Assembly (NCBI GenBank): GCA_018826515.1
Contig: JAHKAM010000052.1
Span: 1-41,891 of the forward strand
Direction of reading: 5' to 3'
DNA length: 41,891 nt
Source of the DNA: Alphaproteobacteria bacterium
GTDB taxonomy: Bacteria; Pseudomonadota; Alphaproteobacteria; Caulobacterales; Caulobacteraceae
Of the stretch, positions 1 to 41,891 are shown one piece after another. Every line of letters begins with the position of its first letter. Position 1 is the first letter of the stretch. The translations under genes were made by a program, and so were the position numbers. The notes under the pieces are model-generated. The model was not told where the DNA came from and searched no databases. It saw nothing but the letters and a program-made list of their open reading frames with translations.

Positions 1-1
1 G

Positions 2-877
2 ACCGAGGCCGACCGGACGGCGCGGGCGGCTGAAGCGACGGCGTCGACGGCGCGCGAGGCGCGGGCCGGCCTGGCGGCGCGGGCGGAGGCCGCGGCCGGG
101 AAGCTGGCCGAGACCGAGAGCAATCTGCGCGAAACCGCCCAGATGTCGCCCGAGGAACTGGGCCAGAAGCTGACCGACGACGCCATCGCCCGCCCGCCCG
201 ACGCGGCCGGGGCCGAGAGCCTGCTGTACGGGCTGGAGCGCGAGCGCGAGGCCCTGGGGGCCGTGAACCTTCTCGCCGAGGAGGAGGCGATCGAATACGG
301 CGACCGGCTGCAGACCATGAAGGTCGAACGGTCCGACCTGACCTCGGCCATCGCCAAGCTGCGCGACGGCATCGATGAGCTGAACGCCGAGGGCCGGGAA
401 CGGCTGGTGGCGGCGTTCGACGTCATCAACGACAATTTCAAGAGCCTGTTCGAGGCCCTGTTCGGCGGCGGCCAGGCCGAGCTGAAACTGGTCGAGAGCG
501 ACGACCCGCTGGAGGCCGGTCTGGAGATCTACGCCTGCCCGCCCGGCAAGCGGCTGGCGGTGATGAGCCTGATGTCGGGCGGGGAGCAGGCCCTGACGGC
601 GGCGGCCCTGATCTTCGCGGTCTTCCTCGCCAATCCGGCCCCGGTCTGCGTGCTCGACGAGGTCGACGCCCCGCTGGACGACGCCAATGTCGACCGCTTC
701 TGCCGCATGCTGGACGAAATGCGGAAGCGGACGGACACCCGTTTCATCGTCATCACCCACAACCCGGTGACCATGAGCCGGATGGACCGGCTGTACGGCG
801 TGACCATGCCCGAGCGGGGGGTATCGCAGTTGGTGAGTGTGGACCTGAGCCAGGCGGAAGAGATCGTGGCGGCGTGA
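2..877 (+). CDS. smc: Chromosome segregation protein SMC, C-terminal part (5' end outside window)
   Basis: The reading frame is open from the first bases and ends at 875-877, so only the last ~291 residues are present. The first ~60 codons are rich in Ala, Glu and Arg and look like the end of the coiled-coil arm. The globular C-terminal ATPase lobe follows, with the ABC signature [10 protein letters not shown] and the Walker B stretch [13 protein letters not shown], both typical of bacterial SMC. SMC dimers with ScpAB bring sister origins and chromosome arms together in the nucleoid. The internal ATG at 143 is not the start, because homology-like coiled coil continues upstream. The gene converges on the wecG-like gene, with only the palindromic element 888-1024 between them, which probably ends transcription from both sides. 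Confidence 0.93.
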
Positions 878-887
878 GCTAAAAAAT

Positions 888-1024
888 TCCGCTCATCCCG
901 GCGAAAGCCGGGACCCAGTTGTTTGGGTGATGCGGCGGCTCCCGGCTCCATCCGCTCGCCAGTCCTTGATCGCCGGCGTCAAGCTGGAAAGGACTGGGTC
1001 CCGGCTTTCGCCGGGATGAGCGGA
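888..1024. repeat. 137-nt palindromic element, copy 1 (intergenic)
   Basis: The ends are perfect 32-nt inverted repeats (888-919 and 993-1024), beginning TCCGCTCATCCCGGCG. The whole unit can fold into a long hairpin. An element with the same two arms lies inside murD at 6529-6663; the centres differ except for a shared stretch just before the right arm. This copy sits between the stop codons of two convergent genes and directly abuts the stop codon of the wecG-like gene, so it could act as a two-way terminator. It is a short non-autonomous repeat with no coding capacity of its own. Confidence 0.93.
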
Positions 1025-1753
1025 TTATTTTGAAAGTCCAAGCAGCTCGGTTCTCAGGAACCACCCGAAGATCGCAGGGCCCTCGATGACATAGCGGCGG
1101 AACATCCGCCGCGGCTGGCTCAGCAAACGATGCAGCCATTCCAGCGACAGCTGCTGGAACAGGCGCGGCGCCCTTTGCTGTCGCCCGGTCAGGAAGTCGA
1201 CCGAGGCGCCGACGCACAACGTCACCCCGTGGGACCGCCCTGCCGCGCGCAAGGCATGGGCGAACAGTTCCTGTTTCGGGAAGGAGACGCAGGCCAGCAG
1301 CACGTCCCACTCCGCCCCGGAGGCATGACCGACGGCCGCCCGCCAGCCCAGGGTCCCGGGCGTCAGCATCGGGGCCTCAAGGTATCTCAGGGTCTGGCGC
1401 GGATAGCGGGCGGCGAGATCGTCGAACGCGGCGCGGTCGGGACCGAAGACCGCGATGACCAGGCCCTCGGCCGCAGGCGAGGCCAGCAGGTCGGCGGTCA
1501 GATCCGAACCCGGATAGACCGGCAGGGTCACGCCGCGCAGCCGCGCCAGATGGCTGAGAATCCGGCTGTCGCAGACCTTCAGATCAGCGCCCTGATAGAC
1601 CTCACGCCCGACCCGTCCGTCCATCAGCTTGACCACATGATCGACATTTGGGGTCACGACATAGCCATAGGCCCCGCGCGCCATGCCGATCACACGTGCC
1701 AGCATCTGCGGCCGGTCGCCGTCGGCGAAATCGAGGGTCATGAAGCGCGCCAT
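1025..1753 (-). CDS. WecG/TagA/CpsF family glycosyltransferase
   Basis: A 242-residue protein of the usual length for this family, which transfers a UDP-activated ManNAc-type sugar to a lipid-linked acceptor during surface polysaccharide synthesis at the inner face of the membrane. Visible family marks are TPNVDHV near residue 35, an Asp in VCDSR, FPKQE near 160, and the C-terminal block GASVDFLTG followed by RAP, LEWLHRLL and QPRRMFRRY. It stands alone, with no other polysaccharide genes within the window, so the polymer cannot be named. Its stop codon touches the palindromic element 888-1024. Confidence 0.85.
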   Translation of the reverse strand: MARFMTLDFADGDRPQMLARVIGMARGAYGYVVTPNVDHVVKLMDGRVGREVYQGADLKVCDSRILSHLARLRGVTLPVYPGSDLTADLLASPAAEGLVIAVFGPDRAAFDDLAARYPRQTLRYLEAPMLTPGTLGWRAAVGHASGAEWDVLLACVSFPKQELFAHALRAAGRSHGVTLCVGASVDFLTGRQQRAPRLFQQLSLEWLHRLLSQPRRMFRRYVIEGPAIFGWFLRTELLGLSK

Positions 1754-1800
1754 GGGAGGAGCCTAGTCGCATCGCGGTCAACGCCCGGTTACGATGCCGC

Positions 1801-2274
1801 ATGAATTCCGCCCTGACCGCCGCCTTTCTGGGCGCCCACCTGCTGGCCGCGCCCGTCGGAACCGCGACCGGGGAAGGCCCGCGCCTTGTGCTGACCGGCG
1901 TCGGCCGGTTCGCCGTGCTGGCCGACCTGTCGACCATCCATCGGGACGGAGAGCGGGCCCGGATGCGATCGTTTCAGGTGACCGAGGCGGATTTCGAGGC
2001 CGGCGGCCAGACATACTGGGGCGGCTGGTCGTGGTGGGCCTTCGACTGCGCGGCCCGCACCGCCGACCGGCTGGACTTCGCCTCGGTACGGGAGGGCGGG
2101 AGCGAGGGCCCGGCCACGCCCGACGACGCCCCGGCCTATGACGCCGCGCCCGGCGGCGACGCGGCGGAACTGCTGGCGGTCGCCTGCGACCCGGCCGCGG
2201 CGGGCGAGGCCGACGCCGACACCCTGGCGGACGGCGTCAGGATCGGCCGGGCGGCGCTGCGTCAGGCGAGCTGA
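1801..2274 (+). CDS. Hypothetical protein, possibly exported
   Basis: A 157-residue protein that I do not recognise. The first ~20 residues (MNSALTAAFLGAHLLAAPVG) could be a weak signal peptide. The rest has an aromatic patch (TYWGGWSWWAFDCAA) followed by an acidic, alanine-rich tail. The ATG at 1801 lies about 45 nt from the divergent wecG-like start. The 3' end overlaps the convergent mscS gene by 38 nt. Codon use is like that of the neighbours, which supports a real gene, but no function can be assigned. Confidence 0.6.
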   Translation: MNSALTAAFLGAHLLAAPVGTATGEGPRLVLTGVGRFAVLADLSTIHRDGERARMRSFQVTEADFEAGGQTYWGGWSWWAFDCAARTADRLDFASVREGGSEGPATPDDAPAYDAAPGGDAAELLAVACDPAAAGEADADTLADGVRIGRAALRQAS

Positions 2275-3361
2275 GCCGTTCGGCGGCGAAGCGCTCGCGC
2301 GGCAGGGCCTCGGGGCATTCGTCGCGCATGAAGGCCAGCAGCTTCTCGCGGATCTCGCAGCGCAGGTCGAAGGCGGCGCCGGCGTTGCGGGCGCTGGCCA
2401 GACAGCGGACCTGGGCGGTGCGTTCGGTGATCTCCACGACCTGCAGGCTGATCACGTCGCCGTCCCAGAACAGGCTGGCGCGGCAGATCCGCTCCAACTC
2501 GGCGCGCAGCCGGTCGATCGGGGCTTCATAGTCGACATACAGGAAGGCCGAGCCGATCAGCCGCGCCGACTCCCGGGTCCAGTTCTGGAACGGGGTGTTG
2601 ATGAAATAGCTGAGCGGCAGGACCATCCGCCGCCAGTCCCACAGCTTGACCACCACATAGGTCGAGGTGATCTCCTCGATCGTCCCGAACTCGCCCTCGA
2701 CGATAACCGCGTCGTCCAGCCGGATCGGCTGGGCCGTGGCGATCTGGATGCCGGCGACCATATTGGTCAGGAAGGGCTGCAGGGCCAGGCCGGCGATGAT
2801 GCCGACGACGCCCGCCGAGGCCAGCAGCGACAGACCCCACTGGCGCACCTCTGCGATGGTCAACAGGGCCAGGCCGAGGGTGATGATGCCGATCAGCACG
2901 GCCGCGACCCGCTGCAGGATGCGGGCCTGGGTGACGTGTTTGCGGGCGACCAGATTGTCCTCGGTAGCCATGTTGAAGCGGCGCAGATAGACCACCGCCC
3001 ACATGTCGGAGGCCCCGACCAGCATCCAGCCGATGGTCAGGATGAAGGCGAACAGCAGGGTCTGGCGGATGAACAGGGACGGCTCGGGGGCCAGGGGCGA
3101 GACCGTGACGGCCAGGGCCAGGGCGGCGATCATCACCGCGATCCTCACCTTCAACCGCGCCCGGCCGACCGTGCCGCGCCAGAAGACGTCGCGCTTGCGC
3201 ACCGCCAGTTTCAGCAGGGCGAAGACCAGCTGGTTGGCCGCCCAGCCGACGAAGACGAAGACCGCCACGATGACCGAGATCACCACCCATTCGGGCAGCC
3301 AGTGGAACTCGCGCCAGAGGCGGAAGACTTCGCGGGTCAGGTCCTGGACGAAGGGGGGCAT
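2237..3361 (-). CDS. MscS-family small-conductance mechanosensitive channel
   Basis: A 374-residue membrane protein. Several hydrophobic segments fill the first ~200 residues, including one near 25-45 and the Gly/Ala-rich pore-lining helix around LLASAGVVGIIAGLALQPFL. A soluble beta domain follows (DDAVIVEGEFGTIEEITSTYVVVKLWD, split here only by wording), typical of the MscS middle domain. Such channels open under membrane tension during osmotic downshock. The gene follows murG by 25 nt on the same strand, so it may be read with the end of the dcw operon. Its 3' end overlaps the convergent hypothetical gene. Confidence 0.85.
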   Translation of the reverse strand: MPPFVQDLTREVFRLWREFHWLPEWVVISVIVAVFVFVGWAANQLVFALLKLAVRKRDVFWRGTVGRARLKVRIAVMIAALALAVTVSPLAPEPSLFIRQTLLFAFILTIGWMLVGASDMWAVVYLRRFNMATEDNLVARKHVTQARILQRVAAVLIGIITLGLALLTIAEVRQWGLSLLASAGVVGIIAGLALQPFLTNMVAGIQIATAQPIRLDDAVIVEGEFGTIEEITSTYVVVKLWDWRRMVLPLSYFINTPFQNWTRESARLIGSAFLYVDYEAPIDRLRAELERICRASLFWDGDVISLQVVEITERTAQVRCLASARNAGAAFDLRCEIREKLLAFMRDECPEALPRERFAAERLSSPDAAPPGRS

Positions 3362-3386
3362 GGCGACGGTATAGGCCCTTATGGCC

Positions 3387-4493
3387 TCAGGCGGGAGACG
3401 TCCGGTCCGCGGCGGCCGCCTCGACCATGTCCGCCAGCCTCGCCGTGGCGTCGGGCAGGGCCGCCGACCGGGCGCCCGCGCTCATGGCGGAGAGCAGGCC
3501 CGGTTCGGACAGCAGGGCCTCGAGCGCCGCCGTCAGCCGCCCGACCGAGGCGTCGTCTTCCAGAACCACCTGCGCGCCCCCGGCCTCGGCCAGGCTGGCG
3601 GCGTTGAAGCGCTGGTGGTCGTCCATGGCGATCTTCAGTGGGATCAGCAGCGACGGCAGGGCCGCCACGGCCAGTTCCGAACAGGTCGAGGCGCCGGCCC
3701 GGCCGATGACCAGATGCGTCGTCGCCAGCCGCCGCGCCATGTCGCCGAAGAAGGGCGCGACCTCGGCCTCGATCCCCGCGGCCTGATAGACGTCGCGGGC
3801 CGCGTCCAGCATCTCCGCCCGGGACTGCTGCTGCACCCGCAGCCGCTTGCGCAGGGGCGCCGGCAGGGCCGCCAAGGCCTGCGGCACGGCCTCGGACAGG
3901 ATGCGCGCGCCCTGACTGCCGCCGGTGACCAGCACATGGATCGGACCGCGCGCCGTCGGGGCGACCCAGGTCCGGTCGAACAGGGCGCGGATGTCGGGCC
4001 GGACCGGATTGCCGATCAGGGTCACCTTCGCGTCCACGCCCGCGGGGACTTTTTGCAGGTTCGGAAACGACGAGGCGACCGCCCCGACATAGGGACTGAG
4101 CCAGCGATTGGTCCGGCCCAGAACGGAATTTTGCTCATGCAGAAGGGTCGGCCGTTTCTGGCTGAGCGCCGCCAGCAGGGCCGGCGCCGAAGGATAGCCG
4201 CCGAACCCAACCACCACCGCCGCGTCGAGCCGGTTCAGCGCCGCCCGCGCCTTGACCACCCCCCGCGCGATGGCGAGGCCGGCCTTCGCCATGCCGACCG
4301 GTCCGCGCCCGGTCGCGGCGTCCAGCGCGATCCGCTCCTCCGCCGGGAAGGCCTGCGCATAGGCCTCGCCCCGGTGGTCGGTGGCCAGAACGATCCGCCA
4401 GCCGCGCCCCGCCAATTCGCGCGCCAGCGCCTCGGCCGGGAACATATGGCCGCCGGTGCCCCCGGCGGCGACGACGCAGACTTTGGCTTTCAT
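3387..4493 (-). CDS. murG: MurG, UDP-GlcNAc:undecaprenyl-PP-MurNAc-pentapeptide transferase
   Basis: A 368-residue GT28 enzyme that adds GlcNAc to lipid I to make lipid II at the inner face of the membrane. The N-terminal loop GGTGGH (residues 11-16) and the C-terminal UDP-GlcNAc block GRAGASTCSELA, then PLKIAMDDHQRFNA, are clear. I set the start at the ATG at 4493 (MKAKVCVVAAGG). The frame stays open upstream, but that part reads through the palindromic element 4538-4710 and is not family-like. It is the last Mur gene of the cluster here, because the next gene is mscS rather than murC. Confidence 0.95.
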   Translation of the reverse strand: MKAKVCVVAAGGTGGHMFPAEALARELAGRGWRIVLATDHRGEAYAQAFPAEERIALDAATGRGPVGMAKAGLAIARGVVKARAALNRLDAAVVVGFGGYPSAPALLAALSQKRPTLLHEQNSVLGRTNRWLSPYVGAVASSFPNLQKVPAGVDAKVTLIGNPVRPDIRALFDRTWVAPTARGPIHVLVTGGSQGARILSEAVPQALAALPAPLRKRLRVQQQSRAEMLDAARDVYQAAGIEAEVAPFFGDMARRLATTHLVIGRAGASTCSELAVAALPSLLIPLKIAMDDHQRFNAASLAEAGGAQVVLEDDASVGRLTAALEALLSEPGLLSAMSAGARSAALPDATARLADMVEAAAADRTSPA

Positions 4494-4537
4494 CCGATGT
4501 GTTTGCCCGATGCCGCGCGCGCTCGCCACTCCCTTCC

Positions 4538-4710
4538 TTTCGTCATCCTCCGGCGAGCGAAGCGAGACCGGGGGACCCAGCGGCGCCGAAGGCGATCTGT
4601 TCACGCAGGCTGTGTGAAGCAGCGGCGTTCTCGGCAGGGTCGCGCTCTCGCGCGCCGCTGGGTCCCCCGGTCTGCGCCGCGAAGGCGCGGCTTGCCGGAG
4701 GATGACGAAA
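4538..4710. repeat. 173-nt palindromic element between ftsW and murG
   Basis: The outer arms are inverted: TTTCGTCATCCTCCGGC at the left end and its complement at the right end. A second inverted pair lies inside, ACCGGGGGACCCAGCGGCGC against GCGCCGCTGGGTCCCCCGGT. The centre is unlike the 888-1024 and 6529-6663 elements, so this is a different family. It fills most of the 226-nt gap between ftsW and murG, the only real gap in an otherwise overlapping operon, and would form a large hairpin in the mRNA. Confidence 0.88.
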
Positions 4711-4719
4711 GCAGTGGAG

Positions 4720-5901
4720 CTACGGCAGTATCCGCCCGCGATCCGGCAGGCTGGCGCCCGGTTCGTAGGCGCCCGGACGGCGGCGGGTCAGGGCGAGCGC
4801 GAGGCCCATGGTCAGCCCCATGGCCAGCATCGACGAGCCGCCGTAGCTGATGAAGGGCAGGGTCATCCCCTTGGTCGGGATCAGGTTCAGGTTCACCGCG
4901 ATATTGATGCAGGCCTGCAGCCCGATCAGCATGAACAGGCCCGCGGCCGCCGTCTGTTCGAAGGCGTCGGTCAGCTTCATCGCCCGCCGCATGCCGCGCA
5001 CCACGATGAAGGCGTACAGGCCGATCATCACCAGCGACAGCACCAGACCGAACTCCTCGGCCCCCACGGAATAGATGAAGTCGGTGTGCAGGTCGGGGAC
5101 GTGGCGCTTCATCACCCCCTCGCCCACCCCGCGTCCGACCAGGCCGCCGGCGCGGATGGCCTCGGAGGCGCGGTCGATCTGGTGGGTGTCGGCGGTCTCG
5201 GGCGAAAAGAAGCGGCTCAACCGGTCACGCATGTGGCCGAAGGCGAAATACAGGCCGACCACGCCGCCCGCCCCCGCCGCGGCCAGGGCCGCCACCCATT
5301 TGAGCGGCACCCCTGCCATGAAGAAGACGGCCATGAAGGTGGTGGTGATCAACAGGGTCTGGCCGATGTCGGGCTGGATCAGCATCAGGCCGACGCACAG
5401 GGCCCAGGTGGCGAAGGCGATGGAGACGCCGGGCACCCCCTGCCCCTTCTGGGCCTCGGAGAACATCCAGGCCGCGAAGACGATCAGGCCCGGCTTGGCG
5501 AACTCGGACGGCTGCAGGCTGAACGGGCCGAAATTGATCCAGCGCGCCGCGCCCTTCACCTCATTGCCGATGAGGGGCAGGGCCATCATCACCAGTATGG
5601 CGCAGACCAGCGCCAGCAGGGCGATCCGGCGCACGCCGCGCGGCGACAGGAGTGAGGCGACCAGCATGGCGATGGTGCCGCCCGAGGCCCAGACCAGCAT
5701 CCGCCACGAATAGTGGAAGGGATCGACGATCGATTCATCGACCAGAATGGCCGCCGGGCTGGAGGCGAAACTGAGCGCCACGCCGAGCCCGATCAGGGTC
5801 AGGGCCGCGGCCAGCAGGCCGCGGTCGATGGTCCAGAACCATTTCGCGATCGGGCTCTGGTCGTTGCGCGAAAAGGCGGGGCTGTAGCTGTGCGCGGTCA
5901 T
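4720..5901 (-). CDS. ftsW: FtsW, SEDS-family septal peptidoglycan polymerase
   Basis: A 393-residue polytopic membrane protein with about ten hydrophobic segments. SEDS marks include GRGVGEGVMKRHVPDLHTDF followed by IYSVGAEEFG, and the C-terminal LPFISYGGSSM. FtsW polymerises lipid II at the septum together with the transpeptidase FtsI, encoded further up the same operon. The ATG at 5901 lies 6 nt after the murD stop codon, so the two are co-transcribed. A long repeat follows the stop codon before murG. Confidence 0.95.
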   Translation of the reverse strand: MTAHSYSPAFSRNDQSPIAKWFWTIDRGLLAAALTLIGLGVALSFASSPAAILVDESIVDPFHYSWRMLVWASGGTIAMLVASLLSPRGVRRIALLALVCAILVMMALPLIGNEVKGAARWINFGPFSLQPSEFAKPGLIVFAAWMFSEAQKGQGVPGVSIAFATWALCVGLMLIQPDIGQTLLITTTFMAVFFMAGVPLKWVAALAAAGAGGVVGLYFAFGHMRDRLSRFFSPETADTHQIDRASEAIRAGGLVGRGVGEGVMKRHVPDLHTDFIYSVGAEEFGLVLSLVMIGLYAFIVVRGMRRAMKLTDAFEQTAAAGLFMLIGLQACINIAVNLNLIPTKGMTLPFISYGGSSMLAMGLTMGLALALTRRRPGAYEPGASLPDRGRILP

Positions 5902-5907
5902 GGTTCG

Positions 5908-7401
5908 CTAACCATGCCCTGAAGGGGTAGCGCCGAGGTTAAGGACGGCGGCGCGGAACGCCTCGCCGCGCGCCTCGAAGTCGGGATACTGGTCGAAGCT
6001 GGCGGCGGCGGGCGACAACAGGACCACCTCCTCCCGCCCCGTCGCGGCGGCGGCCTCCGCGGCCGCCTTCACGGCCGAGGCCATGTCGCCGCTGATCCGG
6101 TGTGGCGTGTCGCCCAGCCGCGCGGCGAACGGCCCCGCCGCCTCGCCGATCAGAAAGGCCTCGACCACGCGCGGGAACAGATCTTCCAGATCGTCGATCC
6201 CGCCCGCCTTGGCCCGTCCGCCCGCGATCCAGAAACTGCGTTCATAGGACGCCAGCGCCTGCCGGGCGGCGTCGGCGTTGGTGGCCTTGGAGTCATTGAT
6301 GAAGCGGACCCGGCCGAGGCGGCCGACCTCCTCCATCCGGTGGGCGAGGCCGGGGAAGGTGAGCAGGCCTTCGACGGCGGCGTCATGAGAGACCCCGACG
6401 GCGCGCGCGGCGGCGTAGGCGAAGGCGGCGTTCTGGGCGTTGTGGCGGCCGGGGAGTGAGCGGGCATGGGTGAGATCAATGGATGGCCCGCCGGCCACCA
6501 GCAGGCTGCCGGGCCTGACCCCGATACTTCCGCTCATCCCGGCGAAAGCCGGGACCCAGTCCTTTGGATGACCGGTCTGCGGATCATCGCTCCGACCGTT
6601 GTCCTGAAGTGCTGGCGTCACGCTGGAAAGCACTGGGTCCCGGCTTTCGCCGGGATGAGCGGAGATGAGGGTTCCGGTGCGGCCTTCCGCGGCGAGGGCC
6701 GTGGCGATCCCCTGCCCCCAGCTTTCATCCACTCCGACCAGCGACAGCGCCGCATGGGCGAAAATCCGCGCCTTGGCCGCGACATACCCCTCCATCCCGC
6801 CATGACGGTCCAGATGGTCCGGGCTGATATTGGTCAGGATCGCCACATCGGGCGCGAGGGAGGTCGTCAGGTCCAGCTGATAGCTGGAGGCCTCGATCAC
6901 ATAGACCCCCACCTCGGCCGGCGCAGGCAGGGCGAGCACGCCGATGCCGATGTTGCCCCCGACGGCGACCTTCATCCCGGCCTGTTTCAGGACCCAGCCG
7001 ACCAGGGCGGTGGTGGTGGACTTCCCGTTCGTGCCGGTGATGGCGATGACCCTGGGCCGGACTGTCCCGGGCGTCCGGGCCAGGGCGCGGGCGAACAGCT
7101 CGATGTCGCCGATGATCTCGACCGCCGCCGCCTTCGCCCGGTCGACGGTCCAGTGCGGTTCCGGATGGGTCAGGGGCGCGCCGGGCGACAGGACCAGGGC
7201 GGCGAATTGCGACCAGTCGGCCTGGCTCAGATCCTCGACCGTGAAGCCCTCGGCCTCGGCCTGCATCCGTCCCGAGACGCCGTCATCCCACAGGATGGGA
7301 ATGGCGCCCCCGGCGTGCAGCGCGCGGGCCGCCGTGATCCCCGACCGCCCCAGGCCGAAGACCGCGATGCGTCGCCCCTCAAAGCCGGGAACCGGGATCA
7401 T
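5908..7401 (-). CDS. murD: MurD, UDP-MurNAc-L-alanine:D-glutamate ligase, with a 45-residue in-frame repeat insertion
   Basis: ATP-dependent ligase adding D-Glu to UDP-MurNAc-Ala in the cytoplasm. The P-loop GTNGKST is at 123-129, with DHLDRH at 195-200 and RHNAQN near 319 in the normal order. The protein is 497 residues; removing residues 247-291 leaves 452, a normal length. Those 45 residues (SAHPGESRDP ... WVPAFAGMSG) are encoded exactly by the palindromic element 6529-6663, inserted at a codon boundary without a stop or frameshift. It falls in the central domain between the DHLDRH region and the RHNAQN region, probably on a surface loop. The ATG directly abuts the mraY stop codon. Confidence 0.95.
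   Translation of the reverse strand: MIPVPGFEGRRIAVFGLGRSGITAARALHAGGAIPILWDDGVSGRMQAEAEGFTVEDLSQADWSQFAALVLSPGAPLTHPEPHWTVDRAKAAAVEIIGDIELFARALARTPGTVRPRVIAITGTNGKSTTTALVGWVLKQAGMKVAVGGNIGIGVLALPAPAEVGVYVIEASSYQLDLTTSLAPDVAILTNISPDHLDRHGGMEGYVAAKARIFAHAALSLVGVDESWGQGIATALAAEGRTGTLISAHPGESRDPVLSSVTPALQDNGRSDDPQTGHPKDWVPAFAGMSGSIGVRPGSLLVAGGPSIDLTHARSLPGRHNAQNAAFAYAAARAVGVSHDAAVEGLLTFPGLAHRMEEVGRLGRVRFINDSKATNADAARQALASYERSFWIAGGRAKAGGIDDLEDLFPRVVEAFLIGEAAGPFAARLGDTPHRISGDMASAVKAAAEAAAATGREEVVLLSPAAASFDQYPDFEARGEAFRAAVLNLGATPSGHG
6529..6663. repeat. 135-nt palindromic element, copy 2, inside murD
   Basis: Perfect 32-nt inverted ends (6529-6560 and 6632-6663) identical to those of copy 1 at 888-1024. 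The centre differs apart from the stretch GCTGGAAAG next to the right arm. The length is 135 nt, exactly 45 codons, and on the murD strand the element starts on a codon boundary. The residues it adds include HPGESRDP and WVPAFAGMSG. The in-frame arrangement is comparable to the Rickettsia palindromic elements, although the sequence is not the same family as far as I can tell. Confidence 0.95.
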
Positions 7402-8511
7402 CTATCTGAGCTTGAGCGTCGCCAGCCCGGCGAGCGCCAGCATGGCCGAAACGATCCAGAAGCGGATCACCACGGTCGATTCCGGCCAGCCCATCTTCTC
7501 GAAATGATGGTGGATCGGGGCCATCAGGAAGATGCGCTTCCGGGTGGCCTTGAAATAGGCGACCTGGATCATGACCGAGGCGGCCTCGATGACGAACAGG
7601 CCGCCGACGATGCCCAGCACCAGTTCGTGCTTGGTGGCCACGGCGATGGCGCCCAGGGCGCCGCCGAGGGCCAGCGAGCCGGTGTCGCCCATGAAGATCT
7701 TGGCCGGCGGGGCGTTGTACCAAAGGAAGCCGGTCCCCGCCCCGATGATGGCGGCCAGGAAGATGGCCAGCTCGCCCGCGCCGGGCACATGGTGGACGCC
7801 GAGGTAGTTCGAGAAGATGAAATTGCCGACCAGATAGCTGATGATGCCGAAGGCGCCCGCCGCCATCATCACCGGGACGATGGCCAGACCGTCGAGGCCG
7901 TCGGTCAGGTTCACCGCATTGGAGAAGCCCACCATGGTGAAGGCCGCGAACAGCACATAGAACCAGCCGACGTTCAGCAGCACTTCCTTGAAGAAGGGGA
8001 AGGCGATCGAGGTTTCCAGATTGGGCGTGGTCGGCGAGGCCGTCATCCACAGCACCGTCAGAATGCCGGCGATGACCGAGACGATCACCTGGGCCACAAG
8101 CTTCTGTTTCGAGGTCAGCCCCGCCGACGTCTGTTTCGTCACCTTGGCGTAGTCGTCGACAAAGCCCAGCAGGCCGAAGGCCGCCGTGACGCCCGAGACG
8201 ATCCAGATATAGGGGTTGGTCAGGTCGCCCCACAGGAAGACCGCAACGGCGATCCCCGCCAGGATCATCAGCCCGCCCATGGTCGGGGTGCCGACCTTGG
8301 ACAGGTGCGACACCGGCCCGTCCGACCGGATCGGCTGGCCCTTGCCCTGTTTGACGCGCATCCAGGCGATGAAGCGGCTGCCCATGGCGACGGCGACGAT
8401 CATGGCCGTGGCCATGGCCAGGGCCACCCGCACCGTCTGGTACTGGACCAGATTGAGCAAAGGGTAATCCTGGGCGATGTCGGCGTAGTGGAGATACAGC
8501 AGATAGAACAT
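7402..8511 (-). CDS. mraY: MraY, phospho-MurNAc-pentapeptide translocase
   Basis: A 369-residue integral membrane enzyme that transfers phospho-MurNAc-pentapeptide to undecaprenyl phosphate, giving lipid I. The catalytic motif FVDDYAK (D119, D120), [22 protein letters not shown] and the [11 protein letters not shown] block are all present. I chose the ATG at 8511 ([12 protein letters not shown]), the usual N-terminus of the family. It overlaps the murF stop by one base (TGATG). The longer upstream frame is only the shadow of murF. Confidence 0.96.
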
Positions 8512-9908
8512 CAGGCGGCCCCTCCCAGAGCAGCTAGCGCTTTGGCGACCAGGGACGCCTTTGATCCGTTCGAACCCTTGACCATGACGATGTCCCCGCG
8601 GCCGACCAGCATGGCGGCCTCGGCGGCCAGTTCGGCGGCGGTCTCGCGCCACAGACCCTGACGCGAGCCGGGCAGGTCGTCATAGAGCCGCTTCATCTCC
8701 GGTCCGGCGGCGTGGACCAGATCGATGCCGGCGGCGTCGATCGGCCCTGCCAGGCCCTCGTGCAGCGCTTCGGACTGGTCGCCCAGCTCCAGCATGTCGG
8801 TCAGGACCACGACCCGGCGACCGCCGGTGGCGGGCAGCGGCCGCGCGCCGAGGCTGCGGAAACCCGCCGCCATCGACAGCGGATTGGCGTTGTAGCTTTC
8901 GTCGATCAGGGTGAAGGCGCCGCCCGGGGCCGCGACTGTCAGGGTCTGGCCCCGACCCGACAGCGGCTGGAACTCGGACAGGGCGGCCAGCGCCGTGTCG
9001 AGCGGCACATCGAGCGCGTCCAGCATCAGCAGGACGCACAGGCTGTTCAGCCCCCAGTGATAGCCCGACTGGGCCAGCGGGAAGTCGATGGCCTTGCCGA
9101 ACAGCTCGGCGCGAACCCGCGCGCCCGTGTCGTGCGGCTGGAAATCAATCAGCCGGGCGTCACAGCCCGCCGCCGATCCAAAGGTCGTGATCCGGGCCCC
9201 GGCGCGACGCGCGCCTGCGTCCAGCACGGCGGCGAAGGCCACATCATTGTTGAAAACCGCGATCCCGTCGCCAGCCAGTCCCTCGAAGATGGACGCCTTC
9301 TCCGCCGCCACACCCGCCTCGCCGTCGGCGAAGGCCTCGATATGCACCGGTCCGACCGTGGTCACGCAGGCCGCGTGCGGCCGCACCAGTTTCGACAGCG
9401 GCGCGATCTCGCCCGGCGCGTTCATGCCGATCTCGAACACGGCGCGTTCGGTCGCGCGCGGCATCCGCGACAGGGTCAGGGGCACGCCGATATGGTTGTT
9501 GTAGCTCTTGATCGAGGCGTGGGACGGACCCGCCAGGTCCAGTCCGGCCTTGATCGCCTGGGTCACGCTGGTCTTGCCGACGGAGCCGGTGACCGCGCCG
9601 CGGCGGGCCGGGGTCCGGTCGCGCGCCGCCACCCCGAGGGCCTCGAGGCCGCGCAGCGTGTCCGCCACGATTACCGACGGACCGCCCTCGACCGCATGCT
9701 CGGCGAGAGCGCCCGTCGCACCGGCGGCGAAGGCGGCGGCGGCGAAATCATGCCCGTCCCGCGCGCCCTTCAGCGCGAGAAACAGATCGCCGGGGACGAT
9801 CTCGCGGCTGTTGTAGGTCAGACCGGTCGCGTCGAAGGCAGGACCGGACAGGGTCCCGCCCGTGGCGGCGACGATTTCGGCGGAGGTCCAGAGCGGTCGG
9901 TCAGGCAT
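8511..9908 (-). CDS. murF: MurF, UDP-MurNAc-tripeptide:D-Ala-D-Ala ligase
   Basis: A 465-residue Mur ligase that attaches D-Ala-D-Ala to the tripeptide precursor in the cytoplasm. The P-loop is TGSVGKTS at 107-114, and [14 protein letters not shown] and [13 protein letters not shown] follow in family order. The start is the ATG at 9908 ([12 protein letters not shown]), which overlaps the end of murE by 8 nt. The stop overlaps the mraY start by one base. Confidence 0.96.
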
Positions 9909-11358
9909 GGAGGCGCAGGGCTTCGGCGGCTTCGGCGGCGTCGTCGAACGGATGGGTGGCACCGCCGACGATCTGACCCTGCTCATGCCCTTTTCCGGCG
10001 ATGATCACCACATCTCCGTCGCCCATCATGTCGATGGCCTCGCGAATGGCTGTGCGCCGGTCGCCGATCTCGCGCGCGGCGGGACAGCCGACGCGGACGG
10101 CCTTGCGGATGGCGGCGGGATCCTCGGTGCGGGGATTGTCGTCGGTGACGATGGCGACGTCGGCCAGCCGACCGGCGATCTCGCCCATCAGCGGCCGCTT
10201 GGCCCGGTCGCGGTCGCCGCCGGCGCCGAACACCACGATCAGCCGGCCCGTCGCATGCGGCCGCAGCGCCTTCAGAACGGTCTCCAGCCCGTCGGGCGTA
10301 TGGGCATAGTCGACATAGACCTCGCCCCGCCCCGGTCCGGGAATGCGCTGCAGCCGGCCCTGCGCCCCCGTGATCTTCTCCAGCCCGGCCAGCACCCGAT
10401 CGGGCGTCTCTCCGGCGGCGATGCACAGGCCGGCGGCGACCAGGGCGTTCGAAGCCTGGAAGGCGCCGGCCAACGGCAGCAGCACCTGATGCAGCGAGCC
10501 GCGCACGTCGATGGTCAGACGCTGTCCCTCGGGCGTGGCCTGGCGGCCGATCAGCGACAGGTCCCGCCCCCGCTCGCCCACGCACAGGACGCCCAGTCCC
10601 GACATGATCGAAGCAGCGGCGAAGCTGGAATAGGCGTCGCTGTCCGCGTTCAGAACCGCCGTCCGGCCGCGCGGCAGCAGGGTCTCGAACAGGCGCAGCT
10701 TGGCCGCGCGATAGGCGTCCATGTCGCCGTGATAGTCGAGATGGTCCTGGGTCAGATTGGTGAAGGCCGCCGCCTGCAGCGACACCCCGTCCAGCCGGCG
10801 CTGGTCGATGCCGTGCGACGACGCCTCAAGCGCCAGATGGGTGACGCCGCTCGCCGCGAGATCGGCCAGCATCCGCGCCGCGTCGGCCGCGTCCGGACTG
10901 GTCAGACCGGGTCCTGTCAACGCCTGGTTAACGTTACCGTTTTGCGCCAAAACCCCCAGCGTCCCCATGCTCGCGGCATGCAGGCCGAGGGCGGCCCAGA
11001 TCTGGCGGCAGAAGGCGGCGACCGAGGTCTTGCCATTGGTGCCGGTGACGGCGACGCAGGTCGCCGGCTGGCTGCCGTAAAAGCCGCGCGCGGCGATGGC
11101 GTAGGCCCGGCGCACATCGCCCGAGGTGACCAGCACCGGGGCCAGGCCGGCGTCGGTGTCGGCGGGCGCCAGAACGGCGGCGGCGCCCTGCGACAGGGCC
11201 TGGGGAATGAAGGCGCGGCCGTCGGCGGCGCTGCCGGGCAGGGCCACGAACAGCGAGCCCGGCGCGACCTTGCGGCTGTCGGCCGTGACGCCGGTGATCA
11301 TCGGGTCGGCGCTCACGTCGCGGCGCAGCAGCTCGGAAAGCTTGATCGGGGCGCTCAT
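9901..11358 (-). CDS. murE: MurE, UDP-MurNAc-L-Ala-D-Glu:meso-diaminopimelate ligase
   Basis: A 485-residue Mur ligase with the P-loop GTNGKTS at 106-112 and the Asp/His motif DHLDYHGDMDAYRAAKLRLF cut at its usual place. The motif DNPR near residue 400 (TDDNPRTEDPA) is the signature of enzymes that use meso-diaminopimelate, so this organism should have DAP-type peptidoglycan. The ATG at 11358 overlaps the ftsI stop by 4 nt (ATGA). The far longer upstream frame is the shadow of ftsI. Confidence 0.96.
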   Translation of the reverse strand: MSAPIKLSELLRRDVSADPMITGVTADSRKVAPGSLFVALPGSAADGRAFIPQALSQGAAAVLAPADTDAGLAPVLVTSGDVRRAYAIAARGFYGSQPATCVAVTGTNGKTSVAAFCRQIWAALGLHAASMGTLGVLAQNGNVNQALTGPGLTSPDAADAARMLADLAASGVTHLALEASSHGIDQRRLDGVSLQAAAFTNLTQDHLDYHGDMDAYRAAKLRLFETLLPRGRTAVLNADSDAYSSFAAASIMSGLGVLCVGERGRDLSLIGRQATPEGQRLTIDVRGSLHQVLLPLAGAFQASNALVAAGLCIAAGETPDRVLAGLEKITGAQGRLQRIPGPGRGEVYVDYAHTPDGLETVLKALRPHATGRLIVVFGAGGDRDRAKRPLMGEIAGRLADVAIVTDDNPRTEDPAAIRKAVRVGCPAAREIGDRRTAIREAIDMMGDGDVVIIAGKGHEQGQIVGGATHPFDDAAEAAEALRLHA

Positions 11359-13091
11359 CGCCCGTCCCCTTCCAGGTCCTCGAAGGCCGGGATGCGGTCG
11401 CCCAGGGCGGTGCGATACGGGTCGGCGCGACGCGCGACATTGAGGAAGCCGGCGATCCGGTCGGCGATCCGGCCCACGGCCGGCGCCGCGACGAAACCGC
11501 CGGTGCGCGGGTAAGCCTGCGGCTCGTCGATCAGGACCAGAATCTGGTAGCGGCGGGCGTTGACGGGACCGTCGGCGGGGAAGACCCCGGCGAAGGTGCC
11601 GACGGCATGGGCGGTGGAATAGCGGCCGTTGACCGACTTGTTGGCCGAGCCGGTCTTGCCGCCGACGCGCAGGCCCGGCGCCTCGGCCCGACCGCCCGAG
11701 CCGCGCACGACGTTGCGGCGCATCAGATCCAGCATGGCCAGCGAGGTCTCCGGCCTCACGATCTGGCGCCCCCGGACCTCGGGGCGACCGCCCTTGCGCA
11801 GGGTCAGGGGGATGAACCGTCCGCCGTTGGTCAGGGCGCCCATGGCCGCGGCCATCTGCATCGGCGTAACGGAGATTCCATAGCCGAACGACAGGGAGGC
11901 CAGGGTCGAGTCCGACCACTCGCCCGGCACGATCGGGGCTTCCGACCGGATTTCGAACGGGGCCCGCGACATCAGGCCGAAGCGGTCGAAATAGTCGCGC
12001 ATCACCCGCGGGCCCATCTGGGTCGACAGCAGGGAGGTGCCGATGTTGGACGAGTGGAGATAGACCTCCTCCAGCGTCATCACCTTGTTCTGGGCGTGGA
12101 AGTCGGTGATCCGCCGGCTGCCGATCTGCAGCGCCTCGGAGGCGTCCAGCAGGGTGTTCATGTCGGCCCGGCCGGTGTCGATGGCGGCGGCGACGGTGAA
12201 GGTCTTGAACACCGACCCCATCTCATAGGTGGCGGCGGTGGCCAGGTTGCGCGAGTTGGAGGCCGGCCAGCTGGCCATGCCCAGGACCTCGCCGGTCTGG
12301 ACGTCGGTGATGATGCCCACGGCGCCCTTGGCCTCGCTGGCCTCTGCGGCGGCGGCCAGTTCGTTTTCGAGCACGCCCTGGACGCGCAGATCGATGGAGA
12401 TCTGGAAGCTTTCCCCGCGCGCGCCGGCCGCCCGGATCTCGTCGTTGAAGGCGCGCTCGGCGGCGGACAGGCCGACCCCGCCGGTGTCGACATTGCCGAT
12501 CACATGCCGCGCCGACTCGCCCAGCGGATGGACGCGCACGTCCTCGGGCTCGAAGCTGACGCCGCCGAGGGCCAGATTGTGAAGCGCCACCTTCTCGCGC
12601 GGCGTCAGGCGGTTGACGACCAGCAGCCGCCGGTCGCCGTACAGGGCCGCGTCGAGCCGGGTCTTCGAGACCCGCGGCAGGGCGCGCCGGATCTCGGTCG
12701 CCGCGGCCCGACGATCCCAGACCTCGGCCGGATCGATATAGAGACCGTAATGGACGATGTTGGTGGCCAGCAGGGCGCCGTTGCGGTCGATCAGGTCGGC
12801 GCGGACCACCGCATTGGGATCGCTCGCCACACCGCCGCCGCCGCCCGCTCTCAGCACGGCGGCATGGATGGCGCCCAGACTCAGACAGACGAACACCGCC
12901 GAGAACACGGACAGGATGACGAAGATACGAACCCGGGTGTCTTCCTCGGGCCGGGCGTCGGCATGGGCGCGGCCGAAGGCATGCTCGACCCACCACATGG
13001 CCTCGGTCAGCCAGCGCCACGACGGCGTGAACCGGCGCACGCCCCAGGACGGAACCGGCCGCGGGCCGACGTGGGGATCATGCGCGCTCAC
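11355..13091 (-). CDS. ftsI: FtsI (PBP3), septal peptidoglycan transpeptidase
   Basis: A 578-residue class B penicillin-binding protein. It has a ~50-residue cytoplasmic head, one membrane helix around 55-80, a dimerisation domain, and a C-terminal transpeptidase domain with the three active-site motifs: SVFK (S293), SSN (347-349) and KTG (479-481). It crosslinks septal peptidoglycan together with FtsW. The start at 13091 overlaps the ftsL stop by 4 nt, and its stop overlaps the murE start by 4 nt, so the genes are translationally coupled. Confidence 0.96.
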   Translation of the reverse strand: MSAHDPHVGPRPVPSWGVRRFTPSWRWLTEAMWWVEHAFGRAHADARPEEDTRVRIFVILSVFSAVFVCLSLGAIHAAVLRAGGGGGVASDPNAVVRADLIDRNGALLATNIVHYGLYIDPAEVWDRRAAATEIRRALPRVSKTRLDAALYGDRRLLVVNRLTPREKVALHNLALGGVSFEPEDVRVHPLGESARHVIGNVDTGGVGLSAAERAFNDEIRAAGARGESFQISIDLRVQGVLENELAAAAEASEAKGAVGIITDVQTGEVLGMASWPASNSRNLATAATYEMGSVFKTFTVAAAIDTGRADMNTLLDASEALQIGSRRITDFHAQNKVMTLEEVYLHSSNIGTSLLSTQMGPRVMRDYFDRFGLMSRAPFEIRSEAPIVPGEWSDSTLASLSFGYGISVTPMQMAAAMGALTNGGRFIPLTLRKGGRPEVRGRQIVRPETSLAMLDLMRRNVVRGSGGRAEAPGLRVGGKTGSANKSVNGRYSTAHAVGTFAGVFPADGPVNARRYQILVLIDEPQAYPRTGGFVAAPAVGRIADRIAGFLNVARRADPYRTALGDRIPAFEDLEGDGR

Positions 13092-13507
13092 GGCTCGTCT
13101 CCCGCGGCGGGATCGGCGACGGGCGCGTCAGCGGGCGCCGGCGGCGTCGGGGCGACGATGACCGGACGGGGCTCGGGGATCGGGGCCAGGTTCGGCAGGT
13201 TCTCGGCCCGGGCCTGGCGATGCACGTCGACAGGACCCAGGCCCGCGCCGCGCGACAGGGCTTCCAGACGGGTCGGTCGTTCCAGCCGCGCTACCTCGGC
13301 GCGCAGCAGACGCACGCGCTGGCCGTTGTCACTGATCTGGCGCTCCAGATCGGCGATGCGGGCGCTCTCGCGGGCCGCGGCCGCCTTGGCCACATAGACC
13401 GAGAAGACCATGGCCGCGACCAGCAGCACGCCGATGATCTCGATCCAGCGGACGCCGCGGATCTTCCAGGCGAACAGCCGGTTCAGGGTGGCGACGGCCG
13501 TGCTCAT
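13088..13507 (-). CDS. ftsL: FtsL-type cell division protein
   Basis: A 139-residue bitopic protein. A short cytoplasmic head, one membrane helix around residues 25-43 ([20 protein letters not shown]) and a heptad-like coiled coil to about residue 80 fit FtsL. A proline-rich tail ([11 protein letters not shown] and on) follows, longer than in the E. coli protein. FtsL works with FtsB and FtsQ in the divisome to activate FtsWI. The sequence family is weakly conserved, so position between rsmH and ftsI carries much of the weight. The ATG at 13507 overlaps the rsmH stop (ATGA). Confidence 0.88.
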
Positions 13508-14457
13508 GCGGCGATCCTCCCCCACGGGGCCGCCTCGGTGCGGACGGCGGCGCGCAGCTTGGCCGAGCGGGCGCGGGGATTGCCGGCCCGTTCCGCGTCG
13601 CCGGCCTCGCGCGCGCCCTTGAATGACAGGGTGAAGCTGGGCTTGCGGGTCTCGATCGCCACGGGGGCGTGGCGCGAACCGCCCGGCGCATTGCCGGTGC
13701 GCTCGGTCAGGAAGGCCTTGACGATCCGGTCCTCCAGCGAATGGAAGGTCACAACCGCCAGCCGGCCGCCGGGCGACAGGGCCGCCTCGGCCGCCTCCAG
13801 CCCGGCGCGCAGCTCGCTCAGCTCGTCATTGACGGCGATGCGCAGGGCCTGAAACACGCGCGTGGCCGGATGGATCGGCGCGCCCCGGCGGCCGCCCAGG
13901 GCCTTCTCGACCACGTCCGCCAGATCCAGGGTGCGCTCGAAGGGCCGCTCGGCCCGGCGGCGCAGGATGGCCGTGGCCACCCGGCCCGACTGACGCTCGT
14001 CGCCGTACAGTTTGAAGATATGGGCCATCGGCCCGTGGTCCCAGCCGTTGACGATGTCGGCGGCGGTCTCGCCTTCGTCGCCCATCCGCATGTCCAGCGG
14101 CCCGTCGCGCATGAAGGAGAAGCCGCGCTCGGCCTGGTCCAGCTGCATCGAGGACACGCCGATGTCGAACACCACCCCGTCCAGCCGCGCCTCGCCGCTG
14201 TCGGCGAAGGCTTCGGCCAGGCCTGAGAAGGGCGTCCGCACCAGCCGGAATTTGCCGGGATAGTCGTTGGCCACCGCATCGGCGTGCGGCTGCACCGTCG
14301 GATCGCGGTCCAGCCCGATCACCGTCGCCCCGGTCGCCAGAATGGCGCGGGTATAGCCGCCGGCTCCGAAGGTGGCGTCGATGATCACGTCGCCGGCGCG
14401 CGGGGCCAGGGCCTCCATCACCTCGGCCAGCAGGACGGGGGCGTGGGGGGCCGTCAT
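13504..14457 (-). CDS. rsmH: RsmH (MraW), 16S rRNA N4-methylcytidine-1402 methyltransferase
   Basis: A 317-residue SAM-dependent methyltransferase acting on C1402 in the decoding centre of 16S rRNA. The start motif [13 protein letters not shown], the SAM-binding [20 protein letters not shown], and the central [19 protein letters not shown] are characteristic. The C-terminal block [15 protein letters not shown] is also present. The ATG at 14457 overlaps the mraZ stop by 4 nt. A much longer upstream frame is the mraZ shadow. Confidence 0.96.
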
Positions 14458-14888
14458 GCCTCCTCCCCGTTCATGACCTGCCGGGCCAGGGCGCGGCGGG
14501 CCCCGAGCCGGGCCTTCCAGCGCGCCCGGTCCCAGATCTGGAAGCGGGGGCCCAGGCCGACGATGACCACGTCCTCGCCCAGTCCGGCGTCCTGACACAG
14601 GCTCTCGGGCAGGGTGATCCGGCCGCCGCCGTCGTACGAGAGGGGCCGCTGGCCGGCGTAGAAGGTCTCTTCCAGGGCTGTGCGCTTGTCGCTGCCGAAC
14701 GGCAGGGCCTCGATCCGGGCGACATATTCGGCCATCAGCCGGTCGCCGCCGGCCTCCAGGCAATCATCGGCGAGGGCGAAGAAGCAGAAGACGCCGTGCT
14801 CGGCGCCATTGTCGGCGGTGCGGAACTCCTGCGGGATCAGCAGGCGCCGCTTGCCGTCCAATTGTTTCTCGTAGGTCGAGAGAAACAC
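14454..14888 (-). CDS. mraZ: MraZ, transcriptional regulator of the dcw operon
   Basis: A 144-residue protein with two SpoVT/AbrB-like halves, each with the Asp/Arg core: [13 protein letters not shown] near residues 10-22 and [12 protein letters not shown] near 85-96. MraZ forms a ring and binds repeated TGGG-type boxes upstream of its own operon, usually as a repressor. I place the start at the GTG at 14888 ([15 protein letters not shown]), which matches the family N-terminus. An upstream TTG at 14969 would add 27 unlike residues. The putative operator is 87-121 nt upstream of this start. Confidence 0.92.
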
Positions 14889-14974
14889 GCCTGCCCCAAA
14901 CTCGGACCCTTCGATCCGCCCCTCTGATCCCCGTGAACAATCACGCGGCGCAAACCAACCCCACGCCAAGCGTC

Positions 14975-15009
14975 TGGGATAGCATGGGATGAAATGGGTC
15001 TCAATGGGA
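14975..15009. promoter_or_regulatory. MraZ operator: four TGGGN boxes at 10-nt spacing
   Basis: On the plus strand TGGGA, TGGGA, TGGGT and TGGGA start at 14975, 14985, 14995 and 15005, an exact 10-nt period. TGGGN boxes separated by 5 nt are the established MraZ binding pattern, and the position upstream of mraZ fits autoregulation. The boxes read on the strand opposite to the operon. A GANTC site (GAGTC, 15039-15043) lies just upstream, which could allow CcrM methylation in this bacterial group. The rest of 14889-15208 shows no gene that I can support. Confidence 0.85.
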
Positions 15010-15208
15010 TTAGTTGACGCCAGTTAACCTCAACAGCGGAGTCCAGACCTGTAGAAGCGTGAACAGACGCAGAACATCCTCAGTATTAACAGGCTGTGGA
15101 CCAATCCTCCGCCGCATTGCGGGCCAAAGGGTTAACGGCTGACGGGCGGGATCGGGGTCCGGCCCGCCGTGCGGCGGAACCGCCGTCCGCGGCGCGGGTT
15201 TCGCTGCC

Positions 15209-15385
15209 ATGGCAGACAAGCCCGTTCCCGCTGATCCCACCAAGCCGATGTCGCCGCAGGCCGTCGACGGCGCCGTGGTCGTCCATGACCCGCCGGAGGC
15301 CGCCATGAATCTGACGGCGGACGCAGCGGAGATTTCCGGTCTCCGGCTGATCGACGCCGCCGACAAGGCCCGCAAGCGCTTCTAG
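15209..15385 (+). CDS. Small hypothetical protein, 58 aa
   Basis: The ATG at 15209 opens a 58-codon frame ending with TAG at 15383-15385. The protein starts MADKPVPADPTKPMSPQAVD and ends DAADKARKRF. It is acidic in the middle and basic at the end, with no membrane segment or signal peptide. Third codon positions are strongly G/C, as in the neighbouring genes, which favours coding. I see no convincing Shine-Dalgarno sequence. It lies between the mraZ promoter region and the 3' end of rnpB, reading toward rnpB. No function can be assigned. Confidence 0.5.
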   Translation: MADKPVPADPTKPMSPQAVDGAVVVHDPPEAAMNLTADAAEISGLRLIDAADKARKRF

Positions 15386-15448
15386 CGCCCAGGCGGCGCT
15401 CAAGCAGCGAGCGACCGCGTCGCGAGCGGTAGCGCCCCCGAAAATTAT

Positions 15449-15824
15449 GTCAGACGGCCTGTAAGCCGGGTTCTGTACCGCCCGAAAGCGGTGACGATCA
15501 TTCCTCTGGACCGCCCGTTGCCGGACGGTTCTCGCGACCTACCCGGACGCCTCGGGCGGTGAACCCTGCGGTCGAAACCGCGCGACATCCCTATTCGGTC
15601 TTGCTCCAGGCGGGGCTTGCCATGCCGTCCCTGTTGCCAGGCACGCGGTGGGCTCTTACCCCACCCTTTCACCCTTCCCTGCCTCGCGAGGCAGGCGGTT
15701 TGCTTTCTGTGGCGCTATCCCTCGGGTCGCCCCGGGCGGGTGTTGCCCGCCGCCTCTTCACCGTGGAGCCCGGACTTTCCTCGACAGAGGCATAACCCCC
15801 GCCGCGACCGCCCGGCCGTCTGAC
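15449..15824 (-). ncRNA. rnpB: RNase P RNA (class A)
   Basis: RNA of about 376 nt, catalytic part of RNase P, which trims 5' leaders from pre-tRNAs. On the minus strand the conserved blocks appear in order: GAGGAAAGTCCGGGCTCC near the 5' end, GGGTGAAAGGGTGGGGTAAG then GCCCACCG in the middle, TAGGTCGCGAGAACC further on, and the 3' block AGAACCCGGCTTACAGGCC. Helix P1 is given by GTCAGACGGCC at the 5' end and its complement at the 3' end, which fixes the limits. Several short ORFs over this stretch are artefacts. Confidence 0.95.
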
Positions 15825-15862
15825 GGAGGCGTGATGCGCTGGATGGCGACGGAGGTCAACGT

Positions 15863-15916
15863 TCTCCCTCCCCTTCATGGGGAGGGACGGCGAGGCGCAG
15901 CCGAGCCCGGGTGGGG
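15863..15916. repeat. Inverted repeat, left copy, at the 3' end of the DUF559 gene
   Basis: About 54 nt, starting TCTCCCTCCCCTTCATGGGG and ending GAGCCCGGGTGGGG. It is the inverted partner of 16327-16381, with most positions matching. Each copy holds a small internal hairpin (CTCCCC ... GGGGAG). The last 13 codons and the stop codon of the DUF559 gene lie within this copy and encode the Pro/Arg-rich tail. A related start (CCTCCCCTTCAGGGGAGG) appears again at the end of the window. Confidence 0.8.
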
Positions 15917-16255
15917 CACGCCAGCCCCAAGCTCGGTCCTGATCCGCTCCATCACCCAGTCGATGTGATCGCGCACCGCCGCATTGGTGAACCTCAGTGT
16001 CCGGTAGCCTTCGCGGAGCAGCACGGCGTCACGCGTCCGGTCATGCTCTCCGCGGTGCTCATGCATCTGCCCGTCGACCTCGATGACCAGCCGGCTCCGG
16101 TGGCAGACGAAGTCCAGGAAGTAGCCGCGGAACGGTGTCTGCCGCCGAAAGTGGCGGCCTTCGGCGCGAAGCCGTCGCAGTGACTTCCAGAGCCGAAGCT
16201 CAGGCGGCGTCATCGCCTTGCGCATGGCGCGCGCCTTTTCGATCGCAGGATCCAT
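15875..16255 (-). CDS. DUF559 domain protein, Vsr-like endonuclease fold
   Basis: A 126-residue protein of the DUF559 family, small restriction-like nucleases related to very-short-patch repair endonucleases. The pattern RAMRKAMTPPELRLW, then FRRQTPFRGYFLDFVC, IEVDGQMHEH and RDAVLLREGYRTLRF is diagnostic; D and E/D residues in FLDFVC and IEVDGQ are the likely metal site. The ATG at 16255 has a good Shine-Dalgarno sequence (GGAGG, 5 nt away). The last 13 residues are encoded by the left inverted repeat. Inverted repeats on both sides suggest that gene and repeats moved as a unit. The actual substrate is unknown. Confidence 0.88.
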   Translation of the reverse strand: MDPAIEKARAMRKAMTPPELRLWKSLRRLRAEGRHFRRQTPFRGYFLDFVCHRSRLVIEVDGQMHEHRGEHDRTRDAVLLREGYRTLRFTNAAVRDHIDWVMERIRTELGAGVPHPGSAAPRRPSP

Positions 16256-16265
16256 GACCGCCTCC

Positions 16266-16304
16266 GATTGTATGATTTATACAATCATTGGCTGCATCAG
16301 TCAA
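16266..16304 (-). promoter_or_regulatory. Promoter of the DUF559 gene with a palindrome over the -10 box
   Basis: On the minus strand TTGACT (16299-16304) and TATAAA (16276-16281) are 17 nt apart, a near-consensus sigma-70 promoter. A perfect 8-bp inverted repeat, GATTGTAT-N5-ATACAATC (16266-16286), covers the -10 box and the expected start, so a dimeric repressor could act here. The predicted leader is only ~14 nt. AT content is clearly higher than in the surroundings. Confidence 0.65.
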
Positions 16305-16326
16305 ACAGCGCGGCGGCTGGACAATT

Positions 16327-16381
16327 CCCCACCCGGGCTCGCCTGCGGCTCGCCGTCCCTCCCCACTTCGGGGGAGGGAGA
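16327..16381. repeat. Inverted repeat, right copy, upstream of the DUF559 gene
   Basis: About 55 nt, starting CCCCACCCGGGCTCGCC and ending GGGGGAGGGAGA; the reverse complement closely matches 15863-15916. It lies behind the DUF559 promoter and 18 nt before the end of the convergently positioned amidase stop codon at 16399. With the left copy it brackets ~410 bp holding one gene and its promoter. Confidence 0.8.
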
Positions 16382-16398
16382 GCGCGATGTCAGCGCCG

Positions 16399-17160
16399 CT
16401 AGTTCAACACCCCGGTCACGCTCTCCGCCGTCGCCAGTTGCAGCACCCCCATGAGGGTCGCCCGCGTCTCGCCGTCGGCGATCCCGTCGACCCGCGCCGG
16501 CCGCCAGTGGCGCTGGAAGGCCTCGATCGTCAGCCGGGTCGCCTCATCGTATTCGCCGCCCGGCGTCAGCCCATAGCCCAGCCGGTGCAGGCCGGCGCGC
16601 AGCACGATCACCCCCAGCCCCTCGTCGCCGACGGCCAGCGGCGCGCCCAGGGCCGCGATCCGCTCGGGCGCCGGCTCGAACCACAGGCCATGCCCGACAG
16701 CGGCCAACCGTTTCCATGGAAACAACTCGCCCGGATCCTGCTTGCGCTCGGGGGCCAGGTCGGAATGGCCGATGATGCGGGCGTCGGGGATGGTCCAGCG
16801 GGTGCGGATATCGCTGATCAGGCCGATCACGGCGTCGATCTGGCCCCCGGGAAAGTCACGATAGCCGAACTCATGGCCGGGGTTGACGATCTCGATGCCT
16901 ATGGAGGCGGCGTTGCAGTCGGTCTCGCCCTGCCAAGCCCCCCTGCCCGCGTGCCAGGCGCGACGCTCTTCAGCGACCAGCCGCAGGATGGAGCCGTCCT
17001 CGTCGACGACATAGTGGGCCGAGACCTTCGCCTCGGGATCGCGCAGGCGGGCGATCGCCTCATCCGCCGTGCGCATGCCGGTATAGTGCAGCACCAGCAT
17101 GTCCGGCGGGCCGCGGCGGGCGTCGAAATTGGGGGACGGCGCGTCCTTGACGGTCAGCAC
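16399..17160 (-). CDS. N-acetylmuramoyl-L-alanine amidase (Amidase_2, AmiD-like) with peptidoglycan-binding domain
   Basis: A 253-residue zinc amidase that cuts the bond between MurNAc and L-Ala, mainly in muropeptide recycling or turnover. The zinc ligands are visible as H25 (VLHYTG), H132 (IGHSD) and D142 (QDPG), with the same 10-residue H-to-D spacing as E. coli AmiD. Residues 175-240 form a PG_binding_1 domain (HRLGYGLTPGGEYDEATR). I see no signal peptide, so it may be cytoplasmic or use another route. The frame is 3 nt from the upstream small membrane-protein gene, suggesting one transcript. Confidence 0.88.
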   Translation of the reverse strand: MLTVKDAPSPNFDARRGPPDMLVLHYTGMRTADEAIARLRDPEAKVSAHYVVDEDGSILRLVAEERRAWHAGRGAWQGETDCNAASIGIEIVNPGHEFGYRDFPGGQIDAVIGLISDIRTRWTIPDARIIGHSDLAPERKQDPGELFPWKRLAAVGHGLWFEPAPERIAALGAPLAVGDEGLGVIVLRAGLHRLGYGLTPGGEYDEATRLTIEAFQRHWRPARVDGIADGETRATLMGVLQLATAESVTGVLN

Positions 17161-17163
17161 CGG

Positions 17164-17484
17164 TTACCGCCCCGGCCGCTCCCAGCCATAGGCGACCCAG
17201 GCGCCGTCGACCTTGCGCGCCTCGATGACGTCATCGGCGCGGCGGGTGCGGACGACGGCCTTGCGGCGCGCGCCCAGGGCCAGGCCGGCGAAGAAGACCA
17301 GAACGGCGGCGAACAGGGCGATCACGGCCACGGCCACGGCCGTGAAGACCGCCAGAACCGCGCCCACGGTCATGGCGACCAGCGTCGCGATCACGCCGCC
17401 CAGCCACAGGACGGGCGCCAGAAGCCCGTTCGCCGGACGGCGGGCGGACGGACCGAAGATCAGACGGTCGGACTGGGTCATCAA
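17164..17484 (-). CDS. Small membrane protein, hypothetical
   Basis: A 106-residue protein with two adjacent hydrophobic segments between about residues 22 and 70 (LLAPVLWLGGVIATLVAMTV and the Val/Ala-rich stretch after it), then a basic cytoplasmic-looking tail with RRKAVVRTRRADDVIEARKV. The start could be either of two adjacent ATG codons (17484 or 17481). It lies directly upstream of the amidase gene and is probably co-transcribed. I do not recognise a named family. Confidence 0.7.
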   Translation of the reverse strand: MMTQSDRLIFGPSARRPANGLLAPVLWLGGVIATLVAMTVGAVLAVFTAVAVAVIALFAAVLVFFAGLALGARRKAVVRTRRADDVIEARKVDGAWVAYGWERPGR

Positions 17485-17583
17485 ATCACCTTGCCGGACG
17501 TCGGAAACGACGCCGCGCCCTCAATGTCGGTCCACAGGGCTGAACGGTCAATGACCGGCCCCTTCACAGGCGAGTGTTCCGGC

Positions 17584-19365
17584 TCAATACGGCTGGTCCG
17601 CGAGCACCGAAGCCCCCGACGCGCGGGCCCGTTCGGTCTGGATGCGGCGAACCGTCGCCTCTGCCGCCGGATCGTTCATGATCCCGCCGATCCCGACCAG
17701 GACCCGCGCCGCCTCGCCGGAAACGCCGAACGCTTCCGACAGGGCTTCGAACGGCGACTGGGACTCCGGATAGCGCTGGAACCGCACCGAATCCCCGGCG
17801 GGGATGCGGGCCAGTTCGCGGGCCTTGGCGATGGCTTCCTCAAGCCCGCCCAGCTGATCGACCAGGCCGATCTGCATGGCCTGGGCGCCGGTCCAGACGC
17901 GACCGCGGGCGATCTCCCGCACCCGGGCGGGCGGCAGGCGACGGCCGGCGGCGACGCGGGCGATGAACTCTTCATAGGTCCGGTCGATCTGGGCCGCGAA
18001 AGCCGCGCGCTGGGCCGGGGTGAAGTCCTGCGACGGCGAGAAGGCGTCAGCGTAGTCGCCGCCGACCGACAGGTTGCGCATGTCGACGCCGAACCGGCCG
18101 AGCGCCTCGGCCAGCACGAATTTGCCGCCGTAGACGCCGATCGAGCCGGTCAGGGTCGAGGGCTGGGCCACGATCCAGTTGGCTTCCGAACTGATCCAGT
18201 AGCCGCCCGAGGCCGCATAGTCGCCCATCGACACCACCACCGGCTTGCCCGCCGCCTTGGCCGCGCGCACCGCCGCGAGGATCTGCTCCGAGGCTTCCGG
18301 CGAGCCGCCGGGCGACGAGACGCGGAAGACGATGGCCTTGACGCTGTCGTCCTCGATGGCGTCGTAGAGGGCTTCGGCCAGGTCGTCCGACATGATTGAG
18401 GAGCCGCCGCCGAACGGATCGCCGCCGCCGCCCGTGCCGGTCATGATGCCGCCCTCGCCGCCGACGATGGCGATGGCGTTGCGCCCCGAACCGGTGCGCG
18501 GTCCCTGCGCCGAGGCGTAGTCGGAAAACTCCATGATCTCGGCGTTGCGGCCGGCCCGGCGTCTGGCCTCGGCCTCCGCCTCCTCGACCTGGCCGATCTT
18601 GTCGATCAGTCGCCGTTGCAGGGCCTGGGCCGAAGAGTAGGGCCCGGCTTCGATGGTGGCGCGCAGCGCCGCCGGCGCCAGCCGCCGGTCCTGCGCCGCA
18701 TTGGCCAGGGCCGAGGTGTAGATGGACGTCATCCAGGCCGTCATCGCCTCGCGGTGCGCCGGGGTGAAGTCGCTCTCATTGTATTCGTTGACGGCGTTCT
18801 TGTACTCGTAGCGCTGCTCGAACTGGGCGTTCACGCCGTATTTGTCGAAGGCCCGGCCGAGGAAGATTCCGTCGGCCGAAAAGCCGGCCAGCTGGAAGCT
18901 GGCGGTGTTCTGCATCCACAGTTCCGAGGCCGAAGCGCCGATCATATAGCTGGAAACCGTCGTGCCGACCGGCATGAAGCCCTGGCTGTGGGCGATGACG
19001 ACCTTGCCCGAGGCCCGGAAGCGACGAATGGCCTGCCGGATCTCGTCTGCCGCGGCGGGGGTGATTCCCGCCTCGGGAAGACGGAGCAGCAGCACCTTGA
19101 CCCGGTTGTCGTCCTCGGCCTGGGCCAGGGTGTCGACGATCTGCAGCGTCGACAGGCCCGAGCCGCCGAAGACGGCGAACGGGTTATTGGGCGCCTGGTC
19201 GGTGACCCCGGCGCGCAGGTCGAGCTCCAGCACCGTATTGCGCGGCGTCGGCTCCCTGGATGAAGCCGAACTGATCGCGATGGTGATGAAGATGAAGGGC
19301 ACCACCACCAGAAAGAGGAACATTCCGGCGAACACGCCGAGGACGGTCAGGAAAAACTGCTTCAT
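17584..19365 (-). CDS. sppA: Signal peptide peptidase SppA, long (67K) form
   Basis: A ~593-residue membrane-anchored serine protease of family S49 that degrades leftover signal peptides. An N-terminal membrane helix follows MKQFFLTVLGVF. The protein has two tandem ClpP-like halves. The catalytic Lys is in RYEYKNAVNEY (K189, counting from this start) and the Ser in YAASGGYWIS (S386), as in the E. coli Lys-Ser dyad. I chose the ATG at 19365; an ATG at 19407 would add 14 residues before the membrane helix and cannot be excluded. No partner gene is evident. Confidence 0.92.
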   Translation of the reverse strand: MKQFFLTVLGVFAGMFLFLVVVPFIFITIAISSASSREPTPRNTVLELDLRAGVTDQAPNNPFAVFGGSGLSTLQIVDTLAQAEDDNRVKVLLLRLPEAGITPAAADEIRQAIRRFRASGKVVIAHSQGFMPVGTTVSSYMIGASASELWMQNTASFQLAGFSADGIFLGRAFDKYGVNAQFEQRYEYKNAVNEYNESDFTPAHREAMTAWMTSIYTSALANAAQDRRLAPAALRATIEAGPYSSAQALQRRLIDKIGQVEEAEAEARRRAGRNAEIMEFSDYASAQGPRTGSGRNAIAIVGGEGGIMTGTGGGGDPFGGGSSIMSDDLAEALYDAIEDDSVKAIVFRVSSPGGSPEASEQILAAVRAAKAAGKPVVVSMGDYAASGGYWISSEANWIVAQPSTLTGSIGVYGGKFVLAEALGRFGVDMRNLSVGGDYADAFSPSQDFTPAQRAAFAAQIDRTYEEFIARVAAGRRLPPARVREIARGRVWTGAQAMQIGLVDQLGGLEEAIAKARELARIPAGDSVRFQRYPESQSPFEALSEAFGVSGEAARVLVGIGGIMNDPAAEATVRRIQTERARASGASVLADQPY

Positions 19366-19469
19366 GGCGAGGGGAGTCGTCCGGAGCGCGGGCCGGGTCA
19401 TGGCCACATTTTGACCATAGGGCGGCAGGCCCTGCCGTCAAATGAACGTCACGTAACGGGCGAGCGGCG

Positions 19470-19490
19470 ACGCAGCATCCGATGCTGCGT
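19470..19490. promoter_or_regulatory. 21-bp perfect palindrome between sppA and panD
   Basis: Two 10-bp arms, ACGCAGCATC and GATGCTGCGT, flank a single central base. With no room for an RNA loop, a DNA operator for a dimeric regulator is more likely than a terminator. It lies about 100 nt from each of the divergent starts of sppA and panD, so either gene could be the target. Confidence 0.55.
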
Positions 19491-19587
19491 TGCAACGACA
19501 AGATTGATGGCGGGCCGCGAAGTCCCTATATGAGCGATCTGCGAGCGGGGGCCGAACGCCCCGCGTCACAACCGGACCGCACTCCCC

Positions 19588-19944
19588 ATGCTGGTCACCC
19601 TCATGAAGGCCAAGCTGCACCGCGCGACGGTGACCCAGGCCGATCTCGACTATGAAGGCTCGATCGCCATCGACAGCGATCTGCTGGACGCCGCCGGCAT
19701 CTTTCCGCACGAGCAGGTCGATGTGCTGAACATCACAAACGGCGCCCGCTTCACCACCTACGCCATCGAGGCCCCGCGCGGCTCGCGCGTCATCGGCGTC
19801 AACGGCGCCGCCGCCCGTCTGGTGCAGAAGAATGACCGCGTCATCGTCGTGACCTACGGCCAGCTGCCCGAGGAAGAGGCCCGCCAGTGGTCTCCGACCG
19901 TGGTCCTGCTGGGCGACAACAACGAGATCAAACGCGCGGCTTGA
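19588..19944 (+). CDS. panD: PanD, aspartate 1-decarboxylase precursor
   Basis: A 118-residue proenzyme that makes beta-alanine from L-aspartate for pantothenate and CoA synthesis. It cleaves itself between Gly24 and Ser25 (YEGSIAID), and Ser25 becomes the pyruvoyl cofactor. The conserved [10 protein letters not shown] start, the INNGAR-like block NITNGARF, and [10 protein letters not shown] near the end match the family. The ATG at 19588 gives the expected length, with a second ATG five codons later. No other pantothenate gene lies nearby. Confidence 0.96.
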
Positions 19945-19989
19945 CGGCGGCCGGGTTCCGGCCTCCCCTCCGGCTCCGGGAGGATGATC

Positions 19990-20265
19990 ATGGAACGCAC
20001 CATTCGCACGGCCCGCTGGCCCCTGTACGGGGCCTTCGTGATCGCATCCGTGGTCTCCGCGATGCTGGCCCTGCCGATCGGCCTGAGGTCTCTCGGCCTT
20101 CAGCCCAACGATGTGACCTTCCTACCGCTCACCATCACGGGCCTGCCATGGAGCGGGCCCCTGTTCCTGATGGAACTGGACTCGGTCACCCGCCTGGCCG
20201 TCGCCCTGGTCGCCAATGTGCTGAACCTCGCGGTGGGCCTGATGCTGGCGCGCGGCTCGGACTGA
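19990..20265 (+). CDS. Small two-helix membrane protein, hypothetical
   Basis: A 91-residue protein with hydrophobic segments around residues 13-30 (YGAFVIASVVSAMLALPIGL) and 68-88 (VTRLAVALVANVLNLAVGLM). The ATG at 19990 is preferred over the one at 19984, because GGGAGG (19978-19983) is 6 nt from the former and touches the latter. It follows panD by 45 nt and is closed by the terminator 20276-20300. I do not recognise the family. Confidence 0.65.
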   Translation: MERTIRTARWPLYGAFVIASVVSAMLALPIGLRSLGLQPNDVTFLPLTITGLPWSGPLFLMELDSVTRLAVALVANVLNLAVGLMLARGSD

Positions 20266-20275
20266 GCGCGGAAAA

Positions 20276-20300
20276 GGCCCCGACGTCTGACGCCGGGGCC
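20276..20300. terminator. Hairpin terminator between convergent genes
   Basis: GGCCCCG and CGGGGCC arms enclose ~11 nt that themselves hold a CGTC/GACG pairing. It lies between the stop codons of the small membrane protein and the convergent SIMPL-domain gene. There is no long T-run, so it may end transcription from both sides only partly. Confidence 0.65.
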
Positions 20301-20326
20301 CTCGGTTCTCGCCTCGGGGCGACGAC

Positions 20327-21127
20327 CTAGCGGTTCAGGTCGTACACGCCCGTGATGTCGATCCGCACCGTCAGCTCGCCAGCCGCGACCGGCGTCGAGC
20401 CGCCCGAGTCCATGGCCATCTCCGCGCGGGCGTACATCGGCTGCGGCGGACGCGGGCTGTAGCCGCCGCCTTCCGACAGCGAGCGGATGCCGCCCAGCTG
20501 CACGCCCAGGGCCTGGGCATAGAGCGAGGCCTTGGCCTGCAGATTGCGCACGGCGATCTGGCGCGCCTGGTTCTCGGCCGCCGTCGGGTCCTTGAGGCCG
20601 AAACTGATGCCGTCGATCTGGTTGACGCCGGCCGCGACCACGGCGTCGGCGGTCGTGCCCACGGCGTCCAGGTCGTTGATGATCACCGTCACCCGGTTGT
20701 TGGCCTGATAGCCGCGCAGCCGCGGCGGCTCGTTCTGGACGTAGTCATACTGGGCCGAAAGATTCAGGCCCGAGGTCTGGACGTCGCGCGCCTCGATCCC
20801 GGCGCGGCGCAGGACGGCCATGACCTGGTTCATCCGCGTGGCGTTCAGCTGCATCGCCTCGGCGGCCGTGGTCGCCTCGGTGACGACGCCGAAGCTGATG
20901 GTGGCCATGTCCGGCGCGGTCTTGACCTCGCCGAAGGCCGACAGGTTCAGGGCCGGGCGGTCGGCCACGGCGTGGATCATCAGGGGCGCGCCGCCCGCGG
21001 GCTGCGACTGCGCCATGGCGGCCGGGGCGGCGGCGAACAGGGCGGCGGCGGCCATCACGGCGCCGGTCATCATCAGCATGCGATTGGACAGGGCCGGCGG
21101 GGCGGCGACGGCGGTGGAACGGGTCAT
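20327..21127 (-). CDS. SIMPL-domain (DUF541) periplasmic protein
   Basis: A 266-residue secreted protein of the BP26/OMP28/YggE type. A signal peptide covers the first ~40 residues (hydrophobic MMTGAVMAAAALFAAAPAAM, cleavage near MAQS). The domain follows with GEVKTAPDMATISFGV, MNQVMAVLRRAGIEARDVQT and YQANNRVTVIINDLDAVG. Members form periplasmic rings in some species, and their function is poorly defined. I set the start at the ATG at 21127, directly before the signal peptide. The upstream extension is not family-like. Confidence 0.88.
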   Translation of the reverse strand: MTRSTAVAAPPALSNRMLMMTGAVMAAAALFAAAPAAMAQSQPAGGAPLMIHAVADRPALNLSAFGEVKTAPDMATISFGVVTEATTAAEAMQLNATRMNQVMAVLRRAGIEARDVQTSGLNLSAQYDYVQNEPPRLRGYQANNRVTVIINDLDAVGTTADAVVAAGVNQIDGISFGLKDPTAAENQARQIAVRNLQAKASLYAQALGVQLGGIRSLSEGGGYSPRPPQPMYARAEMAMDSGGSTPVAAGELTVRIDITGVYDLNR

Positions 21128-21335
21128 CTCGTCAGAACTCCTCGAAGCGGGGCGGTCGTTCAGCCTGACGTAGGCGACGACCGTGGCGGCACCTTGGCCG
21201 TATCCGTCTGAATGAACGCCCGCCGCCCCCTGGCAGGTTCCATTCATCGGCGTGAATTCGGCGACAGACCGGCGGCGATCCAATGGCGCTTGGCAAGCCG
21301 CCGGGCCGCCTGCTAGGCCAGACCGACGGCCCGGA

Positions 21336-21408
21336 GGGCGCGTAGCTCAATGGTTAGAGCCGACCGCTCATAACGGTCTGGTTGGGGGTTCGAGTCCCTC
21401 CGCGCCTA
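21336..21408 (+). tRNA. tRNA with CAU anticodon (Ile2 or elongator Met)
   Basis: A complete cloverleaf can be drawn: acceptor GGGCGCG with CGCGCCT (first pair G-U), D stem GCTC/GAGC, anticodon stem GACCG/CGGTC with loop CTCATAA, T stem GGGGG/CCCTC with loop TTCGAGT, and discriminator A at 21408. CCA is not fully encoded. The anticodon CAU could be read as Met, or as Ile when C34 becomes lysidine; the anticodon stem lacks the G-C run of an initiator. Its 3' end is the left attachment site of the island. Confidence 0.92.
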
Positions 21409-21415
21409 CCGCCTC
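21394..21415 (+). other. attL, left attachment site in the tRNA 3' end
   Basis: GTCCCTCCGCGCCTACCGCC plus TC covers the T arm, acceptor 3' strand and two bases beyond the tRNA. It matches the right site 30168-30189 at 20 of 22 positions. Confidence 0.8.
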
Positions 21416-21469
21416 ACAGGCCGGGCCCAGTGGTGGCAAAGAGTAGCAGTGAAACAAGGGCTTACGGAG

Positions 21470-21500
21470 CTTGCCCTGTTACACATCACTGCTACACACG
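21470..21500 (+). repeat. 31-nt direct repeat, left copy (candidate integrase arm site)
   Basis: Starts CTTGCCCTGT and ends TGCTACACACG, with a variable centre of 10 nt. The same 31-nt layout occurs at 30079-30109. It ends 4 nt before the integrase ATG, so integrase binding here could also repress its own gene. The distance from the att core is ~55 nt, fitting an arm-type site. Confidence 0.7.
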
Positions 21501-21504
21501 AGGC

Positions 21505-23160
21505 ATGAAAGCCGTGGCCGGTCACTCCCATCTCACCCGCAGGGGCAGCACCTACTATTTCCGCCGCCGGGTGCCGCTCGCGCTCCGCCGGGCCTTCCCG
21601 TTTGAGGCTTGGATCGAGAGCCTCCACACCACCGACTTTGAGGAAGCCAAGCGGCTGGTCCGCGCACGGTCGGTGGAGATCGACAACCGGATCACGGCGG
21701 CGCTGGCAGAGGGTAACTCCACCCCCTCGCCTCCGCTGCGACCGGACGAGGCCGCCTCCCTCGCTAAGCTATGGCTGAAGGAGCGGCTGGACGCTGACGC
21801 TGAGTGGCGGCTTACGGGCGGGCCCGACTGGCACCGCAATCAGGGGACGGTGCTGCTGGAGAAAGCGGCGGCGGCCCGATGCCAGCTCGCCAAGGGCCTC
21901 TGGCGCTGCGTCGGAGGGGACGCGGACGAGGTCCTGGCCAAGGCCGGACGCTTCTACGGGAAGGAGGACCCCAGCCGTCGCCTCATGGCCGGGCAGCTTC
22001 TTGAGGCTCAGGTAGCCTACTTCGATGCGGTGGAGGCACGGCAGCAGGGCGCAGTCGTCAAGGCCCCGGACGCCTCTCCCCTGCCCCTGAGCGCCCCCTC
22101 AGGGCAGCCCTCCGGTCGCACAGTGGACGACCTCATCACCGCCTATACCGCCGACAAGGCAACGGCCCACGGCGAGGGGGTGGTGATGAAACGGTACCGC
22201 CACATCTTCGCCGCCCTGCGGGAACTGCTGGGCCCCCAGCGGGTGGTCAGTACTCTGACGCGGGCAGATGGCCGGGCCGTGCGGGACTTCCTCGCCACCG
22301 TGCCCAAACACGCCGGGAAGAAGTACCCGAAGCTCTCCCTGAGGGAGGCCGTGGCGGCGGGCGCGCGAGACGAAGCGCCTAAGCTCGTCCCCAAGACCGT
22401 CGCCTCGTACATGCAGAACCTGAACGCCATGATGAACTGGGCCGCAGCCGAGGAATGGATCGAGCGCAACCCGTTCTCCGGCCTTGTCGGCAGGGCGGAG
22501 TCTCAGGCTGAGCGACGGGGGTACACGGCAGACGAACTAGACCGGCTGTTTGTAAGCCTGATCCCGCTCAAGGGCCTCACGCCATGGCAGTTCTGGCTCC
22601 CGGCCCTCGCCCTCTACACCGGGGCGCGGCTCAACGAGCTGGCTCAGCTCCGCGTTGAAGACGTGGTCGAGGTGGAGGGGACCCCCTGCATCCGCATCTC
22701 CCCGTACACGGCGGAGGGGCTCCAGTCTGGCGACAAGCGGGTGAAGACCGCAGGCAGCAAGCGGACGGTCCCCCTACACGCCGACCTCGTTGCGCTGGGC
22801 TTTGTCGAGTTCGCCCGGGGTCGGGGCAAGGGCCCAGCCCGCATCTTTTACGAGCTGCCGGAGGGGCCGAACGGCGGCTACTCGCATGAGGCGTCCCGGT
22901 GGTTCGGCAAGCACCTCGGCCGGACGGGGGTGAAGCGCCCCGGCCTCGTCTTTCACTCGTTCCGCCACACGTTCAGGGACGCCGCGAGAGATGGCGGAGT
23001 TCCCGACCCGGTGGCCGAGGCGCTAGGCGGCTGGAGTTCGCGCAAGGTCTCCGATCAGTACGGCAGTCGGACGCGGATCAAGCCCTTCAAGAGCGCGGTG
23101 GACGCACTGGATTATGGTGGGTTCAGCCTGCTGAAGGTGGCGGGAGCGCACCCGGCCTAG
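21505..23160 (+). CDS. int: Tyrosine site-specific integrase of the island
   Basis: A 551-residue tyrosine recombinase that would insert and excise the island at the tRNA. The N-terminus HLTRRGSTYYFRRRVP is the DUF6538-type head seen in many alphaproteobacterial integrases. A SAM-like core-binding part lies near 230-330. The catalytic residues can be seen: R375 (TGARLNELAQL), H484 and R487 (HSFRHTF), W510 (GGWSS) in the place of the second His, and the nucleophile Y519 (SDQYGSR). I use the ATG at 21505; the longer frame reads through the tRNA. It lies directly beside attL, as usual for such islands. Confidence 0.93.
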   Translation: MKAVAGHSHLTRRGSTYYFRRRVPLALRRAFPFEAWIESLHTTDFEEAKRLVRARSVEIDNRITAALAEGNSTPSPPLRPDEAASLAKLWLKERLDADAEWRLTGGPDWHRNQGTVLLEKAAAARCQLAKGLWRCVGGDADEVLAKAGRFYGKEDPSRRLMAGQLLEAQVAYFDAVEARQQGAVVKAPDASPLPLSAPSGQPSGRTVDDLITAYTADKATAHGEGVVMKRYRHIFAALRELLGPQRVVSTLTRADGRAVRDFLATVPKHAGKKYPKLSLREAVAAGARDEAPKLVPKTVASYMQNLNAMMNWAAAEEWIERNPFSGLVGRAESQAERRGYTADELDRLFVSLIPLKGLTPWQFWLPALALYTGARLNELAQLRVEDVVEVEGTPCIRISPYTAEGLQSGDKRVKTAGSKRTVPLHADLVALGFVEFARGRGKGPARIFYELPEGPNGGYSHEASRWFGKHLGRTGVKRPGLVFHSFRHTFRDAARDGGVPDPVAEALGGWSSRKVSDQYGSRTRIKPFKSAVDALDYGGFSLLKVAGAHPA

Positions 23161-23355
23161 AGGATGGCCCTAGAAGCCTCAGGGAAGCCCGTACAGCGCC
23201 CTCCTGATCCTCGCCGATATCAGCCCGCCGCGAGCCCCGGAAGGGACTCAGCGACTCTCGCTGAGTCAAACAGCGGGTCAGCATGTTTTGGGGTGGCTGC
23301 GCCCCCTCCATCCGCCGGTCCACTCATGGGGCCCTGAGGGTGACCAAAGGGACCA

Positions 23356-23444
23356 AGAGGTAACCTGATGGTTCCTCTAGGTGATGACGATGAGGAAGAA
23401 CTATAAGGAAGACTTACAGGGAGACCTATAGGTAACCTATAGGT
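23356..23444. promoter_or_regulatory. Hairpin and paired 10-bp palindromes downstream of int
   Basis: At 23356-23378 AGAGG-T-AACC pairs with GGTT-CCTCT around a TGAT loop. At 23424-23433 and 23435-23444 the perfect palindrome ACCTATAGGT occurs twice, 11 bp apart, which is one helical turn. The second pair looks like a cooperative operator, and the first could end the integrase transcript or serve as an RNA processing site. The stretch is A-rich compared with its surroundings and encodes no gene that I can support. Confidence 0.5.
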
Positions 23445-23532
23445 TCTTACGTAGAAACAAGGGCGAGACTTTCAAGAGGCCGCCAGCTCGCTACTGTTGG
23501 AGTGGGTCTCCCGCGCAACGGTCTCCCCGGTG

Positions 23533-23561
23533 TCGAATAAAGTCGCACTATAGGAGACCGG
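23533..23561 (+). promoter_or_regulatory. T7/SP6-like phage RNA polymerase promoter, repeat 1
   Basis: A 29-nt unit with the core GTCGCACTATAGGAGACC. With the G at 23553 as +1, 13 of 19 positions from -17 to +2 match the T7 consensus TAATACGACTCACTATAGG, including the unbroken run CACTATAGG; the block GTCGCACTATAGGAG also matches SP6-type promoters at 12 of 15. A hairpin (CCGG-A-GCC / GGC-C-CCGG) follows. 25 of 29 positions equal repeat 2. Confidence 0.6.
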
Positions 23562-23589
23562 AGCCCTCAGGCCCCGGCTTCCGACGATG

Positions 23590-23618
23590 TCGAATTAAGC
23601 CACAGTATAGGAGACCGG
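23590..23618 (+). promoter_or_regulatory. T3-like phage RNA polymerase promoter, repeat 2
   Basis: The core is AATTAAGCCACAGTATAGG. With the G at 23610 as +1, 15 of 19 positions match the T3 consensus AATTAACCCTCACTAAAGG. GAGACCGG follows as in repeat 1, and a GACCGG/CCGGTC hairpin forms directly downstream. The start is 57 nt after repeat 1. Confidence 0.6.
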
Positions 23619-23642
23619 AAGCCACTCACGCTCTGCCGGTCC

Positions 23643-23671
23643 CCGAATAAACCCTCACCCTAGGAGAACCG
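23643..23671 (+). promoter_or_regulatory. T3-like phage RNA polymerase promoter, repeat 3
   Basis: The core is AATAAACCCTCACCCTAGG. With the G at 23663 as +1, 15 of 19 positions match the T3 consensus, with an unbroken AACCCTCAC run. GAGAACCG follows and an ACCGC/GCGGT hairpin forms downstream. It is the most diverged unit (21 of 29 positions equal repeat 1), with the -4 to -3 positions changed. The start is 53 nt after repeat 2. Confidence 0.55.
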
Positions 23672-23747
23672 CACCGCCTAGCAGCGGTCGGCAGGCCACC
23701 ACGTCCGCTCTCCACCACACCCGGGCTCAGCCCAACATCTCCCTCTC

Positions 23748-23780
23748 AGGGCCCCGGTCATCCGGCGGCCCTTTTTCTTT
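23748..23780 (+). terminator. Intrinsic terminator after the promoter-like array
   Basis: AGGGCC pairs with GGCCCT, with an inner CGG/CCG pairing around TCAT, followed by TTTTTCTTT. It lies 85-195 nt downstream of the three promoter-like units and only 9 nt before the next ATG, so transcripts from the array would mostly end here as short non-coding RNAs unless read through. Confidence 0.75.
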
Positions 23781-23789
23781 GGACCGACC

Positions 23790-24140
23790 ATGACCAAAAC
23801 CACCACCACCACCGCCGTGCGAGCTTACGACTTCGACGGAGCACCCGTCGTTCACGTGCAGATGTCCAATGCCCGGGGCACCTTCGCCACGTTCGACGCT
23901 GCCGACTACGACCACCTCCGTAAGCTGTACCCCGGTCGCTGGAGGCTGAACGACAACGGGAGAGGAGCAATCTACGTCCGCGCCGTCAGGCCGGGCGAAT
24001 CAAGTCGAAACGTGAACCTGGCCCGCGAGGCACTGCAACCGGGACCGGGGCGCATCGTCCGCTACCGTGATGGAAATCGCCTAAACCTTCGTCGGTCTAA
24101 CCTGCTGGAGGAGTGGCGGAGGAACGCGCCACGCCATTAG
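23790..24140 (+). CDS. HNH-family homing-endonuclease-like protein lacking catalytic histidines
   Basis: A 116-residue protein with the layout of phage HNH proteins of the AP2-associated type: FATFDAADYDHLRKL near 32-46, then W51-R-L and GRGAIYVR, then the region where such enzymes carry LHR and DHIDGN. Here these read NLAREAL (77-83) and VRYRDGNRLNLRRSNL (90-105), so the expected histidines are missing while the closing N-L-RR-NL stays intact. A DNA-binding role without cleavage is my inference. The start at 23790 directly follows an intrinsic terminator and has only a weak ribosome site. It converges on the HIRAN-BRCT gene with 4 nt between the stops. Confidence 0.7.
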   Translation: MTKTTTTTAVRAYDFDGAPVVHVQMSNARGTFATFDAADYDHLRKLYPGRWRLNDNGRGAIYVRAVRPGESSRNVNLAREALQPGPGRIVRYRDGNRLNLRRSNLLEEWRRNAPRH

Positions 24141-24144
24141 CGGC

Positions 24145-24966
24145 CTAAGTCGGGAGTGCGTTCCGAAACTCGGCCTCTCCCCAGATGCGAATTGGCTGAC
24201 CTGACGCGGCAGCTTCCCTTGCGACCACAAAGGTGCGGCTTCGTTCAACCCCGAACGTGAATGGTCGGTCGCTACCTATTACGATCAGGTCAGTAGTCGT
24301 TTTGCCAACGCCCGCAACGATGGTCGCCCCCATGGCCGCCAGTTCGTCAGGCAAGTTGCTTTGTGCGGCCCCCATAAAAGCTATTCGTCTTCCCAACAGC
24401 GGGCCGGTACCGCTAGAGGCGGGTCGTGGGGGCCGCTCCTTCTTGGGCCATACCCGTGGCTCTCCATGCATAAGGCCACCTCCGAAATCCAGCGGGCCCC
24501 ATCCCGGGATAGCCAGCCGGACGCCGAAATGACCTTCGTCATACTGGTTCGTCCGCCAGCCGCCGGTGATACGAGCTCCACACGTCGCGGAGCCTAAGCC
24601 GACAGCAGCAAGGGCATCCTTCATGCGAGGGGCCACTTCTCGGGACAGGAAACCAACGCGCTGGCCACCGATCAGCACCTCAACGGCATTCGGGTCAAAG
24701 CGGTTGGATGGGTCGGGCCGGACCGTGGCGATGCACTCGTGCTCGACGCCGTCGCGAGTATGGCTACCGCACTGAGCCATGATCGCCCTTTGATAGTGGC
24801 TTTCGCCAACAACCTCTGTCGGGAAAGAGCCCGCTCTCCACTGAACATGGCCTCGCTTCGGCAGAGGTCCCGGTGGTGGCTCGACGCTTGAGCGTAGCGG
24901 ACGCTCAGCTTGCGGCGGTGTAGCCGCCTCGGTGGACCGTCCGAACAGTTTTGAAATCCAGCCCAC
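24145..24966 (-). CDS. HIRAN and BRCT domain protein
   Basis: A 273-residue protein. Residues 50-115 look like a HIRAN domain (VVGESHYQ, then PSNRFDPNAVEVLIGGQRVGF), a fold that in SWI2/SNF2 proteins binds DNA 3' ends or damaged DNA. Residues ~188-271 look like a BRCT domain (GRRIAFMGA ... ELAAMGATIVAGVGKTTTDLIVIG). The linker is Pro-rich. I choose the GTG at 24966, because CAGGAG lies 7 nt upstream of it. Its role in the island is unknown; recognition of DNA ends or repair intermediates is an inference. Confidence 0.75.
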   Translation of the reverse strand: MGWISKLFGRSTEAATPPQAERPLRSSVEPPPGPLPKRGHVQWRAGSFPTEVVGESHYQRAIMAQCGSHTRDGVEHECIATVRPDPSNRFDPNAVEVLIGGQRVGFLSREVAPRMKDALAAVGLGSATCGARITGGWRTNQYDEGHFGVRLAIPGWGPLDFGGGLMHGEPRVWPKKERPPRPASSGTGPLLGRRIAFMGAAQSNLPDELAAMGATIVAGVGKTTTDLIVIGSDRPFTFGVERSRTFVVAREAAASGQPIRIWGEAEFRNALPT

Positions 24967-25313
24967 AGCCGCGCTCCTGAAGTGTCCCAGTGGGAGCTAA
25001 GCCGGTCGGGGAAGGGGTGTCCAGCCAAGCCAATCGCTGCGGATTCTAGGTCCGGCCAAGTGCGGTGATGCGGGACGGTGATATTCACAATCCAACGATT
25101 TGGCCCCCACAGGGTCTCTAGGGGTAGCTTATCTGGAACCCCACATTCGTACGGGACGTCGCGCTGACTCCCCCGTGGGGGAGGTTCTGCTGAGAGCAGC
25201 GCCGGTTAGCCACCACGCCGCCCCTCCCCATTAAAAAGGGACTTCGCAGGACGGCTATAAGCCCATACAAACCTGCCTAACGCTCGTTAAGCGGATTTGT
25301 AAGGAAGGCTGAG
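24967..25313. other. 347-nt intergenic stretch between divergent island genes
   Basis: It holds the start regions of the HIRAN-BRCT gene (minus) and the serine recombinase (plus). A strong hairpin, CTCCCCC/GGGGGAG, lies near 25169-25184. An inverted repeat, TAACG-N2-CGTTA, lies near 25279-25290, about 25 nt before the recombinase ATG, and could be an operator. I see no gene and no further T7-like unit here. Confidence 0.5.
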
Positions 25314-26036
25314 ATGGTCAAGGCGGTGGCGTACTTCCGGGTCTCGACGGTGGCGCAGGGGCGCAGCGGTCTGGGTCTGGAGGCGCAGAAGGCGGCGGTG
25401 GCGGAGCTGGCCCGGCAACGGGACTGGAAGGTGCTGGCGGAGTTCACGGAGGTGGAGAGCGGCAAGCGGAACGACCGGCCCGAGCTGGTCAAGGCGCTCC
25501 ACCACGCCAAGGTGACGGGAGCCGTCCTCGTCATCGCCAAGCTCGACCGCCTCAGCCGTAACGCCGCGTTCCTTTTGACCCTCAGGGATTCGGGGGTGCG
25601 CTTCATGGCAGCGGACCTGCCGGACGCGTGCGACCTCACGGTAGGGGTCCTCGCGGTCATCGCGCAGGCGGAGCGGGAGGCCATCTCCCAGCGCACCAAA
25701 GCAGCCCTCGGGACGGTGAAGGCTAAGCTCGCGGCCGGTGAGGCCCACATCTCCCGGCGCTCGGGCCTGCCGGTCGCCCGGCTGGGCAACCCTCAGGGGG
25801 CCAATGCGCTCCGGCGGGCCGCCCGGGGGAACGCTGCAGGGTTGGCGGCGGCGAAGGCCAACGCCGATACCCACGCCCGCGACCTCGCTCCGGTGGTGGA
25901 GCGGCTTAGGGCGGAGGGATGCGCCTCCCTCGCCTCTCTCGCTGCAGCTCTCAACGCCGCCGGGGTGCGGACCCCTCGGGACCGGACGTGGCATGCGTCG
26001 TCCGTAAGAAACTTGCTGGCCCGACTGGAGGCCTGA
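25314..26036 (+). CDS. Serine recombinase of the resolvase/invertase family
   Basis: A 240-residue small serine recombinase. The catalytic Ser is S11 in AYFRVST. AKLDRLSRN and GVLAVIAQAEREAISQRTK, which carry the conserved arginines and the E helix, follow, and a C-terminal helix-turn-helix-like region (SLAALAAALNAAGVRTP, spelled here loosely) ends the protein. AAGGAAGG precedes the ATG. Such enzymes resolve or invert DNA between short sites. No clear paired site was found nearby apart from the small palindrome near 25280. It may act on the island, or regulate it by inversion. Confidence 0.9.
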   Translation: MVKAVAYFRVSTVAQGRSGLGLEAQKAAVAELARQRDWKVLAEFTEVESGKRNDRPELVKALHHAKVTGAVLVIAKLDRLSRNAAFLLTLRDSGVRFMAADLPDACDLTVGVLAVIAQAEREAISQRTKAALGTVKAKLAAGEAHISRRSGLPVARLGNPQGANALRRAARGNAAGLAAAKANADTHARDLAPVVERLRAEGCASLASLAAALNAAGVRTPRDRTWHASSVRNLLARLEA

Positions 26037-26142
26037 GCGAACGACTGGTCGGGGTGCCCTGCTTCTTTTCGCACCCAGTTGCCGGGTCTCCCAACTCGTG
26101 GGAGTTTGACGGCCGTAATGCAGGGGGGGCCAGACTGTGGTG

Positions 26143-26490
26143 ATGCTAAACGTCGATTGTTTGGGGTGGGAAGCTACAAAGCAGGGCCTCGAACACGTCG
26201 AGAGCATCGGAGATTTCGACGCGGTTGATGTGCAGCAGCGTCGGCTGCGGGAGCAGGCTGTCGCGATCCTTGCGGACCCTCGCCGTGTGGCGGCCGTGCA
26301 GAAGAGCTGCCCCAAGTATGAAACTGAGATGAGGACAGCTGCTGCGTCCCCTCTCGCGCCCAAGCTGATAGTTGATCCTGCTGCCAGCGCCACGACTGCC
26401 GCTGAATGGGCGACGCGCCTGACCGACGAAGAGGTCAAGCTGATAAAGGACTTCGTGGGAGCAGAAGCGAAGCGCCGTAAAATCAAATAA
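26143..26490 (+). CDS. Hypothetical protein
   Basis: A 115-residue, mostly helical, charged protein (DAVDVQQRRLREQAVAIL near residue 27; EEVKLIKDFVGAEAKRRKIK at the end). The ATG at 26143 is preceded by two in-frame GTG codons that could also start it. Base composition is less GC-rich than in the core genes, in keeping with transferred DNA. It follows the serine recombinase by 106 nt on the same strand and converges on the HNH-like gene. I do not recognise it. Confidence 0.55.
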   Translation: MLNVDCLGWEATKQGLEHVESIGDFDAVDVQQRRLREQAVAILADPRRVAAVQKSCPKYETEMRTAAASPLAPKLIVDPAASATTAAEWATRLTDEEVKLIKDFVGAEAKRRKIK

Positions 26491-26519
26491 GGCGGCCCTT
26501 ACAGGCTTGCGTCAGGGGC

Positions 26520-27446
26520 TCAGCCTTCCCCGGGTGAATGGAGTAGCGCCTCGATTCCGAAGGCGTCGGCGTCGTGCATCATCACAGCGTATTGGTCCGA
26601 GCTATGGAAGCGGGCCAGGTTCTGTCGCAGCTCCTCCTCAATCCGCGCTCGCTGGTGCGCGGGAATGGCCCGGTCGGCCACCTTTAGCTTCAACGCCTGC
26701 GCCTTCAGGTACTCCCTCAGGAGTCCCGGCAGGACGACCCTTAGGCAGGGCAGGCGACCGGCCCCGAGGTTGACCTTGGTCCCCTCCCATTTGTCCCGCG
26801 TCGGCGCGATCATCCCGAACACGGCGAACCGCCCCATCTTCGCGTAGGTGAAGGCCCCGGTCCCCATCGTCACCACGTCGATCCCCGTGCCCCGCATCAG
26901 GTAGCGATTGATGTTGTCCGGCAGGTCGTGTTGCGGGCCGCCCCCGAGGGGGCCGAGGAACGGGATGAGGTGCTGCTCGTACCGGCCGGGGTGCGGAAGC
27001 TCCCCCAGCAGGAAGCGCCGCCACGTCTCCTCAGCGCCCCTTGCGGCAACCTGCTGGGCTTCGCTCAGGTGGTCCATGGGCTGCTCGTCCATCCCGTGCC
27101 GGAGGATGCGCCACGAGACGGAGGCGCAGAAGCGGATAAGCCAGTCGCTGTAGTCCACGCGGCGCACGTCGCCCGCGCTCCACGGGTTGAACAACTCGTT
27201 GCAGAAGCGCCGCTCAAGGCCGCTGAACCGAGCCTCGCAGGAGCCGCATAGCCACCGCTTCTTGAGCCCGTCTTGAACGCGTCGGGTGGGCGCATCACCG
27301 GCCCGGATGTGGCCTGTCGAGGAGGTCTCCCGAAGCCACCGGAAGACAAAGGCCGGGACGATGTGGCTGACCTTAAGGGGCCCGTGGGTGCCGCAAAGCG
27401 CGCAGGGCGCTACTCCGGCTTCCACCGAAGCTTTCCGCAACTGCAT
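26520..27446 (-). CDS. HNH-like zinc-binding protein, partner of the ATPase
   Basis: A 308-residue protein. The N-terminal part has CALCG (C15, C18), SHIVPAF (H28) and LCGSCE (C67, C70), the pattern of a zinc-supported HNH nuclease fold. The rest, with WRILRHGMDEQ and GAGRLPCLRVVLP, is a family of unknown function often annotated as hypothetical. It overlaps the ATPase gene by 37 nt, so the two are probably translated together. ATPase followed by HNH nuclease is the order of Septu-type (PtuA-PtuB) defence systems, but whether this is a true member cannot be decided from sequence alone. The third catalytic residue of HNH is not obvious. Confidence 0.65.
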   Translation of the reverse strand: MQLRKASVEAGVAPCALCGTHGPLKVSHIVPAFVFRWLRETSSTGHIRAGDAPTRRVQDGLKKRWLCGSCEARFSGLERRFCNELFNPWSAGDVRRVDYSDWLIRFCASVSWRILRHGMDEQPMDHLSEAQQVAARGAEETWRRFLLGELPHPGRYEQHLIPFLGPLGGGPQHDLPDNINRYLMRGTGIDVVTMGTGAFTYAKMGRFAVFGMIAPTRDKWEGTKVNLGAGRLPCLRVVLPGLLREYLKAQALKLKVADRAIPAHQRARIEEELRQNLARFHSSDQYAVMMHDADAFGIEALLHSPGEG

Positions 27447-29740
27447 TCAGCCCCAGCGTTCCCCCGCCTCGTTCCGACCTGCGAGTTGCAATGGTCGCAC
27501 TGGAATAGGCCCAGCACAGCCTCACAGCTTTCGATCAGGTCTAGAGCTTCCGCATCGGTTCCATTGAAGGTGTGAGTGCCTCGGTTCGCCCACGCCTCTA
27601 ACTGCGGCTTGACCTTCGCCACCGCCGCAGCCGCTGCGTCGTGGCTCACGTAGTTGCCATCCTGCTTGATGCGGAAGCTATGAGGCACGGCCTTATGGAG
27701 CGCCAAGATGAACTGCCCGGAAGTCCGCGTATCGTTCGCGGCTCCTCGCAGAAACGGGACTGCAAGACCGATCCGTTCTCCGATCTGGCCTAGCGCTACA
27801 TCCATGATCCGGCGAACGTTCGAAAGGGCGTCTTCGGGATCACTTCCGACTTTCGCCTTCGCCTTCTCCCAGTCGAGAGCCTGATCAGCGAAGGCCATCC
27901 CTGCTCCCGGCGAGGCGAAGGCGAGCAACTTTCGGAACCTCCATGTCGGAAGCATCCGCTCAAGCTCGAAGTACCACTCGCGGTCATGCGTGAGCAGGAC
28001 CACCTGACGGCTGTCGAACTCCTGCTGCAAAAGTGGCGCGACCCGGTTCCTGTGTTCCCGGTCAAAACTGATGACCACGTCGTCGAGGATGATCGGTTGG
28101 TCGGCCTCACCCGCTTGATTGGCCATGGCGAGGAAGATGCAAAGCCCCAGCGCGTTCCGCCGCCCTTCGGAGAGCGTCAGGCGGGGACTGTGCAGAGCCT
28201 TGCCGTGGAAGCGCAGCGCTACGTCGATGGCCTTGTCGTTCCCTTCAGGGATGACGAGACGTAAGTCGCTAACCGCTTCGTTTGGCTGCAAGATGCCCCA
28301 GTAGCGCTGAATATCGCCTGAGATGCTCTCGAAGGTTTGGCGGGCTCGATCCGCCATTTCCTCCCGGACCTCCTTCTCCAGAGCCTTGACGAGGTTGATC
28401 AGCGCTTCCCCGCGCCGGATTGCGGCCCTGAGGGCATTTGCTTTGTACGAACCGAAGAGGACGTCCGCATCCTGTTGGTCCTTGATCAGGGTCTGCACCT
28501 CTTGGGGCAAATCCTTCGCATCCTCGGCGGCGCGCGCCACCAGCGGCTCGACCTTCGCCTTTAGGTCTGCGATGTCCGACGCCCCACAGGTGGTGCGAAG
28601 GTCCGCCACCGTGATCCCGATGAGGTAGGCCGCCCCCGCTTCCGGCTCCGGTGTGAGCCCGGCCCTCCAAGCGCTCAGGTCCTCCTTGTTCGCGACTAGA
28701 CGGAGCCTTCCCACCTCGTCGCAGACCTCAGCAATCGCGCCTCGGTGGTCTTCGTAGACCTTCTGCGCCTGCTCCAGTCTCTGCTGTTCCTTGGCGATAT
28801 GCCCCTTGAAGTCCTCCGCATCGATCGAAAGCCCGCAGGCGGGACAGCTCATTGATCCGTTGAGAGTCTCGTCCGCCGACGCAAACCTGTCAGCCGCGCT
28901 GAGAACTTCCAGCCGCTCCTTGATCAACGGGGCGGCTACCTCGGCAACTTTGGCTGAGCTCTCTTCTACCTTCGCCAGTCGGGCCCCTAGGTCGCTGCTG
29001 CCTATCTCTGCCACCGCCGCAGCCCGACGCTGGTCTGCGCTGGAGGAGGCGCTCTGTGTGTTGATGGCGGCGAGAACGTCGGTGAGGGTCTTCAGCGAGG
29101 ACTCAATAGGGGCGGCCGGGACGTAGGTTTTCCGAAGCTCCTCCAAGCGGGCGAGGAGCTGTTCCCGGGTTGCCTCACCGAAAACGTCGGCGCGGCGCGC
29201 TTCAGCCTGTTGAACTTGACCGCGTAACTTCTGGAGGTCGCCTATTCGCTCGACCGCCGCTACGAGCTTGTGGAGATTGTCCGCCATCGCCTCCAGCCGG
29301 GCCAGACCCAGCAGCGGAACTACAGCGCTGTATTTTTCGCCCTTGGTCGCGCTGATAAACCTTGCAAGGTCCTCCTGACGCAGGGCCGTACGGGCATATT
29401 CCCACCCCATCGCTGTGGGCCCCGTTCTGGCCCTCGCGGGTGCCCCAGATGTCCACGTGAGCTCCTCGGTGGAGCCGTCGGTAAGGGTCGCCACGACCTT
29501 CGTGCTTTGACCGGGCGGGCGGGCGGTGTTGACCAGTCCGTTCTCCTGATAGCGGCCCGCGTATTCATGGCTGAGGTGGCTAACCCGGCCGCCACTGAGG
29601 AGCGCCTCCAAGCCGTCAACGTATGAGCTCTTCCCGGCCCCGTTCGGGCCGTAAACAACGGCGGACTTCCCATCGAGCTGGAGCGTGGCGTCTGCTGCTG
29701 CTCCCCGGAACCATTGCAAACGGACGGACTGGAGCTTCAC
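27410..29740 (-). CDS. SMC/RecF-like AAA ATPase with zinc hook, putative defence protein
   Basis: A 776-residue protein. Walker A is GPNGAGKS (31-38). A long coiled coil (~150-480) is broken by a Rad50-like hook, CPAC (C299, C302). The ABC signature LTLSEGRRNALGLC and Walker B QPIILDDVVISFD follow near 525-565, and LTHDREWYFELERML carries the His switch. The C-terminus ends in a zinc ribbon (CDHCNSQ ... CSCGK). This is the design of RloC-, PtuA- and Rad50-like ATPases that sense DNA ends or phage. The GTG start overlaps the upstream small ORF by 4 nt. Its partner is the HNH-like gene downstream. Confidence 0.85.
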   Translation of the reverse strand: MKLQSVRLQWFRGAAADATLQLDGKSAVVYGPNGAGKSSYVDGLEALLSGGRVSHLSHEYAGRYQENGLVNTARPPGQSTKVVATLTDGSTEELTWTSGAPARARTGPTAMGWEYARTALRQEDLARFISATKGEKYSAVVPLLGLARLEAMADNLHKLVAAVERIGDLQKLRGQVQQAEARRADVFGEATREQLLARLEELRKTYVPAAPIESSLKTLTDVLAAINTQSASSSADQRRAAAVAEIGSSDLGARLAKVEESSAKVAEVAAPLIKERLEVLSAADRFASADETLNGSMSCPACGLSIDAEDFKGHIAKEQQRLEQAQKVYEDHRGAIAEVCDEVGRLRLVANKEDLSAWRAGLTPEPEAGAAYLIGITVADLRTTCGASDIADLKAKVEPLVARAAEDAKDLPQEVQTLIKDQQDADVLFGSYKANALRAAIRRGEALINLVKALEKEVREEMADRARQTFESISGDIQRYWGILQPNEAVSDLRLVIPEGNDKAIDVALRFHGKALHSPRLTLSEGRRNALGLCIFLAMANQAGEADQPIILDDVVISFDREHRNRVAPLLQQEFDSRQVVLLTHDREWYFELERMLPTWRFRKLLAFASPGAGMAFADQALDWEKAKAKVGSDPEDALSNVRRIMDVALGQIGERIGLAVPFLRGAANDTRTSGQFILALHKAVPHSFRIKQDGNYVSHDAAAAAVAKVKPQLEAWANRGTHTFNGTDAEALDLIESCEAVLGLFQCDHCNSQVGTRRGNAGAECSCGKLRWKPE

Positions 29741-29940
29741 TTCTTCGGCTCCCGATTGGCGAGCACCAGCGCCTTGGCAGCCGCGTCTAGCTCGGCGTTC
29801 CGTCTAGTCTCCTGAAAGGAGCCGTTGAGGAGCGTTCGAAACTCAGCCACCAGCGCGTCGGGAAACGCGTGCGCGTCAGTCGTCGCCCCCTTCACGGCCG
29901 CCGCGAGCCTCTTCTCTATCCAGTCCTCAGCCTGATCCAT
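29737..29940 (-). CDS. Small ORF upstream of the ATPase, first gene of the cassette
   Basis: A 67-residue charged helical protein (MDQAEDWIEKRLAAAVKG ... AKALVLANREPKK). The ATG at 29940 is preferred; an in-frame GTG at 29958 would add six residues. The stop overlaps the ATPase start by 4 nt (GTGA), so the two should be translationally coupled. It could be a small regulator or subunit of the ATPase. I find no known family. Confidence 0.65.
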   Translation of the reverse strand: MDQAEDWIEKRLAAAVKGATTDAHAFPDALVAEFRTLLNGSFQETRRNAELDAAAKALVLANREPKK

Positions 29941-30078
29941 CCCACCCCCGGACTGCACGCTAAGCGCGAGCGGTCACACTAACGGAGCGGGAAGCTTCGC
30001 CAAGGGAAAAGGGGCGGAGGTCTTCACGTCAATGCCATGAGCGTGGTTGGCCCGCCGCTAACTGGCGAGGTCGGAAGG

Positions 30079-30109
30079 CTTGCCCTGTACACCGAGGGTG
30101 TTACACACG
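30079..30109 (+). repeat. 31-nt direct repeat, right copy (candidate integrase arm site)
   Basis: Same layout as 21470-21500: CTTGCCCTGT, 10 variable nt, then TGTTACACACG (10 of 11 equal). It lies ~58 nt inside the right att site. In the excised circle the two copies would flank the att core in direct orientation, as arm sites do. The surrounding 29941-30236 stretch holds no gene that I can support. Confidence 0.7.
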
Positions 30110-30167
30110 CCCTCTCAGGAAGGCGCTGAAAGCCCGCCCTCAATGCTCTGAGGCGACCGTCGGTTTC

Positions 30168-30189
30168 GTCCCTCCGTGCCTACCACCTC
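30168..30189 (+). other. attR, right attachment site
   Basis: GTCCCTCCGTGCCTACCACC plus TC, differing from attL at two positions (C to T in the acceptor strand and G to A after the tRNA). The upstream bases do not form a tRNA, so this is the displaced original 3' end. Confidence 0.8.
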
Positions 30190-30191
30190 GT

Positions 30192-30228
30192 GAAACCGGC
30201 CCCGGAGGCCATGCCCCGGGGCCGTTTC
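30192..30228. terminator. Strong hairpin next to attR
   Basis: GAAAC-C-GGCCCCGG pairs with CCGGGGCCGTTTC around ~10 nt. It lies directly outside attR and 9 nt before the end of the beta-helix gene. Before integration it would have ended the tRNA transcript; now it can serve the minus-strand gene. Confidence 0.7.
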
Positions 30229-30236
30229 ATGCCGGA

Positions 30237-31721
30237 TCAGCGGCGGAAGAGGCCGCCGCCGCCGCGCCAGCGGTCCTCGCCCTGGTAGCGGTCGTTCGGC
30301 ACATAGACGCCGTCGCGCGTGTACCAGCCGCGCCCGCTCTGATAGTCGCGGTAGCCGTCCAACTGATAGCCGTCGTCCTGGTAGGGCAGGCCCAGCAGGC
30401 CGTCCTCGTCGTCCCACCAGTTGCGGGGATAGGCGCCGTACATGCACTCCCAGCCCTGGCCGGGACGCCAGTAGGGCTCGTAGCGGCCGTTGTAGCGGTC
30501 ACGGAACTGGGCCCGGCACAGATACTGCGACCAGACGCGGTTGCCGCTGGCTTCGACCGTGGCGCGGTTCTCGGCGTAGATCACCTCGCGCACGCCCGAG
30601 AAGACGTTGTTGACGATCACCGCATGGCCCGAGGTGGCGGCGACGCCGACGGTCGATGCGCGAACCCGGCTGTCGGTCAGGCGCAGTTCGCCGTTGTAGA
30701 GCACCACCCCCTTGTCGGAGCGGCCCACGCGGCTGTTCTTGATCTCGACCGAGGCGCCCTCGATGGCCACGCCTTCGACGTAGCCGAGGATGGCGGTGTT
30801 ATCGATCTCGACCCGGCCATAGTCGCGGCCCGAGCGGATGACGATGCCGATCGACCGCGGGCCGAAGGCGTTGGGCGCGCCCGTGCCCTTCAGGGTGACG
30901 GCCTCCAGGCGCGAGGTCTGCCCGGCGCCGGGGATCAGCTCCAGCCCGGACTGGGCGCCGGTGACAGCCACCTCCCAGGCGTTCAGCACCGCGCCGTCGG
31001 CGACGATGGCCGGGGCGATGGTCTGGGCCTCGACGATGACGTCGCGCAGGTCCAGCAGTCCGCCGTCGGCATAGATGGCGGCCTCGTCTCCGGCGTGGCG
31101 GAAGCCGACCCGGTTCATGACGATCTCGGCGCCGTAGCCGACGATGCAGGCGGCGTCGCCGGCGCGCGGCGAGGCGAACACCATATCGCGGATCTCGACC
31201 CGGACGCCCGAGGCCACGGTCATGCAGGGCAGGCCGTCGGGGGCCATCAGGGTCGGCTCGGGATGGCTCTCCCAGCGGCGCGGATCGAAACCGCCCTCGC
31301 CGATGATGGTCAGGGGTTTGTCGATGTTCAGCCAGCCGACGCAGGCGCCGCCGCGGGCGCGGATCACCAGGGTGCCGCCCGGCCGCACGCGACGCACGGC
31401 GTCCTCGACCGCCCCGGTGCCGGGATTGCCGCCGCAGTCGATCAGGACGATCTCCTCGCCGCCGGGACGATAGCTCGGATAGTCAGGTCGCCAGTCGGGC
31501 CGGTGCCGCCGGTAGTCATAGCGACGATGGCTGGAGCCGCGATTGCGATAGCTGCGGGCCGGCGGGTCCAGCAGGACGCCGAAATTCGGTCGCGTCTGGC
31601 TCTCGACCTTGGCGGCCGTCTGGGCCTGGGCGGGGCCGTCGCCCAGGGCGAAGACGGCGACGGTCGCGGCGATGGCGGCGACGCCGCCGAGGACGCTGAG
31701 AGCGGTGCGGTTGGTGATCAT
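30237..31721 (-). CDS. Exported right-handed parallel beta-helix protein
   Basis: A 494-residue secreted protein. A signal peptide (~1-34, ending PAQAQT) precedes a basic, Arg/Tyr-rich linker. From about residue 90 to 400 there are short repeats typical of pectate-lyase-like beta helices (GGTLVIRARGG, KPLTIIGEGG, VIVNNVFSGVREVIYAENRA in part). The C-terminal ~90 residues are Tyr/Trp/Gly-rich. AGGAGG, 8 nt before the ATG, overlaps the stop of the upstream SEL1 gene, so they form one operon. The substrate or ligand is unknown. It is not clearly an enzyme. Confidence 0.8.
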   Translation of the reverse strand: MITNRTALSVLGGVAAIAATVAVFALGDGPAQAQTAAKVESQTRPNFGVLLDPPARSYRNRGSSHRRYDYRRHRPDWRPDYPSYRPGGEEIVLIDCGGNPGTGAVEDAVRRVRPGGTLVIRARGGACVGWLNIDKPLTIIGEGGFDPRRWESHPEPTLMAPDGLPCMTVASGVRVEIRDMVFASPRAGDAACIVGYGAEIVMNRVGFRHAGDEAAIYADGGLLDLRDVIVEAQTIAPAIVADGAVLNAWEVAVTGAQSGLELIPGAGQTSRLEAVTLKGTGAPNAFGPRSIGIVIRSGRDYGRVEIDNTAILGYVEGVAIEGASVEIKNSRVGRSDKGVVLYNGELRLTDSRVRASTVGVAATSGHAVIVNNVFSGVREVIYAENRATVEASGNRVWSQYLCRAQFRDRYNGRYEPYWRPGQGWECMYGAYPRNWWDDEDGLLGLPYQDDGYQLDGYRDYQSGRGWYTRDGVYVPNDRYQGEDRWRGGGGLFRR

Positions 31722-31733
31722 GCTTCCGCCCTC

Positions 31734-33203
31734 CTAGCGGCGCTGCTGCGAACGGGAGACCTGGGCCAGAACCGCCTGCAGGCGGCCCGCCGAGGGGCCG
31801 AAGCCGGACAGGGCGGAGTCGATGCGGAAGGCCACGGCCTGGGCCTTGTCCTGATCGGCCACCCCCGCAACGCCGAGCGCGAAATAGCTCGACATGGCGA
31901 ATTTGGCCTCGGGGCTGCCCTGGCGCGCGGCCTCCTCGAACCATTTGAAGGCGCGGGCGTAGTCGGCCGGCAGGCCGATGCCCTCGGCGTACATCACCGC
32001 CAGCACCAGCTGCGCCTCGGACGAGCCGTTGACGGCGGCCATCTGGATGGCGCGGACGCGTTCCAGATGCGACAGACGGCCCTCCATCGGGTGGCCCAGC
32101 ATGGCTTCCAGCGTCTCGATCTGACGCTTGGACAGGTCCTCCGGCCGCTGGGCGACCGTGTCGCTGACCCCGAGGTAACGCAGCGCCCGGCCGACGTGCA
32201 GGAACGGCAGCTCGCCGCCCATCCGCCCCAGGGCGTATTCATAGGCGTCGCCGCGCGGACGGCTCTCGTCCGAGAAGGGCACGCCCGACTGGGGCGCGGT
32301 GTTGGGATAGAATTCGAACGGCGGCGTCCACTGCCGCGCCTTGGTCTCGACGAACCGCTGATAGGTGTCGCGACTGGGGGCCGAGCGCTCGAAATCCCGC
32401 AGCAGGACATAGGCCCCGACATCGCCGGTCTGCACCGCCAGATAGTTGTACAGATAGGCGTCGACGTCGTTGCGCTGGAACAGGTTGGTGGCGGCGTAAT
32501 AGCCGCGGCGATTCCGGTCCCGGCTGTTGCCGCTGGCGTTACGGCCCCAGGCCTCGCGCGCCTGGCGATTGTCTTCCGGCTCGCCGAACGGGCCGTAGAG
32601 GCCGTCGTGCAGCCGCGCCAGGGTGCGGTAGCCGTGGGCGTCCTGGGTCGAGAGCACATAGATGACGCGGTCGCGCACCGACTCCTGCTCTTCCCGGGTC
32701 ATCTGGCCCAGCTGGCGGTCCAGCCGCTGATAGGCCGTGTGCCGCTCCCAGGCCCGGCAGTCGTCGTATTTCGACAGCGGCCGCCAGCCGCCGAAGCCGC
32801 CCCGGTCGACGCGGTTGATCGGGGCGTAGCCCTCGCTGTTGGCCAGCGCCATGGCGTACCAGGTGGCGCTCTCGATCGGGTCCTCGATATTCTTGTCGGT
32901 GGCCCGCAGCGCCGCATAGCGGCCGCCCAGCTCCAGCTGGGCGAAGAAATCACCGCGGAAGGCGGCGCGGCGCAGCGCGCGCAGGCCGGTTTCCTGGGCG
33001 TTGAACTCGGATCCGGTCAGCGAGGCCGGTCGGGGACAGGCATTGGAAGCCGGGTCGCTCCGCTGCCAGAACTGCATGCCGTTGCCATTGCCGCACGAGA
33101 CCATGCCGAGCGCGGTCAGCGCCAGCACGCCTGCGACCGCCGCGACGGCGACCGGACCGCGACTCCGGGAGCGGTCTTCCGGATTGGATCGACCTTCGCT
33201 CAT
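31734..33203 (-). CDS. SEL1-repeat protein, probable lipoprotein
   Basis: A 489-residue protein. The N-terminal hydrophobic segment ending LTALGMVSCGNG has a lipobox-like cysteine, so export and lipid anchoring are likely. SEL1-like repeats are best seen near the C-terminus (AQLVLAVMYAEGIGLPADYARAFKWFEEA, here in sections, then GSPEAKFAMSSYFALG). Such repeats act as protein-binding scaffolds in the envelope. I use the ATG at 33203, preceded by GAGGGGG; the longer frame adds 13 unlike residues. It is the first gene of a pair with the beta-helix gene. Confidence 0.78.
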   Translation of the reverse strand: MSEGRSNPEDRSRSRGPVAVAAVAGVLALTALGMVSCGNGNGMQFWQRSDPASNACPRPASLTGSEFNAQETGLRALRRAAFRGDFFAQLELGGRYAALRATDKNIEDPIESATWYAMALANSEGYAPINRVDRGGFGGWRPLSKYDDCRAWERHTAYQRLDRQLGQMTREEQESVRDRVIYVLSTQDAHGYRTLARLHDGLYGPFGEPEDNRQAREAWGRNASGNSRDRNRRGYYAATNLFQRNDVDAYLYNYLAVQTGDVGAYVLLRDFERSAPSRDTYQRFVETKARQWTPPFEFYPNTAPQSGVPFSDESRPRGDAYEYALGRMGGELPFLHVGRALRYLGVSDTVAQRPEDLSKRQIETLEAMLGHPMEGRLSHLERVRAIQMAAVNGSSEAQLVLAVMYAEGIGLPADYARAFKWFEEAARQGSPEAKFAMSSYFALGVAGVADQDKAQAVAFRIDSALSGFGPSAGRLQAVLAQVSRSQQRR

Positions 33204-33278
33204 GCGCCCCCTCACACCACCCTGCGGACGAAACGCGCCCATACGCTCAAGCCAAGCGCGTCGGACAGTCCGTTTCCA

Positions 33279-33299
33279 TTAACCATCTGTCAAGGTTAA
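33279..33299. promoter_or_regulatory. Inverted repeat TTAACC-N9-GGTTAA upstream of the SEL1 gene
   Basis: Perfect 6-bp arms. The left half extends to TTAACCAT, a half-site form associated with the cell-cycle regulator CtrA in Caulobacter, as I recall. It is ~76 nt before the SEL1 gene start on the minus strand and ~170 nt before the fRMsr gene on the plus strand. The rest of 33204-33467 shows nothing else. Confidence 0.4.
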
Positions 33300-33467
33300 C
33301 GCTGGTTTCCGACAAAGCGTTGCCGCAGCAAAACGTTTTTGTGTTCGACAACGTACTTATCCCCGCGAATCAGACGGTTGCGAACTCGCCTGCCAGGGGA
33401 ATGCGGGCCTCGCCAGCCTCGGCGGGCCTCCCTATATGCAGGGCAAGACTCACCCGGAGGCTCTGCC

Positions 33468-33962
33468 ATGTCCTACGCCGCCCGCGACGATCGACCCGCT
33501 GACAAGGCCGCTCGCTATGCCGAGGTCGAGGCCGAGATCCTCGCGGTTCTCGACGGCGAACCCAACCTCACGGCGCGTATGGCCACGGTCGCCGCCATGC
33601 TGGCCGATGCCTTCCCCGTCTTCTTCTGGACCGGCTTCTATGTCGTCGACCCGGACAGGCCTGAAGAACTGGTGGTCGGCCCCTATCAGGGCACCCTGGG
33701 CTGTCTGAGGATCGCTTTCGGCCGCGGCGTGTGCGGGACGGCGGCGCGGAACCGGCAGACGCAGATCGTCGAGGACGTCCACGCCTTCCCGGGCCACATC
33801 GCCTGCGACAGCCGTTCCGCCAGCGAGATCGTGGTCCCGGTGATTGACGGCGCGGGCGCGTTGATCGCCGTTTTCGACGTGGATGCGACGGTGACCTCCG
33901 CCTTTGACGCGACGGACGCCCAGGCCCTGGAAGGGCTGATGGCCCGGGTGTTCGCCGCCTGA
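33468..33962 (+). CDS. msrC: Free methionine-(R)-sulfoxide reductase (GAF domain)
   Basis: A 164-residue GAF-domain enzyme that reduces free Met-R-sulfoxide in the cytoplasm using thioredoxin. The three cysteines, C79 (GTLGCLRI), C89 (GRGVCGTA) and C113 (HIACDSRSASEI), have exactly the 10- and 24-residue spacing of E. coli C84, C94 and C118. The start is the ATG at 33468 with GGAGG 7 nt upstream; the longer frame has no support. It stands alone on the plus strand. Confidence 0.92.
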   Translation: MSYAARDDRPADKAARYAEVEAEILAVLDGEPNLTARMATVAAMLADAFPVFFWTGFYVVDPDRPEELVVGPYQGTLGCLRIAFGRGVCGTAARNRQTQIVEDVHAFPGHIACDSRSASEIVVPVIDGAGALIAVFDVDATVTSAFDATDAQALEGLMARVFAA

Positions 33963-34041
33963 CGGCCGTCGCCCGGCTTCGTTCGGGTCCGGTTTCAGAC
34001 TATTCAGACGATTCAGACCGCCCTTCTTCCGGAGTTCCCCC

Positions 34042-34719
34042 ATGTCCAGACGCGTGATCGCCGTGACCGGAGGCCATGGCGTCCTTGGCCGAGCCGTCGT
34101 CGAGGCCGCCCTCGCGGACGGGCTGGAGGTCGCGGTCATCGACCACGCCGCGGGCCGGACCGCGCCTGACGGCGTCCTGGAACTGGGCGGCGTCGACCTG
34201 ACCGACCCGGCCTCGGCGCAGCAGGCCATCGACGCCGTCGTCGCCCGCTTCGGCCGCCTCGACGCCCTGCTCAACATCGCCGGCGGCTTCGTCTGGCAGA
34301 CTGTCGACGACGCCGACCCCGCCTGGGCGAAGATGTTCGCCCTCAATGTCACCACCGCCCTGAACGCCAGCCGCGCCGCCCTGCCCCATCTGAAGGCCTC
34401 GCCGGAAGGCCGGATCGTCAATGTCGGGGCCAACGGCGCCCTGAAGAGCGCGGCCGGCATGGGCGCCTATGCCGCCTCCAAGGCCGGGGTCCACCGCCTG
34501 ACCGAAAGCCTGGCCGAGGAGCTCAAGGCTGCATCGGTGACCGTCAACGCCGTCCTGCCCTCGATCCTCGACACCGACCAGAACCGCAAGGACATGCCCG
34601 ACGCCGACCCGGCGAAATGGGTCCAGCCGTCCGATCTCGCCCGGGTCATGCTGTTCCTCGCCTCGCCCGAAAGCCGGGCCGTCACCGGCGCCCTGATCCC
34701 GGTTACGGGCCGGGTCTGA
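34042..34719 (+). CDS. SDR-family oxidoreductase
   Basis: A 225-residue short-chain dehydrogenase/reductase. The nucleotide-binding TGGHGVLG is at 9-16, NIAG near 78 follows, and the catalytic YAASK is near 153. The glycine motif and missing acidic residue do not fix NAD against NADP preference. Substrate is unknown. Its stop overlaps the ATG of the CoA-ester-lyase gene by one base (TGATG), so the two are translated together. Confidence 0.88.
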   Translation: MSRRVIAVTGGHGVLGRAVVEAALADGLEVAVIDHAAGRTAPDGVLELGGVDLTDPASAQQAIDAVVARFGRLDALLNIAGGFVWQTVDDADPAWAKMFALNVTTALNASRAALPHLKASPEGRIVNVGANGALKSAAGMGAYAASKAGVHRLTESLAEELKAASVTVNAVLPSILDTDQNRKDMPDADPAKWVQPSDLARVMLFLASPESRAVTGALIPVTGRV

Positions 34720-35564
34720 TGCAACTCACCCGCTCGGTTCTCTACCTGCCCGCCAGCAATCCGCGGGCGATCGAAAAGGCCCGCGGACTCAACGCCGACG
34801 CGGTGATCCTCGACCTCGAGGACGCCGTCGCCCTCGACGCCAAGGCGGAGGCCCGACAGGCGGCGGCGGCGGCGCTCAAGGCGGGCGGCTTCGGCCCCCG
34901 CGTCGGGGTCCGGATCAACGGCCTCGGCACGCCCTGGGGCGCGGATGATCTGGCGGCGCTCGGCGACCTGACGCCTGACTTCGTGGTCGCGCCCAAGATC
35001 GAAAGCCCCGAATCCGTCCGCGAGGTCGCCGCGCGCCTGTCGCCCGGCGTCGCCCTGTGGATCATGATCGAAACGCCGCTGTCGGTTCTCCGGCTCGACG
35101 CCATCGCGGGCGCCGGGGCGCCGCTGGCGGCCCTGATGCTCGGGATCAACGACTTCGGCGAACAGATGAACCTCGTCCTCGGGCCGGACCGTGATCCGCT
35201 CAAGCCGTGGCTGGCCGCGGTCGTCGCCGCCGCGCGCGGCCACGGCCTGCTGGCCATCGACGGCGTGGTCAACGCCACCGACGACGCCGACCGCCTGCGG
35301 ACCGAATGCCTGCAGGGTCGCGCCTTCGGCTTCGACGGCAAGAGCCTGATCCACCCGGCCCAGATCGATGCGGCCAACGCCGCCTTCTCGCCCTCGCCGG
35401 AAGAGGTCGCCCGGGCCCGCGAAGTCGTCGCCGCCTTCGCCTCGGCCGAGGCGGACGGCAAGGGGGCGATCCGGGTCGGCTACCGCATGGTCGAACGCCT
35501 GCACCTCGACGCCGCCTGCCGGTTGCTGGCGCGGCATGACGCGGCGAACCCAGGCAACCGATGA
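34719..35564 (+). CDS. CoA-ester lyase, HpcH/HpaI aldolase / CitE family
   Basis: A 281-residue TIM-barrel protein of the CitE/MclA type. Family marks: SVLYLPASNPRAIEKA at the start, DAVILDLEDAV (metal/acid residues) near 27-37, VRINGLGTPW, PKIESP, and LMLGINDFGEQMN, with GKSLIHPAQI near the end. Members cleave or form malyl-CoA, citramalyl-CoA or similar esters. The start at 34719 overlaps the SDR stop. The exact substrate cannot be told, although the FabH-like gene nearby hints at acyl-thioester chemistry. Confidence 0.9.
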   Translation: MQLTRSVLYLPASNPRAIEKARGLNADAVILDLEDAVALDAKAEARQAAAAALKAGGFGPRVGVRINGLGTPWGADDLAALGDLTPDFVVAPKIESPESVREVAARLSPGVALWIMIETPLSVLRLDAIAGAGAPLAALMLGINDFGEQMNLVLGPDRDPLKPWLAAVVAAARGHGLLAIDGVVNATDDADRLRTECLQGRAFGFDGKSLIHPAQIDAANAAFSPSPEEVARAREVVAAFASAEADGKGAIRVGYRMVERLHLDAACRLLARHDAANPGNR

Positions 35565-35672
35565 CCCATCTCGACGGCCCCGACCGACAGGCCTATCTAA
35601 GCGTCCTTCAACGCAACGGACGTCCCTCAAGCAACGAGGCGCCGCGCGCCGAGTGATAGGGACCAACACACC

Positions 35673-36818
35673 TTGACCCACGCCGTCATCGCCGCCACCG
35701 GCCTGTTCACCCCCGAACAGTCGATCTCCAACGCCGAGCTGGTCGAGGCCTATAACGCCTACGCCGACCGCTTCAACGCCGACCACGCCGCGGAAATCGC
35801 CGCGGGCGAGGTCGAGGCGCTGACCCCCTCCTCGGTCGAGTTCATCGAGAAGGCCTCGGGCATCAAGAGCCGGTTCGTGGTCGACAAGACCGGCGTCCTG
35901 GACCCCGCCCGCATGGTCCCGCACATCCCCGAGCGCTCGAATGACGAGCTGTCGGTCCTCGCCGAAATGGCGGTCAGGGCGGCGCAGCAGGCCATCGCCG
36001 CCTGGGGCAAGCCGGTCAGCGAGATCGGCGCCGTCCTCTGCGCCGCCTCGAACATGCAGCGCCCCTACCCGGCCATGGCCATCGAGGTGCAGCAGGCGCT
36101 GGGCATCGACGGCTTCGCCTTCGACATGAATGTGGCGTGCAGCTCGGCCACCTTCGGGATCAAGACCGCCGCCGACTTCATCGCCTCGGGCTCGGTCAAG
36201 GCCGTGCTGATGGTCAATCCCGAAATCTGCTCGGCCCATCTGAACTTCAAGGATCGCGACAGCCATTTCATCTTCGGCGACGTGGCCACCGCCGTGATCG
36301 TCGAGTCGTCGGACCAGGCCGGTCCCGGCGGATGGGACATCCTCGGCACACGGCTGAAGACCGTGATGTCCAACAACATCCGCAACAATTTCGGCTTCCT
36401 CAACAAAGCCGCCCTGCCGGCCGGCGAGGCTGAACCGGTCGCCGCCAACGGCCTGACCGACAAGATGTTCGTCCAGCAGGGCCGCAAGGTCTTCAAGGAC
36501 GTGGTGCCGATGGTCTCGGACATGATCCTCGACCACGCCGCCGACCTCGGGATCGACCCGGCGACGCTGAAGCGGATGTGGCTGCACCAGGCCAATATCA
36601 ACATGAACCAGTTCATCGGCCGCAAGGTGCTGGGCCGCGAGCCGACGCCCGAGGAGAACGTCATCATCCTCGACGAATACGCCAACACCTCCTCGGCCGG
36701 CTCGATCATCGCCTTCCACCTGCGCCAGCAGGACATGACGTCCGGCGACACCGGCCTGATCTGCAGCTTCGGGGCGGGCTATTCCGCCGGCACCGTCTTC
36801 GTGCGGAAACGCGCCTGA
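35673..36818 (+). CDS. 3-oxoacyl-ACP synthase III (FabH-like), long form
   Basis: A 381-residue thiolase-fold condensing enzyme. The catalytic triad is complete: C156 (NVACSSATFG), H305 (LHQANINMNQF) and N338 (EYANTSSAGS). It is about 60 residues longer than the housekeeping FabH of fatty acid synthesis, mainly in the N-terminal third (residues 30-75), so it may accept another starter such as a longer acyl-CoA. The start is a TTG at 35673 (LTHAVIAATGLFTP), the only codon that gives the family N-terminus. It overlaps the next gene by one base. Confidence 0.88.
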   Translation: MTHAVIAATGLFTPEQSISNAELVEAYNAYADRFNADHAAEIAAGEVEALTPSSVEFIEKASGIKSRFVVDKTGVLDPARMVPHIPERSNDELSVLAEMAVRAAQQAIAAWGKPVSEIGAVLCAASNMQRPYPAMAIEVQQALGIDGFAFDMNVACSSATFGIKTAADFIASGSVKAVLMVNPEICSAHLNFKDRDSHFIFGDVATAVIVESSDQAGPGGWDILGTRLKTVMSNNIRNNFGFLNKAALPAGEAEPVAANGLTDKMFVQQGRKVFKDVVPMVSDMILDHAADLGIDPATLKRMWLHQANINMNQFIGRKVLGREPTPEENVIILDEYANTSSAGSIIAFHLRQQDMTSGDTGLICSFGAGYSAGTVFVRKRA

Positions 36819-37249
36819 TGGTCGACCGCGGCGACATCGGCGCCGTCGTGGACGCCATGTACGCCTGCATCTCCGGTCCCGCCGGTCCGCGCGACTGGGC
36901 CACCCAGCGCGAGATCTTCCACCCCGACAGCCGTCAGGCCCGCACCGGCCTCGACCCCGACGGCCGCCCGACCCTGATCGTCATGGGCCGCGAAGAGTAC
37001 CAGGCCAACGTCACCCCCTTCTTCGCGGAGAATGGCTTCTTCGAGGTCGAGATCAGCCGCCGGATCACCGAGTTCGGCAACATGGCCCACGTCTGGTCGA
37101 TCTACGAAGCCCGCACCGCCCCCGAGGACGCCGAGCCCGAGCGGCGCGGAATCAATTCGATTCAGCTGTGCCGCGGCCCCGACGGCCTGTGGTCCATCCT
37201 GCACATGATCTGGGACAACGAGCGTCCCGGCCTCACGGCGTCGGCGTAG
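36818..37249 (+). CDS. NTF2/SnoaL-like protein, hypothetical
   Basis: A 143-residue protein with the size and pattern of the NTF2-like fold (helical start DIGAVVDAMYACI, later AHVWSIYEAR and GLWSILHMIWDNE). This fold serves many small enzymes and binding proteins. The ATG overlaps the FabH-like stop (TGATG), so it is in the same operon and may act on the same intermediate. Its 3' end overlaps the convergent M48 gene by 17 nt. Confidence 0.8.
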   Translation: MVDRGDIGAVVDAMYACISGPAGPRDWATQREIFHPDSRQARTGLDPDGRPTLIVMGREEYQANVTPFFAENGFFEVEISRRITEFGNMAHVWSIYEARTAPEDAEPERRGINSIQLCRGPDGLWSILHMIWDNERPGLTASA

Positions 37250-38450
37250 CCGCGGCAGCAGGCGAGGCGGCGGGCTCATTCGCCGGATGAGTCGCCTTCC
37301 ACTCCATGGCCATGCGGATTCGGTTCTCCACCGACGGGTGATCGTAGAAGAAGAGCTCCTCGATCGCCGACGGCGAGGGCGCCCGATACTCCGCCGTCTT
37401 GATCAGGGCTTTCGACAGCCCGTCGGGCTCGTTGGCGTGAATGAGGGAGAACCGGTCGGCGTCGGTTTCCACCCAGCGGATCATGGTCGACTGCACGGGC
37501 GTCGACAGCAGGCCGATCACCGCGCCGATGGCCGCCAGCACAGGCAGGCCGGCCGGGTCGGAGATGTCGCCCACCCGGCTCGCCCCCAACAGCCGTTTGG
37601 CCACCGGGAACAGCCTGTCCACCAGCCAGAAGCCGATGCCCGCCAGCAGGACCATCATCCCGGCCAGCCAGAGCGAGTGCATGTGGACATAGTGGCCCAT
37701 CTCATGGCCGACCACGCCGCGCACCTCGGCCAGGTCGGCCCCCTTGGCGAACATCACATCGCTCATCGCCACCCGCGCCGAGCCGAACAGGCCCGAGACA
37801 TTGGCGGTGTAGCGGTCCGACTGTTTCGAGCCGTCATAGATGTAGATCTTGTCGTCCGGCGTCCCGGTCCGGTGGGCCAGCTCGACCACCGAGTCCCGCA
37901 TCGGTCCGTCAGGCGCCGGCGTATAGGTATTGAACAGCGGCTCGATGAAGATCGGCAGAACCAGCAGCAGGAAGACGATGGCGACGGCGGTCAGCCCCGC
38001 GCCCCAGGCCCACCAAAGCCGCCGTGCGTGCCGGATGATAAAATACAGGGCCACGATCAGCAGCCCCATGAAAACGGTCGAAATAGCCGCGCCCAGCGCC
38101 GCCTCGCCCAGCCAGCCGGCCAGGGATTGCTCGGTGAGCCCGTACTGCGTCTCGCGCCACCAGCTCTGATAGATCGACCACGGCAGGGTCAGGAACCAGC
38201 TCATCAGCAGATAGACCACCCCGACCGCCAGCGAGACCAGCTTGGGCCGCTTGCGCCGTCGCTCCAGTCGATCCCGGATGCCGTTGAGCACGCCGGTCCG
38301 GATGATGATCCAGGCCACGACGAGGCTGACGATCGCGCCCCACAGCAGCAGCCAGTGGCCGCCCCGCGTATAGGCCACGGCCCGTTCCAGATCCTCCGGC
38401 GAAATCGTCGCCAGCCAGCGCGCGGTTTCGGCCGCGGGGTCGATGCTCAT
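37233..38450 (-). CDS. M48-family membrane metalloprotease (Ste24/CAAX-protease-like)
   Basis: A 405-residue membrane zinc protease. Hydrophobic segments lie near 32-52, 70-92, 117-138 and 148-172, matching the Ste24-type N-terminal domain with FIEPLFN. The zinc site is HEMGH (249-253) with the third ligand E328 in ETDADRFS. An Ala/Pro-rich tail ends the protein. The family degrades misfolded membrane proteins; true CAAX processing is unlikely in bacteria. It is divergent from the TonB receptor gene, and the two promoters share ~150 nt. Confidence 0.9.
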   Translation of the reverse strand: MSIDPAAETARWLATISPEDLERAVAYTRGGHWLLLWGAIVSLVVAWIIIRTGVLNGIRDRLERRRKRPKLVSLAVGVVYLLMSWFLTLPWSIYQSWWRETQYGLTEQSLAGWLGEAALGAAISTVFMGLLIVALYFIIRHARRLWWAWGAGLTAVAIVFLLLVLPIFIEPLFNTYTPAPDGPMRDSVVELAHRTGTPDDKIYIYDGSKQSDRYTANVSGLFGSARVAMSDVMFAKGADLAEVRGVVGHEMGHYVHMHSLWLAGMMVLLAGIGFWLVDRLFPVAKRLLGASRVGDISDPAGLPVLAAIGAVIGLLSTPVQSTMIRWVETDADRFSLIHANEPDGLSKALIKTAEYRAPSPSAIEELFFYDHPSVENRIRMAMEWKATHPANEPAASPAAAATPTP

Positions 38451-38545
38451 CCCGGTGGTCCTCCCTGACGCGAGGAGATGACGCCGTACAGCCAGGCTTG
38501 TCAGCTTAAATCAATGTCACGAACGGCCTCGCTTTCGTTGCTATT

Positions 38546-38564
38546 GATTCTGATAATCGTTCGC
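38546..38564. promoter_or_regulatory. Fur box upstream of the TonB receptor
   Basis: GATTCTGATAATCGTTCGC matches the 19-bp Fur consensus GATAATGATAATCATTATC at 14 positions, including the central TGATAATC. It is 40 nt before the receptor ATG, a typical place for iron-dependent repression. GATTC within it is also a GANTC methylation site. Confidence 0.7.
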
Positions 38565-38603
38565 AGTAATTGCCCCTCCTCTCTCTCAGCCGGGGCCGAT
38601 TCC

Positions 38604-40814
38604 ATGCGCATGCTTCTCCTCTCCGCCGGGCTCGCCGCCCTGACCGCCGCCGCCTCGCCCGTCCTGGCCGATGAGCCTCGCGGCCCGCTCATCTCGGACG
38701 AACCGCAACAACTGCCGTCCGTCACCGTTCTGGCCACCCGGACCGAGACCCGCGCCGACGAGACCCCCGCCACTGTCACTGTCTTCACCGCCGAACAGAT
38801 CGAGGCGATGCTGGCCACCGACATAAAGGATCTGGTCCGGTTCGAGCCCGGCGTCAGCGTGGTCAGCCAGCCGTCGCGTTTCGGCGCCGCCCTCGGCGCG
38901 ACCGGCCGGGCCGGCAATGAAGGCTTCACCATCCGCGGCCTCGGCGGCGACCGGGTGCTGATGGTGGTCGACGGGGTGCGCGTCCCCGACGGCTTCGTCT
39001 TCGGCGCCCAGAGCGTCGGCCGGGGCAGCTACGCCGATCTGGACCTGATGCGGTCGGTCGAAATCCTGCGCGGCCCCGCCTCGGCCCTTTACGGGTCGGA
39101 CGGCGTCGCGGGCGCCGTGGCCTTCAGCACGAAAGACCCCGCCGACCTGCTCCGTCCCGGCGAGTCCTTCGGCGCACGGGCCCGGGTCGGTTACAACTCC
39201 GCCGACGAAGGCCTGACCACCTCGGCCATGATCGCGGGCCGCAGCGGGGCGTTCTCCGGCCTGCTCGCCTGGACCGGCCGCGACAGCCACGAGACGGAGA
39301 CGCAAGGGACCGTCGGCGGCGTCGGCGGCCTCCGCACCATGGCCAATCCGCAGGAGACCCGTTCCGACGCCATCCTGCTCGAGGGCGTCTGGGACATCGC
39401 CCCGGGCCACAGCCTGCACGCGGGCTACGACTGGTACGAAAGCAAGACCACCACCGACGTGCTCAGCGGACGCAGCGCCACGGTGCTCGCATTGCTGGCC
39501 GACGACGAGACCCGCCGCAGCGGCTGGAACCTCGGCTGGCGCGGCGATGCCGTCCTCGGTCTCGATCGCGCCCGGGCCACCGTCTACGCCCAGCAGGCCG
39601 AGACCCGGCAGTTCACCTTCGAGGACCGCACGCCGGCGGTCGATCGCACCCGCGACAACAGCTTCGACAATGAGGTCTTCGGCGTCTCAGCCGACGCCGT
39701 GAGGACCCTCGGCGCCCACCGACTGACCTTGGGAGGCGACGGGTCCCGCACGACCCAGAGCGGCGTCCGCGACGGCACGGTCCCGCCCTTTGGCGAGACC
39801 TTCCCGACCAGCGCCTTCCCCGAGACCGACTTCACCCTCGCCGGCCTGTTCGTGCAGGACGAGATCACCCTGCTGGACGGCGCCCTGCGGCTGATCCCTG
39901 CCCTGCGCTGGGACAGCTATGACCTCTCCACCGCCGACGACCCGCTCTATCCCGGCGCCCGCGCCGACCAGTCCGGCGACCACGTCTCGCCAAAGCTGGG
40001 CCTGGTCTGGCAGGCGACCGACATCGTCCAGCTGTTCGGCAACTGGGGCGAAGGTTTCAAGGCGCCGACCCCCAGCCAGGTGAACCAGTTCTTCTCCAAC
40101 CCGGCGTTCGGCTACACCTCGGCCCCCAACCCGAACCTCCGGCCCGAGACCAGCCGCAGCCTCGAGATCGGGGCCCGTGTCCGCGACCTCGATCTCGCCG
40201 GCGGCCGCCTCTCGGCCCAGCTGGTCGGCTTCCGCTCGGACTATGAGGACTTCATCAGCCAGCAGGCGGTGTCGGGATCCTTCACTCCGATCGACCCGGC
40301 GGTGTTCCAGTTCGTCAACTTCACCGACGTCGAGATCTCGGGCGTCGAGGCCAAGGCCGACATCTGGTGGGACAACGGCGTCAGCGCCCGCTTCGCCGCC
40401 GCATACGCCGCGGGCGATGCCACCAGCGCCGGCGTCACCACCGCCCTTCCCTCCATCGACCCGGTCAAGGTCGTGTTCGGCCTCGGCTATGACCAACCCG
40501 CCGGCCGCTTCGGGGGCCAGGCCATCGTCACCTGGTCGCAGGCCAAGGACGCCGCCGACACAGACGGCCTGGGCTGTTTCAACGCCAATCCCGCCCTCGG
40601 CTGCGCGGTCGGCGAGAACTTCGCCCTGCTGGACCTGACGGCGTACTGGAACCTCAGCGACCGGGTCACCGCGCGGATCGGCGTCTTCAACGTCCTCGAC
40701 GAAAAATACAGTTGGTGGAGCGACCTCCGCGGGGTCGCCGCCACCTCGGCGGTCCTCGACGCCTGGACCCAGCCCGGCCGCAACCTCGGCCTCTCCCTCG
40801 CCTTGCGCTACTGA
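38604..40814 (+). CDS. TonB-dependent outer-membrane receptor, haem/haemoglobin type
   Basis: A 736-residue outer-membrane receptor. The signal peptide covers ~1-22 (cleavage near VLADEP). A TonB box-like start (LPSVTVLATR) is followed by the plug domain, ~50-160 (PATVTVFTAEQIEAML, FTIRGLGGDRVLMVVDGVR, VEILRGPASALYGSDGVAG), and a 22-strand barrel that ends in an aromatic-like residue (SLALRY). The plug is closest to the haemoglobin/transferrin/lactoferrin receptor group. I chose the ATG at 38604, at the signal peptide; the upstream frame runs through the Fur box. The ligand is inferred from the group and the DUF6607 neighbour. Confidence 0.9.
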   Translation: MRMLLLSAGLAALTAAASPVLADEPRGPLISDEPQQLPSVTVLATRTETRADETPATVTVFTAEQIEAMLATDIKDLVRFEPGVSVVSQPSRFGAALGATGRAGNEGFTIRGLGGDRVLMVVDGVRVPDGFVFGAQSVGRGSYADLDLMRSVEILRGPASALYGSDGVAGAVAFSTKDPADLLRPGESFGARARVGYNSADEGLTTSAMIAGRSGAFSGLLAWTGRDSHETETQGTVGGVGGLRTMANPQETRSDAILLEGVWDIAPGHSLHAGYDWYESKTTTDVLSGRSATVLALLADDETRRSGWNLGWRGDAVLGLDRARATVYAQQAETRQFTFEDRTPAVDRTRDNSFDNEVFGVSADAVRTLGAHRLTLGGDGSRTTQSGVRDGTVPPFGETFPTSAFPETDFTLAGLFVQDEITLLDGALRLIPALRWDSYDLSTADDPLYPGARADQSGDHVSPKLGLVWQATDIVQLFGNWGEGFKAPTPSQVNQFFSNPAFGYTSAPNPNLRPETSRSLEIGARVRDLDLAGGRLSAQLVGFRSDYEDFISQQAVSGSFTPIDPAVFQFVNFTDVEISGVEAKADIWWDNGVSARFAAAYAAGDATSAGVTTALPSIDPVKVVFGLGYDQPAGRFGGQAIVTWSQAKDAADTDGLGCFNANPALGCAVGENFALLDLTAYWNLSDRVTARIGVFNVLDEKYSWWSDLRGVAATSAVLDAWTQPGRNLGLSLALRY

Positions 40815-40831
40815 CCTGATCGGACGATAAC

Positions 40832-40848
40832 GCGAATGACTCGCATTA
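40832..40848. promoter_or_regulatory. Fur-like box upstream of the DUF6607 gene
   Basis: GCGAATGACTCGCATTA is close to the GCGAATNATTCGCATT form of proteobacterial Fur sites. It covers the ATG at 40836, which supports the second ATG (40860) as the real start. A separate site here means that this gene may be expressed apart from the receptor. Confidence 0.55.
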
Positions 40849-40859
40849 TGGATCGCAAC

Positions 40860-41846
40860 ATGACCCGCGCCTTCCTCATCGCCGCCGCCCTGCTCGCGGC
40901 CGCCCCCGCCCTGGCCCAGACCCCCGCCGCCCCGGCCCCCGCCGAGGCCCCCGCCTCGCAGTTCGAACGCGACCGTCAGTCCATCCTGGCCCAGGCCGGC
41001 CAGTGGCGCGTCCGCTTCGACATGCGCGAGAACGTCAGCTTCCGCGCCGGTTATGAGCCGCTGGAAGAGAAACTGTCGGCCGGCGACGAGATCGTGCGCG
41101 TGGTTTACGACGACGGCGACCGCATCAGCCTGCAGCACATCCTCGTCATGGGCGACGACAACGGCAATGTGCACATCATCAAACACTGGCGGCAGGACTG
41201 GGTGTTCGAGCCAGAGACCGTCCTGACCTATGCCGGCCCCAACCGCTGGACCCTGACGCCGGTGGCGGCCGACGAGCGCCGCGGCGCCTGGGCCCAGACC
41301 GTCTGGCAGACCGACGACAGTCCCCGCTACGGCGGCGTCGGCCGCTGGGACTACACCCACGGCGTCGCCGAATGGTCCAGCGCCCCGACCTGGCGTCCGC
41401 TGGCCCGGCGCGACGCCGTCCGCGACCCGATCTACGACCGCTATCTGGGCGCCAACCGCCACGCCCTGACCCCGGCGGGCTGGGTCCATCTGCAGGACAA
41501 CGTAAAGATGGGCCCGTCCGAGGGCGACGACGGCGATCTGGCCGCCATCGTCCAGGAAGACGTCATCAACACCTATCGCGCCGTCGACACCTACGACCCC
41601 GCGCCGGGCGACGCCTACTGGGCCGCGACCAAGGACTACTGGTCCGGCGTGCGCGCCGCCTGGGACGCCGCCATCCTCGCCTCGGGCGGCCTGTACCTTG
41701 AGGAAGAGGCCAACCGCGGCGTGGTGACCGGCAAGCCGCTGATGGACTGGGCCGTCGACGTCCAGGAGGGCCGGTTGACCACCGAGGTGGCGATCGCACA
41801 GGCCCGCGCCCTGATCGCCAGCGCCACGACCGATCCGGCGGGCTAG
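40860..41846 (+). CDS. DUF6607 family exported protein
   Basis: A 328-residue protein with a signal peptide (MTRAFLIAAALLAAAPALAQ). The mature part is rich in Trp and Tyr (HIIKHWRQDWVFEPE, WTLTPV, GVGRWDYTHGVAEW) and matches what I know of DUF6607, often encoded beside haem or iron TonB receptors. Function is not established. The ATG at 40860 is preferred over 40836, because the Fur-like box overlaps the latter. The gap to the receptor gene is 45 nt, so read-through is possible too. Confidence 0.82.
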   Translation: MTRAFLIAAALLAAAPALAQTPAAPAPAEAPASQFERDRQSILAQAGQWRVRFDMRENVSFRAGYEPLEEKLSAGDEIVRVVYDDGDRISLQHILVMGDDNGNVHIIKHWRQDWVFEPETVLTYAGPNRWTLTPVAADERRGAWAQTVWQTDDSPRYGGVGRWDYTHGVAEWSSAPTWRPLARRDAVRDPIYDRYLGANRHALTPAGWVHLQDNVKMGPSEGDDGDLAAIVQEDVINTYRAVDTYDPAPGDAYWAATKDYWSGVRAAWDAAILASGGLYLEEEANRGVVTGKPLMDWAVDVQEGRLTTEVAIAQARALIASATTDPAG

Positions 41847-41858
41847 ACAGAGCCGCGA

Positions 41859-41891
41859 TTCCTCCCCTTCAGGGGAGGGGGACCGCGTAGC
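41859..41891. repeat. Partial palindromic repeat at the window end
   Basis: CCTCCCCTTCAGGGGAGGG followed by GGACCGCGTAGC resembles the small hairpin that begins the repeats at 15863 and (inverted) 16381. Only its first part is in the window, so limits and gene association are unknown. Confidence 0.55.

Follow-up and report, generated by a model that had tools for sequence, protein, structure and literature searches.

Three tandem units inside a small integrative element of the window (the whole stretch of 41,891 nucleotides of Caulobacteraceae DNA analyzed here) share their motif class with sites in a group of temperate T7-like phages around Caulobacter phage S2B, and judged by their sequence they are likely promoters for the RNA polymerase (RNAP) of such phages, which would switch on the adjoining gene for a 116-residue protein at infection. 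More tentatively, the small tRNA-associated elements that carry such arrays could form a new satellite family on temperate T7-like phages, induced by the helper RNAP via tandem promoter arrays and in some cases equipped with their own versions of ejection proteins.

Three co-oriented units precede a small gene

The units were recovered as one direct-repeat family (D1) with copies at 23528, 23585, and 23638 on the + strand, in agreement with the original prediction of three + strand units at 57- and 53-nt spacing. In a T7-type reading, the distance from AAT to the first G is 17 nt, which gives predicted starts at 23553, 23610, and 23663; the +1 positions proposed earlier are the same and fit this geometry.

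23536..23557, + strand: unit 1 (U1), -17 to +5, AATAAAGTCGCACTATAGGAGA, predicted +1 at 23553
23593..23614, + strand: unit 2 (U2), -17 to +5, AATTAAGCCACAGTATAGGAGA, predicted +1 at 23610
23646..23667, + strand: unit 3 (U3), -17 to +5, AATAAACCCTCACCCTAGGAGA, predicted +1 at 23663
23519..23560, no strand: inverted-repeat arms of 8 nt flanking unit 1 (23519-23526 / 23553-23560), by eye, predicted hairpin

The hallmarks of such promoters are present, namely an A+T block near -17, a fixed distance to the G at +1, a G-rich start, and strand specificity. A reading of 23500-23700 as RNA structure (fold z -3.05) was rejected because the arms are not alike between the units.

The promoters of T7, T3, K11, and SP6 each have a recognized consensus, and 23-nt strings of these were scanned against both strands of the window. 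The T3 consensus places U3 first and U2 joint second, the K11 consensus U2 first and U1 second, and the SP6 consensus U1 and U2 joint first. The T7 consensus, which is printed in an excerpt of PMC10134795, is weak in the window, with U1 and U2 each at 13/23 and at rank 4 with 15 ties. A recount by eye reproduced the earlier hand counts of 13/19 to T7 for U1 and 15/19 to T3 for U2 and U3. With a matrix derived from eight units of other elements, U3 scores 30.9, U1 26.3, and U2 18.0, the next-best place in the window reaching 10.1. In a DNA similarity search, one 22-nt match only was found between the window region and phage DNA.

The three units are not chance. That their likeness to promoters arose by accident in an A+T-richer intergenic stretch could draw on the 13/23 match to the T7 consensus, which is common to 15 places in the window, but is rendered highly improbable by the three ordered copies, by the matrix ranks and shuffles, and by the recurrence of the array in other genera.

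The units lie in an 8.8-kb element at a tRNA gene

The original prediction had placed the units in a tRNA island, and this is borne out by a tRNA-Met gene with an integrase gene alongside and by two att-like repeats, which delimit an element of ~8.8 kb:

21336..21410, + strand: tRNA-Met (CAT), insertion site (ARAGORN, Rfam)
21394..21415, + strand: left att-like repeat, tRNA 3' end, 18/20 identical to the copy at 30168
21382..23160, + strand: tyrosine integrase open reading frame with DUF6538 (Pfam PF20172 2.2e-16, PF00589 7.2e-8)
23340..23460, no strand: A+T-richer stretch, GC 0.44, with AGGTAACC / CCTATAGG words (repeats D4)
23748..23780, + strand: terminator-like hairpin, 10 pairs and one bulge, followed by TTTTTCTTT (fold -20.0 kcal/mol, z -3.1)
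23790..24140, + strand: 116-residue protein, gene adjoining the array, HNH/AP2-related via distant homologues only
24145..24966, - strand: weak HIRAN-domain protein (Pfam E 1.2e-4, under the cut-off)
25314..26036, + strand: serine resolvase-type protein (PF00239 2.6e-25)
26520..27446, - strand: phrog_26326 phage-family protein, no function assigned (E 6.4e-47)
27410..29740, - strand: SMC/RecF-like ATPase, like defence ATPases (LmuB) (PF02463 3.8e-12; LmuB 1.4e-20)
30168..30189, + strand: right att-like repeat (direct repeat D5)

The true start of the integrase probably lies further inside its open reading frame. The A+T-richer stretch at 23340-23460 is a possible origin, operator, or regulator site; stretches resembling it were seen by eye near the arrays in L015 (5520-5690) and L019 (5265-5375). 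The hairpin at 23748-23780 sits downstream of the array and ahead of the 116-residue gene; a simple terminator scan listed no terminator. For the 116-residue protein itself, neither Pfam nor tblastn against phages and plasmids gave a match. The SMC-like ATPase gene (27410-29740) and the adjoining phrog_26326 gene (26520-27446) could be a two-gene defence cargo of the island. Outside the island, the window also holds a bacterial class A RNase P RNA (15446-15823, - strand, E 3.8e-97).

The gene content bears on whether the island serves defence, with promoters for phage polymerases acting as the infection sensor of an anti-phage gene. Such promoter logic would suit a sensor, and one product of the island is an SMC-like ATPase akin to those of defence systems; its gene, however, lies on the opposite strand rather than behind the array, and the PADLOC matches are single proteins that make up no system. 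We therefore regard this explanation as improbable.

Arrays recur upstream of homologues of the 116-residue protein

Genes homologous to that of the 116-residue protein occur in 11 of 299 genomes of the order and in 7 of 385 genomes of the class, the window's own genome being counted in both. Units of the same shape lie upstream of the homologues in G000 (three), G221 (four), G289 (four), G121 (one), G161 (two), and G126 (one). In G232 (L049/L017), the matrix finds one unit-like site upstream of the homologue (5675, score 20.4, 1/60 shuffles); divergent TATATGG units seen there by eye, likewise upstream of the homologue, are not top matrix sites. Units are thereby found in 7 of the 11 homologue-bearing order genomes. 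None were found near the homologue in G168 and G282, and for G047 and G285, whose homologues have E-values near 1e-3, the array search was confined to 3.1-kb loci.

The units found share the orientation of the downstream homologue, and their spacing across elements ranges from 30 to 121 nt. Array and homologue can be separated by another gene, ParB-like in L013 and helicase-like in L014, and in L015, L016, and L019 the units carry CACCCTTGG or a similar sequence at the place of the TATAG of T7 promoters.

These features also bear on the possibility that the units are operators or origin iterons for an element protein (a replication initiator, a ParB-like or a winged-helix protein), their likeness to promoters being due to ancestry or chance. 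It is in keeping with the varying number of direct repeats ahead of a ParB-like or helicase-like gene, the lack of conservation of the TATAG part in three loci, and the A+T-richer repeat region next to the array. Nevertheless, the variable spacing, the shared orientation of units and downstream homologue, and the presence of same-class sites at promoter-like positions of complete T7-like phages (see below) argue against it, and we consider it rather unlikely.

Beyond the elements listed, the matrices found no arrays at class and other genome-contig loci with a homologue, the homologue loci L018, L020, L047, L050, L052, and L195-L200 included. Lone weak matrix sites occur in L020 (15.2 at 4809, - strand), L197 (13.1 at 540, + strand), and L195 (14.9 at 2446, - strand; 3/60 shuffles), and L201 has one high site (+100, 21.9, 0/60 shuffles) far from its homologue. 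Repeats of similar shape, ATTAGGTTGCACTTA[AT]G, are present in L048 (3316-3571, 5387) and L051 (4352-4775), where the matrix gives no score. These repeats have an SP6-like shape, precede members of the same gene family in Novispirillum and a metagenome-assembled genome, and have counterparts in six IMG/VR stretches, three of which are one sequence. In L197, a tandem 12-nt repeat, GTGATTGCCTTA, occupies 2892-3049 upstream of one of the three 116-residue-family genes of G911.

Three elements use a tRNA-Met site, those of the window (8.8 kb), G221 (10.5 kb), and G161 (12.3 kb), with two, one, and three mismatches per 20 nt between their respective att repeats. At each of these sizes we find what marks a satellite, a small integrative element with att repeats and an integrase that lacks a full set of virion genes. 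Integrase, array, and an HNH-like gene co-occur in G289, G221, G161 (integrase by eye), and the window, and the integrase is of DUF6538 type in the window and G221 elements.

The motif class occurs in temperate T7-like phages

For the phage scans, a matrix was built exclusively from 11 element units, the three of the window included. In Caulobacter phage S2B, its two best sites score 19.6 and 14.8, both on the coding strand, and 0/100 dinucleotide shuffles reach either. They lie just after the polymerase gene (36874) and at the end of the exonuclease gene, before the head block (26234). In phage jiawei, the two best sites (17.7 and 13.4, reached by 2/100 and 1/100 shuffles) are found at 22026 and 32502 on the coding strand, in places that correspond to those of S2B; each extends over the final 6 nt of the gene before it, and one small gene separates the polymerase gene from the site at 32502. 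A mismatch search added a third site before the RNAP gene, at 39537 in S2B and, more weakly, at 35472 in jiawei (5/19 mismatches). Matrix and mismatch sites together thus mark three corresponding places per phage: before the RNAP gene, after it, and between the exonuclease gene and the head block.

In a G490 prophage, the RNAP gene is followed by AATTAGTGCTGCCCTTAGGAGC and preceded by AATTACTGCTGCCCTTAGGGGG. The IMG/VR locus L212, whose RNAP is 81% identical to that of S2B, has the same post-RNAP sequence and may be the same prophage. Hence, the motif class stands at coding-strand gene boundaries of the polymerase-encoding S2B, jiawei, and G490 prophage.

A pattern scan of IMG/VR returned 47 stretches. 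One 31-kb contig (3300018405_000046) accounts for three of these, and contigs that share its sites for another three. On the 31-kb contig, four GAAT[AT]AACCCCTAATATAGGAGAG sites lie in one orientation, one of which begins 29 nt before the start codon of terL. Its S2B-homologous genes comprise terL (41%), portal, tail tube, DNA polymerase, and exonuclease; a related contig adds a primase-helicase, and no RNAP was found on either of these contig fragments. The phage units closest to those of the window come from 3300018405_000046 (U2 18/23, U1 and U3 16/23), a fragment on which no RNAP was found, and none of the phages examined has units identical to the window's.

The motif class is therefore not missing from T7-like phages and widespread in hosts, the outcome that would have told against the original prediction; the opposite holds, with occurrences in S2B, jiawei, the G490 prophage, and the IMG/VR contig, while the exact pattern TCGAATNAANNCNNNNNNTAGGAGA is present in 2/390 family genomes (three sites; reversed-pattern control 0 throughout). 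The proposed likeness to T7, T3, and SP6 promoters thus stands as regards the phage-promoter class, but the closest relatives are those of the S2B group rather than the enterobacterial ones.

The suggested comparison with T7-like phages of Caulobacterales likewise holds for the S2B group and fails for the four lytic phages examined. Lytic Caulobacter and Brevundimonas autographiviruses (Lullwater, AA, Percy, and Cd1; accessions taken from an excerpt of PMC11053796) were rejected as a source, as their own promoter-like repeats in comparable places differ: TTTTGATACCGTATAAC in Lullwater, GATACCCTCGGGCACAA in AA, GATACCCTCAAGCACAA in Cd1, and GTACATTCTCGCTACA in Percy. Best scores of the element matrix were 10.1 in Lullwater (scanned over 1-40671 of 44638), 11.5 in AA, 8.3 in Percy, and 14.4 (non-coding strand) and 8.6 in Cd1, the latter three phages being scanned whole. 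A weak left-end site is common to AA (412) and Cd1 (422).

The promoters of T7-like prophages from the same genus (G285, G354 twice, G186, and G393) seem different by eye. Five loci, L219, L221, L222, L223, and L224, hold S2B-like T7-type prophages of the same genus with polymerase, capsid, portal, and ejection genes; their post-polymerase sequence ..CCTATTGAA.. suggests another promoter type. L223 also has a unit-like site (10904, + strand, 19.0) between the polymerase and portal genes, on the strand opposite the polymerase gene.

In the reverse direction, a matrix of eight phage sites run over 83,740 window positions places U3 first, U2 second, and U1 41st (-0.5). With the four 3300018405_000046 sites added, the resulting 12-site matrix puts U3, U2, and U1 at ranks 1, 2, and 3. 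The array is the top-scoring site by this matrix in the 9-kb window island and in L013, L014, L015, L016, and L019. The best score was reached by 0/60 shuffles in the window island, L014, L016, and L019 and by 2/60 in L013, while the units of L015 are not significant against it (35/60). The matching is partly circular, since the search for phage sites relied on matrices or patterns taken from the elements, or on inspection by eye; the independent part of the reverse test is the corresponding positions in separate phages together with the phage gene content.

Relatives of the element share genes with the same phages

Caulobacter phage S2B (MN857473) and phage jiawei (OR464703) are Autographiviridae, each with a T7-like RNAP and an integrase. 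The earlier link to lysogenic T7-like phages fits these integrases.

Products of the G221 element include a protein of the T7 gp14 family (PF24072, 2.5e-15) and a phrog_308 internal virion protein; they comprise a gp13-like (41%) and a gp14-like (54%) one and a homologue of S2B gp057 (37%, 6e-12). The G161 element encodes a gp16-like protein of 1338 residues, the last third of which matches phrog_6651, an internal virion protein. Just two phage records match the gp14-like protein of G221, jiawei (57%) and S2B (54%), and these two are also the best matches of the gp13-like protein among 141 phage records. The gp16-like protein matches 41 phage records at 22-28% identity, S2B included, with jiawei giving the best E-value (4e-20). 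In S2B, gp057 is a putative regulator; it adjoins the integrase gene and has a weak winged-helix match (0.0029, under the cut-off). In phage LUZ100, according to an excerpt of PMC10134795, a MarR-like regulator occupies the equivalent place and has been proposed to control the polymerase promoter.

The recorded host of jiawei (L211, OR464703) is Mycolicibacterium smegmatis. At the protein level, it shares 55-68% identity with S2B in terminase, portal, capsid, and polymerase and 32-63% in the other genes tested. As its proteins are this close to those of a Caulobacter phage, the host label may deserve a check.

Genes for gp14-like proteins occur in 7 of 388 family genomes, one of them marginal and with a stop (G002); five of the six non-marginal genomes also encode a T7-like polymerase, the exception being G221. 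A T7-like RNAP was found in 0/7 array-bearing genomes, the window's included, with 3/3 phage controls positive. Accordingly, no helper resides alongside an array in these genomes, and if the units act as such promoters, an infecting phage would have to supply the polymerase. Fourteen S2B proteins, the integrase among them, gave 0/14 matches in the window island at E 1e-3, and the S2B integrase had no match in the elements tested. Overall, relatives have in common with the putative helper gp13-, gp14-, and gp16-like genes, a regulator homologue, and promoters, and the window element the promoter class alone.

Could the island instead be a decayed S2B-like prophage whose promoters are relics without present function? 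The G221 element, with adjacent gp13- and gp14-like genes as in S2B plus the regulator homologue, would be compatible with such decay. Yet the integrase differs in type (DUF6538 in the window and G221, that of S2B being unmatched), integrase, array, and HNH-like gene recur jointly in four elements, and the arrays have retained units in several copies. Decay is thus an unlikely explanation, though we rank it above a defence or an operator function.

Discussion

Our preferred reading is that the units are promoters for the RNAP of S2B-group phages. Host polymerase presumably does not use them; upon infection by an S2B-group phage, the phage polymerase would transcribe the 116-residue gene and pass the hairpin at 23748-23780, which may shield the gene from host read-through. 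This last detail is weak, as similar hairpins ahead of the L013, L014, and L048 homologues did not reach significance in the stretches folded (z -0.1, -0.2, and -1.0). The elements may be satellites of, or parasites on, S2B-like phages. Small size, an integrase, and ejection genes in two relatives make a satellite lifestyle likely, and the homologue of the putative S2B regulator in one relative fits it as well. Moreover, each element may follow its own helper, given that the divergence of units between elements resembles that of the sites among S2B, jiawei, and G490.

T7-like phages have long been described as strictly lytic. If our reading is true, they become linked to satellites, and a helper would be sensed via its single-subunit RNAP, a direct and simple induction switch. 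Orthogonal promoter-polymerase pairs would be on offer for Alphaproteobacteria, and the arrays would provide a sequence handle to find further such elements. A literature search, in which some matches were judged from the search summary, returned no paper on T7-like promoters associated with islands or satellites or on satellites of Autographiviridae.

Among known systems, the predicted promoters of S2B-group phages resemble the units in the AATWA-type block at -17, in the 17-nt distance to the first G, and in the CTAGGAG-type start; they lie on the coding strand at gene boundaries, and the L014 unit and jiawei share CCTTGCTCTAGGA in register. The phages, however, have single copies, whereas the elements have tandem copies, and the middle bases differ. 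The T3, K11, and SP6 promoters agree with the units at 12-16 of 23 positions but belong to enterobacterial phages with no link to the window's host. Temperate Autographiviridae of the LUZ100 type, as described in an excerpt of PMC10134795, combine polymerase promoters, an integrase, and a MarR-like regulator; LUZ100 is a complete phage of a Pseudomonas host and is likened here by gene content, not by motif.

Phage satellites such as P4, PICI, PLE, and tycheposons are small integrative elements with a tRNA site, an integrase, and few or no virion genes, tied to one phage group. Window-type elements resemble them in being small and integrative, in their tRNA site and integrase, in having few or no virion genes, and in their tie to one phage group. 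They differ from P4, PICI, PLE, and tycheposons in that no capsid or packaging genes were seen in the members looked at, and they are set apart by their link to a T7-like helper and by their putative polymerase promoters.
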